From Stenoxybacter acetivorans DSM 19021 (GTDB lineage Bacteria > Pseudomonadota > Gammaproteobacteria > Burkholderiales > Neisseriaceae), in NCBI RefSeq assembly GCF_000745895.1, contig NZ_JQKE01000004.1, forward strand, positions 1 through 64,000: a stretch of 64,000 bases of DNA, read 5' to 3'. The notes under the pieces were generated by a model that worked only from the letters and a program-made list of their open reading frames with translations, was not told the origin of the DNA and searched no databases. Below are positions 1-64,000 of the stretch, piece by piece. The first letter of the stretch is position 1, and each line of letters begins with the position of its first letter. The position numbers and the translations under genes are program-made.

Positions 1-512
1 GCCAATCTGGATAACAGTTCGGGAATTGCGGTTTTTTCATTGGATTTTTCAGCCGTGGCTTGTTGCCCCAGTACTAAATTAGCTTGAGCGGCAAACGCAG
101 ACACCAGATGCAATGGCTTCTTATCTGCCTTGCCTGAACGGCGACTGGTTTTGCCATCTATCGCAATAATTTCGTTATCTGCAAAAATCGGCAATACGCC
201 TCGAACCCAGCGGTAGAATGCTTGTTCAAATTCATCAGGGTCAATGAGAGAAAACACTCGCCCAAAAGTATCGTGTGAGGGAATACAGGGTAAGGAAGGA
301 ATTAGCTTCTGAAACCATTCAATTTTTTCTTTTGCCCATTGCTCCATCTCAACAAAAGTATCCGCCCCTGCCAACGAGGCACATATGGCAATGGTTAAAA
401 TGGCAGGCAACGAGTAAGCAATTTTGTGTTTTCCACGTGGATCTTTAATTTTTACCAATAAATCCAACAAATTATCTGTTTTTTCTATGATGAGTTTCTT
501 TCTGATGAGAAT
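1..512 (-). CDS. ISAs1-family transposase, N-terminal part
   Basis: The open frame encodes the N-terminal third of a DDE transposase of the ISAs1/H-repeat type. Typical segments visible are KIKDPRGKHKIAYSLPAIL, FVEMEQWAKEK, PSHDTFGRVFSLIDP and the catalytic IAIDGKTSRRS with its Asp, followed by LHLVSAFAAQANLVLGQ. No stop interrupts the frame before the window edge at base 1. The start is unclear: the frame opens after a stop at 516-518 and has no ATG there, so ATT (510-512) or another non-ATG codon may be used, or the start is damaged. The protein would cut and join IS DNA. Family assignment is firm; activity cannot be judged from this fragment. Confidence 0.85.
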   Translation of the reverse strand, partial: MLIRKKLIIEKTDNLLDLLVKIKDPRGKHKIAYSLPAILTIAICASLAGADTFVEMEQWAKEKIEWFQKLIPSLPCIPSHDTFGRVFSLIDPDEFEQAFYRWVRGVLPIFADNEIIAIDGKTSRRSGKADKKPLHLVSAFAAQANLVLGQQATAEKSNEKTAIPELLSRL

Positions 513-586
513 AATTTATAGAAAATAATACACTATGGCTTAATTGATTAAAATGGTGAGAGAAAATTTTTCATGCGATTGCCCTG
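1..586 (-). mobile_element. ISAs1-family insertion sequence, cut by window edge
   Basis: This is the 5' part of an ISAs1-type element; its other end lies outside the window. The transposase reads on the minus strand. The right end is placed at about 586 because the minus strand there begins CAGGGCAATCGCATGA, which resembles ISAs1-family terminal repeats as I remember them. The boundary is therefore an inference, because the other terminal repeat and any target duplication cannot be seen. Confidence 0.7.
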
Positions 587-3500
587 GGAAGGTGATGGTT
601 CAGAAGGTATTGTTGCGGTTCAATATCACGGCAACGATTATTTAAGCGGCGGCAGCGGCAGTGACCATATGGCAGGCAACGGCGGTGATGACTGGCTGTT
701 TGGCGGCGATGGCTATGATGTGCTTTTTGGTGATTCTTCCGTGGGCTATGATGTGTTTAGCGATCCTTCCGAGGATAATCATGAATTAAACCAAACCCAA
801 ATCGGCAATGATTATTTATTCGGCGAAGCGGGTGATGATGAAATCTTTGGCGGTTTCGGCGACGATACTTTAGACGGCGGCGAGGGCTATGATCAGTTAT
901 TTGGCGGCGGCGGACGCGATTATTTAATCGGCGGCAACGACGATGATTATCTGTACGGTGATTTTTCCTTTGGTATCGGGAACGATCAGGTTGCGGTTGC
1001 CGATGAATACGATGATGTTTTGGACGGCGGCGCGGGTGATGATGAATTATACGGCACTCAAGGCAATGATACCTTATCCGGCGGCACGGGCGATGATCGA
1101 TTATGGGGCGATGATTATGCTGCCGGACATCAGCACAATCAAGACATGGTGGGTGATGATCGCTTGTATGGCGGCGATGGTAATGATTGGTTATTTGGCG
1201 GTTACGGTGATGACCATTTAGACGGTGGTTTGGATATTGATTCTTTAATTGGCAGCGGCGGACAGGATTATTTGGACGGCGGCAGCGGCGATGATTATAT
1301 GTGGGGCGATTTTTCAGATGGAGATGGGCGCGATGTGATTCCTGAAAGCGATGAATACGATGATGTTTTAAACGGCGGCGACGGCAATGATCAAATGTGG
1401 GGCGGACAAGGCAGTGATGCGTTGTACGGCGGTGCGGGAAACGACTATTTAGACGGCGGCGATGTTGATTTAATCGGCGACGGCAATGATCGTTTATACG
1501 GTGAAGCGGGCAACGATACTTTGGTAGGCGGTTTGGGTGATGATGTCATAGACGGCGGCACAGATGATGATCACATGGCAGGAGAGGACGGCAACGATAC
1601 ACTGAATGGCGGTAGCGGCAATGACTTTTTGTGGGGTGATTTAAGTGCTCTCCCCACAGACCAGCTGCCGGAAACAGGGGGCAATGATGTTTTGAGCGGC
1701 GGCGATGGCGATGATTATTTAGATGCAGGGTCTGGTAACAATGTTTTAAATGGCGGCAACGGCAACGATACGCTGTGGGTTCGTGGTGGCACCAGTATTT
1801 ATACCGGCGGTGCGGGCAATGATGTTTTTCAAGTGCTCCGCCAAGGTTTGGGGGTGCAGACCATTACCGATTTTGAAGCCGGCGATGTGTTGCTTTTGGT
1901 TGATGCGGCATTTTCGGATTTTGAATTTCGCCGAAACCAAGATGATTTGGTATTAAAGCTCAAAAGAGATACCCAACAGCAAGTGATTGTTCAAGGTTAT
2001 TTTTTGCTGCCTGATGATGCTGCGGCATTTATTGTTGAACAGAGCAGTCAAACGGGTTTTGACCCGTTTGGGGTAAAACTTGAGTTGCTGATTAATGATT
2101 CCAACGGCGGCGTAGATCCTGTTGATCCTGAAGATCCTAAACCCATCAACACCCCGCCTGTTGTTGGTGAACCACTTGCCGCGCAAACCGCGCAAATCGG
2201 CAATGTGTTTCAGTTCAAGTTGCCTGAAAACGCCTTTACTGATCCAGACGGTGATGTTCTGATTTACCGCATCAACAACATACCCGATTGGCTGCACTTT
2301 GACGAAGCCACAAATACTTTGGTTGGTACGCCGCCGGAAGGCAGTGTCGGCAGCCTGAACATCGAAGTATTGGCAATTGATCCGAGCGGTGAACAAGCGG
2401 CGCAAACGTTTGTTTTGAACATTCAACCAAGCAACCACAACCAAGCCCCCGTAGTCGGTATCCCGATTGATGCGCAAACCATCACCGAAAACAGCGAATG
2501 GACATTCAGGCTGCCTGAAAGTGCGTTTACCGACCCCGATGGTGATGTTCTGACTTACCGCATCGGCACCATACCCGATTGGCTGCACTTTGACGAAGCC
2601 ACCAAAACTTTGGTTGGTACGCCGCCGCAAGGCAGTGTCGGCAGCCTGAGCATTGAAGTCTTGGCAATTGATCCGAGCGGCGAACAAGCGGCGCAAACGT
2701 TTGTTCTGAATATTCAACCAAGCAACCACGCCCCCGTAGTCGGCACGCTGATTGATGCACAAACGCTTACCGAAAACAATGAATGGACATTCAGGCTGCC
2801 TGAAAATGCCTTTACTGATCCAGACGGTGATGTTCTGACTTACCGCATCAACACCATACCCGCGTGGCTGCGCTTTGACGAAGCCACAAATACCTTGGTT
2901 GGTACACCGCCGCAAGGCAGTGTCGGCAGTCTGAGCATCGAAGTATTGGCAATTGATCCGAGCGGCGAACAAGCGGCGCAAACGTTTGTTTTGAACATTC
3001 AATCAAGCAACCACGCCCCCGAAATCGGCACACCAATTGATGCACAAACGCTTACCGAAAACAGCGAATGGACATTCAGGCTGCCTGAAACTGCCTTTAC
3101 CGACCCGGACGGTGATGTTCTGACTTACCGCATCAACACCATACCCGAGTGGCTGCACTTTGATGAAGCCACAAACACCTTGGTTGGCACACCACCCAAA
3201 GGCAGTGTCGGCAGCCTGAACATCGAAGTATTGGCAATAGATCCGAGCGGCGAACAAGCGGCGCAAACGTTTGTTTTGAACATTCAACCAAGCAACCACG
3301 CTCCCATAGTCGGCACGCTGATTGATGCGCAAACGCTTACCGAAAACAGCAAATGGACATTCAAGCTGCCTGAAACCGCATTTACCGATGCCGATGGCGA
3401 TACACTCAATCTAACCGCCACCTTGGAAAACGGCGAAGCCCTGCCAGAATGGCTGCAATTCAATCCCGACACCCAAACCTTCAGCGGCACAGCCCCTTCA

Positions 3501-4661
3501 GGCAGCCTCGGTAATTACAGCATCGTCATGACTGCCGCCGACCCATACGGTGCAAGCATTTCACAAACGTTTACGCTGGCTGTTCAATCAGCCCCGTACA
3601 CCGTGGTTATCGGTACAGAACAACAAGATTTCTTATACTTAGACGACCACACCACAGCCATTCATATTGATGGACGCGGCGGTAATGACAGCATCAACGG
3701 TTCAGCGTATTCAGACATCATCAGCGGCGGCGATGGTAATGATCGCATCTGGGCAGGTGATGGCGAGGACTTGCTAATCGGCGGCGCAGGTGATGACCTT
3801 TTGGGCGGAGATGAGGGACGCGATATTTATGAATTCAGTAAGGGGCATGGTCAAGATGCGATTTGTGAATATGAATACAACGTTGCCAACACCATTCGCT
3901 TCACCGATGTTTCCTTCAGTGAAGTATTGTTTCAAATAACGGATACACGCAGTTTGATTTTGAGTGGTTATCAAGCGGGTGATCAAATTGAAATACGTCA
4001 GTTTTTCTCCAAAGAATACGGCTTGGTTGATACCTTTGTGTTTGCCGACCAAACCCTCACTTTGAGCGACTTCCAAACCATCGGTTTTACCATGCACGGC
4101 AGCGACAACAGCGATTGGCTCAGTGCCGGCTTTCCTTTGGTGGGATACCCCTTGAATTTATACGGCGGCAACGGTGATGACTGGGTTACTGGCGACAGTT
4201 TCAATGATGTACTGTATGGTGAAGCCGGCAATGATAATTTATCGGGAGATGACGGCAACGACATCTTGGACGGCGGCATTGGCAACGATGGCTTAGTGGG
4301 CGGAGATGGTGATGATTGCTATGTTTTCAGTGGCTTATTCGGTCAAGACATTGTTACCGATATGGGCGGGGCTGATACTTTGCGTTTCACTGATTTAAGT
4401 CTGGCGGATTTGTTGTTTGATAAAAATTACGGTCAATTGATGCTTTACACTCAAGACGGTGAGAATAGCGTGCAGATTGCCGGTCAATTGAATGATAATC
4501 CTCGATACAAAATCGAGCGTATTGAATTAAAAGATGCGGTGTTGGAAAACATAGATTTCAGCCAATACCTCGTTGCTACTGACCCGCAGCCGCAATCAAT
4601 GACGGTGTTTGATGAGTTGAATCAGATGAATCAGCTGATGCAAACGGCTGGAATTTTATAA
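573..4661 (+). CDS. RTX/Ig-repeat type I secreted protein, 5'-truncated
   Basis: This 1362-residue acidic protein is built of repeats. Residues about 20-420 are glycine/aspartate nonapeptides (GGxGxDxLx) that bind calcium as a beta-roll after secretion. Residues about 525-1005 are five Ig-like units of the dystroglycan/He_PIG type (TFRLPE..FTDPDGDVL..W). Two shorter RTX blocks follow at about 1030-1085 and 1175-1250. The uncleaved C-terminus (FDELNQMNQLMQTAGIL) would serve as type I export signal, which is family knowledge. There is no N-terminal domain: the frame opens at ATG 573, which seems to lie in the end of the adjacent ISAs1 element, so about five residues (MRLPW) come from the IS and the rest continues an interrupted larger gene. 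GAGAG at 559-563 could serve as ribosome site. No export genes lie nearby. Confidence 0.85.
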   Translation: MRLPWEGDGSEGIVAVQYHGNDYLSGGSGSDHMAGNGGDDWLFGGDGYDVLFGDSSVGYDVFSDPSEDNHELNQTQIGNDYLFGEAGDDEIFGGFGDDTLDGGEGYDQLFGGGGRDYLIGGNDDDYLYGDFSFGIGNDQVAVADEYDDVLDGGAGDDELYGTQGNDTLSGGTGDDRLWGDDYAAGHQHNQDMVGDDRLYGGDGNDWLFGGYGDDHLDGGLDIDSLIGSGGQDYLDGGSGDDYMWGDFSDGDGRDVIPESDEYDDVLNGGDGNDQMWGGQGSDALYGGAGNDYLDGGDVDLIGDGNDRLYGEAGNDTLVGGLGDDVIDGGTDDDHMAGEDGNDTLNGGSGNDFLWGDLSALPTDQLPETGGNDVLSGGDGDDYLDAGSGNNVLNGGNGNDTLWVRGGTSIYTGGAGNDVFQVLRQGLGVQTITDFEAGDVLLLVDAAFSDFEFRRNQDDLVLKLKRDTQQQVIVQGYFLLPDDAAAFIVEQSSQTGFDPFGVKLELLINDSNGGVDPVDPEDPKPINTPPVVGEPLAAQTAQIGNVFQFKLPENAFTDPDGDVLIYRINNIPDWLHFDEATNTLVGTPPEGSVGSLNIEVLAIDPSGEQAAQTFVLNIQPSNHNQAPVVGIPIDAQTITENSEWTFRLPESAFTDPDGDVLTYRIGTIPDWLHFDEATKTLVGTPPQGSVGSLSIEVLAIDPSGEQAAQTFVLNIQPSNHAPVVGTLIDAQTLTENNEWTFRLPENAFTDPDGDVLTYRINTIPAWLRFDEATNTLVGTPPQGSVGSLSIEVLAIDPSGEQAAQTFVLNIQSSNHAPEIGTPIDAQTLTENSEWTFRLPETAFTDPDGDVLTYRINTIPEWLHFDEATNTLVGTPPKGSVGSLNIEVLAIDPSGEQAAQTFVLNIQPSNHAPIVGTLIDAQTLTENSKWTFKLPETAFTDADGDTLNLTATLENGEALPEWLQFNPDTQTFSGTAPSGSLGNYSIVMTAADPYGASISQTFTLAVQSAPYTVVIGTEQQDFLYLDDHTTAIHIDGRGGNDSINGSAYSDIISGGDGNDRIWAGDGEDLLIGGAGDDLLGGDEGRDIYEFSKGHGQDAICEYEYNVANTIRFTDVSFSEVLFQITDTRSLILSGYQAGDQIEIRQFFSKEYGLVDTFVFADQTLTLSDFQTIGFTMHGSDNSDWLSAGFPLVGYPLNLYGGNGDDWVTGDSFNDVLYGEAGNDNLSGDDGNDILDGGIGNDGLVGGDGDDCYVFSGLFGQDIVTDMGGADTLRFTDLSLADLLFDKNYGQLMLYTQDGENSVQIAGQLNDNPRYKIERIELKDAVLENIDFSQYLVATDPQPQSMTVFDELNQMNQLMQTAGIL
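2155..3590 (+). repeat. Five tandem 285-bp Ig-domain repeats
   Basis: Units begin near 2155, 2445, 2730, 3015 and 3300. The last four starts are exactly 285 bp apart, which is 95 codons; the first unit is slightly longer. Units 1-4 are nearly identical at DNA level and unit 5 diverges in its second half. Units 2, 3 and 4 each carry an exact AGGCTGCCTGAA where the protein reads RLPE; unit 5 has one mismatch. Confidence 0.9.
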
Positions 4662-4678
4662 ACGCTTTATAAGCGTTT
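4660..4678 (+). terminator. Short hairpin at end of RTX gene
   Basis: AAACGCTT and AAGCGTTT pair around a three-base loop, and the stem overlaps the stop codon. It is followed only by TTA, so termination is possible but weak. Confidence 0.4.
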
Positions 4679-4797
4679 TATCAAAGTGTGTTGTCAGCTT
4701 TTATTCAGGCAGCCGATTGGCAAGTGCATGAACTGATTTTTTAGGCTGACTGCACACTTTGATTGCTGCATTTGATTGCGGCAGAAGCAGGGCTTTT

Positions 4798-4809
4798 TTC
4801 AGGCAGCCT
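4798..4809 (-). other. DNA uptake sequence (DUS)
   Basis: An exact TTCAGGCAGCCT, the complement of AGGCTGCCTGAA, lies alone in the gap after the RTX gene. Other exact copies outside hairpins include 10803-10814, 25313-25324 and 30558-30569. Such copies mark DNA for uptake by the competence system of this group. Confidence 0.85.
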
Positions 4810-4867
4810 ATGATTATCTATCGGTGGCTGCCTGAAATTTTATGAAAAAATATTCGCAGATGATGTA

Positions 4868-4997
4868 CTTACAACCAAACGACTTTTTTCATTACACGCC
4901 AATCCGAAACAATCAAGCTCCATATAGCAGAAAGCGGAATGGAAAGCCGTATCCATGTACAATCCAGGCACAATCCATGTGCAGAAAATAGTTGTTT
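4868..4997 (-). repeat. Dispersed ~110-bp repeat, copy A
   Basis: Read on the minus strand this copy contains CTATTTTCTGCACATGGAT, then a second ACATGGATACGG, then GCTTGATTGTTTCGGATTG and GTGTAATGAAAAAAG. The same blocks in the same order occur near 46.25 kb and 62.45 kb, and degenerately near 11.1 kb. This copy has a small internal duplication of the TGGATTGT/ACATGGAT part. It has no open reading frame and fills most of the 4662-5070 gap. Confidence 0.7.
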
Positions 4998-5016
4998 CGC
5001 TGTAAGACAAGTATAA

Positions 5017-5046
5017 AGGCTGCCTGAAAACGGTTTCAGGCAGCCT
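5017..5046 (-). terminator. DUS inverted pair, terminator of alcohol dehydrogenase gene
   Basis: AGGCTGCCTGAAA (5017-5029) and TTTCAGGCAGCCT (5034-5046) form a 13-bp stem with a four-base loop, 25 bp past the stop codon of the gene that ends at 5071. Paired uptake sequences are common terminators in this family. Confidence 0.75.
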
Positions 5047-5070
5047 GTTGTTTGGTATTCGGTTTTTTAT

Positions 5071-6111
5071 TTAATCTGCTGAGATAATCACTTTCATGGC
5101 TTTTTCGGCAGCGGCGTTGCTGAATACTTTATAGGCTTGTTCAAATTGATTCATGCTGAAACGGTGGGTAACCAGTTTTTGCGGTTGGATTTTTTGGCTT
5201 TTTAAAACGTTCAGCAGCATGGGGGTGCTGGTGGTATTAACCAAGCCTGTGGTGATGCTGATGTTTTTAATCCACAGCTGTTCCAAGTGCAGGTCAACGG
5301 GTTTGCCGTGAACGCCGACGTTGGCGATGATGCCGCCTTTGGCGACGATGTCTTGGCACGCTTGGAAAGTGGCGGGAATGCCAACGCATTCAATGGCAAC
5401 ATCAACGCCGTCGTTATTGGTTAATGCGAAAATCGCTTTTTGAACATTTTCGCGTGATGGGTTGATGGTGTGTGTGGCACCGAATTGCGTTGCCATTGCC
5501 AAGCGTTCATCGTCGTTGTCGATCATGATGATGACGGCGGGCGAGTAGAATTGTGCGGTAAGCAATGCTGCCATGCCGACAGGACCGGCGCCGACAATGG
5601 CAATGATTTGACCGGGCTGAACTTTGCCGTTTAATACGCCGATTTCAAGACCGGTGGGCAGAATGTCACTGAGCATCACGGCGGCTTCTTCATCAACGCT
5701 TGGCGGCAATACAAACAAGCTGTTGTCTGCGTGCGGGGTGCGCACGTATTCGGCTTGGGTGCCGTTGATTAAATGCCCCAGCAGCCAGCCGCCGTCTTCA
5801 CAGTGTGCGGGCAAGCTGCGTTTGCAGTAACGGCAGCCGCCACAGGAGGTGATGCAGGAAATAAGAACTTTATCGCCTTTTTTGATGTTTTTAACAGACG
5901 AACCAACTTCTTCAACAATACCGACACCTTCGTGTCCCAAGGTTAAGCCTGCGGGTACTTCGGGCGTATCGCCTTTGAGAATGTGCAAATCAGTGCCGCA
6001 GATGGTGGTCTTGAGAATTTTCACCACTGCATCGGTGGCTTGCTCAATTTTGGGTTTGTCTGCTTCTTGGTAACGAACAGAACCGGGACCGTGATAAACC
6101 ATGGCTTTCAT
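5071..6111 (-). CDS. Zinc-dependent medium-chain alcohol dehydrogenase
   Basis: This 346-residue protein is a cytoplasmic NAD(P)-dependent alcohol dehydrogenase of the zinc MDR family, oxidising an alcohol or polyol to the carbonyl compound. An N-terminal GroES-like domain carries the catalytic zinc ligands Cys38 (TICGTD) and His60-Glu61 (GHEG), and the structural zinc cluster Cys91, Cys94, Cys97 and Cys105. The Rossmann domain has GAGPVG near residue 175, followed by the acidic IDND that favours NAD. Length is normal for the family. The start is supported by AAGGAG seven bases upstream. It stands alone, with a DUS-pair terminator behind it and the 3' end of amgK about 300 bp upstream. The substrate cannot be read from the sequence. 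Confidence 0.9.
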   Translation of the reverse strand: MKAMVYHGPGSVRYQEADKPKIEQATDAVVKILKTTICGTDLHILKGDTPEVPAGLTLGHEGVGIVEEVGSSVKNIKKGDKVLISCITSCGGCRYCKRSLPAHCEDGGWLLGHLINGTQAEYVRTPHADNSLFVLPPSVDEEAAVMLSDILPTGLEIGVLNGKVQPGQIIAIVGAGPVGMAALLTAQFYSPAVIIMIDNDDERLAMATQFGATHTINPSRENVQKAIFALTNNDGVDVAIECVGIPATFQACQDIVAKGGIIANVGVHGKPVDLHLEQLWIKNISITTGLVNTTSTPMLLNVLKSQKIQPQKLVTHRFSMNQFEQAYKVFSNAAAEKAMKVIISAD

Positions 6112-6426
6112 AATTGACTCCTTTGGTGTTCGCCAAACTTAATTGCCAATATGACGCTCAACCCGAAAAATACGCCGATTCAAAATATAAAACCAAATAA
6201 AAAACACATTCTGAATTCGGCACGAAAACACAGAATTGCATCGGGTTTATTGCGGTTTGCGCTGTGTTCAGAACCATTGGCAATGGGTTTTGCGAAATGG
6301 GTAAAAAATACCGATTACAGCAACAGTATTGCAGACAGGTACAAAATGTACTTGTGTGCGTAGCATCATACGCTTGTTCCGTTTATGCGGTAATGAATTT
6401 TCAATGACACAATAATCATGACACCG
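6112..6426. other. Intergenic gap, nothing recognised
   Basis: This 315-bp stretch lies between the alcohol dehydrogenase start and the end of amgK. It should hold the promoter for the alcohol dehydrogenase on the minus strand, but I see no clear -35/-10 pair. An open frame on the plus strand (6151-6363) has no coding character or ribosome site. Confidence 0.5.
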
Positions 6427-7431
6427 CTAAAACGTAAATCCGCTTTGCAATTCTTCATCACCCACCAATTCAACCAATAAACCATACAACGGCGCAAGCG
6501 CGGTATAGCGTCGGGCGGCGCGGCGTAAATAATTGAGAAAACGCGATATTTCGCTGCGGTATTTGCTTTTTCCGTCGCGGTGGTGCAAGCGGGCAAAGAT
6601 ACCGGCAACTTTTAAATGACGCTGTACGCCCATTAATTCAAAATCGCGGTAAAACGCGTCAAAATCGGCAGGGACGGGCAGTTTGGCGGCACGGGCTTTT
6701 TCCCAATAGCGTATCACCAAATCCAAGACAAATTCTTCTTCCCATTCCAGAAAAGCATCGCGCAAAAGGGATACCAAGTCATAGGTAATCGGCCCGTACA
6801 GTGCGTCTTGAAAATCCAGAATGCCGGGTCGTTCGCGGGTGAGCATTAGGTTGCGCACGATAAAATCGCGGTGAACATATACTTTGGCTTGTGCGGTAAT
6901 AACGGGTAATAAGGCATTGAGTGTTTGCTGCCAGCTTTGCTGCTGCTTCAATGTGAATGATTTGCCCAATTCTTTGGCAACAAACCATTCCGGAAACAAT
7001 TGCATTTCGCGCCGCAATACTGTTTCATCGTATTCAGGCAGCCTGTCCGGTTCGCTGGCTTGCTGTAAAACAATCAATTCATCAATGGCTTCCAGCAATA
7101 AGGCTTTGTGCACTTCGAGGCGGCTGTCGTGCTGAAGTGCCGCCAAATAAGGTGTGCTGCCCAAGTCGCTTAATGCCATAAAGCCGTGTTCTGCATCGGC
7201 GTGGTAAATTTTGGGTACATTTACCATGTGAAACAATTGCTGTACACGGATATAGGGGACAATGCTCATTTTGTCGGGCGGTGCGTCCATGCAAATCACG
7301 GTATTGCCGTCGGCAAAAACAGCACGGAAATAACGGCGGAAATCCGCATCGGCGGCGGCAAAATTCAGTTTAAAGGTTTGTTCCGGATAGCGTTGGGCAA
7401 GCCAGTTTTTTAATTCGGTTTCGCGTTGCAT
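6427..7431 (-). CDS. amgK: N-acetylmuramate/N-acetylglucosamine 1-kinase AmgK
   Basis: The 334-residue protein has the aminoglycoside-phosphotransferase kinase fold. AmgK phosphorylates N-acetylmuramic acid and GlcNAc at C1 in the cell-wall recycling route that bypasses de novo UDP-MurNAc synthesis. The catalytic loop reads YVHRDFIVRNLML (HxD..N) and the metal-binding segment GILDFQDALYGP. I chose ATG 7431 (MQRETELKNWLAQRYPEQTF), the family N-terminus; an open frame extends further upstream but overlaps lptD. The divergent pairing with lptD matches the Pseudomonas arrangement. There the next gene is murU, the partner uridylyltransferase; here it is absent and an alcohol dehydrogenase follows. 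An exact DUS lies inside the gene near 7039. Confidence 0.88.
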   Translation of the reverse strand: MQRETELKNWLAQRYPEQTFKLNFAAADADFRRYFRAVFADGNTVICMDAPPDKMSIVPYIRVQQLFHMVNVPKIYHADAEHGFMALSDLGSTPYLAALQHDSRLEVHKALLLEAIDELIVLQQASEPDRLPEYDETVLRREMQLFPEWFVAKELGKSFTLKQQQSWQQTLNALLPVITAQAKVYVHRDFIVRNLMLTRERPGILDFQDALYGPITYDLVSLLRDAFLEWEEEFVLDLVIRYWEKARAAKLPVPADFDAFYRDFELMGVQRHLKVAGIFARLHHRDGKSKYRSEISRFLNYLRRAARRYTALAPLYGLLVELVGDEELQSGFTF

Positions 7432-7492
7432 AATGTTTTTTCGGGTTAGAATACGCGCTATTTTAACGGGCAAATTGAGCTTGGGTGATAAT

Positions 7493-9799
7493 TTGAAGCC
7501 ATTGTTTTCACAAAAGCCGCTGGTTTCGGCATTGGCAGCCGTGTTTGTGGTGTTTTCCGCATCGGTTTGGGCGGAAGGGACTGTAAGGCTGCCTGAAAAA
7601 ACGAATACTGATGATGCGGTTTGCCAAGCATCTGCCGCTTCGCCGTTGCCGAATATCTCAGGCAGCGGTGAGGCGGCTTTGCCAACCGATGCCGTGCGCG
7701 TGGTGGCGGATAAGGTGGAAGGGCAATCACAGGTGCGCGTGCGCGCTGAGGGTGATGTGATTGTTGAGCGCAACACGCAAATTTTAAATGCCGATTGGAT
7801 AGATTACGATCAAATCACACAAGATGTGCGTGCGGGTGATGCGTTTGTGTTGAACGACGGGCGCAGTACGGTGGCGGGTGAAACTTTGAATTACAACCTC
7901 GATACCGAACATGGGCGCGCTGAAAAAGCCCGTTTTGAATCACAAACGGCACAACGGCGTTTGCAAGGCGAGGGTGGTGTGGTGCTGATGGCGGGCAAAC
8001 AACGATACCGTTTGGAAGATGTTAAATTCAATACCTGTCAAGCGGGCGATAACAGCTGGTATATTGCCGCCAAAAGCATGGACGCGGATTATGAGCAAAA
8101 TATCGGAGTGGCGCGTGATGCTCGGTTTGTGTTCGGCGGTGTGCCGCTGCTCTATACGCCGTGGATTGATTTTCCGCTTAATGGTGAACGTAAAAGCGGT
8201 TTGCTCACACCCACGGTTAAAATCGGTTCTGACGGCTTTGAATTGACTGCGCCGTATTATCTGAATCTTGCCCCCAATTATGATGCCACTATTCGCCCGC
8301 ATTACATCAGTCGGCGCGGTTTACAATTGGGCGGTGAGGTGCGTTATCTTGAGCCGGCTTTTCAAGGTGAAGTGCAAGGAGCGTGGCTGCCTGATGACCG
8401 CAAAAGCCGCTACAACAATCGTTATGAAATAGACTGGGTGCACAGTCATCAGATCGGTGGCGACGGCAAAGTCGGCATTGATTTCCACCAAGTATCCGAT
8501 GACGATTATGACCGCGATTTTTGGGGCGGTATCGGCAGCAATGATGTCAATCTCAATCGGCAAATCTGGCTGAACCAAGAAACCAATGCTTGGGGCGGCA
8601 GATTGAGTAATTATTTTACTTTTCAAAAATACCAAACCCTTGCTTCGGAAAGCGGCTATAAAAATGCACCTTATGCGCTGATGCCGCGGTTGTCGAGCAA
8701 TTGGAATCGTTATCTCGGTAACAATTACAATATTAATGTATTCGCGCAAGCCACTCGCTTTACGCACGACAGCAAACAAGAAGGTAGCCGTGCGGTGCTT
8801 TATCCGAGCGTTGCCGCCGATTATCACAACAGCTGGGGTTTTATTCGTCCGAAAGTGGGCGTACACGTTACGCACTATGATTTGGACACGTTTAAACAAG
8901 AAAAACAGCGCAGCTTAAACCGAGTTTTGCCCATTGTGAGCGTGGACAGCGGCGTGGTATTTGAGCGTCCGTGGCAGATTCGCGGGCATGGGTTTACCCA
9001 AACTTTAGAACCGCGGTTGTTTTACACATATATTCCGGGGCGTGAACAAAATGACTTGCCCTTGTTTGATGCGTCGGAAAACAGCTGGTCTTACGAACAA
9101 TTGTTTCGTGAAAACAGGTATTCAGGGCAAGACCGAATCAATGCCGCCAATTCCTTAACAACTGCTTTGCAAACGCGGGTGTATGATGATAAAAACGGCG
9201 CGGAGCGGTTCAGCGCGGGTATTGGTCAGAAATGGTATTTTAATAAAGACAGTGTTTTGTTAGACGGCTCTTTGCAAAAAAATGAACGGGATCGCTCTGA
9301 TATTTTGATGTTTGCCCGCGCCAATCTGAACAATCAAATTTTCTTGGAAACCCATTGGCATTACAATGAAAATTTGAATAAAACCGATCGCGCTGATTTG
9401 GGTGTGCGTTATCAGCCCGAAATCGGCAAAACAATTTCGGTGCGCTATCGGTATGGGCGGTACGAGGAATTGTATGACGCGCATTACGGCAAAACCCAAC
9501 AAATTGATGCTGCTTTGCAGTGGCCGATTAAAAATCGCTATTCTGTTGTGGCGCGGTATAACTATGATTTCAGCCACAGCAAAGCCCTTAATCAATTGCT
9601 GGGTTTGGAATACCAAAGTCCTTGCCGTTGCTGGAGTGTCAGCGTGGTGGGGCAGCGTTATGTTAATGAAGTAAATCACAGTAAAAATGCGGTTTTTATC
9701 CAATTGCAATTGCGTGATTTAACCAGTGTCGGTAATAATCCGTTCACACAGTTGCGCACGGCGATACCGGGCTACAGCAATATTTATAATATGAGGTAA
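7493..9799 (+). CDS. lptD: LPS-assembly outer membrane protein LptD
   Basis: LptD inserts lipopolysaccharide or lipooligosaccharide into the outer leaflet of the outer membrane as a 26-strand barrel plugged by LptE. An N-terminal OstA-like periplasmic domain (VRVVADKVEGQSQVRVRAEGD) is followed by the LptD barrel with many alternating strands. Cysteines at KFNTCQAGDN and SPCRCWSV match the positions used for the inter-domain disulfides. I prefer TTG 7493, which gives a clean signal peptide (KPLFSQKPLVSALAAVFVVF..SVWA) and leaves 61 bp to the divergent amgK start. The upstream ATG 7433 would leave only one base and adds 20 residues unlike a signal. Length is 768 residues from TTG. surA follows after 8 bp. 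A DUS lies inside, near 7589. Confidence 0.92.
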   Translation: MKPLFSQKPLVSALAAVFVVFSASVWAEGTVRLPEKTNTDDAVCQASAASPLPNISGSGEAALPTDAVRVVADKVEGQSQVRVRAEGDVIVERNTQILNADWIDYDQITQDVRAGDAFVLNDGRSTVAGETLNYNLDTEHGRAEKARFESQTAQRRLQGEGGVVLMAGKQRYRLEDVKFNTCQAGDNSWYIAAKSMDADYEQNIGVARDARFVFGGVPLLYTPWIDFPLNGERKSGLLTPTVKIGSDGFELTAPYYLNLAPNYDATIRPHYISRRGLQLGGEVRYLEPAFQGEVQGAWLPDDRKSRYNNRYEIDWVHSHQIGGDGKVGIDFHQVSDDDYDRDFWGGIGSNDVNLNRQIWLNQETNAWGGRLSNYFTFQKYQTLASESGYKNAPYALMPRLSSNWNRYLGNNYNINVFAQATRFTHDSKQEGSRAVLYPSVAADYHNSWGFIRPKVGVHVTHYDLDTFKQEKQRSLNRVLPIVSVDSGVVFERPWQIRGHGFTQTLEPRLFYTYIPGREQNDLPLFDASENSWSYEQLFRENRYSGQDRINAANSLTTALQTRVYDDKNGAERFSAGIGQKWYFNKDSVLLDGSLQKNERDRSDILMFARANLNNQIFLETHWHYNENLNKTDRADLGVRYQPEIGKTISVRYRYGRYEELYDAHYGKTQQIDAALQWPIKNRYSVVARYNYDFSHSKALNQLLGLEYQSPCRCWSVSVVGQRYVNEVNHSKNAVFIQLQLRDLTSVGNNPFTQLRTAIPGYSNIYNMR

Positions 9800-9807
9800 A
9801 GGGTAGT

Positions 9808-10773
9808 ATGAAACACATCAAGCAAAATTTGTGGGCTTTGGGCATATTATTACTGGGTTTTCAGGCAGCCTTGGCGGCGGGTATTCAGAGCGTGGACAGT
9901 ATTGCGGCAGTGGTGGACAACGAAGCCATTACTCAGCGCGATTGGGACAATGCCGTTACTCAATTAAACCGCAATGCCGCGCCGAATAATCAGCAAAGCG
10001 ATGATCGTGATCGAATCCGCAAAGAAGCCTTGCTTAATTTAATCAACCAAAGTTTGTTGACTCAGGCGGGTGAACGGGCGGGCATTCAAATCAGTGAGGC
10101 AGACATTGATGATGAGCTGGCTCATGTGGCGAAAACACAAAAAATGACGGTGGACGCGCTCTATCGGCAAATCGCCAAAGAGGGCGTTAACCGAGATACT
10201 TTGCGGCGCACTGTCCGCAAACAATTGCTGGCTTATCAAGTGGTGCAAAGCGAAGTAATGAGCAAAGGGCAGGTGAGTGATGAAGAAGTGGCAGAAGCAA
10301 TTCAGCGCGCCCAAAGAGAAGGCAAACCATTGCCGCCGCCCGTTGAATCACACACTTATCATGTACAGCATATTTTGATTAAAGACGATACGGAAGACAC
10401 CCGCAAGCTGGCGCGGCAAATCTATGAGCTGGCACGTACCGGTACTTCATTTGCACAATTGGCATCGCAATATTCACAAGACGGCAGTGCCTCGCAAGGC
10501 GGTGATTTGGGCTGGCTGAGTGAAGGGCAAACCGTGCGTCCGTTTGAAGCGGCATTCAAAGCCTTAGAACCCGGACAAATCAGCCAACCTGTGCGCAGTC
10601 AATTTGGCTGGCACATCATCAAATTGGTTGAAATCCAAGACATGAATACGCCGGAAGAGCGGCAGTTTAATGGTATGCGTGAAGTATTGGTGAAAGAGAA
10701 ACGCAGTGCTTTGTATAGTCAATTATTACAGCGATTGCAAGAGCAGGCGTTTATTCAGATTCGGGCTAAGTAA
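9808..10773 (+). CDS. surA: Periplasmic chaperone and prolyl isomerase SurA
   Basis: SurA escorts unfolded outer membrane proteins, including LptD, through the periplasm to the BAM complex. The 321-residue protein has a signal peptide (MKHIKQNLWALGILLLGFQAALA), a SurA_N chaperone domain at about 27-165 (VDSIAAVVDNEAITQRDWD) and one parvulin domain at about 180-285 (VQHILIKDD..GGDLGWLSEGQ..FGWHIIKL). E. coli SurA has two parvulin domains; a single one is usual in Neisseriaceae. The gene starts 8 bp after lptD, so the pair is probably an operon linking client and chaperone. An exact DUS (TTCAGGCAGCCT) encodes the FQAAL of the signal peptide. Confidence 0.92.
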   Translation: MKHIKQNLWALGILLLGFQAALAAGIQSVDSIAAVVDNEAITQRDWDNAVTQLNRNAAPNNQQSDDRDRIRKEALLNLINQSLLTQAGERAGIQISEADIDDELAHVAKTQKMTVDALYRQIAKEGVNRDTLRRTVRKQLLAYQVVQSEVMSKGQVSDEEVAEAIQRAQREGKPLPPPVESHTYHVQHILIKDDTEDTRKLARQIYELARTGTSFAQLASQYSQDGSASQGGDLGWLSEGQTVRPFEAAFKALEPGQISQPVRSQFGWHIIKLVEIQDMNTPEERQFNGMREVLVKEKRSALYSQLLQRLQEQAFIQIRAK

Positions 10774-10868
10774 GTTGAAAGTGAACAGTGTATTTTAGAA
10801 TTTCAGGCAGCCTTGATTAAGTTCTTGGTTGCTTAAAGATATTTGGAAAGAAAATTTGAAATATACAT

Positions 10869-11050
10869 TAAGAACCCATGTTCAAAAAAATTCTTAATAA
10901 AATCATATGATGTCAAAAAATGACTCAATCATCGCCCATTGGCTATCTGTCAAATCACTCGGGTACATAAAGGATTACCTACTATCTTGGTTTATCTGCT
11001 AATTATACGCCATATGATTTTATTAAGAATTTTTTGAATATTGGTTCTTA
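10869..11050 (-). mobile_element. Internally deleted IS5-type element (MITE-like)
   Basis: A 182-bp element has terminal inverted repeats of about 40 bp beginning TAAGAACC. The inner parts at 10881-10909 and 11011-11038 match except for one base in the A-tract. Between them the minus strand keeps the start of a transposase: ATG at 10968 gives MYPSDLTDSQWAMIESFFDII and then a stop at 10903-10905. MYPSDLTDxQWxxIE is the N-terminus of IS5-family transposases, so the middle and end of the IS have been lost. A further partial end (GAACATAGGTTCT) follows at 11059-11071. Confidence 0.8.
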
Positions 11051-11118
11051 AATATTATTGAACATAGGTTCTAAGGAAACTGAATTTCATGTTCATTGCC
11101 AAAATCAATAATATTCAC

Positions 11119-11240
11119 TAAACAGCTATCTTTTGCACATGGATAGGGTTTTGGCTCAAAATTAAAATACTTGTTATTGTGAGTGAATTGCGGCAGTTCG
11201 GTTTCTATCGCAGAGCTTGATTGTTTCGGATTTTCGCACC
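11119..11240 (+). repeat. Dispersed ~110-bp repeat, degenerate copy B
   Basis: The blocks AACAGCTATCTTTTGCACATGGATA and GAGCTTGATTGTTTCGGATT match the outer parts of the other copies, but the middle is replaced by unrelated sequence about 40 bp longer. The rest of the 10774-11398 gap, apart from the IS remnant, holds nothing I recognise. Confidence 0.5.
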
Positions 11241-11398
11241 GCTTTTCTCCGCACTGCGATGGTATTGTAGAATTTTGAAAATGCAGTTGTTCAGCTGTAT
11301 CTGCAAAATTTTGTTGATGTGGTTTTGGGACTGCTCCATTTTAGCTGTCAAATTTTCGGAGCACCTTGCTAATTCTTGCAATTAACAGGAGTCTGCCA

Positions 11399-12925
11399 AT
11401 GTCTTTTATTCGTAAAATATCCGCAAGACAATTGAGCGTATTGGCTCTTGTTATTTGGTGTTGCGCCTTGGCGTTACCTTGTTTGGTTACCTATTCAACA
11501 GAAGACTATTTGATTGGTCTTGCCATATTATTAATGGGCTGGTTTTCCTTATTAATGGGTAATTTTGCCTGGCTTGCCAATATCTTTTTTTTCTATTGTA
11601 TTAAGCGTTTATTTTCAAAGAAAGTGCCCACTAATGCGGCAGTCATTACGGTTCTGTTGTCATTGGATACTTTTCGTATTACCCGTTATTTAGCCAATGG
11701 AGTGGGATCATATGCAACAATTTATGGATATGGTTTGGGCGTTGTTTTTTGGTTTTTGTCTATCTGCTTGATGTTTGTGGCTGTGGGGGTGCAGCAAAGT
11801 GAAAATAATAAGCCATTGCAAAAAAACACAAGGGGGATTAAAAAAACTTTCTCCGGCTTTTTGTGCTTGGGTTTATGTCTGCTGTTTATTATGATCGGCA
11901 CAACGATTTATTTCGCTGTTCATGATCGATTGATAGCTAATCCGGAGGAAAAGCAAAGACTTAGCCATGTTGCTTTCAAGCGCGGCAAAGTGTGCAGTGC
12001 GCGAATAACCGTTCCTCAGCCAATTCAAAATATATCAGGGCCGATAAAATTGGTGCTGGGTGAAAATTTAACAATGGCGAGGTATCCATTTGCTCAAATA
12101 AAAGATTTACTGAGTTATGGTATTCAAAGCATACGTGTTGATGGACGAGATTTCACCTATGATGCAAATTCACCAAGTGGCGGGTTGGTTTCCGTTCCCT
12201 CCGTAGGTAAAGCAGCTGCTTTTCTTTATGTAACGGAAAGACCGAAAGATGGGATTACCGTAAGACTGGTGGAAGCCGAGACCAGACGCACAGTGTTTGA
12301 ACAAACATGGAAAAATGTTAATGATGGTTCTGGTACTTACTGTCCTGATTATGATACTTTTTCAAGAGCAGATGAGCAGCCAAGACTGATTCTCACGCAA
12401 GCATTGGGGCTTGACGGTATTCAGAATACAGCACAACAAAAGCAAGAAAATAAATATTCTGAGATTGAGGGTGTTATTGTTAAGCGCACTCAAGGCATGC
12501 CAATTGGTAGATTGGAAAATAATATTCATTGTCCCGATGATATTGGTTGGGGACGTATTCCTTACGATTCAAAAATAGATACAGATGGAAATCCATTTCA
12601 AGTAAGGGATAAAGCGTATTATTTGGGTAGAAGTTATGATGGAATACAGAGAGCGGTATGTGAGGGCGAGTTTGTCTATATCTATCAGGTTTATGAAAAA
12701 CCATACAAGGAAGGGCAATATATATTCAATATTCATAAACGATCACTCGGTGATTTTAAACAAATGTGGCAAAGGAGAATGACTGTTTCAAACATCAGTC
12801 CCGCGATTCATGAGATCGATTTAATCATTCAATCCATTAACAGCACAGCAGATGGTGCAATGCTAGAGCTTATTGATGCGAATTCAGGTGAGATGATGCA
12901 GGTGCAAGTTCCGATACATGATTAA
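11399..12925 (+). CDS. Unknown membrane protein, four N-terminal helices
   Basis: I do not recognise this 508-residue protein. ATG 11399 is chosen for AGGAG eight bases upstream; an in-frame codon at 11366 lacks such a site. Four hydrophobic segments are visible: about 10-30, 35-65, 105-130 and 150-175. A long soluble part of about 330 residues follows, probably periplasmic. It has a repeated design: residues about 190-320 (KVCSARITVPQPIQNISGPI..GSGTYCPDYD) contain two cysteines, and a second cysteine-containing part follows (NIHCPDDIGWGRIPYDSKID..VCEGEFVYIYQVYEKP). The gene stands alone between an IS remnant and a strong terminator, and is more AT-rich than its neighbours, which suggests acquired DNA. 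No function is proposed. Confidence 0.75.
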   Translation: MSFIRKISARQLSVLALVIWCCALALPCLVTYSTEDYLIGLAILLMGWFSLLMGNFAWLANIFFFYCIKRLFSKKVPTNAAVITVLLSLDTFRITRYLANGVGSYATIYGYGLGVVFWFLSICLMFVAVGVQQSENNKPLQKNTRGIKKTFSGFLCLGLCLLFIMIGTTIYFAVHDRLIANPEEKQRLSHVAFKRGKVCSARITVPQPIQNISGPIKLVLGENLTMARYPFAQIKDLLSYGIQSIRVDGRDFTYDANSPSGGLVSVPSVGKAAAFLYVTERPKDGITVRLVEAETRRTVFEQTWKNVNDGSGTYCPDYDTFSRADEQPRLILTQALGLDGIQNTAQQKQENKYSEIEGVIVKRTQGMPIGRLENNIHCPDDIGWGRIPYDSKIDTDGNPFQVRDKAYYLGRSYDGIQRAVCEGEFVYIYQVYEKPYKEGQYIFNIHKRSLGDFKQMWQRRMTVSNISPAIHEIDLIIQSINSTADGAMLELIDANSGEMMQVQVPIHD

Positions 12926-12997
12926 GGTTGTTTGAACACACTTTGGTCAAAGTGAACTAAATGCCCTGGCTGAATAATTGAGCAAACAGCACCAAAA

Positions 12998-13035
12998 AAT
13001 CAAGCCATTTTTGTGTAAACAAAAATGGCTTGATT
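12998..13035. terminator. Bidirectional terminator between membrane protein gene and phoU
   Basis: A perfect 17-bp stem (AATCAAGCCATTTTTGT against its complement at 13019-13035) with the loop GTAA lies between two convergent genes. A/T-rich flanks on both sides suit termination in both directions. Confidence 0.85.
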
Positions 13036-13053
13036 GATTTTGTTGATTTAATC

Positions 13054-13761
13054 TTAATTTTCTTGATTCAATGCTTCTTCTACTTTTTCTTCCGGTGTAT
13101 GGCGCACATCGATGCCTTTTGCCAAATACACCACGTGTTCGGCAATATTCACGGCGTGATCACCAATGCGCTCTACCGCACGGTTCATGGACATCAATTC
13201 AATACCGGTGCTGATGTTGCGCGCGTCTTCGGTCATGTGGCTGATTAAATTGCGGATTTGGCTGCGGTAGTCGTGGTCTAATTCACGGTCTGCATTCAAT
13301 AAACTCAATAATGTTGCGGCATCAATGCGGGCGAACGCATCTAAGGCTTGATGCAGCATATTGCCGGCATGGTGGCACATGCGGTTGAAATGATAAAAAT
13401 TAGCGGTCAGCACACGCTCCTGATTCAGTAAATCATGTGCAATCAGTGCCGCTTTTTTGACTTCATCGCCGATGCGCTCCAAATCAATGGTGATGCGGCT
13501 TACTGCCAGTATCAAACGCAAATCCCCGGCGGTGGGCTGGCGGCGTGCGATGATGCTTTGGCATTCGTCATCAATCAGCAATTCCATCTCATTGATTTCT
13601 TTGTCCGATTCAATCACCGTTTGCAAGGTATCCATTGCCATGGCGGACAAGGCTTGTTGTATGACGCTGACTTGTCTTTCAACCAAACCGCCCATTTGCA
13701 TCACGTGTGTGCGCACATTTTCCAGCTCTTGGTGAAACTGGGTAGAGGTATGTTTTGACAT
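13054..13761 (-). CDS. phoU: Phosphate-uptake regulator PhoU
   Basis: PhoU is a cytoplasmic helical-bundle protein that couples the Pst phosphate transporter to the PhoR/PhoB system and restrains phosphate uptake. The sequence contains both PhoU repeats with the metal-binding motif ExxxD (SDKEINEMELLIDDEC; VERIGDHAVNIAEHVVYL) and the segment RLILAVSRITIDLERIGDEVKKAA. Length (235 residues from the MSKHTSTQ start) is typical. A start five codons earlier at 13776 is equally open and neither has a clear ribosome site. No pst or phoBR genes lie in the window, so it is separate from its usual operon. Confidence 0.9.
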   Translation of the reverse strand: MSKHTSTQFHQELENVRTHVMQMGGLVERQVSVIQQALSAMAMDTLQTVIESDKEINEMELLIDDECQSIIARRQPTAGDLRLILAVSRITIDLERIGDEVKKAALIAHDLLNQERVLTANFYHFNRMCHHAGNMLHQALDAFARIDAATLLSLLNADRELDHDYRSQIRNLISHMTEDARNISTGIELMSMNRAVERIGDHAVNIAEHVVYLAKGIDVRHTPEEKVEEALNQEN

Positions 13762-13776
13762 AAAATTAGCATTCAA

Positions 13777-14303
13777 TCAGTAAGTTAATAAATAGTGGGA
13801 ATTGTATTTGAGTATCATGACAAAACCATGACAAAAACCACAGGTCAAAGATGTTTTAATGAAATAATGTGTTGATGGAAGTATAGCAGTTAAAGCGGTT
13901 GGCGATATCGCTGCGGTGGGCGGTGAGCGGATATTTTGCGGCATGATTGAATTTCAAGCATCTGCCTTTATATCGCCTTTATATCACATTTGAAATCAGG
14001 TATGATTTCAAAGATTTTCAGCAAAAAAAGAACTGTGGCTGCCAATGTTATTATCAATCGCCGCCGATATTCGGAATCATTGAGCAGGGCGGACATCAGG
14101 CGTGATTTTTCCGCGAGGGAATAAGTGTTATCAGAATTGAAAGTAACCGCTTAAAAAATGACCTGATAAAGCGGTTGTCAAAATCAACAGCTGCCTGAAA
14201 TAACTGAAAGTGTTGTTTGATTCAGGCAGCCTGTCTTTTGTTAAATTATTGAAAAATTAACGTAATCTATTATTTGTAATCACTTTGGTTGTGGAGTTGG
14301 TAT
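13777..14303. other. Long gap before purF with small palindromes
   Basis: These 527 bp separate the divergent phoU and purF genes. A perfect 10-bp inverted repeat, TTTGAAATCA/TGATTTCAAA with a 4-bp spacer, lies at 13989-14012. AACCGCTT and AAGCGGTT are paired at about 14146-14176. A half-matching and an exact DUS lie at 14189-14200 and 14221-14232. The first palindrome could be an operator, but it does not match the PurR site. I see no further gene. Confidence 0.4.
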
Positions 14304-15833
14304 ATGTGTGGTGTTTTGGGTGTGGTTGGGCATGAGCCCGTGAATCAGTTGTTGTACGATGGTTTGCAGATGTTGCAGCATCGTGGGCAAGATGCGGCGG
14401 GAATTGTTACCGCACAGGGGCAAATGTTTCATATGCACAAGGGCAAAGGCATGGTGCGCGATGTGTTTCGCACCCGCAATATGCGTGATTTGCACGGCAA
14501 TATCGGTATTGCCCATGTGCGCTATCCCACGGCGGGCAATGCCGGCAGCAATGCCGAGGCACAGCCTTTTTATGTGAATTCGCCGTTTGGTATTGTGTTG
14601 GCACACAACGGCAATCTGACCAATACCGATGAGTTGTATCAAAACGTCTGCTTTACTGATTTGCGTCATATCAATACCCGTTCTGATTCCGAAGTGTTGC
14701 TGAATGTATTTGCGTGTGAGCTGGAAAACCAGGTTGGCAAACAAGCGCAGCTGCGTGTGGACAATATTTTTGATGCGGTTGCTGATGTCCATCGGCGCAT
14801 ACGCGGTGCGTATGGTGTGGTGGCGTTGATTGCGGGTTATGGTTTATTGGCGTTTCGCGATCCGTTTGGTATCCGCCCCTTGTGTTTGGGCAAAAAAGAA
14901 GAAAACGGATACACGGATTATATTGTGGCTTCGGAATCGGTGGCGTTTCCGAGTCTGGGCTATGATTATGTGCGCGATATTGCACCCGGAGAAGCGGTAT
15001 TTATCAGCATGGACAGGCAGTTACACGCCCGCCAATGTGCTGAAACCACGCAGCTGAATCCTTGTTTGTTTGAATATGTGTATTTTGCACGCCCGGATTC
15101 TGTGCTGGACGGTGTGTCTGTGTATCAGGCGCGTTTGAATATGGGCATCACGCTGGCTGAAAAGGTGCGGCGTGAGTTGAATTTAGATGACATTGATGTG
15201 GTGATGCCTGTTCCCGATACCAGCCGCCCCAGTGCTATGGAGCTGGCGCAACACTTGGGTAAACCTTATCGTGAGGGTTTGTTTAAAAACCGCTACATCG
15301 GGCGCACCTTTATTATGCCCGGGCAGGCGGTGCGTAAAAAATCAGTGCGCCAAAAGCTCAATCCAATGGGCTATGAGTTTGCGGGTAAAAGTGTGCTGCT
15401 GGTGGACGATTCCATTGTGCGCGGCACCACCAGCCGTGAAATTGTGGAAATGGCGCGCCAATCGGGTGCGCGCAAAGTTTATTTTGCGTCTGCTGCGCCT
15501 GCCGTGCGTTTTCCGAATGTCTATGGGATTGATATGCCCACACGCGAAGAATTGATTTCCAATAACCGCATTCCTGCCGAAGTGGCGGCGGAAATTGGTG
15601 CAGACGGTGTGGTGTTTCAGGATTTGGCGGATTTGGAACAGGTGGTGCGCGAACTCAATCCGCGCATTGAGGGTTTTGATACGTCTTGTTTCAGCGGCTG
15701 TTACATCACGGGTGATGTTGATGATGCGTATTTGGAACGCCTCAGTGCAGGCAAGAAATCTTCATCGGCAGCGGCGTTTATTGCGCCGGGCTTGGTGGAT
15801 CACAGTGTGCGCGTGGGGGACGAAGAAGAGTAA
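14304..15833 (+). CDS. purF: Amidophosphoribosyltransferase PurF
   Basis: PurF makes 5-phosphoribosylamine from PRPP and glutamine, the first committed step of purine synthesis. ATG 14304 is chosen because it puts the catalytic cysteine directly after Met (MCGVLGVVGHEP), required for the Ntn-type glutaminase; GGAG lies upstream, and an earlier start at 14289 would bury it. The glutaminase domain covers about 1-240 (MLQHRGQDAAGI, LAHNGNLTN, RSDSEVLLN). The phosphoribosyltransferase domain covers about 250-480, with the PRPP motif VLLVDDSIVRGTTSREIV. The 509-residue length is usual. The gene is followed about 100 bp later by tal. Confidence 0.95.
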   Translation: MCGVLGVVGHEPVNQLLYDGLQMLQHRGQDAAGIVTAQGQMFHMHKGKGMVRDVFRTRNMRDLHGNIGIAHVRYPTAGNAGSNAEAQPFYVNSPFGIVLAHNGNLTNTDELYQNVCFTDLRHINTRSDSEVLLNVFACELENQVGKQAQLRVDNIFDAVADVHRRIRGAYGVVALIAGYGLLAFRDPFGIRPLCLGKKEENGYTDYIVASESVAFPSLGYDYVRDIAPGEAVFISMDRQLHARQCAETTQLNPCLFEYVYFARPDSVLDGVSVYQARLNMGITLAEKVRRELNLDDIDVVMPVPDTSRPSAMELAQHLGKPYREGLFKNRYIGRTFIMPGQAVRKKSVRQKLNPMGYEFAGKSVLLVDDSIVRGTTSREIVEMARQSGARKVYFASAAPAVRFPNVYGIDMPTREELISNNRIPAEVAAEIGADGVVFQDLADLEQVVRELNPRIEGFDTSCFSGCYITGDVDDAYLERLSAGKKSSSAAAFIAPGLVDHSVRVGDEEE

Positions 15834-15935
15834 ATCAATGTGCGAAAGCTGCCTTTACCCGTCTTTTAACAGCGGTGCAGACAATAAATGGCGATATTTG
15901 TGCTGAAATTCGTGCTGAATAGTTAAGGAAATAAA

Positions 15936-16991
15936 ATGAGTGTATTGCAAACGGTAAAAACATTGGGGCAGCAAGTTTGGCTGGATAATTTATCGCGGTC
16001 TCTGATTCAATCAGGCGAGCTGGCGCAATGGCTGGCACAGGGCGTGTGCGGTGTAACGTCTAATCCGGCAATTTTTCAAAAAGCATTTGCACAAGACGCA
16101 CGCTATGCCGATGATGTGGCGCGGTTAAAGCAGCAGCCCATGAGTGCCAAGCAGCGTTATGAAGAGCTGGCGGTGTTTGATGTTCAGGCAGCCTGTGATG
16201 TGTGTTTGCCTGAATATGAGCGCAGTGGCGGCGTGAGCGGCTTGGTGAGCTTGGAAGTGGCTCCTGATTTGGCAGACAAAGCAGACGCCACCGTTGCCGA
16301 AGCGAAACGGTTGTTTGCCGCCGTCAATCGTGCCAATCTGATGATTAAAGTACCCGCCACCGATGCCGGCTTGATTGCTTTAACCGAACTGGTTGCCGAA
16401 GGCATTCATGTCAATCTCACTTTATTGTTTTCGCGGCAGCAAGTGATGCGTGCGTACTTCGCTTATTGTGCGGGCTTGAGCCGCCGTCTGGATAAAGGGC
16501 TGCCGATTTGCGGTATTCAAACCGTGGCGAGTTTTTTCTTGTCGCGCATTGATACGGCTTTAGACAGCACGCTTCCTGAACATTTGCAGGGAAAAATCGC
16601 CATTGCGCTAGCCAAAACCGCATATCGTGATTGGCAGGCATTTTTCGGCGGTGCAGATTTTGCGGCATTCGGTGTGCAAAATGCCGCTCCCATGCGTTTG
16701 TTGTGGGCATCTACCGGCACAAAAAATCCCGCTTATTCTGATGTGCTGTATGTTGAAAATCTGATTGGTGAACATACCGTCAATACTGTACCTGATGCGA
16801 CTTTAGCTGCCTTTGTTGATCATGGTATTGCTGCATCAACCTTAACGAAAAACAGTGATGAAGCTCAAGATGTATTAACCGAATTGGCGGATTTGGGAAT
16901 TGATGCGGAAGCACTGGCATTGCGTTTACAGCAAGATGGATTGGCACTGTTTGTTAAGGCATTCGACGATTTACTGAAACCATTGGCTTAA
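15936..16991 (+). CDS. tal: Transaldolase
   Basis: Transaldolase moves a dihydroxyacetone unit between sedoheptulose 7-phosphate and glyceraldehyde 3-phosphate in the non-oxidative pentose phosphate pathway. The 351-residue protein shows the TalB/TAL signature [13 protein letters not shown] near residue 38, the Schiff-base lysine in [12 protein letters not shown], and the later segments [22 protein letters not shown] and [15 protein letters not shown]. It resembles the longer actinobacterial/betaproteobacterial transaldolase subfamily. AAGGAA eight bases upstream supports the start. purF lies upstream and prmC begins 44 bp downstream, so the three may be co-transcribed. An exact DUS lies inside near 16182, encoding VQAAC. 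Confidence 0.93.
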
Positions 16992-17035
16992 CCATTGATG
17001 CAAAAGCAATTGAAAAATACCGTTATGGTTTTCTG

Positions 17036-17857
17036 ATGAACAGTTTTGTTTGCCTTGGCGATTGGATACGCCAGAGTGGTTTACCGCGTTTGGAAGCGCA
17101 TATACTGCTGAGGCATATCGGCGGGTTCAGTCATGTACAATTGATTACACAAAGTGATTTCAGGCTGCCTGAAAACCTATTGATGTGCTTAAACCAAGCA
17201 AAAGAGCGGCGTATTCTGGGTGAACCCATGGCTTATATTTTGGGTGAACGCGAATTTTACGGGCGCGTGTTTCGGGTGTCTCCCGCCGTGTTGATACCGC
17301 GGCCGGAAACGGAGCATCTGGTAGAAGCGGCAATAAAAAAATTACCGAAAAACGGGCTGATTTGGGATTTGGGAACAGGCAGCGGGGCGATAGCGGTAAC
17401 GCTGGCGTGCGAGCGGACAGATGCAGCGGTGTGGGCAAGCGACATCAGCGAAGCGGCTTTGCAGGTAGCTGCTGATAATGCGGCGCAAATGAATGCGCGG
17501 GTGCGATTTATTCAAGGTGATTGGTTTGATGTTGCGCCCAAGCCGCAATCGGTTGATGTTTTGGTTTCTAATCCGCCCTATATTGAAGTGAACGATGCGC
17601 ATTTGAGGCAGGGCGATTTGCGTTTTGAGCCGCAGGGCGCACTCACGGATTTTGCCAATGGCTTAAGTGCGATTGAACGCATTGCCAAAGACGCACCGCT
17701 GTATTTAAAAAAAGGCGGCTGGCTGTTGCTGGAACATGGATTCAATCAAGGCGAAGATGTCAGGGCGATTTTGAATCGGTATGGATTTATCCATATTGAA
17801 ACCGAACGCGATTTGGCAGGTTTAGAGCGGGTGAGTTTGGGGCAGCTGGGTGAATGA
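17036..17857 (+). CDS. prmC: Release factor glutamine methyltransferase PrmC
   Basis: PrmC methylates the glutamine of the GGQ motif in release factors RF1 and RF2, which speeds peptide release. The 273-residue protein has a helical N-terminal domain (LEAHILLRHIGG) and a class I SAM methyltransferase domain with IWDLGTGSGAIAVTLA (SAM binding, about 108-123) and the catalytic VSNPPYIE, typical of amide N-methylation. RVSPAVLIPRPETEHLVE is the PrmC family signature. Length matches. It follows tal by 44 bp and is convergent with the yigZ-type gene 13 bp downstream. An exact DUS near 17163 encodes RLPE. Confidence 0.95.
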   Translation: MNSFVCLGDWIRQSGLPRLEAHILLRHIGGFSHVQLITQSDFRLPENLLMCLNQAKERRILGEPMAYILGEREFYGRVFRVSPAVLIPRPETEHLVEAAIKKLPKNGLIWDLGTGSGAIAVTLACERTDAAVWASDISEAALQVAADNAAQMNARVRFIQGDWFDVAPKPQSVDVLVSNPPYIEVNDAHLRQGDLRFEPQGALTDFANGLSAIERIAKDAPLYLKKGGWLLLEHGFNQGEDVRAILNRYGFIHIETERDLAGLERVSLGQLGE

Positions 17858-17870
17858 CTTTCCTGCTGGG

Positions 17871-18479
17871 TCAGCATTCATCTTCTTCGGTGATGATCAT
17901 GGCGCGGGTTTGCTGCCATGCTGATAAGCAGGCGGCATAGTGCGCCAGCGGAATATTGACTTTCAGGCAGCAATCCATTTGCAAATCCTGCGATACAACG
18001 GTTGCGCCGTGTTGTTTGACTAAACGCAGTGCTTCACTTAAATGCGGATATTCACAGCGCAGGTGAACCATTTTTTGGATTTCTTTTTCAATTTTCGGTG
18101 CATTGGCAAGCGCAAGGGCGGCGGCGGTTTTATAGGCGTGAATCAAACCCGGCACACCCAATAATACACCGCCGAAATAACGCACCACCACCACCAAAAC
18201 ATCGGTTAAATCTGCCGAATCAATTTGCCCCAAAATCGGTCTGCCCGCACTGCCCGACGGTTCGCCGTCGTCGTTTGCCCGAAAACGGGTGCCGCGAACA
18301 CCCAGCCGATAGGCATAGCACCAATGCACGGCTTTGTGGTGTTCCTTTTGCAAGGCTTGTACCCGTGTTTTCACATCATCTTCATCGCCGATGGGGTATG
18401 CAAACGCCAAGAAACGGCTGCCTTTGTCTTTAAATTCAGCTGCCGCATCGGCACAAATGGTGGTGTAAGCGGTTTGCAT
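17871..18479 (-). CDS. yigZ: YigZ/IMPACT-family protein
   Basis: This 202-residue protein belongs to the UPF0029/IMPACT family (YigZ in E. coli), related to the eukaryotic regulator of Gcn2; its bacterial job is not settled. Typical segments are EFKDKGSRFLAFAYPI, HKAVHWCYAYRLG, DDGEPSGSAGRPIL and VVVVRYFGGVLLGVPGLIHAYK, and a C-terminal ferredoxin-like domain follows. I chose ATG 18479 (MQTAYTTICADA), the family N-terminus; a frame open further upstream would overlap dppF. It begins 20 bp after dppF on the same strand, with an exact DUS in that gap (18487-18498), and is probably the last gene of that transcript. Confidence 0.9.
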   Translation of the reverse strand: MQTAYTTICADAAAEFKDKGSRFLAFAYPIGDEDDVKTRVQALQKEHHKAVHWCYAYRLGVRGTRFRANDDGEPSGSAGRPILGQIDSADLTDVLVVVVRYFGGVLLGVPGLIHAYKTAAALALANAPKIEKEIQKMVHLRCEYPHLSEALRLVKQHGATVVSQDLQMDCCLKVNIPLAHYAACLSAWQQTRAMIITEEDEC

Positions 18480-18499
18480 GCGTTTTTTCAGGCAGCCTG

Positions 18500-19489
18500 T
18501 TAAGCTGCTTTTTGGGCGTTGTTGCTGATGTCTTCCAAACGCAAGCAAGCCACTTGTCTGCCTTGCCATTCGCGCAACGGCGGCTCGGTTTGCCCGCATT
18601 CGGCTCGTGCATAAGGGCAGCGCTGGTTCAGCGCACAGCCGACAGGCGGATTGAGCGGGCTGGGTAATTCACCTTTTAAATGCAAATTGGTTTTGTGTCC
18701 GTTGACGCTGGGCGCGGCGGCGAGCAGGGCTTGGGTGTATGGGTGCTGCGGATTTTCAAAAATAGCCTCTTTGCTGCCGTGTTCGACTGCTCTGCCCAAA
18801 TACATCACCATCACATCGTCTGCCACGTGGCGCACCACGGATAAATTGTGCGAAATAAACACATAGGCGGTGTGGTATTCGTCTTGCAAATCCATGAATA
18901 AATTCAATACTTGCGCTTGAATGGATACGTCAAGCGCAGACGTGGGTTCATCGGCAACCACGATTTTCGGGTTTAACATCATGGCACGCGCCAAAGCAAT
19001 GCGCTGACGCTGACCGCCGGAAAACATGTGCGGATAACGGGCGGCGTGTTCGGGACGCAAGCCGACCTGTTTCATCATGGTGTGTACACGGTCGCGCTTT
19101 TCGGTTTTACTCAATCGGGTGTGTATATCCAATGGTTCAATAAGCGATTGGGCAATGCTGTGGCGCGGGTTGAGGCTGCCGTAGGGGTTTTGAAACACCA
19201 TTTGAATTTGGGTGCGCAAATGCTTGAGTTCGGCTTTGTTTAACCGAGCGGTGGCTTCATTGTTGATAAATAATTCACCGCTGCTGGGCTGCTCAATCAA
19301 AGTGAGCTGGCGGGCAAGAGTGGATTTGCCGCAGCCGGATTCGCCCACCACTGCCAAGGTTTTGCCCGGCATCAAAGAGAAAGAGACGCCATTGAGGGCT
19401 TTAACCACGGCTTTACCTTTGCCCAAACCCAAAGAAACGGGATAGTGGCGATGCAGATTATCGGCTTTTAAAACGGTATTGTCGCTCAT
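18500..19489 (-). CDS. dppF: Dipeptide ABC transporter ATPase DppF
   Basis: DppF is one of two ATPases that energise a dipeptide/oligopeptide importer at the inner face of the cytoplasmic membrane. The 329 residues contain Walker [11 protein letters not shown]-loop [14 protein letters not shown], signature [14 protein letters not shown], Walker [14 protein letters not shown] and the switch histidine in FISHNLS. The C-terminal oligopeptide-transporter extension ([37 protein letters not shown]) carries the cysteines often bound to an iron-sulfur cluster in this family. The start overlaps the end of dppD by four bases, so the two are translationally coupled. Confidence 0.92.
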
Positions 19490-20481
19490 GGCTGACTTCC
19501 TTCATGGCGTTTCGGTAAAGTGGCGTGAATACAGCGAACCAAGCCGTGCGCACTGATTTGCATTGATGGCGGCGTGCCGCAGCGGTCTTGTTTGTAGGGG
19601 CAGCGCGGCGACAGCAGACAACCGGCAGGACGGTCGTATTGGCTGGGAACAACACCGGGCAGACTGTGCAGACGGCTTTCGCCAACCGCCAATTCGGGAA
19701 TGGCTTGCAGCAAGGCTTCGGTATAGGGGTGAGCAGGCTGCCTGAAAATATCGGGAACCACGCTGGTTTCAACCACTTGTCCGGCATACATCACTGCCAC
19801 ATCGTGGGCGTTTTCTGCCACCAAGCCCAAGTCGTGGGTAATCAGCACCATTGCCATGTGGGTTTCGCGCTGTAAACGCGCCAGCAATTCCATGATTTGT
19901 GCTTGCACGGTAACGTCAAGTGCCGTGGTGGGTTCATCGGCAATCAGCAATTTCGGTTCACATGCCAATGCCATGGCAATCATCACGCGCTGGCTCATGC
20001 CGCCCGAAAGTTGGTGCGGATAGACTTCCATGCGGTTTTTGGCATCGGGAATTTCCACGAGATTCAGCAAATCCAAAATCCGTTGCTGCACTGCTGCACC
20101 ACGCAAGCCCAAATGGGTTTTCAAGACTTCACCGATTTGCATTTGCACGGTGAAGCTGGGGTTTAGGCTGCTCATCGCGTCTTGAAAAATCATGGAGACA
20201 TCTTTGCCGATGATTTGGCGTTTGGCACGTGTTGATAAGGCTTGCAAATCTTGCCCGCCGAACATGAGTTTGTCAGCGGTAATGGCGGCAGAATCGGGCA
20301 ATAAGCCCATGAGTGCCATCATGGTAACTGATTTACCCGAACCCGATTCGCCCACTACTGCCAGTACTTCACTTTTTTTCAGCGACAACGATACTTTATC
20401 CACCGCCCGAAAGGCGCGGTGTCCTTTGCCGAATGTAACCGACAGGTTGTCTATTTCCAACAGCAATTCTTCTTTGTTCAT
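19486..20481 (-). CDS. dppD: Dipeptide ABC transporter ATPase DppD
   Basis: DppD is the second ATPase of the importer, pairing with DppF. The 331 residues show Walker [11 protein letters not shown]-loop [13 protein letters not shown], signature [16 protein letters not shown], Walker [14 protein letters not shown], the switch histidine in LITHDLG, and the C-terminal oligopeptide extension with cysteines ([18 protein letters not shown]). A DUS lies inside near 19739, encoding FRQPAHP. The gene sits one base after dppC and overlaps dppF by four bases, forming a tight operon. Confidence 0.92.
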
Positions 20482-20482
20482 A

Positions 20483-21382
20483 TTAAGACACCTGTTTCAA
20501 TTTCGGATCTAAAGCGTCGCGCAAGCCGTCGCCTGCCAAGTTAATGGATAAAGCCGACAAGAAAATCGCCAAGCCCGGCCAAATGGCGAGCCACACATTG
20601 CTTTGAATGTATTGCCGTGCCGTACCGAGCATTGCTCCCCATTCGGCATCGGGCGGCTGAACGCCGAAACCCAAGAAACCAATCGCACCCGCGTCCAAAA
20701 TTGCCGATGAAAAAATCATGGTGGCTTGCACAATTAAGGGTGCCATGCAGTTGGGCAGAATGGTGATGAATAGCAGACGTAGCGTGCCCGCGCCCATAAT
20801 GCGCGAAGCGGTTACGTAATCCCGCTGCAATTCCACCATAGCGGTAGCGCGGGTGAGGCGGATAAAGGGCGGCATGCACACCAATGAAATGGTGATGATG
20901 GTATTGGTCATCGACGGGCCCAAAATGGCGGCGATAATCACTGCCAGCAATAAACCGGGATAAGACATCAGGACATCGTTTACCAGCATCACCACTTTGC
21001 CCCAGAGCTTCGGCCAAAAAGCAGCAGACAGCCCCAAGCTGACGCCGGTAATCATTGCCAAAAAAGTGGCGCACAAGCCGATAAATAAGGAGTAGCGCGC
21101 ACCGTACATCAGCCGCGATAAAGTATCGCGGCCGGCATCGTCCGTGCCCAGCGGGAACATGGCAGTGCCGCCCTCTAAAAAAGCGGGCGGCAATTGTTCT
21201 TGTCCTGAAAACAATTCAAAAGGATCGTGCGGTGCGAGCCACGGTGCGGCTAAGGCAATCACAATCATGCCTGCCAATACCAATAAACCCAATACCGCGC
21301 CTTTATTGCGGAAAAAAGTACCGATAAATAATTGCCATTGCGCGGGCGGTTTGGGCGCGGCAATGGTTTCGGAAACGGTCAT
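20483..21382 (-). CDS. dppC: Dipeptide ABC transporter permease DppC
   Basis: DppC is one of the two inner-membrane permeases of the peptide importer. I chose ATG 21382 ([16 protein letters not shown]), with AGGAA upstream; the frame stays open further upstream without a family match. The 299 residues contain the N-terminal helix of the OppC_N type ([28 protein letters not shown]) and the BPD_transp_1 domain with five helices and the EAA-loop segment [25 protein letters not shown]. DppD and DppF follow immediately. Its partner DppB and the binding protein DppA are not next to it: the gene upstream is a glutathione transferase, on the same strand about 310 bp away. Confidence 0.9.
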
Positions 21383-21622
21383 GTTGGTTGTTCCTGTATT
21401 TTTATTCCCGACAGTAAAAGGTTTCGGGGTTTGAAACAAACCGATTGCAACAAACTGCATTTTAAATGAAACCAAAAAGGCGGTTTGTTGTCTCCGGTAA
21501 CAAAAATCTGCCGTTGTTTTCTGTACGGCAAAAAATCAGATTGGCTTTTGTGAAGATTACGGGCAATCAACGCGCCAAATAATAAATTGATTTTTTTATA
21601 ATTTATCAATCAGCTTACGGGC

Positions 21623-21661
21623 AGGCTGCCTGAAAAACACACAAAAATTTTCAGGCAGCCT
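21623..21661 (-). terminator. DUS inverted pair between gst and dppC
   Basis: AGGCTGCCTGAAAA (21623-21636) and TTTTCAGGCAGCCT (21648-21661) form a 14-bp stem. It lies about 30 bp past the stop of the glutathione transferase gene and should stop that transcript before dppC. Confidence 0.8.
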
Positions 21662-21692
21662 GTTTGTTCCACCGTTCACTGTTTGTTGTTGG

Positions 21693-22310
21693 TTAAATCA
21701 AACCCTGCTGCTTTAACACGGTTTGTACGCCTGCATTGTTTTCCACGCGTTGATAAAAAGCGGGTAAATGTGCATATTGGCTTAAATCAATGCGTAAAGA
21801 TTCAGCCCATCGCAGCGTGGTGTAAACGTAAACATCGGCAGCGGTGATAACAGAACCGCTGAGATAGTCGCTGTTGGCCAATGCGTTGTTGATTGACGCA
21901 TACAAGCCAATCACTTTGGCTTTGGCTTTTTCTTTAAATTTGGCTTGTGCGTCATCGCCGTCGGCAAGGCGAGCGGCACCGAAAATCAAACCGATGGCAG
22001 GGTGCAAATCACTGTTGGCAAACGCCAGCCACTGACGCGCCCGTGCTTGTGAACGCGCATCGCCGCCGCCGTGAATGTTTGCTTGCGGCACGAGGTCGTT
22101 CAGATAATCAATAATGGCGGTGTTTTGGGTTAAAGTCCAATCACCGTCCACCAATAAAGGCACTTGCCCTTGTGGATTGAGTGCCAAATATTCAGGTGAT
22201 TTAATGAGCTCACGGGTGGCGGCTTCGGCAACAAAATCCAAACCGGACCAAACCAAAGCAGTGTGCGGCACAATGGAACACGCGCCGGGTAAATAGTAGA
22301 GTTTCAACAT
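21693..22310 (-). CDS. gst: Beta-class glutathione S-transferase
   Basis: This 205-residue cytoplasmic enzyme conjugates or binds glutathione in detoxification. The N-terminal thioredoxin-like domain begins MLKLYYLPGACSIVPH, with the cysteine near residue 11 that defines bacterial beta-class enzymes, followed by the cis-proline and glutathione-binding segment GQVPLLVDGDWTLTQNTAIIDYL. The C-terminal domain is all-helical, with the N-capping motif SVITAADVYVYTTLRW. Length is typical. It is a single gene with its own terminator. The physiological substrate is unknown. Confidence 0.88.
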   Translation of the reverse strand: MLKLYYLPGACSIVPHTALVWSGLDFVAEAATRELIKSPEYLALNPQGQVPLLVDGDWTLTQNTAIIDYLNDLVPQANIHGGGDARSQARARQWLAFANSDLHPAIGLIFGAARLADGDDAQAKFKEKAKAKVIGLYASINNALANSDYLSGSVITAADVYVYTTLRWAESLRIDLSQYAHLPAFYQRVENNAGVQTVLKQQGLI

Positions 22311-22412
22311 AAAATTTCCTCATTGATGATGTTGTGAAAACAGTTTGAAACGGTGAAACAACAAAAAATCAAATTATTATTTTAAAAATAAGGCAGTCAG
22401 GGCAGTATTTTT

Positions 22413-24125
22413 TTAAATGTTTAAGGCTGCCTGAATCTTCGCTGCGGCTTCGTCCACGCCGATTGCCACTGCTTCAGTGCTGCGGCGTGCTTGATATTCT
22501 ACCGTACCCGCCTGCAAGCCGCGATCGCCAATCACGATGCGGTGCGGGATGCCCAAGAGTTCGGAATCGGCAAGCAAAACGCCTGCGCGTTCATCGCGGT
22601 CGTCAAGCAAAACTTCGATACCGGCGGCGTTTAGTTGTGCATAAATTTTATCGGCAGCGGCTTTGACGGCTTCGGATTTGTGGTAATTCATCGGCACAAT
22701 CACCACGCTGAACGGTGCCATGCTGTTTGTCCAGACAATGCCGCGCTCATCATGGTTTTGCTCAATGGCGGCGGCAACAATGCGGGTAACACCGATGCCG
22801 TAGCAACCCATTTCCATGATTTGGCTTTTGCCGTTTTGATCCAGATAAACGGCATTCATGGCGGCGGAATATTTGGTGCGCAACTGGAATACGTGTCCCA
22901 CTTCAATACCACGTGCCAGTTTCAGGCAGCCTGTGCCGCAGGGGCTGGGGTCGCCTTCAATCACGCTGCGCAAGTCCACAAATTCGGGTTCGGCAGCATC
23001 ACGCCCGAAATGAAAGCCTGTGTAGTGGTGGTCGTCTTCATTGGCACCAATCACCCAATTGCTTCCTTTTTCGGCGGCAAAATCGGCATACACTTTGCCT
23101 TTAAAGCCCACAGGACCCAAAGAGCCGCCGTTTGCCCCGAAGGCTGCCTGAATGGCTTCGGCAGAAGCAAAGGTCAGCGGGGTTTTTACATCCGCGAGTT
23201 TTTCGGCTTTGATGTCGTTGAATTGGTGGTCGCCGCGCAGCAGCAGCAATACCAAACTGCCGTCTTCTTCGCCCTCAACCACAATGGATTTCAGGGTTTG
23301 TTCAATGGGTATGGACAAAAAGGCAACCAATTCGTCAATGGTGCGCACATTGGGTGTGTGAATTTTGCTTAAAATCTGCGTGGGCGCGGCGCGGCTACCT
23401 GAAAGCGGCAGGGTGGCGGCAAGTTCCAAGTTGGCGGCATAATCAGAAGCATCGCTGTAGGCAATGATGTCCTCGCCGCTGTCTGCCAATACTTGAAATT
23501 CGTGTGAACCCGTGCCGCCGATGCTGCCGTTGTCGGCGGCAACAGGGCGGTAATTCAAACCCAAGCGGTCGAAGCTGCGGCAATAGGCGTTGTACATGTC
23601 TTGGTAGGTGGCTTGCAGCGAGGCGTAATCAGCGTGGAAAGAGTAGGCGTCTTTCATGATGAATTCGCGCGCACGCATGATGCCGAAACGCGGGCGTACT
23701 TCGTCGCGGAATTTGGTTTGGATATGGTAGAAATTCAGCGGCAATTGTTTGTAGCTTTTGATTTCGTTGCGCACAATGTCGGTAATCACTTCTTCGCAGG
23801 TAGGGGCGAAACAAAAATCACGGTTGTGGCGGTCTTTGATGCGTAGCAATTCTTTGCCGTAAAATTCCCAGCGGCCGCTTTCCTGCCACAATTCTGCCGG
23901 CTGTACGATGGGCATTAACAACTCAATGGCACCGGCGCGGTTCATTTCTTCGCGAATGATGGTTTCCACTTTGCGCAACACGCGCAAACCCATCGGCATC
24001 CATGTGTAAAGTCCGCCGGCTTCGCGTTTAATTAAGCCGGCGCGCAGCATGAGTTTGTGGCTGATTAACTCGGCTTCGGCAGGTGCTTCTTTTAAGGTTG
24101 AGATAAAAAAACGGCTGGCTTTCAT
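22413..24125 (-). CDS. proS: Prolyl-tRNA synthetase
   Basis: ProS charges tRNA-Pro. This is the bacterial form of 570 residues with an editing insertion between motifs 2 and 3. Class II motifs are visible: motif 1 near [29 protein letters not shown], motif 2 [21 protein letters not shown], and motif 3 near [23 protein letters not shown]. The INS editing domain (about 225-405) contains the family segment [17 protein letters not shown]. The C-terminal anticodon domain ends in [30 protein letters not shown] 24125 is preferred because AGAAGG precedes it; an upstream codon at 24155 is also open. Three exact DUS lie inside (near 22425, 22922 and 23141). Confidence 0.95.
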
Positions 24126-24379
24126 GCGAAATACCTTCTGAAAATTTTTTGGCATTGTAGCGGAATAGGTACGGTAAAACCACTTTGTCGGTGCGGCGGT
24201 GGTCAGTGAGCGGCATCGGTATTGAGCGGTTTTCTTTAAAATTCAAGGATAAAAAACGGTTATTTGTTTTTTACTAAAATTAACAGAAACGAATTGTTTT
24301 TTGTTTTCTCGGGTTTTTATGTCGGTGTTTTAAATGCCTTACAGCAGGATACGACCTTATTGGTGTGTTTGTCATGTGC

Positions 24380-24408
24380 TTGACCTGACAAGGTAATTTC
24401 GATAAAAT
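24380..24408 (+). promoter_or_regulatory. Sigma-70 promoter of rplU-rpmA
   Basis: TTGACC (24380-24385), a 17-bp spacer, and TAAAAT (24403-24408) form a near-consensus promoter about 58 bp upstream of the rplU start. The rest of the 24126-24465 gap shows nothing else clear. Confidence 0.75.
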
Positions 24409-24465
24409 TACCCGTTTCGCATTATTTGTGCGAAATTTTTGAAATCCTTTTCACTGGAGTTGAGT

Positions 24466-24774
24466 ATGTACGCGGTCATAAAAACCGGCGGTAAACAATA
24501 CAAAGTTACCGTTGGCGAAAAATTGAAAGTAGAACAGATACCAGCCGAACTCGACAGCCAAATCGAACTGAACGAAGTTTTGATGATTGCTGACGGCGAA
24601 GCGGTAACGGTGGGTGCGCCCTTTATTGAAGGCGCAAAAGTAACCGCCAAAGTAGTGGCACACGGCCGCGGCGATAAAGTACGCATTTTCAAAATGCGCC
24701 GCCGCAAACACTATCAAAAACATCAGGGTCATCGCCAAAATTTCACCCAAATTGAAATCGTGGCAATCGCTTAA
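24466..24774 (+). CDS. rplU: Ribosomal protein L21
   Basis: L21 is a 50S subunit protein that binds 23S rRNA with L20. The 102-residue sequence starts [24 protein letters not shown] and ends with the basic, rRNA-binding [24 protein letters not shown], all characteristic. ATG 24466 is preceded by GGAG; an open extension to 24439 is not part of the family. rpmA follows after 26 bp, the conserved rplU-rpmA operon. Confidence 0.97.
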
Positions 24775-24800
24775 TTTTTGAGTTTTTAAGGAGTAGTTAA

Positions 24801-25073
24801 ATGGCAACCAAAAAAGCTGGCGGTAGCTCTAAAAACGGCCGCGATTCAGAAGCCAAACGCTTGGGTGTAAAAGCCTATGGCAGTGAATTGATTCCTGCCG
24901 GTTCTATTATCGTTCGCCAACGCGGTACTCGCTTTCACGCGGGCGACAATGTGGGCATGGGTAAAGATCATACGCTGTTTGCCAAAGTTGATGGTTATGT
25001 GGAATTCAGAACCAAAGGTGCATTAAATCGCAAAACAGTGAATGTGCTTCCTTATACCGGTGCTGATGAATAA
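24801..25073 (+). CDS. rpmA: Ribosomal protein L27
   Basis: L27 has an N-terminus that reaches the peptidyl-transferase centre. The 90-residue sequence starts [24 protein letters not shown] and includes [28 protein letters not shown], all conserved. AAGGAG upstream supports the start. It is the second gene of the rplU-rpmA operon and a terminator hairpin follows about 90 bp later. Confidence 0.97.
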
Positions 25074-25161
25074 TATTTTCATTGTAAAGTGATAATAAAA
25101 TCATTGTTTTTAAAAATGCTACTTGAAATAAAACATTAAAATCAAGTGGCTTCAAAAACGG

Positions 25162-25198
25162 AAGCTGAATTCTGTATGATGCGGAATTCAGCTTTTTT
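25162..25198 (+). terminator. Rho-independent terminator after rpmA
   Basis: AAGCTGAATTC (25162-25172) and GAATTCAGCTT (25184-25194) form an 11-bp stem followed by a T-run to 25198. The remaining 25199-25549 gap holds one DUS near 25313 and nothing else I recognise. Confidence 0.85.
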
Positions 25199-25549
25199 CT
25201 TAACCGAAAATCAGTCCTCAGCCTTCTGGGCGAAGTCAGCGTGTTTTTGCTTTGTAAGACCGGCAGGAAAGAACGATTAACCACAATACTGCTTTGCAGA
25301 TTTGCCAAATTTTTCAGGCAGCCTGTAACTTAAAGTTTGTATTGTGTTTGTTGTTTTCTGCTGATTTGCCGATGAGCGCAAAAATAGTGATAAAATCGCT
25401 GAAAATTTGATGCTGCAAGACTTTTTGGTGATTTTTAAGCATGTTTTGCGGTATTTTTCACCACGAATAATATTTGCTTGAGTTATTTTTCAACTGCATT
25501 TTATGATCCGTATCTTATTAAAACAGACAACTTTTTGAAAAACACCTTC

Positions 25550-26425
25550 ATGAAAAATCCGTTCTCATGGCAACTTGGTTCTGCTTGGATGGTGGTTGCC
25601 GCCTTTTTTTTCACGCTGATGGGTGTATTGGTTAAGAAAACCGCCAATGACTTCGATTTTGGTTTTTATGAATTGGTGTTTTGGCGCACGATATTTGCCG
25701 TTGTGGTTTTGGGTGTGCTGGCATTGGCTCGCGGTGACCACTTTTCGACACCGCATTGGCAGGCGCATATCTGGCGCGGTGTGGCAGGTTCTTTAGGGGT
25801 ATTGCTGTTTTTTTACAGTATTGCCAATTTGTCTTTGGCAACGGCAACCACGCTCAGTTACACCTCTGCGATATTTTTGGCATTGCTTTCATGGTTGTTT
25901 TTGAAAGAAAAAATTGCGCCGATGACTTTATTGGTGTTGTTGGCGGGTTTTGTCGGCGTAGTATTGCTGCTGGGACCTTCATTTTCAGCAGGACAATCCT
26001 TGTCTGCCTTAATTGGTTTGTGTGCCGGTTTGAGCGCAGCGTGGGCGTATTTACAGGTGCGTTACTTGGCGCAGCTGGGCGAACCGAATTGGCGGGTGGT
26101 ATTTTATTTTTCGGCAGTGGCGGCTTTGATGAGCGCGGCATTGAGTACCTTAAACGGCTGGCAGCCTTTAACCGCACAAAACCTGCTTTATGTGCTGGGC
26201 ATCGGGCTGACTGCCACACTGGCACAGCTGGCATTAACGCAAGCGTATCGAGTGGGCAGAAAATTTGTGGTGGCGGCTTTGTCTTATCTGACAGTGGTTT
26301 TTTCTGCTTTGCTGGGTTTTATTTATTTGGGCGATACGCTGCACTGGCAAGAAGTGCTGGGTATGGGTATTATTATCGCTTCAGGCATTTTGAGCAGTGT
26401 GCGTAAAACATCAACGGTAAACTGA
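25550..26425 (+). CDS. EamA/DMT-family membrane transporter
   Basis: This inner-membrane protein of 291 residues belongs to the drug/metabolite transporter superfamily, with two EamA domains of five helices each. The first starts AWMVVAAFFFTLMGVLVKK and ends LLVLLAGFVGVVLLLGP; the second starts GLCAGLSAAWAYLQVRYLA and ends with GEVLGMGIIIASGIL-like sequence. ATG 25550 (MKNPFSWQLG) places the first helix where the family has it; an upstream start at 25478 is open but lacks support. Such proteins export amino acids, nucleobases or other metabolites; the substrate cannot be told. A small STAS-like gene follows 15 bp later and may be co-transcribed. Confidence 0.85.
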   Translation: MKNPFSWQLGSAWMVVAAFFFTLMGVLVKKTANDFDFGFYELVFWRTIFAVVVLGVLALARGDHFSTPHWQAHIWRGVAGSLGVLLFFYSIANLSLATATTLSYTSAIFLALLSWLFLKEKIAPMTLLVLLAGFVGVVLLLGPSFSAGQSLSALIGLCAGLSAAWAYLQVRYLAQLGEPNWRVVFYFSAVAALMSAALSTLNGWQPLTAQNLLYVLGIGLTATLAQLALTQAYRVGRKFVVAALSYLTVVFSALLGFIYLGDTLHWQEVLGMGIIIASGILSSVRKTSTVN

Positions 26426-26440
26426 AACCAAGGGGACAAT

Positions 26441-26791
26441 ATGATTTCTATCCGCGAACAAAGCTATGGTTTGAATGTGGCTTTATATAATGAATTCACA
26501 CTGGAAGATTTTCGCACTTTTGAAGAAGCGGTGGCGCAAAATGCAAAGCGGGTGCATCGGCCTGATATTTTGCTGGATTTATCCATGCTGAATGATTTCA
26601 CCATTGACATGGCGTGGGAGCAATTGCGTTTTATGAACGACCACGGCGATGATTTCGGGCGCATTGCCATTGTGGTGGACGACATTTGGATTAAACTGGG
26701 TGCGCATATTTCCGGTTTACTCACACATCAACACCCAAAATACTTCACAGACACTGCCAAAGCACATGAATGGCTACTGGAAAGTGTCTGA
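26441..26791 (+). CDS. SpoIIAA/STAS-like small protein
   Basis: The 116-residue soluble protein looks like the SpoIIAA-like branch of the STAS fold, with alternating strands and helices (LNVALYNEFTLEDFRTFEEAV, DILLDLSMLNDFTIDMAWEQLRF, FGRIAIVVDDIW) and a conserved C-terminal HPKYFTDTAKAHEWL. Members of this family bind other proteins or small ligands but have no general assigned role. AAGGGG lies eight bases before the ATG. It follows the EamA gene by 15 bp and is closed by a strong terminator. Confidence 0.7.
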   Translation: MISIREQSYGLNVALYNEFTLEDFRTFEEAVAQNAKRVHRPDILLDLSMLNDFTIDMAWEQLRFMNDHGDDFGRIAIVVDDIWIKLGAHISGLLTHQHPKYFTDTAKAHEWLLESV

Positions 26792-26817
26792 ATTCAGCTG
26801 AATTCAGCCGATTGGGT

Positions 26818-26851
26818 AAAAAAGCACAAGTTTATCGGCTTGTGCTTTTTT
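26818..26851. terminator. Bidirectional terminator
   Basis: AAAAAAGCACAAG and CTTGTGCTTTTTT form a 13-bp stem with an 8-base loop between the convergent STAS-like gene and hemJ. A- and T-tracts flank it on both sides. Confidence 0.9.
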
Positions 26852-26873
26852 GTGTGTTCCATTCAAACCGCAA

Positions 26874-27293
26874 TCAGAACGGTTTAAAAATCACCAAATA
26901 CAAAGCCGCTGCCATTAATAATACGGGAACTTCATTAAACACACGATACCAGCGGTGGCTGCGCTTGTTTTGCCCGCGCTCAAAGTTTCGCAGCAGTTTC
27001 AGGCAGCCCATATTGTAGGTAAACAGCAGCAAGCCCAGCAGCAATTTCACATGAACCCAGCCGAATGACCACCAGTGATTGACAAACACAACCCACACAC
27101 CCGCGATTAAAGCCAATATGCCCAGCGGTGTCATAAAACGCAGTAATTTTTGTGCCATTACCAGCAGCCGTTGGTACTCAGCACTTGCGGGTGCACTCAT
27201 TGCCAAATTCACGTAAATACGCGGCAGGTAAAACAAACCGGCAAACCACGCAATCACAAAAAAAACATGAATCAATTTCAACCATAAATACAT
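26874..27293 (-). CDS. hemJ: Protoporphyrinogen IX oxidase HemJ
   Basis: HemJ is the membrane protoporphyrinogen oxidase used by many Gram-negative bacteria that lack HemG and HemY; it carries out the step before ferrochelatase in heme synthesis. The 139 residues hold four hydrophobic helices. The N-terminus MYLWLKLIHVFFVIAWFAGLFYLPRIYV carries the conserved His and the FAGLFYLPR signature, and WWSFGWVHVKLLLGLLL and RWYRVFNEVP follow. AAGGAA upstream supports the start. It shares its strand with the YdcF-like gene, 28 bp downstream of that gene's end. Confidence 0.88.
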   Translation of the reverse strand: MYLWLKLIHVFFVIAWFAGLFYLPRIYVNLAMSAPASAEYQRLLVMAQKLLRFMTPLGILALIAGVWVVFVNHWWSFGWVHVKLLLGLLLFTYNMGCLKLLRNFERGQNKRSHRWYRVFNEVPVLLMAAALYLVIFKPF

Positions 27294-27321
27294 AAAAATT
27301 CCTTGATAAATAGCGGTTTAA

Positions 27322-27966
27322 TCACCCATTACGGCGTATAAACTGCTCTGCTAACCGTATCCATTCCAGCCATTGGCTGATCATCAGCAAATAACTTTCT
27401 TCTGCCAGAAATTTCAGCTTGGATTGCCACGTTGTGTAGCGGCTGGTGGTGGTGGGCGACAGCTGGGCGTTAAGTTCCAATATTTTGGCAATATAGGCTG
27501 CCCGCGCCATATGATACGGGTCGCTCACGATAATTATCGACTCAATATTATTGTTTTCTGCCACTTCTTTGGCATTGAGCAAATTTTGATAAGTGTCGCG
27601 CGAAGTGCTTTCGTAAACCATATTGTCTTCAGGCACGCTGTGCTGCAATGCGTAATTTTTACCCACTACCGCTTCACTCAAAAAGCCTGATTTGGGTGTG
27701 CCGCCGGTGAACAATAATTTTTTTACCACACCGTTTTGATGCAGCAAAATGGCGTGATTAATGCGCTCACGAAACACGGGCGATGGTTGCTTATACCACG
27801 CCGCCGCACCCAGCACCACCGCTGCATCAGCAGGTTGTAAAGGCGTTGGGCGGCTGTGATACAGCACCAAAGCCGCGCACACTGCCAAATGGGTGAAAAT
27901 CAGTAATAAGCTGATTTTCAAGCCCAGCCAAACGGCATGTAAAAATCGAGGAAACGGAGATAGCAT
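27322..27966 (-). CDS. YdcF/DUF218-family membrane-anchored protein
   Basis: This protein has one N-terminal membrane helix (LGLKISLLLIFTHLAVCAALVLY) and a DUF218 domain facing the periplasm. Visible signatures are DAAVVLGAAAWYKQPSPVFRERI, LLFTGGTPKSG, ESTSRDTYQNLLNAKEV and IIIVSDPYHMARA. SanA/YdcF proteins are linked with envelope integrity, but the reaction is not established. I prefer ATG 27966 (MLSPFPRFLHAVW, 214 residues); the frame stays open to a TTG at 28029, which would overlap the ArsC-like gene. It lies between that gene and hemJ on the same strand. Confidence 0.8.
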   Translation of the reverse strand: MLSPFPRFLHAVWLGLKISLLLIFTHLAVCAALVLYHSRPTPLQPADAAVVLGAAAWYKQPSPVFRERINHAILLHQNGVVKKLLFTGGTPKSGFLSEAVVGKNYALQHSVPEDNMVYESTSRDTYQNLLNAKEVAENNNIESIIIVSDPYHMARAAYIAKILELNAQLSPTTTSRYTTWQSKLKFLAEESYLLMISQWLEWIRLAEQFIRRNG

Positions 27967-27988
27967 AAAAGGGTTAATATATAAAAAT

Positions 27989-28345
27989 TTAAGGAAGCAA
28001 ACGCTCAAGATGATCCAACGGACGGGCAATCACAGCCTTGCCGCCGTAAACCACAATCGGGCGTTCAATCAGAATTGGGTATGCCACCATTGCCGCAATC
28101 AAAGCGTCCTCATCAGCCTTGTCCAAATGCTGTTCTTGATACACCGCTTCACCTGTTCGCATCATTTCACGGGCAGATTTTACGCCCAATTGGTTCAGCA
28201 GCCGATGAATTTCCGCCTCATCGGGCGTTTCTTGCAAATACGTCCGCAAGCACAGCTGTACATCGTTTTCTTGCGCATATTCTTGCAGCCGCGCCAAAGC
28301 CGCACAGGATTTCGTACAGCGCGGATTGTGATAAATCGTTATCAT
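27989..28345 (-). CDS. arsC: ArsC-family reductase (arsenate reductase-like)
   Basis: This 118-residue thioredoxin-fold protein belongs to the glutaredoxin-coupled ArsC/Spx/YffB family. The N-terminus MITIYHNPRCTKSCAAL carries the catalytic Cys of ArsC in the NPRC.KS motif, and GVKSAREMMRTGE, YPILIERPIVVYGGKAVIARP is the substrate-arginine region of arsenate reductases. I chose the ATG at 28345 for the standard family N-terminus; ATG 28360 and 28366 in the same frame are possible. No arsenic operon surrounds it. It may reduce arsenate or act as an uncharacterised YffB-like protein. Confidence 0.75.
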   Translation of the reverse strand: MITIYHNPRCTKSCAALARLQEYAQENDVQLCLRTYLQETPDEAEIHRLLNQLGVKSAREMMRTGEAVYQEQHLDKADEDALIAAMVAYPILIERPIVVYGGKAVIARPLDHLERLLP

Positions 28346-28452
28346 TGATTTGGTATCCATATCACCCATTTTAAAAGTTATCAATACTGTTTTGGATAAA
28401 GGAAAGGCGGCAAGATACCAGATTTTTCAACTTTTCAACATTAAAAAATGGC

Positions 28453-28469
28453 TTTCAGGCAGCCTGAAA
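28453..28469. other. Palindromic DNA uptake sequence
   Basis: TTTCAGGCAGCCTGAAA contains the uptake 12-mer on the minus strand and a one-base variant on the plus strand. The same 17-mer recurs at 43438-43454, 58026-58042 and 58094-58110, and a 15-base core at 43313-43327. Confidence 0.85.
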
Positions 28470-28547
28470 AATCAATTAACTGCTTCGTTTATCAATGGCT
28501 TTATTCTATAATGTATCGCTTTATCAAAACTTAACTGATTAAGCTGT

Positions 28548-29477
28548 ATGCAAATCTATTTCGGCAGTCTGCACAAACCGTTTTTTCCGCAAGGTGCGGC
28601 AGTAACCATTGGTAATTTTGACGGTGTGCATCTGGGGCATCGGCACATTGCCGAGCGTCTGAATCAAGAGGCGCGCGCACGGGGGTTGGGCAGTGTGGCG
28701 GTGGTGTTTGAGCCGCAGCCGCCGGAATTTTTCGCGGGCAAAAATCAAGGTAAGATGCCGTATCGGTTAACGCCTTTGCGCGATAAATTATTGCTGCTGG
28801 GTGATACCGATTGTTTTGATGCGGTATGGGTGCTGCGTTTTAACCAAGCCTTCGCGGCGATGACGGCAAACGATTTTATCCGCCGTGTATTGATTGACGA
28901 CTTAAATACGCGTTATTTGCTGGTGGGCGATGATTTTCGTTTCGGCGCACAACGCGGCGGTGATTTTGCATTGCTGCGGCAACAAACGGCATTTACTACC
29001 GAAAATACCCCTTCAGTGTTGGTGGCAGATGTGCGCGCGTCCAGCACAGGTGTTCGCCAAGCCTTGGCAAGCGGTGATTTGGTGCGGGCAGCGCAATTGC
29101 TGGGGCATGATTATGTATTGAGCGGTCATGTGAAACACGGCGCGAAAATGGGGCGCGATTTTGGCTGCCCCACTGCCAATATTCATTTGCCGCCGCATCA
29201 CTACGCCATGAGCGGCGTATTTGTTGTGGATGTGTCGTCCGATCATTTTGCACGGCGGCGCGGCGTGGCGAGTTTTGGTTTTAACCCAACGGTGTCGCAG
29301 GGATATTTACAAAAACTGGAAGCACATGTATTTGATTGGCAAGGTGATTTATATGGTCAGCGCGTCAGTGTGCATTTTCTACATAAATTGCGTGATGAAG
29401 TGAAATTTGCCGATTTGGCAGGTTTGAAAACGCAGATACAGGCGGATATGGCGGCGGCAAGGGCGTGGCAGGTGTAG
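28548..29477 (+). CDS. ribF: Bifunctional riboflavin kinase/FAD synthetase RibF
   Basis: RibF converts riboflavin to FMN and then FAD. The N-terminal adenylyltransferase domain (about 12-170) contains VTIGNFDGVHLGHRHIA with the nucleotidyl-transferase HxGH and the later VRASSTGVRQALASGD segment. The C-terminal kinase domain (about 180-305) contains GRDFGCPTANIHLP, VASFGFNPT and LEAHVFDWQGDLYGQRVSVHFLHKLRDEVKF. The 309-residue length is typical. In many proteobacteria ribF is directly followed by ileS; here a RhuM-family gene lies between. Confidence 0.95.
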   Translation: MQIYFGSLHKPFFPQGAAVTIGNFDGVHLGHRHIAERLNQEARARGLGSVAVVFEPQPPEFFAGKNQGKMPYRLTPLRDKLLLLGDTDCFDAVWVLRFNQAFAAMTANDFIRRVLIDDLNTRYLLVGDDFRFGAQRGGDFALLRQQTAFTTENTPSVLVADVRASSTGVRQALASGDLVRAAQLLGHDYVLSGHVKHGAKMGRDFGCPTANIHLPPHHYAMSGVFVVDVSSDHFARRRGVASFGFNPTVSQGYLQKLEAHVFDWQGDLYGQRVSVHFLHKLRDEVKFADLAGLKTQIQADMAAARAWQV

Positions 29478-29541
29478 GGATTGGGCATACCTCATTGTTT
29501 TACCGTGCTTCATTGCAATGACAAACAATTAAATTGAAAAC

Positions 29542-30543
29542 ATGAGCAATCAAATCATTATCTACAACAGTGAAGACGGGCAAACCAAAATAGAATTACA
29601 TCGTTTGAGTGAAACGGTGTGGTTGAGCCAGCTGGAATTGGCGGAGTTGTTTCAAACCAGTAAGCAAAATATTTCCAAGCACATTCAAAGTATTTTTGCT
29701 GAGGGCGAATTAGAAGAACAAGTGGTTGTCAACCAACAGTTGACAACCACTCAACACGGCGCAATGGCAGACAAAACCCAAAGCAAAACTGTGCAGTATT
29801 ACAACCTTGACATGATTTTAGCCATCGGCTATCGCGTTCGTTCCCGACGCGGTGCGGAGTTTCGGCAATGGGCGAGTACCGTGCTGAAAGAATATCTGTT
29901 GGTGGGAGCGAGTTTAAATCAAGACGTTTTGCGGGCGGAAGCGGATTACTTTAAGCAGGTTTTAGCCAAGATACGCGATATTCGCAGCAGCGAGAAAATT
30001 TTTTATCGTCAAGTATTGGATATTTTTGCCACCAGCGTGGACTACAGCGGCAAAAGTGCTGAAGCGCAAGTCTTTTTCAAAACTGTGCAGAACAAAATGA
30101 TTTTTGCGGTAACGGGAAAAACTGCACCTGAACTGATTTTTGCGCGTTTAGACAGCGATAAATTGCATTTGGGTTTAAGTAGTTACCCGAAAAATTATCA
30201 GCACAAAGTTGATTTATCCGTCAGTAAAAATTATTTGAACCAAGCAGAGCTGAATCACTTGAATTTATTGGTGTCCGCTTTTTTGGATACCGCCGAGTTG
30301 CAAGCCGGTAAACGCATTCAAATGACCATGAGCGATTGGATTGCCGAAGTGGATCGTTTTTTAAGTTATCAGCGTGAAGAAATTTTAAACCACAAAGGTA
30401 CGGTTTCTCGCGCCCAAGTCGAGCAAAAAATTGAACAAGAATACCTCAAATACCGCGCTCAACACCCCGACATCAGTGCTGTGGAACAGGATTATGCCCA
30501 AGCGATGAAAAAAGTATTGCAAGAAGTCAAAACCAAGAAATAA
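29542..30543 (+). CDS. RhuM-family protein
   Basis: The 333-residue protein belongs to the RhuM family, named from a Salmonella pathogenicity-island gene and common in accessory regions. The N-terminal part (about 1-115) has the family segments IELHRLSETVWLSQLELAELFQTSKQNISKHIQSIF, a helix-turn-helix-like stretch, and YYNLDMILAIGYRVRSRRGAEFRQWASTVL. The rest is helical, with FYRQVLDIFATSVDYSGKSAEAQVFFKTVQNKMIFAVTGKTAPE. The molecular function is not known. It sits between ribF and ileS, genes that are normally adjacent, so it has probably been inserted. I see no IS ends around it. An exact DUS follows at 30558-30569. Confidence 0.85.
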   Translation: MSNQIIIYNSEDGQTKIELHRLSETVWLSQLELAELFQTSKQNISKHIQSIFAEGELEEQVVVNQQLTTTQHGAMADKTQSKTVQYYNLDMILAIGYRVRSRRGAEFRQWASTVLKEYLLVGASLNQDVLRAEADYFKQVLAKIRDIRSSEKIFYRQVLDIFATSVDYSGKSAEAQVFFKTVQNKMIFAVTGKTAPELIFARLDSDKLHLGLSSYPKNYQHKVDLSVSKNYLNQAELNHLNLLVSAFLDTAELQAGKRIQMTMSDWIAEVDRFLSYQREEILNHKGTVSRAQVEQKIEQEYLKYRAQHPDISAVEQDYAQAMKKVLQEVKTKK

Positions 30544-30636
30544 TCAGTTCATAATACAGGCTGCCTGAAAAACACAAACAAATTTAATTAACCCAAAAAT
30601 CTACTCAATCTCAGTTAAAAAAACAAGAGCCTCAAC

Positions 30637-33417
30637 ATGACCGACTACCGCAAAACCGTTAATCTTCTCGATACCCCGTTCCCCATGCGCGGCGATTTAG
30701 CCAAGCGCGAGGGTGGCTGGCTGAAATCGTGGTATGAACAAAAACGCTATCAAAAGCTGCGTGATGTTGCCAAAGGTCGTCCGAAATTTATTCTGCACGA
30801 TGGTCCGCCCTATGCCAACGGTGATCTCCATATTGGTCATGCTGTTAATAAAATTTTAAAAGACATGATTTTGCGCAGCAAAACCTTGGCGGGTTTTGAT
30901 GCGCCCTATGTGCCGGGCTGGGATTGTCATGGTCTGCCGATTGAACTCATGGTGGAAAAACTGCACGGCAAAAACATTCCCGCCACCAAGTTCCGCGAAT
31001 TGTGCCGCGAATACGCCGCCGAACAAATTGCACGGCAAAAACGCGACTTTATCCGTTTGGGCGTATTGGGCGATTGGGACAATCCTTATCTCACCATGAA
31101 TTTCCAAACCGAAGCAGATATTGTGCGGGTGTTGGGGAAAATTCAGGCAGCCGGATTTCTTTACCGCGGTGAGAAGCCTGTAAATTATTGCATTGAATGC
31201 GGTTCGGCTTTGGCGGAAGCCGAAGTGGAATATCACGACAAAACCTCGTCTGCCATTGATGTGGCGTTTGATTTTGTGGATACCGCCGCATTGCTGAAAG
31301 CATTTGGGCTACCTGAAAACACGGCAAACCAAGTCCGTGCGGTGATTTGGACAACAACGCCGTGGACGCTGCCGGCAAATCAAGCGGTGAGTCTTAATCC
31401 GAACGTGGTTTATCAATTGGTTGCCGCCGGTAAAGATTATTTGGTGCTGGCAAAAGACTTGGCAGAAGCGGCGTGTCAGCGTTATGGCACACCGTACACG
31501 GTATTGGCAGAAATCGATGGCTACACATTGGAAAATCTGCTGCTGCAACACCCGTTTCTGGCGCGGCAAGTGCCGATTATTCTGGGTGAACACGTTACCA
31601 CCGATGCCGGTACCGGTTTAGTCCACACCGCACCCGCACACGGCATGGACGATTACTTGGTCGGTTTGCGCTATCACCTGCCGATTGACAATCCGGTGCT
31701 GAGCGACGGCACTTTCCGCAGCGACACGCCGCTGGTGGCGGGCGTGAACGTGTGGCAAGCCAATGGGCTGATTATTGATGCACTGACGCAGTCGGGTAAT
31801 CTGCTTGCCAACGCCAAATTACAGCACAGTTATCCGCATTGCTGGCGGCACAAAACGCCGATTATTTTTCGTGCCACCAGCCAATGGTTTATCGGCATGG
31901 ATAAAGCCGGCAACAATGGACAAACCCTGCGCAATACCGCCATGCAAGCTGTGGAAGCCACGGAATTCTTTCCGTCTTGGGGGCGGGCGCGGCTGGAAGC
32001 AATGATTGAAGGCCGCCCGGATTGGGTGGTGTCGCGCCAACGCCAATGGGGAACACCCATGACTTTCTTTGTGCATAAAGAAACGGGTGAATTGCACCCG
32101 CGTTCTCAAGAATTGCTGGAAGAAGTCGCCAAACGCATTGAAACCAAAGGCATTGAAGCTTGGTTTTCACTTGATGCCCGTGAGCTTCTGGGCGATGAAG
32201 CCGATGTTTACGAAAAGCTGAAAGACACATTAGATGTTTGGTTTGATTCAGGCAGCACCCACGCCGCCGTGTTAAGACGGCGCGAAGAATTGGCTTGGCC
32301 TGCTGACTTGTACTTAGAAGGCAGCGACCAGCATCGCGGCTGGTTTCAATCGTCTATGCTGACCGGTTGTGCCACAGCCGGCCGTGCGCCGTATAAGCAG
32401 TTGCTCACCCACGGTTTTGTGGTGGACGGTAATGGGCAGAAAATGTCGAAATCACTGGGCAATGTGATTGCACCGCAAAAAATCAACGACACATTGGGCG
32501 CGGATATTCTGCGCCTGTGGGTGGCATCTACCGATTATTCCGGCGAATTGGCAATTTCCGATGAAATCCTCAAACGCGTAACCGAAAGTTATCGCCGCCT
32601 ACGCAATACCTTGCGTTTTCTGCTGGCAAACTTGAGCGATTTTAATCCGATTGAACACGCCGTGCCGCAAGAACAAATGATCAGCCTTGATCGCTATGCC
32701 TTGGTATTGGCGCGGCAGCTGCAAGAAAAACTGGCGGGCGACTACTACCCGCGCTATGCCTTTCACTATGCCGTACAAGAAATCGTGCATTTTTGTGCCG
32801 AAGACATGGGTGCGTTTTATCTTGATATTCTCAAAGACCGCCTCTACACCACCCGCACCGACAGCCATGCCCGCCGCAGTGCGCAAACCGCGCTCTATCA
32901 CATCACCCGCAATCTGGTGCTGCTGATGTCGCCGATTTTGTGTTTCACTGCTGAAGAAGCATGGGACATCATTGGCGGCGGCGAAGAAGACAGCGTGTTG
33001 TTCCACACCCTGCACGACTTTCCCGTTATGCCGGCGGCGGCTGAAGCGGAATTACTGAAAAAATGGCAAGCGGTGCGCAGTGTACGCGATGCCGTAACCG
33101 CCGCCATTGAACCTTTGCGTACTGATAAAGTAATCGGCTCGTCGCTGCAAGCCGAAGCGGTGATTACCGCACCCGAACCTTTATCAGGCTACCTGAAAGC
33201 CTTGGGCAGCGAATTGCGTTTTGTATTGCTGGTGTCTAAAGTGCGTGTGGAAAACGGCACGGAATTGAGTGTAACCGCCGCCGCCAGCCAAAGCGAAAAA
33301 TGTGAACGCTGTTGGCATTACACCGATGACATCGGCAGCCATGCCGATCACCCAACCCTGTGCGCACGGTGTGCAGACAATATTGATGGGCAGGGTGAGG
33401 AGCGGCATTATGCGTAG
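30637..33417 (+). CDS. ileS: Isoleucyl-tRNA synthetase
   Basis: IleS charges tRNA-Ile and edits mischarged valine. The 926-residue class I enzyme shows the HIGH motif at 65-68 ([12 protein letters not shown]), an editing domain (about 190-395, with [18 protein letters not shown] and [16 protein letters not shown]), KMSKS near 602-606 ([11 protein letters not shown]), and the C-terminal zinc ribbon typical of bacterial IleS ([17 protein letters not shown]). ATG 30637 gives the usual [21 protein letters not shown] start. Its last eight bases overlap the following lipoprotein gene. Confidence 0.96.
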
Positions 33418-33880
33418 TGTGGTGTTTAAATATTGGCGGCAGTATATGCAGGGCGGCATTTTGCTGATATTGGGTGCAGTTTTATTGAGTGCTTGCCAGC
33501 CCAAAGCAGCAGATGTTGCCGATTTTCCTTTACCCGCCTTGGGCGCGGCCGTATCACCGCAAGATGCCGCCGCTTGGGTTGGTATTTACCGCGGGCAGCT
33601 GCTTTGTCCCAATTGCGATTATATTGAAGCGCGGCTGGAATTGTTTCCTGACCAACAATACCGCTTTAACAGCCGCTATGTTGGGCGCGTGGTGGGCGAA
33701 TTGCCGCGTGAAATCACAGGACAATTTCACTGGCGGCCGGACGGTTTATTGCAATTAGACCAAGCGGGCGACCGCATGGTGTTTTTTGTGGACGGCAAAC
33801 AGCTGCAAATGCGCGGCGAAGACGGCAAAGCCTATCCTGATGCAAAAGGGAAAGTGTGTGGTTTGGATAAACAGCATTAG
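33410..33880 (+). CDS. NlpE-like outer membrane lipoprotein
   Basis: The 156-residue protein has a lipoprotein signal ([15 protein letters not shown], lipobox LSAC at about 19-22) and an NlpE-type domain beginning [29 protein letters not shown], which contains the CxxC of copper-resistance NlpE. In E. coli NlpE senses surface contact and lipoprotein trafficking defects for the Cpx system; whether this protein does so is not known. ATG 33410 is chosen for GAGGAG upstream; it overlaps the ileS stop by eight bases, so translation is probably coupled. In many proteobacteria lspA, the lipoprotein signal peptidase gene, holds this place after ileS. Confidence 0.85.
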
Positions 33881-33973
33881 TAAATCCCACTATTATATAT
33901 AGTAAAATCAATAAGAAACTGAAAAATATATTGGCATAATTAACTTATTCATTTCAAAGCATCAGAACACTGT

Positions 33974-34046
33974 CATGGCAAGGAGCGAAGCGGCAACCCG
34001 AAAGTAAATCGTGCTGAGTATTTAATTGCTTCGCTCGCCATGATGA
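33974..34046. repeat. Imperfect inverted repeat, REP-like
   Basis: TCATGGCAAGGAGCGAAGC near 33974 is mirrored by GCTTCGCTCGCCATGA ending at about 34046. The wording resembles palindromic repeats with GAGCGAAGCG cores found between genes in many bacteria. The remaining 33881-34153 gap has a short palindrome ACTATTATATATAGT and no gene. Confidence 0.45.
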
Positions 34047-34153
34047 TGTCAGCGGAACGGAATTAACTGCTGTGGCTAAAACCAAAAATAAAGGCTTGAT
34101 TTTGGAAGAAAAGCCCCGCAAAATAAGTTATTATTGATTGCAAGCATGACACC

Positions 34154-35239
34154 ATGACCGACCCCAAAACCGTTGTGTTCGCCATTTTCACCCTGCAAGG
34201 CGGGGGTGCAGAAAAGTTTGTTTTAACCTTAGCACAAGCTTTTGTACAATTGGGTTATCAAGCCCATGTGGTGGCGTTTAAAAAACACATTGACCACGCA
34301 TCCGCCAGCGGCATTCATTGTCATTTTATTCCCTACCGCCCTTTACGCGCTCTGCCCAAAGGGCGCTTGCGCTATTGGCTGGCGGCTCGGCTGTTTGACC
34401 GTCATATTCGCCGCCACATCGGCACGCCCGATTTAATCGTGTCAAACTTATGGCAAGTTGATCAAATTTTACATCACAGCCGTTTGCCGAATATTGTGCA
34501 TGTGCTGCACAACACCACAAGCTTGGATTATCAATTAAATAGCAAGTATCCCAAAGCCAGCATTGCCCAATTGCGTTATGTGTATGGTAAACGCCCGTTA
34601 ATTGCGGTAAGCCGCGGGGTGATGTTGGATTATCAACAATACATTGACGGTCAAGCACGCATCACCACCATTTTGAACCCGATAGCGCGTGAACATATTC
34701 GTCACTTAGCACAAGTCGATAACGTTGCTTATCCATCGCCGTATTTAATTCATGTTGGTAGATTTTCACCACAAAAAGATCACGCCACCTTACTGCGAGC
34801 CTATGCCGCTTCACACCGCCTGATGCCTTTATTATTATTGGGACAGGGCAAAGAAGAGAACAATTGCCGCCGCTTGGTGCAAGAGTTGGGGATTGGTGAG
34901 CAAGTGATTTTCGTAGGTTTCCAAGCCAACCCCTACCCCTTGATTGCTCATGCCTCCGGGTTTGTATTGTCCTCTCGTTATGAAGGCTTTGGTTTGGTGA
35001 TTGCCGAATCTTTGGCATTGGGCATACCCGTGATCAGCACCGATTGCCCGAGTGGTCCCAATGAATTACTGCCGCCGCATTGCTTAGTACCTGTCGGCGA
35101 TATTGCCGCTTTAAGCGCGAAAATGAATGAATTGATGCAAGAGCTGGAACGCTTCAAAACCTCGTTTAACGAAGATTTATTGCCTGAAAAAGTAGCACAG
35201 CGGTATTTGGATTGGTTGCAAACCTGTCCGGTTGCCTGA
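34154..35239 (+). CDS. GT4 glycosyltransferase (copy 1)
   Basis: This 361-residue enzyme has the GT-B fold of glycosyltransferase family 4 and should transfer a sugar from a nucleotide donor in the cytoplasm. The acceptor domain starts FAIFTLQGGGAEKFVLTLAQAF. The donor domain contains YLIHVGRFSPQKDHATLLRAYA, NPYPLIAHASGFVLSSR and the ExxxxxxxE motif EGFGLVIAE, followed by GIPVISTDCPSGPNELLP. It is the first of four related GT4 genes in this locus. Its last 260 bp are nearly identical to those of copy 4 (39171-40289), while the N-terminal halves differ much more. The sugar specificity cannot be deduced. Confidence 0.85.
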   Translation: MTDPKTVVFAIFTLQGGGAEKFVLTLAQAFVQLGYQAHVVAFKKHIDHASASGIHCHFIPYRPLRALPKGRLRYWLAARLFDRHIRRHIGTPDLIVSNLWQVDQILHHSRLPNIVHVLHNTTSLDYQLNSKYPKASIAQLRYVYGKRPLIAVSRGVMLDYQQYIDGQARITTILNPIAREHIRHLAQVDNVAYPSPYLIHVGRFSPQKDHATLLRAYAASHRLMPLLLLGQGKEENNCRRLVQELGIGEQVIFVGFQANPYPLIAHASGFVLSSRYEGFGLVIAESLALGIPVISTDCPSGPNELLPPHCLVPVGDIAALSAKMNELMQELERFKTSFNEDLLPEKVAQRYLDWLQTCPVA

Positions 35240-35311
35240 AAAAATTGCTGACACGCTTACTTTGATTTAACATCAACCTCCAAACCGCTTCTCAATATAG
35301 TCATAACCATA

Positions 35312-36403
35312 ATGTCTTCTCCCTCCTCAGCCTCAGTCGTTTTCGTGATCGCCAATCTGCACGGTGGCGGCGGTGAACGCTTTGTTTTAACCATGGCACG
35401 TGCTTTTGCGCGGCTGGGTTATCAAAGTCATATCATCACCTTTAAACCGCTTGCCGATTATTCCACCGATCAACAAGTGCATTATCACTGTCTGCACAAT
35501 CCACTGGACAAATTCTTGCCCAAAGGCACTTTGCGCTATAGCTGGGCGGCGAGGGTATTGGACAACTATATCCGCCACCATATCGGCACACCTGTTTTGA
35601 TTGTGTCGAATCTGTACACAGCCGACCGTATCTTGCATTACAGCAAACTGCCGAATATTGTTCATGTGTTGCACAACACTCTGTCAATAGAATACAACTT
35701 GACAGCAGACGCAAGCGGCAAACAAACCGCGTTTTTAAAACAGCTCTACGGTAATCGTCCACTGGCGGCGGTCAGCCGTGGGGTGATGGAAGATTATCTG
35801 CACCACATCAATCCCGAAGCACGGGTTAAGGCAATTTTAAACCCGATTGACCGCGATCATATTGTCGCCCAAGCGCAAACTGAAAAGTCACCGTATATGG
35901 GTGGCTATTTAATCAATGTTAGTCGCTTACATGCCCAAAAAGACCATGCCACTTTGATTCGCGCTTATGTCGCTTCTGCTCAAACCTTGCCGCTGGTGCT
36001 GGTGGGCAAAGGCGAAGAAGAAGACAATTGCCGCCGCTTGGTGCAAGAATTGGGCATTGCCGATCAAGTGATTTTCACGGGTTTCCAAGCCAACCCTTAT
36101 CCTTTAATTGCCCATGCCACAGGATTTGTATTGTCTTCGCGCTATGAGGGCATGCCCATGGTGATTTTAGAAGCCTTGACATTGGGAACACCGTTTATCA
36201 GCACCGATTGCCCGAGCGGTCCCAATGAATTATTGCCGCTGCATTGCTTAGTACCTGTTGGTGATATTGCTGCATTAAGTGAAAAAATGAATGAGCTGAT
36301 GCAGGAGCCTGAGCGTTTTAAAATCCCGTTTAATGAAGACTTGCTCCCTGGAAAAGTGGCATTGCGGTATTTGGAATGGGTACGACAATGTGAAGTTACC
36401 TGA
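35312..36403 (+). CDS. GT4 glycosyltransferase (copy 2)
   Basis: The 363-residue GT4 enzyme has the same layout as copy 1: VIANLHGGGGERFVLTMARAFARLG at the N-terminus, a linker with LAAVSRGVMEDY, then the donor domain with ISTDCPSGPNELLP. Its ExxxxxxxE segment reads EGMPMVILE, as in copy 3, rather than EGFGLVIAE of copies 1 and 4, which may reflect a different donor. The stretch at 35968-36060 is nearly identical to 39858-39950 in copy 4. The gene begins 72 bp after copy 1 and ends before a strong hairpin at 36411-36443. Confidence 0.85.
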   Translation: MSSPSSASVVFVIANLHGGGGERFVLTMARAFARLGYQSHIITFKPLADYSTDQQVHYHCLHNPLDKFLPKGTLRYSWAARVLDNYIRHHIGTPVLIVSNLYTADRILHYSKLPNIVHVLHNTLSIEYNLTADASGKQTAFLKQLYGNRPLAAVSRGVMEDYLHHINPEARVKAILNPIDRDHIVAQAQTEKSPYMGGYLINVSRLHAQKDHATLIRAYVASAQTLPLVLVGKGEEEDNCRRLVQELGIADQVIFTGFQANPYPLIAHATGFVLSSRYEGMPMVILEALTLGTPFISTDCPSGPNELLPLHCLVPVGDIAALSEKMNELMQEPERFKIPFNEDLLPGKVALRYLEWVRQCEVT

Positions 36404-36410
36404 AAGCCAA

Positions 36411-36443
36411 GTAATAAAATTCCCTCTTTGGGAATTTTATTAC
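36411..36443. terminator. Hairpin between GT4 copy 2 and higB
   Basis: GTAATAAAATTCCC and GGGAATTTTATTAC form a perfect 14-bp stem with the loop TCTTT. The A/T-rich stem and flanks suit a terminator of the glycosyltransferase transcript. Confidence 0.8.
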
Positions 36444-36475
36444 TATAATATATCTGTTTTCAAAGGTTTAACACA

Positions 36476-36751
36476 ATGATTATTGTTGGCAGAAAATTAT
36501 TGGAGGCATTTGCGCTCAAACACGCAGACAGCAGAAAAGCATTGAATGTGTGGATTAACTTGGTTGAAAACAGCCATTGGTACACACCACAAGATATTAA
36601 GAGCATGTATCGCAGTGTAGATTTTCTCTCGGATAATCGTGTGATTTTTAATATTCGCGACAATCATTATCGTTTGCTGGTGAAGGTGCGCTATATAAAC
36701 GGCGTGGTAAAAGTGGAGTGGGTAGTACTCATGCCGAGTATGATCAATTAA
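36476..36751 (+). CDS. higB: HigB-family toxin, C-terminus apparently frameshifted
   Basis: HigB toxins are RelE-fold mRNA interferases. The first 80 residues match the family well: LLEAFALKHADSRKALNVWINLVENSHWYTPQDIKSMYRSVDFLSDNRVIFNIRDNHYRLLVKVRY. Homologues then end in a conserved THAEYD segment. Here the present frame ends VLMPSMIN, but the neighbouring frame from 36727 reads THAEYDQLKL and stops at 36757-36759, just before the higA ribosome site. One base thus appears to be lost near 36722-36726. The toxin may be weakened or inactive. Its gene is followed by higA after 18 bp. Confidence 0.85.
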   Translation: MIIVGRKLLEAFALKHADSRKALNVWINLVENSHWYTPQDIKSMYRSVDFLSDNRVIFNIRDNHYRLLVKVRYINGVVKVEWVVLMPSMIN

Positions 36752-36769
36752 AGCTGTAGGAGAGTACAG

Positions 36770-37144
36770 ATGGATACAGTAAAAATCATTAGAACAGAAG
36801 CCGATTATGAAGCCACCGTTCAGCGACTCGAACAACTAATGGACAATAACCCGCCAACAGGAAGTGAGGAGAATGATGAGCTGGACGCATTGGCGTGTTT
36901 GCTGGAAGCCTATGAAAACAAACATTATATGATTGTGCGTGAACCGATCACGGCACTGGAAGTGATTAAGTTTCAAATGGAACAAAACGATTTAAGCCAA
37001 AAAGGCATGGAAGCCTATTTGGGTTCTCCGTCTAAAGTGTCGGAAGTCTTAAACGGCAAACGCGCTTTGAGCTTATCCATGATTAAAAAATTACACCAAG
37101 GCTTGCATATTCCTGCTGATTTACTGTTGGATATTCGGGTTTAA
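36770..37144 (+). CDS. higA: HigA-family antitoxin
   Basis: HigA binds and silences HigB and represses the operon promoter. The 124-residue protein has the N-terminal region of the COG5499 type (IIRTEADYEATVQRLEQLMDNNPPTGSEENDELDALACLLEAYE) and a C-terminal helix-turn-helix of the Xre type (MEQNDLSQKGMEAYLGSPSKVSEVLNGKRALSLSMIKKL). GGAGAG lies before the ATG. It is intact. The toxin-first order is characteristic of higBA. The module sits between glycosyltransferase genes, where it may help keep the locus in the population. Confidence 0.9.
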   Translation: MDTVKIIRTEADYEATVQRLEQLMDNNPPTGSEENDELDALACLLEAYENKHYMIVREPITALEVIKFQMEQNDLSQKGMEAYLGSPSKVSEVLNGKRALSLSMIKKLHQGLHIPADLLLDIRV

Positions 37145-37202
37145 ACCACTTCGGATTACCATTAACACCTCAAAACCGTTTAGTCCTCATTTTAAAGTTA
37201 CC

Positions 37203-38033
37203 ATGCACCCCTTAGTCTCCGTCATTATCCCGTTTTACAACAACGAAGCCACTCTGGCAGAAACCCTGCACAGTGCTTTAAACAGCACTTATCAACAGCT
37301 CGAAATCATCGTGATTGACGACGGCTCCAAACAATCGCCGCAAGCGATTATTGATCGCATAAACAGCCCTAAAATCCGTTTACTGAGCCAAGTCAATCGC
37401 GGTTTGGCAGGGGCGCGCAATGCGGGGGTACAAATAGCACGCGGGGAGTTTTTATTGTTTTTGGACAGCGATGATTTGATTGAGCCGACTTATATCAGCA
37501 AAGCGGTGAACATTTTGCAAGACAATCCTCGAGTCAAGTTGGTGTCGTGTTGGGTAACGGAGTTCAATGAACGCGGCGAAAATCATTGGCAGACAACAGA
37601 ACCATCGATCAGCCGTTTATTGTGGCAAAACTATCTGGCGTGCAGCAATCTATTGCGCAAAGCCGATTTTGATGCACTCGGCGGTTGCGATGAAAATTTA
37701 ACCGTGTGCGAGGATTGGGATTTGTGGATACGTTTATTGCAACACGATGAAGAACTACACATTATTCCTGAACGCCTGTTTCGCTACCGCAGGCATGGCG
37801 CAGAGCACTTATCCTTAACCAATGCTCATTTCAAAAACCGTGACAAACAGCAGCAGGCGTTTCAAAAAATCTACCACAAACACGCGGTACGCATTATTGA
37901 ACACTTCGGTAACCCGGGTGCATATCAATGGCTGTTTCAAAACTATTTACAACGTTCGTGGTATAAAAAAATCAGCGCGGGCAAGTGGCTGAAACGCTGG
38001 CAGGAAAAATTGTTTATTCGGGTGGTGAATTAA
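37203..38033 (+). CDS. GT2-family glycosyltransferase
   Basis: The 276-residue protein is a GT-A fold family 2 glycosyltransferase, inverting, cytoplasmic or membrane-associated. It starts VSVIIPFYNNEATLAETLHSAL, has the nucleotide-binding IIVIDDGSKQ, the LAGARNAGVQIARGEFLLFLDSDD segment with the metal-binding DSDD, and the late ED (TVCEDWDLWIRLLQ) that supplies the catalytic base in this family. The C-terminus is basic and has no clear membrane helix. It ends two bases before the next GT4 start, so the two are coupled. The transferred sugar is unknown. Confidence 0.88.
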   Translation: MHPLVSVIIPFYNNEATLAETLHSALNSTYQQLEIIVIDDGSKQSPQAIIDRINSPKIRLLSQVNRGLAGARNAGVQIARGEFLLFLDSDDLIEPTYISKAVNILQDNPRVKLVSCWVTEFNERGENHWQTTEPSISRLLWQNYLACSNLLRKADFDALGGCDENLTVCEDWDLWIRLLQHDEELHIIPERLFRYRRHGAEHLSLTNAHFKNRDKQQQAFQKIYHKHAVRIIEHFGNPGAYQWLFQNYLQRSWYKKISAGKWLKRWQEKLFIRVVN

Positions 38034-38035
38034 GC

Positions 38036-39166
38036 ATGCCAAAAAACCGAAACACCGACAAAACGGTCATTTTCACCGCGCTGGATTTATCGGAGGGCGG
38101 CTTATCACGCTTTGTGTTGATTATGGCGCGTGCATTTGTGAACTTGGGTTATAAGGTCCACATCATCACGTTTCAGGCAAGCTGCGATTATCCGCCCGAA
38201 GCAGATTTTCATTACCATTTATTGCCATATTCACCTTATGCATGGCTGCCGCGCGGATTGTTTCGGCAAATGTCCAGCACCATTCGCAATATCATCAACG
38301 TGCATCGCTTTGACCGTTATGTGCGCACCCATATCGGGCAGGCGGATTTAATCATCTCCAACCAATGGATAGATCCGATTTTGCGTTACAGCCGGTTACC
38401 GAATATCTTACATGTTCTGCACGGTACGGTATCAAAAGAGCATTATTTAAACGACAATTACCATAAAAAACAAAAATGGTTGCAACACCTGCATGAGTAT
38501 AAAGTATTGGTTGCTGTTAGCCGCGGCGCGGCAGAAGATTATCGCCGTTATGTTAATGAACGCGCCAACATCACCGCCATTCTCAATCCCATTGACCGCG
38601 ACCGCATTCTCCAATTAAGTCAGGCTTTCGCTTCGCCGTATTCGGGCGATTATTTGATTCATGTCGGTAGATTTTGTGAAGCCAAAGATCACGCCACTTT
38701 GCTTCGCGCTTATGCCCAATCTGCCAGGACTTTGCCTTTGGTGTTGGTGGGTAAAGGTCATCATCAAGAACAGTGCCACCGCTTGGTTCAGGAACTGGGT
38801 ATTGATGACCACATTTTTTTTGCGGGCGCACACGCCAATCCGTATCCTTTAATGGCACACGCCAAAGGTTTGATTTTGTCTTCCCGCAATGAGGGGATGC
38901 CACTGGTACTGTTGGAAGCATTGGCATTGAGTATCCCCGTAATCAGTACCGATTGCCCGAGCGGTCCCAATGAAATCTTGCCGCCGCATTGTTTATCCCC
39001 TGTGGCAGACACGGCAGCATTGGCGGCACAAATCAACGCACTTGCCGATAATCCCACTTACTTTAAAGCCAAATTTCATGAAGAGTGGTTGCCTGAAGCA
39101 GTGGCACAACAGTATTTGGCACGAATAGATGAATACAATTGCCATCAAGAAATGACAAGGAAATAA
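38036..39166 (+). CDS. GT4 glycosyltransferase (copy 3)
   Basis: The 376-residue GT4 enzyme begins at ATG 38036 (MPKNRNTDKTVIFTALDLSEGGLSRFVLIMARAF), with GGTGG upstream; an open frame starting 51 bp earlier overlaps the GT2 gene. It is the most divergent of the four GT4 copies, with GGLSR in place of GGGAE/R and NPYPLMAHAKGLILSSRNEGMPLVLLE in the donor domain. The late ISTDCPSGPNEILPPHC is shared with the others. It lies four bases before copy 4 and directly after the GT2 gene, so all three are probably one transcript. Confidence 0.85.
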   Translation: MPKNRNTDKTVIFTALDLSEGGLSRFVLIMARAFVNLGYKVHIITFQASCDYPPEADFHYHLLPYSPYAWLPRGLFRQMSSTIRNIINVHRFDRYVRTHIGQADLIISNQWIDPILRYSRLPNILHVLHGTVSKEHYLNDNYHKKQKWLQHLHEYKVLVAVSRGAAEDYRRYVNERANITAILNPIDRDRILQLSQAFASPYSGDYLIHVGRFCEAKDHATLLRAYAQSARTLPLVLVGKGHHQEQCHRLVQELGIDDHIFFAGAHANPYPLMAHAKGLILSSRNEGMPLVLLEALALSIPVISTDCPSGPNEILPPHCLSPVADTAALAAQINALADNPTYFKAKFHEEWLPEAVAQQYLARIDEYNCHQEMTRK

Positions 39167-39170
39167 GCCT

Positions 39171-40289
39171 ATGCACAGTAGATCACCAGTGGTGCTGATG
39201 ATTGACAGTTTACGCGGAGGAGGGGCGGAACGCTTTGTTTTAACGCTGGCGCAAGCGTTTTCGCATTTGGGGTATGACACCCATATTATCCTGTTTAAAG
39301 ACGGTGGCGTAGATTATGCTCTGGAAGAAAATATTCATTACCATTTTTTTGATTATTATCCCTGTGCTTGGTTACCCAGAGGTGCGTTGCGGCAACTTTC
39401 CCATGCGTTTCGCTGTCGGCTTAATGCATGGAGATTGGACGCTTATATCAAATGGTATATTGGTAAGCCGGGTTTGATTTTGTCCAATTTATTGTTGGTA
39501 GATCAAATTTTACGCCTCAGCCGTTTCAACGTGGTTACCCATGTTTTGCACCATGCCTTGTCGGCAGAAATTTACACAGTTTATACCGACATCGCTTGGC
39601 AAAATCGAAAAATGCAGGAAACACAAAGGCTTTATTATGGGCGACGGCTGGTGGGTGTCAGTCAAGGCGTGGTTGATGATTATGTAAACCATATTGATCC
39701 GCAAGCGCGGATTACCGCCATTTTAAACCCTGTTGATCAAGCCAAAATCACCGCACTAAGCCAAATTGAGCCGAAACCGTATCCGTTTGCTTATTTGATA
39801 CATGTCGGCAGATTTTCCGAGCAAAAAGATCATGCTACCTTGATCCGTGCTTATGCCGCTTCTGCCCAAACCTTGCCACTGGTGTTGGTAGGCAAAGGTG
39901 AAGAAGAAGACAATTGCCGCCGCTTGGTGCAAGAATTGGGCGTTGCTGAGCAAGTGATTTTTGCGGGTTTTCATGCCAATCCTTATCCCTTAATTGCCCA
40001 TGCCACTGGGTTTGTATTGTCTTCGCGTTATGAAGGCTTTGGTTTGGTGATTGCCGAGTCTTTGGCATTGGGCATACCCGTGATCAGTACCGATTGCCCG
40101 AGTGGTCCCAATGAATTACTCCCGTCGCATTGCTTAGTGCCTGTCGGCAATATTGCCGCTTTAAGTGCGAAAATGGATGAACTGATGCAATCACCTGAGC
40201 AGTTTAAAGTACCGTTTAATGAAGACTTATTGCCTGAAAAAGTAGCACAGCGGTATTTGGATTGGCGGGATAACAAATTGTTTACATAA
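39171..40289 (+). CDS. GT4 glycosyltransferase (copy 4)
   Basis: The 372-residue GT4 enzyme starts VLMIDSLRGGGAERFVLTLAQAFSHLG. Its C-terminal half is a mosaic. The segment ASAQTLPLVLVGKGEEEDNCRRLVQELG is almost the same as in copy 2 at DNA level, while the part from SSRYEGFGLVIAESLALGIPVISTDCPSGPNELLP to the end is almost the same as in copy 1. The N-terminal half differs from all others. This suggests recombination between the tandem copies. An imperfect terminator follows and rfbB begins 103 bp later. Confidence 0.85.
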   Translation: MHSRSPVVLMIDSLRGGGAERFVLTLAQAFSHLGYDTHIILFKDGGVDYALEENIHYHFFDYYPCAWLPRGALRQLSHAFRCRLNAWRLDAYIKWYIGKPGLILSNLLLVDQILRLSRFNVVTHVLHHALSAEIYTVYTDIAWQNRKMQETQRLYYGRRLVGVSQGVVDDYVNHIDPQARITAILNPVDQAKITALSQIEPKPYPFAYLIHVGRFSEQKDHATLIRAYAASAQTLPLVLVGKGEEEDNCRRLVQELGVAEQVIFAGFHANPYPLIAHATGFVLSSRYEGFGLVIAESLALGIPVISTDCPSGPNELLPSHCLVPVGNIAALSAKMDELMQSPEQFKVPFNEDLLPEKVAQRYLDWRDNKLFT

Positions 40290-40322
40290 ACATCATTAAA
40301 ATTTTTAATATACAAGAAAACC

Positions 40323-40356
40323 AGGGGTTGTCCTTAAATAAACAGGGACTGCCCCT
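40323..40356 (+). terminator. Probable terminator after GT4 copy 4
   Basis: AGGGGTTGTCC (40323-40333) pairs with GGACTGCCCCT (40346-40356) apart from one mismatch and one G-T pair; ATTTCCTTATT follows. Confidence 0.55.
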
Positions 40357-40391
40357 ATTTCCTTATTAAGCAATACAAAGGTTGTTATCTC

Positions 40392-41462
40392 ATGAATATC
40401 CTCATCACCGGTGGTGCGGGTTTTATCGGCTCAGCACTGATTCGTTATTTGATTAACGAAACGGAACACTGCATTTTAAATATAGATAAGCTCACTTATG
40501 CGGGCAATTTAGAATCATTGGCAAGCGTTTCAGCCAATCCGCGTTACCGCTTTGCCCGTGCCGACATCGGTGACCGTGCCGCTGTAGAAAAATGGCTAAA
40601 TGATTTTCAGCCCGATGCGGTGATGCATTTGGCGGCAGAATCGCATGTGGATCGATCCATATCCGGTCCTGCTGCCTTTATTGAAACCAATATCGTGGGT
40701 ACGTATCAATTGCTGGAAGCCGTTCGCGCTTATTGGCAAGGGCTGCTTGAAAACCGCCGCCATGATTTTCGTTTTCATCATATTTCCACCGATGAAGTGT
40801 ATGGCGATTTGCACGGCAGTGATGATTTGTTCACAGAAACCACACCATACGCGCCAAGCTCGCCTTATTCCGCCAGCAAAGCAAGTTCCGACCATTTGGT
40901 GCGGGCATGGCATCGCACTTATGGTTTACCGATACTCATCACCAATTGTTCCAATAATTATGGTCCTTGTCATTTTCCTGAAAAACTGATTCCGCTGATT
41001 ATTTTGAATGCTTTGGCGGGAAAACCACTGCCGATTTACGGCAGCGGCGAACAAGTCCGTGATTGGCTGTATGTGGAAGACCACGCCCGCGCCTTGTATT
41101 GTGTTTTGACTCAAGCGCAAGCGGGCGAAACCTACAACATTGGCGGACACAACGAGCAAAAAAATATTGAAGTGGTGCAAGCCGTTTGTGCCTTATTGGA
41201 AGAACTTGCGCCCGAAAAACCGCAAGGTGTGGCACGGTATGCGGATTTGATTACCCATGTTGCCGACCGACCCGGGCATGATGTGCGCTACGCCATTGAT
41301 GCCGCAAAAATTCAGCGTGATTTGGGTTGGACACCGCAGGAAAGTTTCGAGAGCGGCTTGCGCAAAACAGTACAATGGTATTTAGACAATCAAACATGGG
41401 TGGCGCACGTAAAAAGCGGTGAATATCGGCAATGCCAAAACGGCAATACAGTAGCGGAATAA
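40392..41462 (+). CDS. rfbB: dTDP-glucose 4,6-dehydratase RfbB
   Basis: RfbB turns dTDP-glucose into dTDP-4-keto-6-deoxyglucose, the second step of dTDP-L-rhamnose synthesis. The 356-residue SDR enzyme has the NAD motif [14 protein letters not shown] at the N-terminus, [22 protein letters not shown], the [11 protein letters not shown] segment with the catalytic DE, and [15 protein letters not shown] with the YxxxK pair. [18 protein letters not shown] is also typical. It ends two bases before rfbD, and rfbA follows with overlap, so rfbB-rfbD-rfbA is one operon. Confidence 0.95.
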
Positions 41463-41464
41463 CC

Positions 41465-42382
41465 ATGAATATTTTATTGTTGGGCAAAAACGGACAAGTA
41501 GGCTGGGCTTTACAGCGTGCTTTGCAGCCGTTGGGCAGGGTATACGCTTTCGGGCAAGAAACCAAAGCCGATGGGTTAAGCGGCGATATTACCGATTTTG
41601 ACGGCGTTGCCCGTTTAATAAATCAAATTAAACCCGATGTGGTGGTGAATGCGGCGGCTTATACGGCGGTGGATCGTGCCGAACAAGAGTGTGAACAAGC
41701 GGAACAAATTAATCATCATGCCGTACGTCATTTGGCAGCGCAGTGCCGAGAGATAAATGCTTTATTGGTGCATTATTCCACCGATTATGTATTTAATGGG
41801 CAAGGTTGCAGCCCTTGGCATGAAGACAATGAAACCGCCCCGCTAAATATCTATGGGCAGAGTAAACGTGCGGGTGAAATCGCACTCGAAAACAGCGGAG
41901 CGCGGTTTTTAAATTTTCGTACTTCGTGGGTGTATGGCGTACACGGCAGCAATTTTATTAAAACCATGCTGAAGCTGGCAAAAACCAAAGACACACTCAA
42001 TATCATCAACGATCAAATCGGTGCGCCCACGGGTGCGGATTTAATTGCAGACATCACTGCACATGCGGTGCATCATTATTTCAGGCTGCCTGAAAACGAA
42101 CGCGAAACTTTAATGGGAACATATCATTTGGCAGCAGCAGGTGAAACCACGTGGTATGAATATGCCAACTTTATTTTTCAGGCAGCCCGTGAACAGGGAT
42201 ACGCCATGCAAATAAAACAGGTAAGCCCAATTACCACGGCAAATTACCCGACACCGGCTGTGCGTCCCTTAAATTCACGACTGGATACTCAAAAATTGCG
42301 TGCAACATTTAGCCTGCATTTACCTGAATGGCAAATCGGTGTGAAACATGCGATTAACGATATTTTAGAAAGCAAACCATGA
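41465..42382 (+). CDS. rfbD: dTDP-4-dehydrorhamnose reductase RfbD
   Basis: RfbD carries out the last step, reducing dTDP-4-keto-L-rhamnose to dTDP-L-rhamnose with NAD(P)H. The 305-residue protein begins [20 protein letters not shown] with the Rossmann glycines; [29 protein letters not shown] and [11 protein letters not shown] hold the SDR catalytic residues. ATG 41465 is preferred, as it lies after the rfbB stop and gives the family N-terminus. It overlaps rfbA by four bases. An exact DUS near 42081 encodes RLPE; it is the first after a stretch of about 11 kb without one. Confidence 0.94.
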
Positions 42383-43275
42383 CCCGAAAAGGCATTATTT
42401 TGGCAGGCGGTTCCGGTACGCGCCTGCATCCCATTACATTGGGTGTTTCCAAACAGCTTTTGCCTGTTTACGATAAGCCGATGATTTACTATCCATTATC
42501 GGTATTGATGATGGCGGGAATACGGGAAGTTTTGATTATTTCCACACCACAGGATTTACCCAGTTTTGAAAAATTGCTGGGCAGCGGTGATGATTTGGGT
42601 ATGCGCTTTCAGTATCAAATACAGCCTTCGCCCGACGGTTTGGCGCAAGCGTTTATTTTGGGCGAAAATTTTATCGGACAAGATTCGGTATGCTTGATTT
42701 TAGGCGACAATATTTTCTATGGGCAAAGTTTTAGGCAGCAATTACAGAGTGCCGATAATCAAGTCAGCGGCGCAACGGTATTCGGCTACTATGTAAACGA
42801 CCCCGAACGTTTCGGTGTGGTGGCGTTTGACGAAAACGGCAAGGCTTTGAGCATCGAAGAAAAACCCGCACAACCCAAATCACATTATGCCGTTACCGGT
42901 TTGTATTTTTATGATAACCAAGTGGTGGATATTGCCAAACACATCAAGCCCTCGCCGCGCGGTGAGCTGGAAATCACTGATGTTAATAATATTTACTTGC
43001 AGCAAGGCAATTTGAATGTGGAATTACTGGGGCGCGGTTTTGCTTGGCTGGATACCGGTACACACGATTCCTTAATTGAAGCAGGTCAATTTGTACAAAC
43101 CATTGAACACCGCCAAGGTTTACAAATTGCCTGTTTGGAAGAAATTGCCTTTTATAACGGCTGGATTGATGCCGAACAGTTACACTGCCGTGCCGAATTT
43201 TTCAAGAAAACCGGCTATGGGCAATATTTACTGAAAATCAGCAAAGAGCAGAGAATTGACCGCCGTAAACCATGA
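42379..43275 (+). CDS. rfbA: Glucose-1-phosphate thymidylyltransferase RfbA
   Basis: RfbA joins glucose 1-phosphate and dTTP to make dTDP-glucose, the entry step to dTDP-rhamnose. The 298-residue nucleotidyltransferase has the signature [41 protein letters not shown], the metal-binding [10 protein letters not shown], and [37 protein letters not shown] is also a family mark. It overlaps rfbD by four bases. The gap of about 200 bp to rfbC holds two palindromic DUS. Confidence 0.95.
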
Positions 43276-43479
43276 ATATCGTGCCGGCATGTCATTATTC
43301 ATTTGATTATTATTCAGGCAGCCTGAAAACAGATTAATCATTGGCTGCTGTGGCGAGGCAGTGTAAAGCCGCATTGTTGGTAAAATGGTCAATCAGCGAA
43401 ATGGCGGTATTTGGCTTGTAATGACAATGTCTTTATCTTTCAGGCAGCCTGAAAAATCCAAAAAACCGAAAGAAAATAA

Positions 43480-44073
43480 ATGCAAATTTCCACAACCCCC
43501 ATTCGTGATTTATTGATTATTGAGCCGCGTATTTTTGCCGATGACCGCGGCTGGTTTTGTGAGAGTTTTAATCAACAAGTATTTGATTCATTGCTTATCG
43601 AACACGAGCAACAACCCTTGCCTTGGGTACAGGACAATCATTCCTTGTCTGAAAAAGGCGTGGTGCGCGGGCTGCATTATCAACTGCCGCCCCATGCCCA
43701 AGGCAAACTCGTGCGGGTGGTGCAAGGGCAGGCGTGGGACGTGGCGGTTGATTTGCGCATGGACTCACCGACTTTCGGGCAATGGTTCGGCGTGGCACTT
43801 TCAGGCAGCAATCACAAACAATTTTGGATACCGCCGGGCTTTGCTCACGGTTTTATTGCTTTGGAAGACAATACACAATTTCTTTACAAAACCACGGCTT
43901 ATTACAATAAATCCAGTGAGCGCGCCATTTTGTGGAACGATGAGGCACTGAATATCGACTGGCCTATTGACAGCGGTATGCGCATTCGGCAAACCGATAA
44001 AGACAATCAAGCCCCAACATTGAGTGAGGCGAAATCGGCGGGCGATGTATTCGGCTGTGTTTCAGTCAAATAA
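43480..44073 (+). CDS. rfbC: dTDP-4-dehydrorhamnose 3,5-epimerase RfbC
   Basis: RfbC epimerises the 4-keto sugar at C3 and C5 to give the L-rhamno form. The 197-residue cupin has [14 protein letters not shown], the catalytic His in [22 protein letters not shown], the Asp-containing [17 protein letters not shown], and [33 protein letters not shown]. It completes the four dTDP-rhamnose genes, although it is separated from rfbA by about 200 bp, so it may have its own promoter. It ends 85 bp before dapA. Confidence 0.95.
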
Positions 44074-44158
44074 GCCTTTTTCCCAAGATTATGCCAATCG
44101 GGGTAAAATACGCTACAATTCAAGCCATTTTCGTGGCATTAAATTTAAAGGTTTTACT

Positions 44159-45034
44159 ATGTTAACAGGCAGCTTGGTTGCTATTGTTACGCCGTTGTGC
44201 GAAGACGGTAGCGTGGACTTTGAGCAGTTCAAACAATTGATTGATTGGCACATTGATGCCGGCACCGACGGCATTGTTGTTGTCGGCACAACCGGTGAAA
44301 CCGCAACATTAAGCGTGAGTGAGCACATCGCTGTGGTGGAAACTGCCGTCAAACATGCGGCAGGGCGCATTCCGGTGATTGCCGGTGCGGGCGCAAACAA
44401 TACCGGTGAAGCCATTCACCTTTCCCGCGAAGCCGAGCGCGTTGGTGCGGACATGACTTTATCTGTTGTGCCGTACTACAACAAACCCAATCAAGAAGGC
44501 ATTTACCGCCATTTCAAAGCCATTGCCGAAGCCGCGGCGATTCCGATGATTTTGTATAATGTGCCCGGGCGTACGGTTGCCGACATGAGCAATGACACCA
44601 TTTTGCGTTTGGCTGAAATTGACAATATTATCGGTGTTAAAGAAGCCACGGGAAATTTGGGCAGAGCCTGTGATTTGTTCAAACGCGCCCCCGCCGATTT
44701 TGCCGTGTATTCAGGCGATGATGCGTCCGCTCTGGCGTTTTTATTGTGCGGCGGACACGGCATCATCAGTGTAACCGCCAACGTTGCGCCCAAAGCCTTT
44801 GCCGAAATGTGCCATGCCGCCATGAGCGGCGATATTGCCAAAGCCCGTTGGTTAAATGATCCTTTGCAAAAGCTGCACGTGGATTTATTCTGCGAACCCA
44901 GCCCCGCGCCCACCAAATGGGCATTGGCAAAACTGGGTAAAATCCGCCCGATTTCACGTTTGCCGATTATCGAATTGTCTGAAAAAGGGCAAGCTGTGGT
45001 ATTGGCGGCAATGCAAGAAGCTAAACTGATTTAA
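44159..45034 (+). CDS. dapA: 4-hydroxy-tetrahydrodipicolinate synthase DapA
   Basis: DapA condenses pyruvate and aspartate semialdehyde at the start of lysine and diaminopimelate synthesis. ATG 44159 ([21 protein letters not shown]) is the family N-terminus, with AAAGG upstream. The 291 residues show [17 protein letters not shown], the catalytic Tyr in [17 protein letters not shown], the [20 protein letters not shown] segment, and the Schiff-base lysine in [12 protein letters not shown]. bamC follows 24 bp later, the same pairing as dapA-nlpB in E. coli. Confidence 0.95.
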
Positions 45035-45058
45035 TTTAAACATCATGGGAAAAGAATA

Positions 45059-46174
45059 ATGAATATGGGGAAAGCACTGGTTTTAAGCGCGTTGACAGTC
45101 AGCTTGGCGGCGTGTTCTTCAGCCGATACAAAAAAACCGCGATACGATTATCAATCACCCGACAGTAAAGTTGTGCGCTTAGATGTACCGCCGGATTTAA
45201 CCGATCCCAATCAGGGTGATCGCTATTATCTGCCATCGGGCGGCGGTGCGGTGCGCGCCAGCGATTTAAATACCGCGAAACCCAATGTTTCTGCCAATCA
45301 GGCGGTATTGGCAAATGTGGACAACGTTCATCTTGAGCGCGATGGCAGCATTCGCTGGCTGAGTATTGCCGACAAACAACCTGCTGAAATTTGGCCCTTA
45401 CTCAAGGCCTTTTGGCAAGAACAAGGCTTTACCATTGACCGCGAAGAGCCGTCAATTGGTTTAATGGAAACCGATTGGGCGGAAAACCGCGCTAAATTAC
45501 CCACCGACATGGTGCGCAGTTTATTTGATAAAGTGGGGCTGGGCGGTATTTACTCCACAGGAGAACGCGATAAATTCATCATTCGCTTGGAACACAACGG
45601 TAAAAACGGCGCAGACGTGTTTTTTACCCAAAAAGGGTTAATCCAAGCGTTTGACAGCAAACAGCAAGACAGCTTGCAGTGGAAACCCCGTCCGAACGAC
45701 CCCAATTTGGAAGCCGTATTTTTAGCGCGCTTTATGCAGTATCTGGGTGCTGATGAGCAGCAAATTCGCAAGGAAGTGAATAAGGAGCAAACCCAAGGGA
45801 CATCATTGGCAAAATTGGAAGACGGCAGTATTTTGCTCAGCGGACAGCAAGAACGCAATTGGCGGCGCGTGGCATTGGCATTGGATCGTGTTGGCTTAGA
45901 TGTTATTGGTGAAAACACCGATCGCCATGTGTTTTTGGTTCAAGTTGCGCCGGCTGAAGGCAGCGCGGTTGCCAACCAAGAACCGGGTTTCTTCAGCCGA
46001 ATGTTTGGCAGCGATAAAGACAGCCAAGCACCTAAAATACCTGAAAAATTAACCGTGCTGGTGATGCCGGCCGCAGACGGTACTCGTGTCAGCCTTGCTG
46101 ATATTAACGGCAGTGCCTATGACAAAGCCGATGCACAAACTTGGCTGAAAAAACTGTATCAAGAATTGCGCTGA
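45059..46174 (+). CDS. bamC: BAM complex lipoprotein BamC
   Basis: BamC is an accessory lipoprotein of the complex that folds outer membrane proteins. The 371-residue protein has a lipoprotein signal MNMGKALVLSALTVSLAACSS (lipobox LAAC, Cys near 19), then the BamC N-terminal unstructured part with VVRLDVPPDLTDPNQGDRYYLPSG, which in E. coli binds BamD, and two later helix-grip domains. A second in-frame ATG two codons on is also possible. It follows dapA by 24 bp. A DUS-pair terminator lies about 30 bp behind it. Confidence 0.9.
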   Translation: MNMGKALVLSALTVSLAACSSADTKKPRYDYQSPDSKVVRLDVPPDLTDPNQGDRYYLPSGGGAVRASDLNTAKPNVSANQAVLANVDNVHLERDGSIRWLSIADKQPAEIWPLLKAFWQEQGFTIDREEPSIGLMETDWAENRAKLPTDMVRSLFDKVGLGGIYSTGERDKFIIRLEHNGKNGADVFFTQKGLIQAFDSKQQDSLQWKPRPNDPNLEAVFLARFMQYLGADEQQIRKEVNKEQTQGTSLAKLEDGSILLSGQQERNWRRVALALDRVGLDVIGENTDRHVFLVQVAPAEGSAVANQEPGFFSRMFGSDKDSQAPKIPEKLTVLVMPAADGTRVSLADINGSAYDKADAQTWLKKLYQELR

Positions 46175-46203
46175 TGCCGGCAATATTTGTTCTGTTTCAT
46201 TAA

Positions 46204-46237
46204 TTTCAGGCAGCCTCATCAAACAGGCTGCCTGAAA
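46204..46237 (+). terminator. DUS inverted pair after bamC
   Basis: TTTCAGGCAGCCT (46204-46216) and AGGCTGCCTGAAA (46225-46237) form a 13-bp stem with an eight-base loop, 30 bp past the bamC stop. Confidence 0.8.
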
Positions 46238-46250
46238 ACATATGGCTCAG

Positions 46251-46358
46251 CGGCTGTTTTTTGTACATGGATACGATTTTTTATTCCGATTTCTACCATA
46301 CAATGTTTGATTGTTTCAGATTGCTGTGTGATGAAAAAAAGCAGTTTGACTGTAAAAA
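46251..46358 (+). repeat. Dispersed ~110-bp repeat, copy C
   Basis: CGGCTGTTTTTTGTACATGG, then ATACGATTTTTTATTC, TTTGATTGTTTCAGATTGC and TGTGTGATGAAAAAAAG, then CAGTTTGACTGT, match copies A and D in order. It lies between the bamC terminator and the next gene. The rest of the 46175-46677 gap holds only a second DUS pair. Confidence 0.75.
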
Positions 46359-46620
46359 CATCATGAAAACAATACAACGCGAAATAGTATTCTCAAAATA
46401 ATGGGAAGTAAGTGAATCATGCTTTGGTGGCTCTCCTCGTGCAATTGTGAAAAAGAATTGCCGTTTGCTTTTGGAGTAATATTGATTTTGCAGTGGTATT
46501 GATATTTATTTTGTAAACATCGGTTTCAGGCAGCCATGATATGGCATCATCACACCGCCGCGCGGCACAAACGGCATCGGGAAAATCAAGAAACCATTTC
46601 TGACAACGATAATGATTTAT

Positions 46621-46660
46621 TTTGTTTTCAGGCAGCCTGCTTGATAAGGCTGCCTGAAAA
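46621..46660. terminator. DUS inverted pair before the small membrane protein gene
   Basis: TGTTTTCAGGCAGCCT and AGGCTGCCTGAAAACA make a 16-bp stem with an eight-base loop. It ends 18 bp before ATG 46678, so it lies in the leader of the next gene or downstream of a transcript from the left. Confidence 0.7.
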
Positions 46661-46677
46661 CACAAAAACAGCACACC

Positions 46678-46929
46678 ATGAAAAAAAACCAAACCTTTTT
46701 ATTGCTGATTGCGTCATTCACCTTGATGTTTATCGGCTTGGTCGCTTTGGGCGGTTATTTTTGGACACAAAGCCAAAAGGGCATCTCCTTGGTTTGCTTT
46801 TTGTTGTCTTTTGCCGCCGTGATCGGACAAATGGCTTCTTTGGCGTTGTTTTTGCGTGAACGCAGTTTTCAGGCAGCCCGTTTATCTCAATATCAAATCC
46901 AAACGCAAAAAACGGAATCCAAATCATGA
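46678..46929 (+). CDS. Small two-helix membrane protein
   Basis: This 83-residue protein has two hydrophobic segments (about 7-29 and 36-60) and a charged C-terminal tail (ERSFQAARLSQYQIQTQKTESKS). I do not recognise a family. The stop codon overlaps the rdgB start (ATGA), so the two are translated together. A degenerate DUS near 46866 encodes SFQAA. Coding status rests on the overlap and on hydrophobicity; no strong ribosome site precedes its ATG. Confidence 0.65.
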   Translation: MKKNQTFLLLIASFTLMFIGLVALGGYFWTQSQKGISLVCFLLSFAAVIGQMASLALFLRERSFQAARLSQYQIQTQKTESKS

Positions 46930-47537
46930 CAAAGCCCATGACACAGTTGGTATTGGCGAGCAACAACAGCGGGAAATTGACAGAATTTCAAGCCTGTTTC
47001 GCACCTTTGAGCATTCAATTATTGCCGCAAGCACAATTTCAGGTTGCTGAATGTGCCGAACCGTATCACACCTTTATTGAAAATGCCTTAACCAAAGCCC
47101 GTCATGCCAGCCGCATCAGCGGCTTACCCGCATTGGCAGACGATTCCGGTATTTGTGCCGCCGCTTTGGGCGGATTGCCGGGCGTGTATTCAGCGCGTTA
47201 TGCGGGTGATAATCCGAAATCCGATGCTGCCAACAATGCCAAACTCAGTGCCGAATTAAGCAAAAAGACGGATAAAAACGTTTATTACTATTGCGTATTG
47301 ATTTTAACGCGCCATGAAAATGACCCGCAACCGCTGATTGCTGATGCTGTCTGGCACGGTGTGTGGCAAACAGAGGCAGCGGGCAGAGGCGGATTTGGCT
47401 ACGACCCGCACTTTTACTTGCCTGAATATGGGAAAACAGCTGCCGAGCTCAGTGCTGCGGAAAAAAATCGGGTAAGTCATCGGGGGCAAGCGTTGGCGGC
47501 ATTGATGAATAAGCTGAAAGCGGCTGAAACACCGTAA
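46926..47537 (+). CDS. rdgB: XTP/dITP pyrophosphatase RdgB
   Basis: RdgB hydrolyses dITP, dXTP and related non-canonical purine nucleotides and so keeps them out of DNA. The 203-residue protein contains QLVLASNNSGKLTEFQACF, TFIENALTKARHASRISGLPALADDSGICAAALGGLPGVYSARYAG and GRGGFGYDPHFYLPEYGKTAAELSAAEKNRVSHRGQAL, which are the family signatures. In E. coli rdgB is followed by hemW; here a carnitine acyltransferase gene lies between them. Confidence 0.95.
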   Translation: MTKPMTQLVLASNNSGKLTEFQACFAPLSIQLLPQAQFQVAECAEPYHTFIENALTKARHASRISGLPALADDSGICAAALGGLPGVYSARYAGDNPKSDAANNAKLSAELSKKTDKNVYYYCVLILTRHENDPQPLIADAVWHGVWQTEAAGRGGFGYDPHFYLPEYGKTAAELSAAEKNRVSHRGQALAALMNKLKAAETP

Positions 47538-47652
47538 AACCATTGCGGATTGATGAATGAAATCACCATAAAATGCGTTCAGCAAAGCGAGGGCGTTAAT
47601 AATGAAGGGCGGATAATCGGCAATGCAGTCATCAGATGAACGAGAAAACACT

Positions 47653-49386
47653 ATGCAAAAATTATCACCTTTACCGCTTCCGCCGTTGGACGATACGTTT
47701 CCTCGGTTTTTACACTGGGCGCAGCCCTTTCTTAATGAACAGCAGCAAGCAGAAACCGCGGCAACCATTCAGCGCTTAAAACCCGATGCCGAACAATGGC
47801 AAGCACAGTTGGCAGAAAAACAGAAAAATCAACCAACAGGCTGGTTGTATGATGATTGGATTCACTCCTATCTCAGCACCCGCGAGCCGCTCACCTTGTC
47901 CGCCAATTTTGCTGTTGAAATTTTCCCCGAAGTTCAAAAAGATGTTTCGTTTTTAGAGCATTTTATTCATGCTTTGGTACACATCGCTTCTCTTTGGCAG
48001 CAGAAAAAATATCCGCCTGAATCAGATCTGCGCGGCAGTGCCATTGATATGAATCCTTTTGCCGTATTGGGCGGTTATTGCCGAATTCCCAAGCCGCGCG
48101 AAGACATGCTGTATTTTGCGAGAAACAGCAAACACATTGCTGTTTATCATCACGATCAATTGTATCGGCTTGAGGTTTTAGACAATGATTTTCAGGCAGC
48201 CCAATTGCCCGACATCATCGGTATGCTGACAGCAAAGGCGCATCAAAACAATGATATTAGGCTGTCTGCGGCGGGATTTATGCCTATTGATGATGCGGCG
48301 GCATGGCGGACAATGCTGAAAGAAAGCCACGCGGATTATTTTGAGACGATTGAATCATCATTGTTTACGATTACCTTGATCGATGAAGCGGCAAACACCG
48401 AAAATGAAGCCTTGCGGCAAGCCTTGTTTTTAAACGGAAGTCATGGCTGGCCGTTTAAATCCATGCACTTTGTGTTTAATACTTTTAATAACCGATTGTG
48501 GGCAAATTTTGAACACAGCTACCAAGATGCCGGATTGCTGACTGCGTTGTTACAGAAAGTGCAAATCTTTATGGCAAATAATGCAAACGTCATTGGCGGT
48601 AACATTATTCGGGCATTGCCGCAGCGCATCAGCGAAAACCTGAGTACAAAACAGCAAAAACAATTGGCGGTTTATCAGCAAAACTATCTTCAAAAAACAC
48701 AAAATACAGTGATTCAATCACTTAAATATGCCGTAAACCCGCAAGTGATTAAAACAGTGGGTGCAGATGCTTTATGCCAGCTGATTCATGTGTATGCCAT
48801 TCTTAAAGTAATGGGTGAACCAAGAAGCATTTATGAGGCCGTTGCCGTACCGCATTTTGCTTATGGCAGAACGGAATGTGTCAGGGCTTTTTCGGCGCAG
48901 ATGCAGGCATTGGCAGCGGCGATGCTTGGCGGGTGTACGGCATCAAAAGAGATTCTGAGTGCTTTATTGGCAGCAGCGGTACAGGAACACAAAAACCGCA
49001 TCAAGCAGTGTAAAAAAGGGCTGGGTGTGGACAGGCATCTGCTGGGATTGAAATTAGCAGCCGAACAAGATAAATCCGTATCAACTGCTGCCCAAGTGTT
49101 TTTTAACGGACAAGCCTATCAAAAAGAATCAGAAAATTTCTTTTCAACATCATCATTGGGTGCGGTTGGCTTAACAGGCGTGCTGATTTATAACCCCGTT
49201 GAAAGTGAAGGATTTGGTGTGGCGTATGGTTACCGAGAAAATGCCGTGATTTGGCATTTGTCTTATGCCAAGCATTTGTCTGCCCAAGCGCAAGCCATTG
49301 CCGAAGCCTTTCAGGAAGGTTTGGCGTGTGCGGAACGATTGGTTGGCATCTGCGGTGAATATCTATTGAATGAAAAAAACCAATAA
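47653..49386 (+). CDS. Choline/carnitine O-acyltransferase
   Basis: This 577-residue protein belongs to the choline/carnitine acyltransferase family, which moves acyl groups between CoA and carnitine or choline and is common in eukaryotes but rare in bacteria. It starts LPPLDDTFPRFLHWAQPFL, the family's substrate-tunnel segment. The catalytic histidine is in NRLWANFEHSYQDAG (near 295), in the usual EHSxxD setting. CoA-binding KKGLGVDRHLLGLKL, YGRTECVRAFSAQM and the late FFSTSSLG (STS-like motif) also match. I chose ATG 47653 (MQKLSPLPLPP) over an earlier start at 47623. It ends on the base where hemW starts and follows rdgB by about 115 bp. Confidence 0.85.
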   Translation: MQKLSPLPLPPLDDTFPRFLHWAQPFLNEQQQAETAATIQRLKPDAEQWQAQLAEKQKNQPTGWLYDDWIHSYLSTREPLTLSANFAVEIFPEVQKDVSFLEHFIHALVHIASLWQQKKYPPESDLRGSAIDMNPFAVLGGYCRIPKPREDMLYFARNSKHIAVYHHDQLYRLEVLDNDFQAAQLPDIIGMLTAKAHQNNDIRLSAAGFMPIDDAAAWRTMLKESHADYFETIESSLFTITLIDEAANTENEALRQALFLNGSHGWPFKSMHFVFNTFNNRLWANFEHSYQDAGLLTALLQKVQIFMANNANVIGGNIIRALPQRISENLSTKQQKQLAVYQQNYLQKTQNTVIQSLKYAVNPQVIKTVGADALCQLIHVYAILKVMGEPRSIYEAVAVPHFAYGRTECVRAFSAQMQALAAAMLGGCTASKEILSALLAAAVQEHKNRIKQCKKGLGVDRHLLGLKLAAEQDKSVSTAAQVFFNGQAYQKESENFFSTSSLGAVGLTGVLIYNPVESEGFGVAYGYRENAVIWHLSYAKHLSAQAQAIAEAFQEGLACAERLVGICGEYLLNEKNQ

Positions 49387-50618
49387 TGGCAACAGTTGTT
49401 AATGCGGCGCAAGAGCAGGCGGGGTATTTCTTTTCAGGCAGCCGTTCTGTTTCCCTGATCCAGTTGCCGCCTTTATCCTTGTATGTTCACATTCCGTGGT
49501 GTGTTCGGAAATGCCCGTATTGTGATTTCAATTCACACGCACAGCAAGGCAGTTTGTCAGAACAGGATTATATTCGGGCATTGCTGATGGATTTGGAACA
49601 AGAATTACCGCTGGTGTGGGGAAGGTCAATTGGCAGTATTTTTATCGGCGGCGGTACACCGGGATTGTTTTCAGCCGCAGCCATTGATGAATTATTAAGC
49701 GGTATCCGCGCCCGCTTGCGTGTGTTGCCTGAAGCCGAAATAACACTGGAAACCAACCCGGGAACATTTGAGCAAGTCCGTTTTCAAGGATTTCGCCAAG
49801 CAGGGATTAATCGCCTGTCGATTGGCGTGCAAAGTTTTAATGATGCGGCACTTGCGGCTCTGGGGCGTATTCACAACCACCGTGAAGCCTTGGTTGCCAT
49901 TGAAGCGGCATTGATGCTGTTTGATAAAGTGAATATTGATTTAATGTATGCTTTGCCGGCACAAAATGTTCAGGCAGCCTTAAATGACATTCAAACGGCA
50001 ATGAACACGGGTGTACGCCACATCAGCGCGTATCAGCTTACCTTAGAGCCGAATACCGCATTTGGGCATACGCCGCCGCCCGGCTTACCTGAAGAAGATG
50101 CGCTTGCTGATATTGAAGAAGCCGTGCATGGGCGGTTAAGCTCGGCAGGGTTTTATCGTTATGAAACCTCTGCTTTTGCCCGCGATGCCGCACAGCCATG
50201 CCGCCACAATCTGAATTACTGGCAATTTGGTGATTACCTCGGCATCGGTGCGGGCGCACATGGCAAGATTTCATCGGCAAACGGTATTCTGCGTACCGTA
50301 AAAAGCCGCCACCCCAAAGATTATTTGGCGGCAATGCTGTCATCTTGCCCGCAAGATGCCGTTGTGCGGAAAGAAATTCACCCGCACGATTTGCCGTTTG
50401 AATTTATGATGAATGCTTTGCGTTTAACCGAAGGCGTTGACACTGCTCTGTTCACTGAACGCACGGGTTTGAGTGTGGCAAATATTAGCCGCAATATTGA
50501 CACTGCCGTTAAGCGCGGTTTATTGGACAGCAACCCCGCCCGTCTGTACCCCACTGCTTTAGGGCAGCGTTTTTTGAATGATTTGCTGGCAATATTTTTG
50601 GCGGAAGGGAAAAATTGA
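49386..50618 (+). CDS. hemW: Radical SAM heme chaperone HemW
   Basis: HemW binds a [4Fe-4S] cluster and SAM and delivers heme to respiratory enzymes; it was long mislabelled as an oxygen-independent coproporphyrinogen oxidase. The 410-residue protein has LYVHIPWCVRKCPYCDFNSH, the radical-SAM CxxxCxxC at Cys39, Cys43 and Cys46, with the extra residues typical of HemW, then GGGTPGLF, ETNPGTF and RLSIGVQSF. It has an N-terminal extension of about 30 residues compared with E. coli HemW. The start overlaps the stop of the acyltransferase gene by one base. An exact DUS lies inside near 49970. Confidence 0.92.
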   Translation: MATVVNAAQEQAGYFFSGSRSVSLIQLPPLSLYVHIPWCVRKCPYCDFNSHAQQGSLSEQDYIRALLMDLEQELPLVWGRSIGSIFIGGGTPGLFSAAAIDELLSGIRARLRVLPEAEITLETNPGTFEQVRFQGFRQAGINRLSIGVQSFNDAALAALGRIHNHREALVAIEAALMLFDKVNIDLMYALPAQNVQAALNDIQTAMNTGVRHISAYQLTLEPNTAFGHTPPPGLPEEDALADIEEAVHGRLSSAGFYRYETSAFARDAAQPCRHNLNYWQFGDYLGIGAGAHGKISSANGILRTVKSRHPKDYLAAMLSSCPQDAVVRKEIHPHDLPFEFMMNALRLTEGVDTALFTERTGLSVANISRNIDTAVKRGLLDSNPARLYPTALGQRFLNDLLAIFLAEGKN

Positions 50619-50658
50619 ATACGATAATTTGATTTTAGAGGCAGTAATATTGTTCCTA

Positions 50659-50706
50659 AAAAAGCAACCGCACTTGTTTTTATCAAGACAAGTGCGGTTG
50701 CTTTTT
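50659..50706. terminator. Bidirectional terminator carrying Haemophilus-type uptake cores
   Basis: AAAAAGCAACCGCACTTG (50659-50676) and CAAGTGCGGTTGCTTTTT (50689-50706) form an 18-bp stem between convergent hemW and etfA. Both arms contain AAGTGCGGT or its complement, the nine-base core of the Haemophilus influenzae uptake signal sequence. Confidence 0.9.
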
Positions 50707-50748
50707 GATACAGTATTACGGTTTTTCGTTTTTTTAGATGCAAGAATA

Positions 50749-51681
50749 TCAGCCCAAAGCCGCTGTTAATTCCGGTACGGCGGTAAATAAATCCGCCACC
50801 AAACCATAATCTGCCACATTAAAAATCGGTGCGTCCGGGTCTTTATTGATGGCAACGATGACTTTGCTGTCTTGCATGCCCGCCAAGTGTTGTATTGCAC
50901 CGGAAATGCCGATGGCGAAATATAATTCGGGAGCAACCACTTTACCGGTTTGTCCGACTTGGTAATCGTTGGGTGCGTAGCCCGCGTCCACGGCGGCGCG
51001 AGATGCACCGATGGCGGCGTTCAATTTGTCTGCCAGCGGCATCAATATGCGGTTAAATTCTTCGGCACTGCCCAAGGCTCGCCCGCCGGAAACGATGATT
51101 TTGGCTTGTGTTAATTCAGGGCGGTCTGATTGAGTTAATTCGCGGCTGACAAATCGGCTCAAGTTTTGCACCGGCGCAGCGGCAATACTTTCCACAACGG
51201 CATTGCCGCCTGTTGCTGCCGCTGCGTCAAACGCAGTCGCGCGAATGGTTAATACCAATTGGTTGTCATCGCTTTGTACCGTGGCAAAGGCGTTGCCGGC
51301 GTAAATTGGGCGCACAAAAGTATGTGCGTCCACCACCTCGGTTAAATCAGACACTTGCGGACAATCAAGCGATGCGGCGATGCGCGGCATCAGGTTTTTG
51401 CCAAACGCGGTTGCCGTGGCGGCGATGTGGCTGTAATCTTTGGCGATACTTACAACCAAAGGTGCGATTTCTTCAGCCAGCCCGTTGGCGTAGTGTTCGG
51501 CATCAGCGAGCAATATTTTGGCAACACCGTTAATGTGTTTGGCTTCTTCTGCCACGCTTTGCGCATGGCTGCCGGCAACCAAAACATGTACTTCACCCAG
51601 TTTTTCAGCGGCGGTAACGGCGTGTAAAGTGGCGGGATTGAGTTTATTGTTGTCGTGTTCGGCAATAATTAATATGGTCAT
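50749..51681 (-). CDS. etfA: Electron transfer flavoprotein alpha subunit
   Basis: EtfA and EtfB form the FAD/AMP heterodimer that accepts electrons from acyl-CoA dehydrogenases and passes them to ETF-ubiquinone oxidoreductase. The protein has the N-terminal ETF domain ([28 protein letters not shown]) and the C-terminal FAD-binding domain with [75 protein letters not shown], the ETF alpha signature. ATG 51681 is preferred because AGGA lies seven bases upstream. It follows etfB by nine bases. Confidence 0.95.
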
Positions 51682-51690
51682 TATCATTCC

Positions 51691-52440
51691 TCAAATAACT
51701 TTGGCTTCGTTTTTTAATTTGCTGACAAGTTCGGCAACGCTTTCTACTTTTACGCCGGCAGTGCGTGTTTTGGGTTCAGCCACTTTGATTTGGCGCAAGC
51801 GCGGGGTAATGTCCACGCCCAATTCAGCAGCGGTTTTTTTCTCCAGTGGTTTTTTCTTTGCTTGCATGATGTTGGGTAATTTTACGTAGCGCGGCTCGTT
51901 TAAGCGCAAATCGGTGCTGATAACCGCCGGTAAAGTTAATGCCAGTGTTTCCAAACCGCCGTCAATTTCACGGGTGAGCAAAACTTCACCTTCGCCGATG
52001 ACCACTTTACTGGCAAATGTGCCTTGCGGTGCGTTCATCAGGGCTGCCAGCATTTGTGCGGTTTGATTGGCATCATCATCAATTGCTTGTTTACCCAAGA
52101 GCAGTAAGTCCGGTTTTTCGCTGTCGGCAATGGCTTTCAGCAGTTTTGCCACTGCTAAAGGTTCGAGTTTTTCATCGGTTTCAACGTGAACAGCACGGTC
52201 TGCACCCATTGCCAAAGCCGTGCGTAAGGTCTCTTCACATTGCTTCACACCCAAAGATACCACCACGATTTCGGTGATTTTTCCCGCTTCTTTCAAGCGC
52301 ACGGCTTCTTCTACCGCGATTTCGTCAAACGGATTCATTGACATCTTAACGTTGCCGATGTCCACGTCTGAACCGTCTGTTTTTACACGCACTTTGACGT
52401 TGTAATCAACCACCCGTTTTACTGCAACCAATGCTTTCAT
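51691..52440 (-). CDS. etfB: Electron transfer flavoprotein beta subunit
   Basis: EtfB is the AMP-binding partner of EtfA. The 249-residue sequence begins [20 protein letters not shown] and has [48 protein letters not shown] and [28 protein letters not shown], all typical. AAGGAG lies seven bases before the ATG. The pair is next to acyl-CoA dehydrogenase and CoA-transferase genes and would carry their electrons to the quinone pool. Confidence 0.95.
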
Positions 52441-52578
52441 GGATACTCCTTGTGTCTTGTCTGAATTCAGTTATCACACGATGTTTTCCGACTGTGGTTT
52501 ATTTTAACCAAATATGAAGGTCAATAGTGATGAAACTGTTTTGATTGGATTTTTTAATTTTTACTTTATTCAAAGCAA

Positions 52579-53811
52579 TTAAACAATTCCTTTTTCTGCC
52601 AATGTCTGTATTTGTGCGGCATCCATGCCGAGTAAATCACTCAAAATTTCATGGGTATGCTGCCCCAATGTTGGCGGTGCCATGCGGTATTCTACCGGTG
52701 AGCCGCTTAATTTCAGCGGGCTGGCAACCAGCGGCACGCTGCCGTTGGCGGTGAGCGGGTGCGGCAGTTCGACTTTCATGCCGCGATGCTGAACTTGCGG
52801 GTGCGCAAAGGTCTGGGCGATATTATTAATTGCGCCGCACGGAACACCGGCTTTTTCCAGCGGGCTAATCCAATCGGCAACATTTTTTTCTGATAACGCA
52901 GATTGCAGCATGGATATAATAATTTCACGGTTGCGCACACGTCCGGCATTGGTTTTGAAGCGGTCGTCTGCTGCCCATTCTCGGTGATCAAGAATTTCAC
53001 AAAGTTTGGCAAATTGGCTGTCATTGCCCACCGCCAGCACCATTTGCCCGTCTTTGGTATCGAACACTTGATACGGTACGATGTTGGCATGGGCATTGCC
53101 TTGGCGTTTCGGAATATTGCCCGATACCAAGTAATTCATATTCATGTTTGCCAAGGCGGCTACCTGAACATCAAGCAAGGCAGTGTCAATGTATTGACCT
53201 TCGCCGCTGCTGTGGCGGTGATTAATGGCGGCAAGAATGGCAACGGTTGCGTACATGCCGGTCATAATATCGGCAAATGCCACGCCGACTTTTTGCGGAC
53301 CGCCGCCGGGTAAATCGTCGCGCTCGCCGGTGATGCTCATCAAGCCGCCCATGCCTTGTACAACAAAATCATAACCTGCCAAAGAAGAAAGCGGACCGTC
53401 CTGCCCAAAGCCGGTAATGGAGCAGTAAATCAGGCGCGGATTGATGATTTTTAAATCGTCATAGCTCAAGCCGTAGCGTTTCATGTCGCCGACTTTGTAG
53501 TTTTCGATAAATACATCACTGTTTTTCACCAATTCACGCACCAAGGCTTGTCCTTCCGGCTTGGATAAATTCAGAGTCAGCGATTTTTTATTGCGGTTTG
53601 CCGCCAGATAATAAGCAGAATCCGCAGTGCATTCTTTACCGTCTTTGTCTTTCAAATAGGGAGGTCCCCAGCCGCGCGTGTCATCGCCTGCACCGGGTCG
53701 TTCCACTTTGATTACTTCCGCACCCAAATCTGCCAAGATTTGTCCGCACCACGGTCCTGCCAGCACCCGGGATAAGTCCAATACGCGAATACCGCTTAAT
53801 GCACCGCTCAT
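52579..53811 (-). CDS. Class III CoA-transferase (CaiB/BaiF family)
   Basis: The 410-residue enzyme belongs to the class III CoA-transferases, which move CoA between carboxylic acids. Family marks are LSGIRVLDLSRVLAGPWCGQILADLGAEVIKVERPGAGDDTRGWGPPY, the catalytic Asp in FIENYKVGDMKRYGLSYDDLKIINPRLIYCSITGFGQDGP or the nearby GYDFVVQGMGGLMS, and DIMTGMYATVAILAAI. ATG 53811 has GGAGA upstream. It is divergent from the IclR gene and lies 138 bp downstream of nothing but the etfB start, on the same strand. In this cluster it most likely activates a dicarboxylate using succinyl-CoA or another donor; the exact pair is an inference. Confidence 0.85.
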   Translation of the reverse strand: MSGALSGIRVLDLSRVLAGPWCGQILADLGAEVIKVERPGAGDDTRGWGPPYLKDKDGKECTADSAYYLAANRNKKSLTLNLSKPEGQALVRELVKNSDVFIENYKVGDMKRYGLSYDDLKIINPRLIYCSITGFGQDGPLSSLAGYDFVVQGMGGLMSITGERDDLPGGGPQKVGVAFADIMTGMYATVAILAAINHRHSSGEGQYIDTALLDVQVAALANMNMNYLVSGNIPKRQGNAHANIVPYQVFDTKDGQMVLAVGNDSQFAKLCEILDHREWAADDRFKTNAGRVRNREIIISMLQSALSEKNVADWISPLEKAGVPCGAINNIAQTFAHPQVQHRGMKVELPHPLTANGSVPLVASPLKLSGSPVEYRMAPPTLGQHTHEILSDLLGMDAAQIQTLAEKGIV

Positions 53812-53878
53812 CATCATTCTCCAATAAAGGATTCAGTTAAAAAATACATCTGCGTAAGAATTTGGTGTGATGTAGTTT

Positions 53879-53914
53879 GTTCGCATTGCAGAATATTATT
53901 TCGCCATGCAGAAC
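53879..53914. promoter_or_regulatory. Tandem operator candidates for the IclR regulator
   Basis: GTTCGCATTGCAGAAT (53879-53894) and TTTCGCCATGCAGAAC (53899-53914) are two versions of the imperfect palindrome TTCGC-N-ATGCAGAA. Their centres are 20 bp apart, so they face the same side of the helix. They lie about 70-100 bp upstream of the CoA-transferase start. Confidence 0.5.
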
Positions 53915-54043
53915 ACAATGTCATTATTAAGTTTAAATTCTAAATAAAGTATTGGCATTTGTAAATTCAATAAAATAATAATTTTTTGATAAATAATATA
54001 TTATTATTTTACAAGCAGTTATTATTAATTATTTTTTACAATA

Positions 54044-54059
54044 TTCCGCATAGCGAAAT
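54044..54059. promoter_or_regulatory. Third operator candidate
   Basis: TTCCGCATAGCGAAAT is a further palindrome of the same type, closest to symmetry of the three, about 150 bp from the tandem pair. Two separated sites would allow a DNA loop. Confidence 0.45.
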
Positions 54060-54380
54060 GATATTTCATTTTTATTGACGAGGTGAAGAAAGGTATGCAA
54101 AATTATCACGGAAAGTGCAAAGTTGAATAAAGCCTGAATTGAGACATTGGTCTGCTGTAACAAAACAAAATAAAACGCCGCAAAAGGCAAATAAATACGG
54201 TTACGGTTGAAATTTACTGCTTGTGGGTTAAGTGCATCTGCATTGAGAAATTAAAGCGGCGGGTAAATTTCTGCGGCAGTGAATCGTTTTTCACTTGTAA
54301 CAAGTAGTTGGCCGTATGGCATCTTGTTTTTTGACTGTGAAAAATGGGTTTGGTAAGACAACATAATAAATACAACATAA

Positions 54381-55202
54381 ATGAATGATTTGAGTATGAC
54401 TGACTACATCAATAATGACATCGCCCGTTTCAATGAAGGAAGCGGCGAAAAAGAGAGGCAGTTTGTTACTGCGCTGGCACGAGGATTGGAAATTTTACGT
54501 TGTTTCAGTCCGGGTGAACGGTATTTGGGTGTGGCGGAATTATCACGCCGTTCGGGGATTCCGAAGCCGTCGGTTTCGCGTTTGGCAGGCACTTTGGTAA
54601 CGCTGGGCTACCTGGATTATTCGCCGGAGTTGTCCAAATACAGTTTGGGCATAGGTGTGTTGTCGCTGGGATATGCCATGCTGTCTAACATTGGTTTACG
54701 CCAAATGGTACGCCCGATGTTGCAGGAATTGGCGGAATATTCACAAGCTTCCGTGTCCATCGGCATGCGAGACCGTCTAAGTATGGTGTATGTGGAAACC
54801 GTGCGCAGCACCGCACCATTGGGCATGAGGCGAGGTGTCGGTTCACGCTTGCCAATGGGCTTAACGGCATTGGGTCATGCTTATTTAGCAGGGCTGCCTG
54901 AAAACGAGCGGGCATTTTTAATGGGACAATTGAGTGAACGTGCCGGTTCGGCATGGCCGCAAATGCAAGAATCCATTGAACAAAATTTGCATCACTGTGC
55001 TGTTCATGGGTTTTGTGTTTCCATTGCGCAGTGGGAAAAAGATGTGAGTGCGGTGGCTGTGCCGTTTCGTGATCACGACGGCACTTTGATGTCGTTCAGC
55101 TGCGGCGGTGCGGCATTTTTGCTGACTGAAGATCGTTTGAAAAGCGATATTGGTCCGCGTTTGGTCAATATCGTTAATAGCATCGGCGGACAATCCCGCT
55201 GA
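54381..55202 (+). CDS. IclR-family transcriptional regulator
   Basis: The 273-residue protein is an IclR regulator of the PcaR/PcaU/PobR type that controls aromatic and dicarboxylate catabolism. The N-terminal winged helix-turn-helix covers about 25-90 (ALARGLEILRCFSPGERYLGVAELSRRSGIPKPSVSRLAGTLVTLGYLDY). The effector domain covers about 95-270 (MVYVETVRSTAPLGMRRGVGSRLPMGLTALGHAYLAGLPENERA). It is divergent from the CoA-transferase and lies about 20 bp upstream of the acyl-CoA dehydrogenase, so it probably regulates both. The ligand may be an intermediate such as a dicarboxylate or its CoA ester; this is inference. Confidence 0.88.
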   Translation: MNDLSMTDYINNDIARFNEGSGEKERQFVTALARGLEILRCFSPGERYLGVAELSRRSGIPKPSVSRLAGTLVTLGYLDYSPELSKYSLGIGVLSLGYAMLSNIGLRQMVRPMLQELAEYSQASVSIGMRDRLSMVYVETVRSTAPLGMRRGVGSRLPMGLTALGHAYLAGLPENERAFLMGQLSERAGSAWPQMQESIEQNLHHCAVHGFCVSIAQWEKDVSAVAVPFRDHDGTLMSFSCGGAAFLLTEDRLKSDIGPRLVNIVNSIGGQSR

Positions 55203-55221
55203 AAATCATAAAGGAAAAAAC

Positions 55222-56376
55222 ATGATTCGCGATCAAGAAACCTTATCAATTTTGCTGGATACCATATCGCGCTTTGTTAAAGAAAGGCTGATACCGGCGG
55301 AAGAAACCGTTGCCGAAACCGATGAAATTCCGGCAGACATTGTTTCTGAAATGAAAGAAATGGGCTTATTTGGTTTGAGCACTCCCGAGGAATACGGCGG
55401 GCTGGGCTTAACCATGGAAGAAGAAGTGATGGTGGGTTTTGAAATCGCCAAAACCTCTCCGTGTTTTCGTTCCCTGATTGGCACCAACAACGGCATCGGT
55501 TCACAAGGCATTATTGTGGACGGCACGGAAGCGCAAAAACAACACTATTTGCCCAAGCTGGCGGCAGGTGAATTGATTGCTTCGTTTGCTTTAACTGAGC
55601 CGGATTCGGGTTCAGATGCCGCTTCGCTGCGCACCACTGCCAAACGAGACGGTGATTTTTATGTGTTAAACGGCACAAAACGCTTCATCACCAATGCGCC
55701 TGAAGCAAGTATATTCACCGTGATGGCGCGAACCAATCCCGAGATTAAGGGTGCGAAAGGCATTACGGCTTTTATCGTAGAACGCGGCACGCCCGGGCTG
55801 ACTGTGGGTAAAGCCGATAAAAAAATGGGACAAAAAGGCGCACACACTGCCGACGTGATTTTTGAAAATTGCCGTGTTCCCGCCGCCAATATCATCGGCG
55901 GACAAGAGGGCGTGGGTTTCGGCACAGCCATGAAAGTGTTGGACAAAGGCAGGCTGCACATTGCTTCTATTTGCACCGGCGCGGCAGAGCGCATGTTAAA
56001 TGATGCCTTGCACTACGCTGTTGAACGCAAGCAATTCGGTAAACCAATTGTTGAATTTCAGCTGATTCAAGCGATGCTGGCAGACAGCAAAGCCGAAATC
56101 TACGCAGCCCGCTCCATGATTTTGGAAGCCGCCCGCAAACGTGATCGCGGTGAATCGGTGTCCACCGAGGCTTCGTGCTGCAAAATGTTTGCATCTGAAA
56201 TGTGCGGACGGGTGGCAGACCGTGCGGTGCAAATTTTCGGCGGTGCGGGTTATATCGCCGAGTATCCGATTGAGCGGTTCTACCGTGATGTGCGTTTATT
56301 CCGCATTTACGAAGGCACCACGCAAATTCAGCAAATCGTGATTGCACGAAACATGGTGAAAGATTTGCAGGCTTAA
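55222..56376 (+). CDS. Acyl-CoA dehydrogenase
   Basis: The 384-residue FAD enzyme oxidises an acyl-CoA to the trans-2-enoyl-CoA and passes electrons to ETF. It has the family segments FALTEPDSGSDAASLRTTAKRDGDFYVLNGTKRFITNA (FAD-binding), ERKQFGKPIVEFQLIQAMLADS and QIFGGAGYIAEYPIERFYRDVRLFRIYEGTTQIQQIVIARNM with the catalytic Glu in the YEGT position. ATG 55222 has AAGGAA upstream. It begins 19 bp after the IclR gene and is followed by a DUS-pair terminator. In the cluster it would act on an activated dicarboxylate such as adipyl-CoA, giving 2,3-dehydroadipyl-CoA; it is not like the decarboxylating glutaryl-CoA dehydrogenase. Confidence 0.9.
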   Translation: MIRDQETLSILLDTISRFVKERLIPAEETVAETDEIPADIVSEMKEMGLFGLSTPEEYGGLGLTMEEEVMVGFEIAKTSPCFRSLIGTNNGIGSQGIIVDGTEAQKQHYLPKLAAGELIASFALTEPDSGSDAASLRTTAKRDGDFYVLNGTKRFITNAPEASIFTVMARTNPEIKGAKGITAFIVERGTPGLTVGKADKKMGQKGAHTADVIFENCRVPAANIIGGQEGVGFGTAMKVLDKGRLHIASICTGAAERMLNDALHYAVERKQFGKPIVEFQLIQAMLADSKAEIYAARSMILEAARKRDRGESVSTEASCCKMFASEMCGRVADRAVQIFGGAGYIAEYPIERFYRDVRLFRIYEGTTQIQQIVIARNMVKDLQA

Positions 56377-56380
56377 TCAC

Positions 56381-56410
56381 AGGCTGCCTGAAAAGGTTTT
56401 CAGGCAGCCT
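56381..56410 (+). terminator. DUS inverted pair after acyl-CoA dehydrogenase
   Basis: AGGCTGCCTGAAAA (56381-56394) and TTTTCAGGCAGCCT (56397-56410) form a 14-bp stem with a two-base loop, followed by TTTT. The rest of the gap to 56728 is A/T-rich and shows no gene; it should hold the promoter of the transporter gene. Confidence 0.85.
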
Positions 56411-56728
56411 TTTATTTCATTTGCCGCTTTGTTTGAAGGAGAAATAACTTCGCGCAAAAATACAACACCAAACCACAGAAATGAAGCAAACGAAAAATCA
56501 AGCAGCCAATGATTTTTCAATTAAGACCAATTTGATAACCAAATGGTTTTAAAAATCATTACTCACGGTATTTATACCCACGTTTTATATGCAAATACAG
56601 CATTGTTATCGTGTTTTGTATTGGTTTTTACACCCGCGGTACCCGATTAAGAAATATATATTTTACGTTTTAGTGTGTTTGACTCAAACAGCCACTGAAA
56701 TATCCAAATAAAAAACAGGAGATAAGTC

Positions 56729-58000
56729 ATGAATACAACCACAGCAACACAACAACAGCCCGGCGGCAAGATTTGGATTGCCGTGTTCATCTTCGGCTTT
56801 TTGGTGCTGATGATGGACGGTGCTGATTTGATGTTTTTGTCTTACAGTCTAACTTCATTGAAAAAAGAATTCGGCTTAGATTCGTCGCAAGTCGGTTCAC
56901 TGGGTACGATTACACTGGTGGGCATGGCAATCGGCGGCATTTACGGCGGCTGGGCGGCAGACCGCTTTGGGCGCGTGAAAACCGTGGTGTGGTGTACGAT
57001 TATTTTCTCGGTAGGCACAGCTGTTTTGGGCGCAACCCAAAGCTATTGGCAGTTTGCCATATTCCGTTTTATTGCCGCTTTGGGTTTGGGTGCAGCGTAT
57101 GTAACTTGTAACACATTGATGGCAGAGTATGTGCCGACAAAATACCGCACCACCGTATTGGGTACCTTGCAGGCGGGTTGGTCGGTCGGTTATTTGGTGG
57201 CAACTCTTCTGGCACGTGCGATTATTCCTGTATATGGCTGGCGTTGGTTGTTTTACATCGCATTGATTCCGGTGGTGCTGGCATTTGCCATGCAGTGGAT
57301 TGTGCCGGAACCGCAGGCTTGGATTGCCGCCAATGCCAAACGGCTGCAGCAAAAAGCGGCGGGGCTTGCCAATCAAGTGGTGGAAAAAACCGAAAATGCC
57401 TACAAAACCATTTTCAGCAACCCTGCTGTGCGTACCATGTTCATCTTGTGGTGTCTTACCGCCGGCTTTTTGCAATTCGGTTATTACGGCATTGCCACTT
57501 GGCTGCCAACCTATTTGGAACAAGAAACCGGCATGGCGTTTAAGACAATGACCGAGTACATGGTGGGCTATTACATTGCCATGATTCTGGGCAAAATCAT
57601 CGCCGGTTGGGTAGCGGATCGCATTGGCAGACGCGCTGTGTATGCGTTTGGCGCAATTGGTGCAGCGGTGTGTATCCCTTTAATCGTGTTGTACAGTACC
57701 CCCGCTAATATTATTTACTTAATGATTGCCTTTGGTTTTGTTTATGGTATTCCCTATGGTGTCAATGCCACTTACATGACCGAAAGTTTTGAGACCCGTA
57801 TTCGCGGTACAGCCGTGGGCGGTGCGTATAACGTGGGGCGTGTGATGGCTGCTGCTGCACCGTTTGTGATCGGTTTTCTTGCTGATAAAGGCATGATAGG
57901 GGTGGGCTTTTTCGTGATGGGCGGTGCATATTTCCTTTGCGGTTTAATCCCTGCCTTGTTTATTAAAGACAAATTGTTTGACCCGCAAAAGTCGAATTGA
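56729..58000 (+). CDS. MFS transporter, aromatic acid/H+ symporter (AAHS) type
   Basis: The 423-residue inner-membrane protein has 12 predicted helices and resembles the AAHS family (PcaK, BenK, MhpT and the dicarboxylate carrier DcaK). Signatures are MDGADLMFLSYSLTSLKKEFGLDSSQVGSLGT in helix 1, where AAHS carriers have a conserved acidic pair, GGIYGGWAADRFGRVKTV after helix 2, and GWVADRIGRRAVYAFG in the second half. GGAG lies upstream of the ATG. It probably brings the acid substrate of this cluster into the cell. Whether that is a dicarboxylate or an aromatic acid cannot be read from sequence alone. Confidence 0.88.
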   Translation: MNTTTATQQQPGGKIWIAVFIFGFLVLMMDGADLMFLSYSLTSLKKEFGLDSSQVGSLGTITLVGMAIGGIYGGWAADRFGRVKTVVWCTIIFSVGTAVLGATQSYWQFAIFRFIAALGLGAAYVTCNTLMAEYVPTKYRTTVLGTLQAGWSVGYLVATLLARAIIPVYGWRWLFYIALIPVVLAFAMQWIVPEPQAWIAANAKRLQQKAAGLANQVVEKTENAYKTIFSNPAVRTMFILWCLTAGFLQFGYYGIATWLPTYLEQETGMAFKTMTEYMVGYYIAMILGKIIAGWVADRIGRRAVYAFGAIGAAVCIPLIVLYSTPANIIYLMIAFGFVYGIPYGVNATYMTESFETRIRGTAVGGAYNVGRVMAAAAPFVIGFLADKGMIGVGFFVMGGAYFLCGLIPALFIKDKLFDPQKSN

Positions 58001-58206
58001 GTGAATTTAATTGGTTGCGGCTGTGTTTCAGGCAGCCTGAAAAGCAGAATGTGTGATTACCGTTGTGTTTGGCAGTCAGTAATCGGCATGATGTTTCAGG
58101 CAGCCTGAAAAACAAAACATGCTGTGGTGTGCATGGCGCACCAATCTGCGGTTTATGCTGCAACTTTTTAGAATTTCAGAATCGGCTGTTCTGCAAAGGA
58201 AACATC

Positions 58207-58992
58207 ATGCAAGAAACAATCAACAGCGTGGTATTAACCGAATACCCTGCTCAATATGTTGCGCTGGTGCGTTTAAATCGCCCTGAAGCCAGAAATGCGT
58301 TGAATAATGAAGTACGCCGGCAATTGGCGCACGTGTTTACTGAATTGAGCGGCAATGCCGACATTCGCGCCATTGTTTTAACCGGCGGCGATGAAGTGTT
58401 TGCGGCAGGTGCAGACATCAAAGACATGACCACTGCCACCACCATCAGTATGTATCAGCGTCATGCCGAACGCTATTGGCAAGCCATAGCCGATTGCCCC
58501 AAGCCGATTATTGCCGCCGTGAACGGCTATGCTTTGGGCGGCGGCTGTGAATTGGCAATGCATGCCGACATCATCATTGCCGGTGAGGGCGCACGGTTTG
58601 GTCAGCCTGAAGTCAAAGTGGGCGTGATGCCGGGCGCGGGCGGGACACAACGCTTAATTCGTGCCGTTGGTAAATTCCAAGCAATGCGCTTGTTGTTTAC
58701 CGGTTGTATGGTTAAAGCACCCGAAGCCTTGCGCATGGGTTTGGTGAGTGAAATGGTTGCCGACGGAGAAACGGTGGCGCGGGCAGTGGAAATGGCACAG
58801 GAAATCGCCAAAATGCCGCCGATTGCCATTGCGCAAATCAAAGAAGTGGTGCTGTCGGGAATGGATTTGCCTTTGGATGCGGCTTTAACCTTGGAGCGCA
58901 AAGCATTTCAGTTGCTGTTTAGCTCACAAGATCAAAAAGAGGGTGCAAACGCATTTGTGGAAAAACGCACCCCGAATTATCAGGGAGAATAA
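58207..58992 (+). CDS. paaF: Enoyl-CoA hydratase (PaaF-like)
   Basis: The crotonase-fold enzyme of 261 residues adds water to a 2,3-enoyl-CoA. It starts QYVALVRLNRPEARNALNNEVRRQLAHVF and has VFAAGADIKDM (oxyanion hole), PIIAAVNGYALGGGCELAMHADIIIAG with the first catalytic Glu region, and ARFGQPEVKVGVMPGAGGTQRLIRAVG with the second. The ATG at 58207 has AAGGA upstream; an earlier start overlaps the DUS. PaaF in phenylacetate breakdown hydrates 2,3-dehydroadipyl-CoA, which fits this cluster. It ends two bases before the PaaH-type gene, so both are co-transcribed. Confidence 0.88.
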   Translation: MQETINSVVLTEYPAQYVALVRLNRPEARNALNNEVRRQLAHVFTELSGNADIRAIVLTGGDEVFAAGADIKDMTTATTISMYQRHAERYWQAIADCPKPIIAAVNGYALGGGCELAMHADIIIAGEGARFGQPEVKVGVMPGAGGTQRLIRAVGKFQAMRLLFTGCMVKAPEALRMGLVSEMVADGETVARAVEMAQEIAKMPPIAIAQIKEVVLSGMDLPLDAALTLERKAFQLLFSSQDQKEGANAFVEKRTPNYQGE

Positions 58993-58994
58993 AC

Positions 58995-60530
58995 ATGGCA
59001 GTCAGCGAAATCAATATGATGGGTATTGTCGGCACCGGCATTATGGGTGCGGGTATTGCCCAAATTGCAGCGCAAGCAGGAATTCATGTGCTGCTGTTTG
59101 ATGCGCGCGAGGGCGGTGCGCAAACGGCGAAAAATAATTTAACCAATACTTTAAATCGGTTGGCTGAAAAAGGGAAAATCACTGCTGAAGCGGCACGGCA
59201 AAGTGCGGCATGTTTGACGGCAGCAGAAAACTTAACTGCTTTATCGCCCTGTGATTTGGTGGTGGAAGCCATTGTTGAAAATTTGGAAGCAAAACGTGAT
59301 TTGGTGCAGCAGCTGGAAGCCATTGTGCGCACTGATGCCATTATCGCGTCCAACACTTCATCGTTGTCGGTAAGCGCGATTGCCGCAGGTATGCAACACC
59401 CTGAACGCATTGCCGGCTTTCACTTTTTTAACCCAGTGCCGCTGATGAAAGTGGTGGAAATCATTCCGGGCATTAAAACCGATATAAGCGTATGCAATAC
59501 CCTGCAAGCCTTGGCGGAAAAAATGGGACACACGGGTGTGCGTGCGCAAGATACCCCGGGCTTTATCGTCAATCACGCAGGGCGTGCTTACGGTACCGAA
59601 GCCTTGAAAATTCTGGGTGAGGGTGTGGCAAGTGTGGGCGACATTGACCGCATTTTGCGCGAAGGCGCGGGCTTTCGCATGGGACCGTTTGAACTCTTGG
59701 ATTTGACCGCTTTAGACGTTTCCCACCCCGCTATGGAATCCATTTACAACCAGTTTTATCAAGACCCGCGCTATCGTCCGCACCCGCGCACCCGCCAAAT
59801 GCTTACGGCAGGTTTACTCGGGCGGAAAACCAATGAGGGTTTCTACCGCTACGATAAAGGCGTGATGCTTAACCCTGCACCGCCGCAGCCTGTTCCCGAA
59901 GTGAACAATATTCCCGCTGTGTGGCTGGGTGCGGAGTGTGATGCAGATCGCGAGCAGCTACGGACTTTGGTGCAAAATGCAGGCGGTGTATTGGACGAGG
60001 GTGCAGCACCGCAACCTGCTTCTGTTTGTTTGCTTGCTGCTTGGGGCGAAGACGCAACCACTGCCGCATTGCGTTATCAGGTAAATCCTGCGCAAACAGT
60101 GTGTATTGATTTGTGGTGCAACCCTGCCAAACACCGCACGTTAATGCTCACCCCAATTACGGCAAAGCACACACGCGATGCTGTGCATGCTTTATTTGCT
60201 CAAGACGGTGTTGGTGTTACGGTGATTCACGATAGCAACGGCTTTGTGGCACAACGTGTTTTGGCAAGCATTGTGAATTTAGCTGCCGACATTGCGCAGC
60301 AACAAATTGCGGGTGTGAAAGACATTGATTTGGCGGTGCGTCTGGGCTTGGGCTACCCGTACGGTCCTTTGGCGTGGGGTGATTTACTGACTGCGCCGCG
60401 TGTTCTAACGGTGTTGACGCACATTTTCGAGGCAAGCAAAGACCCGCGCTATCGCCCCAGCCCGTGGCTGCGCCGCCGTGCTTTATTGGGCATACCGCTG
60501 GTGCAGGAAGAAACGGCGGCAGTTGGGTAG
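58995..60530 (+). CDS. paaH: 3-hydroxyacyl-CoA dehydrogenase, PaaH type
   Basis: The 511-residue NAD enzyme oxidises a 3-hydroxyacyl-CoA to the 3-oxoacyl-CoA. The N-terminal Rossmann domain has MMGIVGTGIMGAGIAQIAAQAG, followed by CDLVVEAIVENLEAKRDLVQQLE and the catalytic His in RIAGFHFFNPVPLMKVVEII. One 3HCDH C-terminal domain (about 190-290, DTPGFIVNHAGRAYGTEALKIL) is followed by a second one (about 400-495, NGFVAQRVLASIVNLAADIAQQQ), the PaaH layout that distinguishes it from short 3-hydroxybutyryl-CoA dehydrogenases. PaaH acts on 3-hydroxyadipyl-CoA. GGGAG lies before the ATG. Confidence 0.9.
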   Translation: MAVSEINMMGIVGTGIMGAGIAQIAAQAGIHVLLFDAREGGAQTAKNNLTNTLNRLAEKGKITAEAARQSAACLTAAENLTALSPCDLVVEAIVENLEAKRDLVQQLEAIVRTDAIIASNTSSLSVSAIAAGMQHPERIAGFHFFNPVPLMKVVEIIPGIKTDISVCNTLQALAEKMGHTGVRAQDTPGFIVNHAGRAYGTEALKILGEGVASVGDIDRILREGAGFRMGPFELLDLTALDVSHPAMESIYNQFYQDPRYRPHPRTRQMLTAGLLGRKTNEGFYRYDKGVMLNPAPPQPVPEVNNIPAVWLGAECDADREQLRTLVQNAGGVLDEGAAPQPASVCLLAAWGEDATTAALRYQVNPAQTVCIDLWCNPAKHRTLMLTPITAKHTRDAVHALFAQDGVGVTVIHDSNGFVAQRVLASIVNLAADIAQQQIAGVKDIDLAVRLGLGYPYGPLAWGDLLTAPRVLTVLTHIFEASKDPRYRPSPWLRRRALLGIPLVQEETAAVG

Positions 60531-60829
60531 TGTTGTTGTTTCAGGCAGCTTTTCATGTCTGCAAAGGCTGTGTTCGCTATTGCAGCGAGAATGCAGCGGT
60601 GCGGTAATTTGCTTCAGAAATGATTGAGCGGTTGCTGATTGTCATTCGCATAGCTGCACAGGTTGCCTGAAAAGATGCCGGTACATGATTCAGCATGTAT
60701 TGCACGGTATGTTACCCCTGAAAACCGTATTCCATTCAATCGGCGGCTTTATCCGAGTGCTGAAGCTAAGGGCAAGATCAACGTGCGGCACCCCTATTTT
60801 TAATCAATTACCTAATTTCGGAGTAAATC
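60531..60829. other. Gap between paaH-type gene and thiolase
   Basis: About 300 bp without a gene. It holds a degenerate uptake sequence at about 60541 and another at 60660 (GTTGCCTGAAAA), each with several mismatches. I see no promoter or terminator; the thiolase may have its own promoter here. Confidence 0.4.
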
Positions 60830-62032
60830 ATGTTAGACGCTTTTATTTATGAGGGTTTGCGCACCCCGTTTGGTCGTCATGCAGGCGCGTTGGCAAGTGT
60901 ACGTGCCGACGATTTGGTGGCGGGCGTGATGCGTCAATTGTTGGATAACAGCCCGTTTCAGGCAGCCGATATTGAAGACGTGATTTTGGGTTCGACCAAT
61001 CAAGCGGGTGAAGACGCACGCAATGTGGCACGCAATGCGTTATTGGTGGCAGGGCTGCCCCATACCACGCCCGGACAAACCGTTAATCGGCTTTGTGCCA
61101 GCGGTTTGGCGGCAGTGATTGATGCGGCACGTGCCATTACTTGCCAAGAGGGTGAATTGTATTTGGCAGGCGGTGTTGAAAGCATGTCGCGCGCACCGTT
61201 TGTCATTGCCAAAGCCGAATCTGCCTACAGCCGTGATATGGTGGTATTTGATTCCACCATCGGCGCACGTTTTCCCAATCCGCGTTTGGTTGCACAATAC
61301 GGCAACGATACCATGCCGCAAACAGGCGATAATGTGGCAAAAGAATACGGTATCAGCCGCGAAGAAGCCGATATTTTTGCCGCTGCCTCGCAAGCCAAGT
61401 ATGAAACGGCGCGTCAAAATGGTTTTTTTGACGGCGAAATTTGTGCCGTGTCTGTGTCCACAGGGAGAAAAACACCGCCCAAACTGATCAGTGAAGACGA
61501 ACATCCTCGCCCCGCTTCTGATTTTGCAGCGTTATCCAAATTAAAACCGCTGTTTGAAGGTGGTGTGGTTACGGCGGGCAATGCTTCGGGCGTAAATGAC
61601 GGCGCGGGTGTATTGTTTATCGGCAACCGCCAAATTGGTGAACGGCGCGGCATTCAACCCATGGCACGTATCTTATCCGCCGCCGCTGCCGGTGTTGAAC
61701 CGCGTATTATGGGCGTGGGACCTGTGGAAGCCATACGCAAGGCCTTGGTTCGAGCGAATTTAACCCTGAACGACATGGATATTATCGAAATAAACGAAGC
61801 CTTTGCGACACAAGTTCTTTCTTGTTTAAAAGGCTTGGGCTTGCCTTTGGACGATGCTCGTGTCAATCCCAACGGCGGTGCAATTGCCGTTGGTCATCCT
61901 TTGGGCGCGTCCGGTGCGCGATTGGCATTGACTGCTACACGGCAATTGCAGCGTACCCAACAACGTTATGCTGTGATTAGTTTGTGTATCGGGGTGGGGC
62001 AAGGTTTGGCGATGGTCATTGAACGGGTTTAA
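60830..62032 (+). CDS. pcaF: Beta-ketoadipyl-CoA thiolase-like acetyl-CoA acyltransferase
   Basis: The 400-residue thiolase cleaves a 3-oxoacyl-CoA with CoA. Catalytic residues are visible: the nucleophile Cys89 (VNRLCASGLAAV), His356 in AVGHPLGASGAR and Cys386 in VISLCIGVGQGLAM. The sequence and exact length resemble PcaF/PaaJ, which split 3-oxoadipyl-CoA into acetyl-CoA and succinyl-CoA (ANQAGEDxRNVAR and GGVESMSRAPFV segments). GGAG lies upstream of the ATG. It ends the CoA-dependent pathway of this block. A general acetyl-CoA acetyltransferase role cannot be excluded by sequence alone. Confidence 0.85.
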   Translation: MLDAFIYEGLRTPFGRHAGALASVRADDLVAGVMRQLLDNSPFQAADIEDVILGSTNQAGEDARNVARNALLVAGLPHTTPGQTVNRLCASGLAAVIDAARAITCQEGELYLAGGVESMSRAPFVIAKAESAYSRDMVVFDSTIGARFPNPRLVAQYGNDTMPQTGDNVAKEYGISREEADIFAAASQAKYETARQNGFFDGEICAVSVSTGRKTPPKLISEDEHPRPASDFAALSKLKPLFEGGVVTAGNASGVNDGAGVLFIGNRQIGERRGIQPMARILSAAAAGVEPRIMGVGPVEAIRKALVRANLTLNDMDIIEINEAFATQVLSCLKGLGLPLDDARVNPNGGAIAVGHPLGASGARLALTATRQLQRTQQRYAVISLCIGVGQGLAMVIERV

Positions 62033-62161
62033 GTGAATGCAATTGTTGGCGCGGCAGACAAAAAAACGGTTTTTTTATCTTTATGTTTGCTGCGCCGCTA
62101 TTCGTTGATTCAAGATTTATCGGTTGCGCAGATAAAGATGTTAAAAAATTTGGATTAGGTA

Positions 62162-62190
62162 TTGACGAGTTAAATGCCTGTCCATATAAT
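62162..62190 (+). promoter_or_regulatory. Sigma-70 promoter of the tRNA pair
   Basis: TTGACG (62162-62167), a 17-bp spacer and TATAAT (62185-62190) form a near-perfect promoter 11 bp before the first tRNA. Confidence 0.88.
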
Positions 62191-62201
62191 GCCGACTTCT
62201 T

Positions 62202-62277
62202 TCCCCGATAGCTCAGTCGGTAGAGCGACGGACTGTTAATCCGCAGGTCCCTGGTTCGAGCCCAGGTCGGGGAGCCA
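62202..62277 (+). tRNA. tRNA-Asn (GTT)
   Basis: A 76-nt cloverleaf with acceptor stem TCCCCGA/TCGGGGA, D-arm GCTCAGTCGGTAGAGC, anticodon GTT at 62235-62237 in the loop CTGTTAA, T-arm CCTGGTTCGAGCCCAGG and an encoded CCA end. Confidence 0.97.
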
Positions 62278-62282
62278 AAATT

Positions 62283-62358
62283 GGGTCGTTAGCTCAGCCG
62301 GTAGAGCAGCGGACTTTTAATCCGTTGGTCGAGCGTTCGAATCGCTCACGACCCACCA
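62283..62358 (+). tRNA. tRNA-Lys (TTT)
   Basis: A 76-nt cloverleaf with acceptor stem GGGTCGT/ACGACCC, D-arm GCTCAGCCGGTAGAGC, anticodon TTT at 62326-62328 in the loop CTTTTAA, T-arm GAGCGTTCGAATCGCTC and an encoded CCA. It follows tRNA-Asn by five bases and shares its promoter. Confidence 0.97.
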
Positions 62359-62364
62359 AATACT

Positions 62365-62401
62365 AAATTAAGCTAATCTGTCGATTAGCTTAATTTTTTT
62401 T
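62365..62401 (+). terminator. Rho-independent terminator after tRNA-Lys
   Basis: AAATTAAGCTAATC and GATTAGCTTAATTT form a 14-bp stem with loop TGTC, followed by a T-run to 62401. Confidence 0.92.
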
Positions 62402-62451
62402 GTATGTTAACCATGTTTATAATTCTTTTTTTGCTCAATTTATAGCTAAAC

Positions 62452-62558
62452 GACTATTTTCTGCACATGGATACAATTTTCATTCTGCTTCCTGCCGTAT
62501 AGGATTTGATTGTTTTGGATTGCTGTGTAATGAAAAAGAATGCAGTTTGGCTGTCAAT
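62452..62558 (+). repeat. Dispersed ~110-bp repeat, copy D
   Basis: CTATTTTCTGCACATGGATA, TTTGATTGTTTTGGATTGC, TGTGTAATGAAAAAGAATG and CAGTTTGGCTGT occur in the same order as in copies A and C. It directly follows the tRNA terminator. An open frame across it (62400-62588) is only the repeat read through. Confidence 0.75.
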
Positions 62559-62639
62559 TCTGATAAGACGAAATTTTATTTGCGTTAAGTCATATGGTTA
62601 AGTGATTTGCGAAGTAAAAATCCATTATTCCATTATAGG

Positions 62640-63185
62640 TATAGGCTTTAATCTCTTCGGGTCATATTCCCCGCCGCTCTGCGGCGTATAATTCGAAAAT
62701 GAGTATATACCGATATAAGAATTATAATGTAATAGTTTTTCTTTACCACTTTGTATTTCCGGAAAAGTATACAGGATAGTGTTAAACGATAATGTTGATT
62801 TGGTATTAAGATAAGTATGTTTGGGAATAAAATTAAGGTACAAGGTCAAATTTTTGGAGATTGGAGCAGATAAAGATCATGTTCATTTTTTGCTTCAGTC
62901 TGTGCCAACGCATAGTATTATGAAATTGGTTACATTGATAAAGAGTTTAACGGCAAAGAAAATATTTAAACGTTGTTCAGATGTTAAAAAAAGGTTATGG
63001 GGCGGAGAATTTTGGAACAATGGTTATTTTGCAAGTGTAGTAAGTTAAGCATGGTGATGAATATATGATAAATCGCTGTGTACAAAAGCAGGGATTAGGG
63101 GATATAAAAACTTTATAATAATAATATACAACTGAAATTATTTTAGCAGATACCTCGCTGCTCTGCGGTGAGGTTATTCATTTAT
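62640..63185 (+). mobile_element. Decayed IS200-type element
   Basis: A Y1-transposase relic is flanked by subterminal hairpins typical of IS200: CGCCGC-TCT-GCGGCG at 62672-62686 on the left and an ACCTCGC..GTGAGGT hairpin around the same GCTCTGCGG core at 63152-63173 on the right. The ends have no terminal inverted repeats, as expected, so the exact limits are uncertain. Confidence 0.75.
62699..63117 (+). pseudogene. IS200-family Y1 transposase, frameshifted
   Basis: ATG 62699 opens MSIYRYKNYNVIVFLYHFVF, the IS200 TnpA N-terminus with the His of the HUH motif displaced in FLYHFVF. A stop at 62777 is bypassed in a second frame (VLNDNVDLVLR), which has an in-frame TAA at 62812. The body follows: IGADKDHVHFLLQSVPTHSIMKLVTLIKSL and KKRLWGGEFWNNGYFASVV. 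The end lies in yet another frame (SKHGDEYMINRCVQKQGLGDIKTL), which needs a one-base change near 63045 and keeps the tyrosine-containing segment. Two frameshifts and one nonsense codon make it inactive by itself. Confidence 0.85.
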
Positions 63186-63988
<803 letters not shown>

Positions 63989-64000
63989 ATCGAAACCGCC

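Follow-up and report, generated by a model that had tools for sequence, protein, structure and literature searches.

Does a pair of Haemophilus-type uptake words in a hairpin between hemW and etfA mark imported DNA in a genome of Neisseriaceae? The pair lies in a 64-kb window (the whole stretch of DNA analysed), and the preliminary description proposed that the end of hemW or the adjacent gap came from a Pasteurellaceae donor. The features considered are listed in Table 1.

Table 1. Features of the hemW-etfA region and other terminator-like hairpins of the window
Feature	Position	Strand	Remarks
Choline/carnitine acyltransferase gene	47623-49386		Between rdgB and hemW
hemW	49386-50618	+	Native to Neisseriaceae; radical SAM, HemN_C
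Outer dyad around the hairpin	50644-50719	.	Weaker; arms 50644-50661 / 50702-50719, 78% complementary
Bidirectional intrinsic-terminator hairpin (predicted)	50659-50706	.	Perfect stem of 19 bp with an A/T tract on either side; hemW and etfA converge on it
AAGTGCGGT (Hin-USS core), left arm	50667-50675	-	
AAGTGCGGT (Hin-USS core), right arm	50690-50698	+	
etfA	50749-51687	-	Native Neisseriaceae; convergent with hemW
etfB	51691-52440	-	Upstream of etfA, same direction
Hairpin with T-tract	12998-13035		Non-DUS
Hairpin with T-tract	25162-25194		Non-DUS
Hairpin with T-tract	26818-26851		Non-DUS
DUS-pair hairpin	56381-56410		One example
Hairpin with T-tract	62365-62396		Non-DUS

The 48-bp hairpin, AAAAAGCAACCGCACTTGTTTTTATCAAGACAAGTGCGGTTGCTTTTT, is an inverted repeat with 22-nt arms that are 95% complementary. 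As had been noticed earlier, each arm contains AAGTGCGGT, the core of the Hin-USS; these are the only two copies of the word in the window and thus its only pair. The terminator-like appearance of the hairpin was confirmed as well. The RNA fold of the hairpin with its near flanks has an energy of -44.3 kcal/mol (z -10.4; shuffled mean -14.8). The stem is followed by a T-tract on both strands, TTTTT on the plus strand and TTTTTT on the minus strand, and either strand reads GGTTGCTTTTT. The distances to the stop codons are 40 nt for hemW and 42 nt for etfA. Hence the locus has the features of an intrinsic terminator, that is, a stable GC-containing hairpin 3' of a gene and a T-tract 3' of the stem. 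The outer dyad has no further copy in the source genome. A multi-copy repeat or MITE was considered and rejected, as in the source genome the 130-bp gap between the genes matches only its own reverse complement; in relatives it has short partial matches only. No known RNA families were found in the region 49000-52500.

Judged by protein identity, both neighbours, including the last 70 residues of HemW, clearly belong to Neisseriaceae. HemW shares up to 69% identity with its Neisseriaceae homologues (62-69% in most genera, 57-59% and 48-50% in two outlying ones) and 48-54% with those of 121 Pasteurellaceae-like genomes. The mean identity of the C-terminal third is 63.9% for Neisseriaceae versus 43.3% for Pasteurellaceae, and that of the last 70 residues is 59.5% versus 38.0%, the means being taken over the best 29 or 30 loci per family. 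EtfA, compared within Neisseriaceae, reaches 83% identity. It is therefore barely credible that a Pasteurellaceae donor contributed the 3' end of hemW together with the gap: the USS pair itself and the known exchange between Haemophilus and Neisseria speak for such an event, but both the C-terminal segments and the whole HemW protein are far nearer to Neisseriaceae.

In many relatives rdgB adjoins hemW and etfA is located elsewhere; in the window the two former genes are split by the choline/carnitine acyltransferase gene. The hemW/etfA junction was not found among the relatives examined, and thus there is no ancestral gap for comparison. A parS-like sequence, GTTTCACGTGAAAC, is present at 25 of 29 Neisseriaceae etfA loci (L159-L187) and absent from the window and from 400 kb sampled from the source genome.

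Pasteurellaceae DNA matches essentially only the hairpin within the gap (approximately positions 35-92 of 130). The few matches reaching outside it are short, or weak at 75-78% identity, and none of 140 Pasteurellaceae-like genomes has homology clearly extending beyond the hairpin. This group was built around the genome G316, found via its 19 USS pairs, and its family label is presumptive. The matches confined to the hairpin are uninformative about a donor, because any USS pair would yield them. Of the original proposal, the part that concerned hemW has to be abandoned.

We then turn to the uptake words. AAGTGCGGT is not over-represented in the source genome: there are 27 copies in 2.61 Mb versus 41 copies of the reversed control word, far below the density of about one per kb required of a functional Hin-USS and observed in USS-bearing Pasteurellaceae (close to one USS per kb, PMC1626085). 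The 3 kb around the hairpin contain the single AAGTGCGGT pair and no additional USS. On the other hand, the simDUS word described by Frye et al. (PMC3630211), AGGCTGCCTGAA, occurs 36 times in the window versus 0.01 expected, and in the 400-kb sample it outnumbers kingDUS 151 to 31. As AGGCTGCCTGAA dominates, the source genome is that of a simDUS-bearing member of Neisseriaceae. The genome-wide count had been suggested in the preliminary description, which named a background-level count and Neisseriaceae ancestry of the flank as observations that would speak against its proposal; essentially both were made.

Both arms match the extended Hin-USS at 20 of 23 informative positions. At the non-core positions the score is 11 of 14, and it is equalled by 15 of 60 flanks of ordinary non-DUS terminators of the source genome. 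Hence the extended match is no evidence for an uptake function. A working second uptake signal would explain the exact 9-bp core and the 20 matching positions in both arms. Nevertheless, we consider it very improbable, given that AAGTGCGGT lacks genome-wide enrichment, that the T-tract of a terminator may explain the extended match, and that a different uptake word, AGGCTGCCTGAA, is abundant.

The statement that all other terminators carry AGGCTGCCTGAA turned out to be incorrect, since at least four hairpins of the window have T-tracts and no DUS, along with DUS-pair hairpins (Table 1). Stretches sampled from the source genome, 464 kb in total, contain 79 non-DUS and 24 DUS terminator-like stems by the criteria used. 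Some slightly truncated DUS stems (arm one or two bases short) were scored as non-DUS, so that 79:24 overstates the real imbalance. Non-DUS terminators are common both in the source genome and 3' of etfA in relatives, and their stems are varied.

Exact inverted USS pairs are in excess in Neisseriaceae. The pattern ACCGCACTT-N3-30-AAGTGCGGT was found 12 times in 9 of 83 Neisseriaceae genomes, two of the pairs being in the source genome, whereas the same search with the reversed control word produced no pairs in these 83 genomes. In a class-wide sample of 370 genomes the pairs occur only in the source genome and in one Pasteurellaceae-like genome (19 pairs). A first-order stem model derived from the 464 kb of the source genome predicts approximately 0.002 pairs per Mb, that is, approximately 0.005 per genome, versus two observed. 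For the whole family, the same model based on sampled DNA and an approximate total of 190 Mb gives about 0.4 pairs versus 12 observed. By this model, the focal pair is more than a chance pairing.

The second exact pair of the source genome (L016) forms a hairpin at positions 17307-17332 of contig C29, downstream of a gene for type IV pilin and adjoining a glutamine synthetase-like gene. Given this pair, with about 0.005 expected, and the excess in the family, pure chance is an uncomfortable explanation for the origin of the stem, though not for its function.

The choice of the word was considered separately. Among perfect stems AACCGCxxTT, tallied by eye, xx = AC occurs 11 times, while all 15 remaining dinucleotides add up to 23 occurrences, eight of them CC and mostly from one apparently orthologous site. 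Two genomes, G066 and G070, have their own cause for AAGTGCGGT (the islands described below). Without them AC retains seven occurrences at about six sites versus about one site per other word. This is an approximately five-fold excess, in which kinship is handled only by collapsing obvious orthologues; it may reflect over-dispersed words, and thus is suggestive, not decisive.

Pairs in the opposite orientation, AAGTGCGGT..ACCGCACTT, were found in seven genomes. In four of them, all from the genus Neisseria (L258, L261, L262, L263), the pair immediately follows the 3' end of a gene for Cu,Zn superoxide dismutase, read as sodC. The sodC gene has long been described as a transfer from Haemophilus to Neisseria. 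These loci, which agree with the known Haemophilus-linked case, served as a positive control, and they show USS-pair terminators to exist in Neisseria. Two of them were scored against the extended USS and agree with it at 21-22 of 23 positions. The focal hairpin resembles them in having a USS pair at a terminator position in a DUS-bearing genome. However, the sodC pairs have the '+-' orientation and directly follow an accessory gene, whereas the focal pair is '-+' and lies between native core genes.

Similarly, the terminators with paired Hin-USS that are known from Pasteurellaceae (Kingsford et al. 2007, PMC1852404) consist of an inverted AAGTGCGGT pair with a T-tract at gene ends. The difference is that here the host belongs to Neisseriaceae, USS are not enriched, the flanking genes are neisserial, and the source genome has two pairs compared with tens in Pasteurellaceae. 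In Neisseriaceae, DUS-pair terminators (Frye et al. 2013, PMC3630211) also use an inverted uptake word as the stem, but the word in the focal hairpin is of the Haemophilus type and not simDUS AGGCTGCCTGAA. Among the papers retrieved from an open-licence library, none was seen to describe the focal pair or Neisseria islands dense in USS.

One possibility is that a short tract with a Pasteurellaceae USS-pair terminator entered the hemW/etfA gap via transformation, the genes remaining untouched. The imported hairpin would then remain a working terminator. This is consistent with the excess of exact pairs in Neisseriaceae, with their restricted distribution in the class-wide sample, and with the sodC pairs, which are such terminators beside a known transferred gene. 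Moreover, Pasteurellaceae '-+' terminators often have the form CAACCGCACTT..AAGTGCGGTTGTTTTT, which is near the stem of the focal hairpin. However, the 140 Pasteurellaceae-like genomes provide no clear donor homology past the hairpin, and the 3 kb around it contain the pair alone, whereas Pasteurellaceae with USS have about one per kb (PMC1626085). The focal orientation is also the rarer one in H. influenzae, with 25 versus 50 pairs (PMC1852404), and the sodC pairs differ from it. On balance, we regard such an import as rather unlikely. The more general suggestion that Neisseriaceae recurrently gain USS-pair terminators of Pasteurellaceae in the form of terminator-sized tracts that lack the neighbouring genes, the focal hairpin included, is likewise rather unlikely.

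We believe it likely that the hairpin acts, as predicted from its structure, as an ordinary Rho-independent terminator for hemW and etfBA between native genes, and that its stem is of Neisseriaceae origin and not imported. Its role as a terminator, although predicted, is almost certain; the native origin of the stem, arising within Neisseriaceae, is probable. The native hemW and etfA genes were probably joined through a lineage-specific rearrangement. RNA transcribed from either strand would form the same stem with a U-tract after it, and transcription would stop. The AAGTGCGGT words would simply constitute the stem, most likely having no uptake role in a genome that has AGGCTGCCTGAA as its own uptake word. 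When a terminator contains an uptake word of foreign type, this is not proof that a neighbouring gene is foreign. At the same time, the apparent family-wide excess of Haemophilus-type stems could provide a way to test for exchange on the scale of terminators between two naturally competent families.

A situation more interesting than the hairpin itself was observed outside the window, in two genomes of the genus g11, which is taken to be Neisseria. AAGTGCGGT is strongly enriched in G066 (98 copies versus 16 of the control word) and G070 (77 versus 28), and these whole-genome counts are free of the bias that affects the selection of islands. The words cluster in islands (loci L295, L296, L310-L312). 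In G066 these are contigs C35 and C29 (40-64 kb) and a part of C31; in G070 they are located on C1 near 519-551 kb, 1160-1170 kb, 1317-1327 kb and 2228-2247 kb. Together, the islands contain 62 copies in about 97 kb (approximately 0.6 per kb) versus seven in about 300 kb from other parts of these two genomes, a contrast that is biased upward, as the regions were partly picked for known pairs. One-mismatch words are rare in the islands, and the DUS density and GC content are near the host values. No matches to the DUS-USS composite AAGTGCGGTTTCAGACGGC were found in viral contigs, and the other 80 Neisseriaceae genomes contain no copies. This composite, in which AAGTGCGGT is fused to DUS, is frequent in G066 (30 copies) and G070 (24 copies) and occurs once in G036. 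The islands look like DNA carrying uptake words of both families, and their genes, as read by eye, are largely LysR regulator- and oxidoreductase-like.
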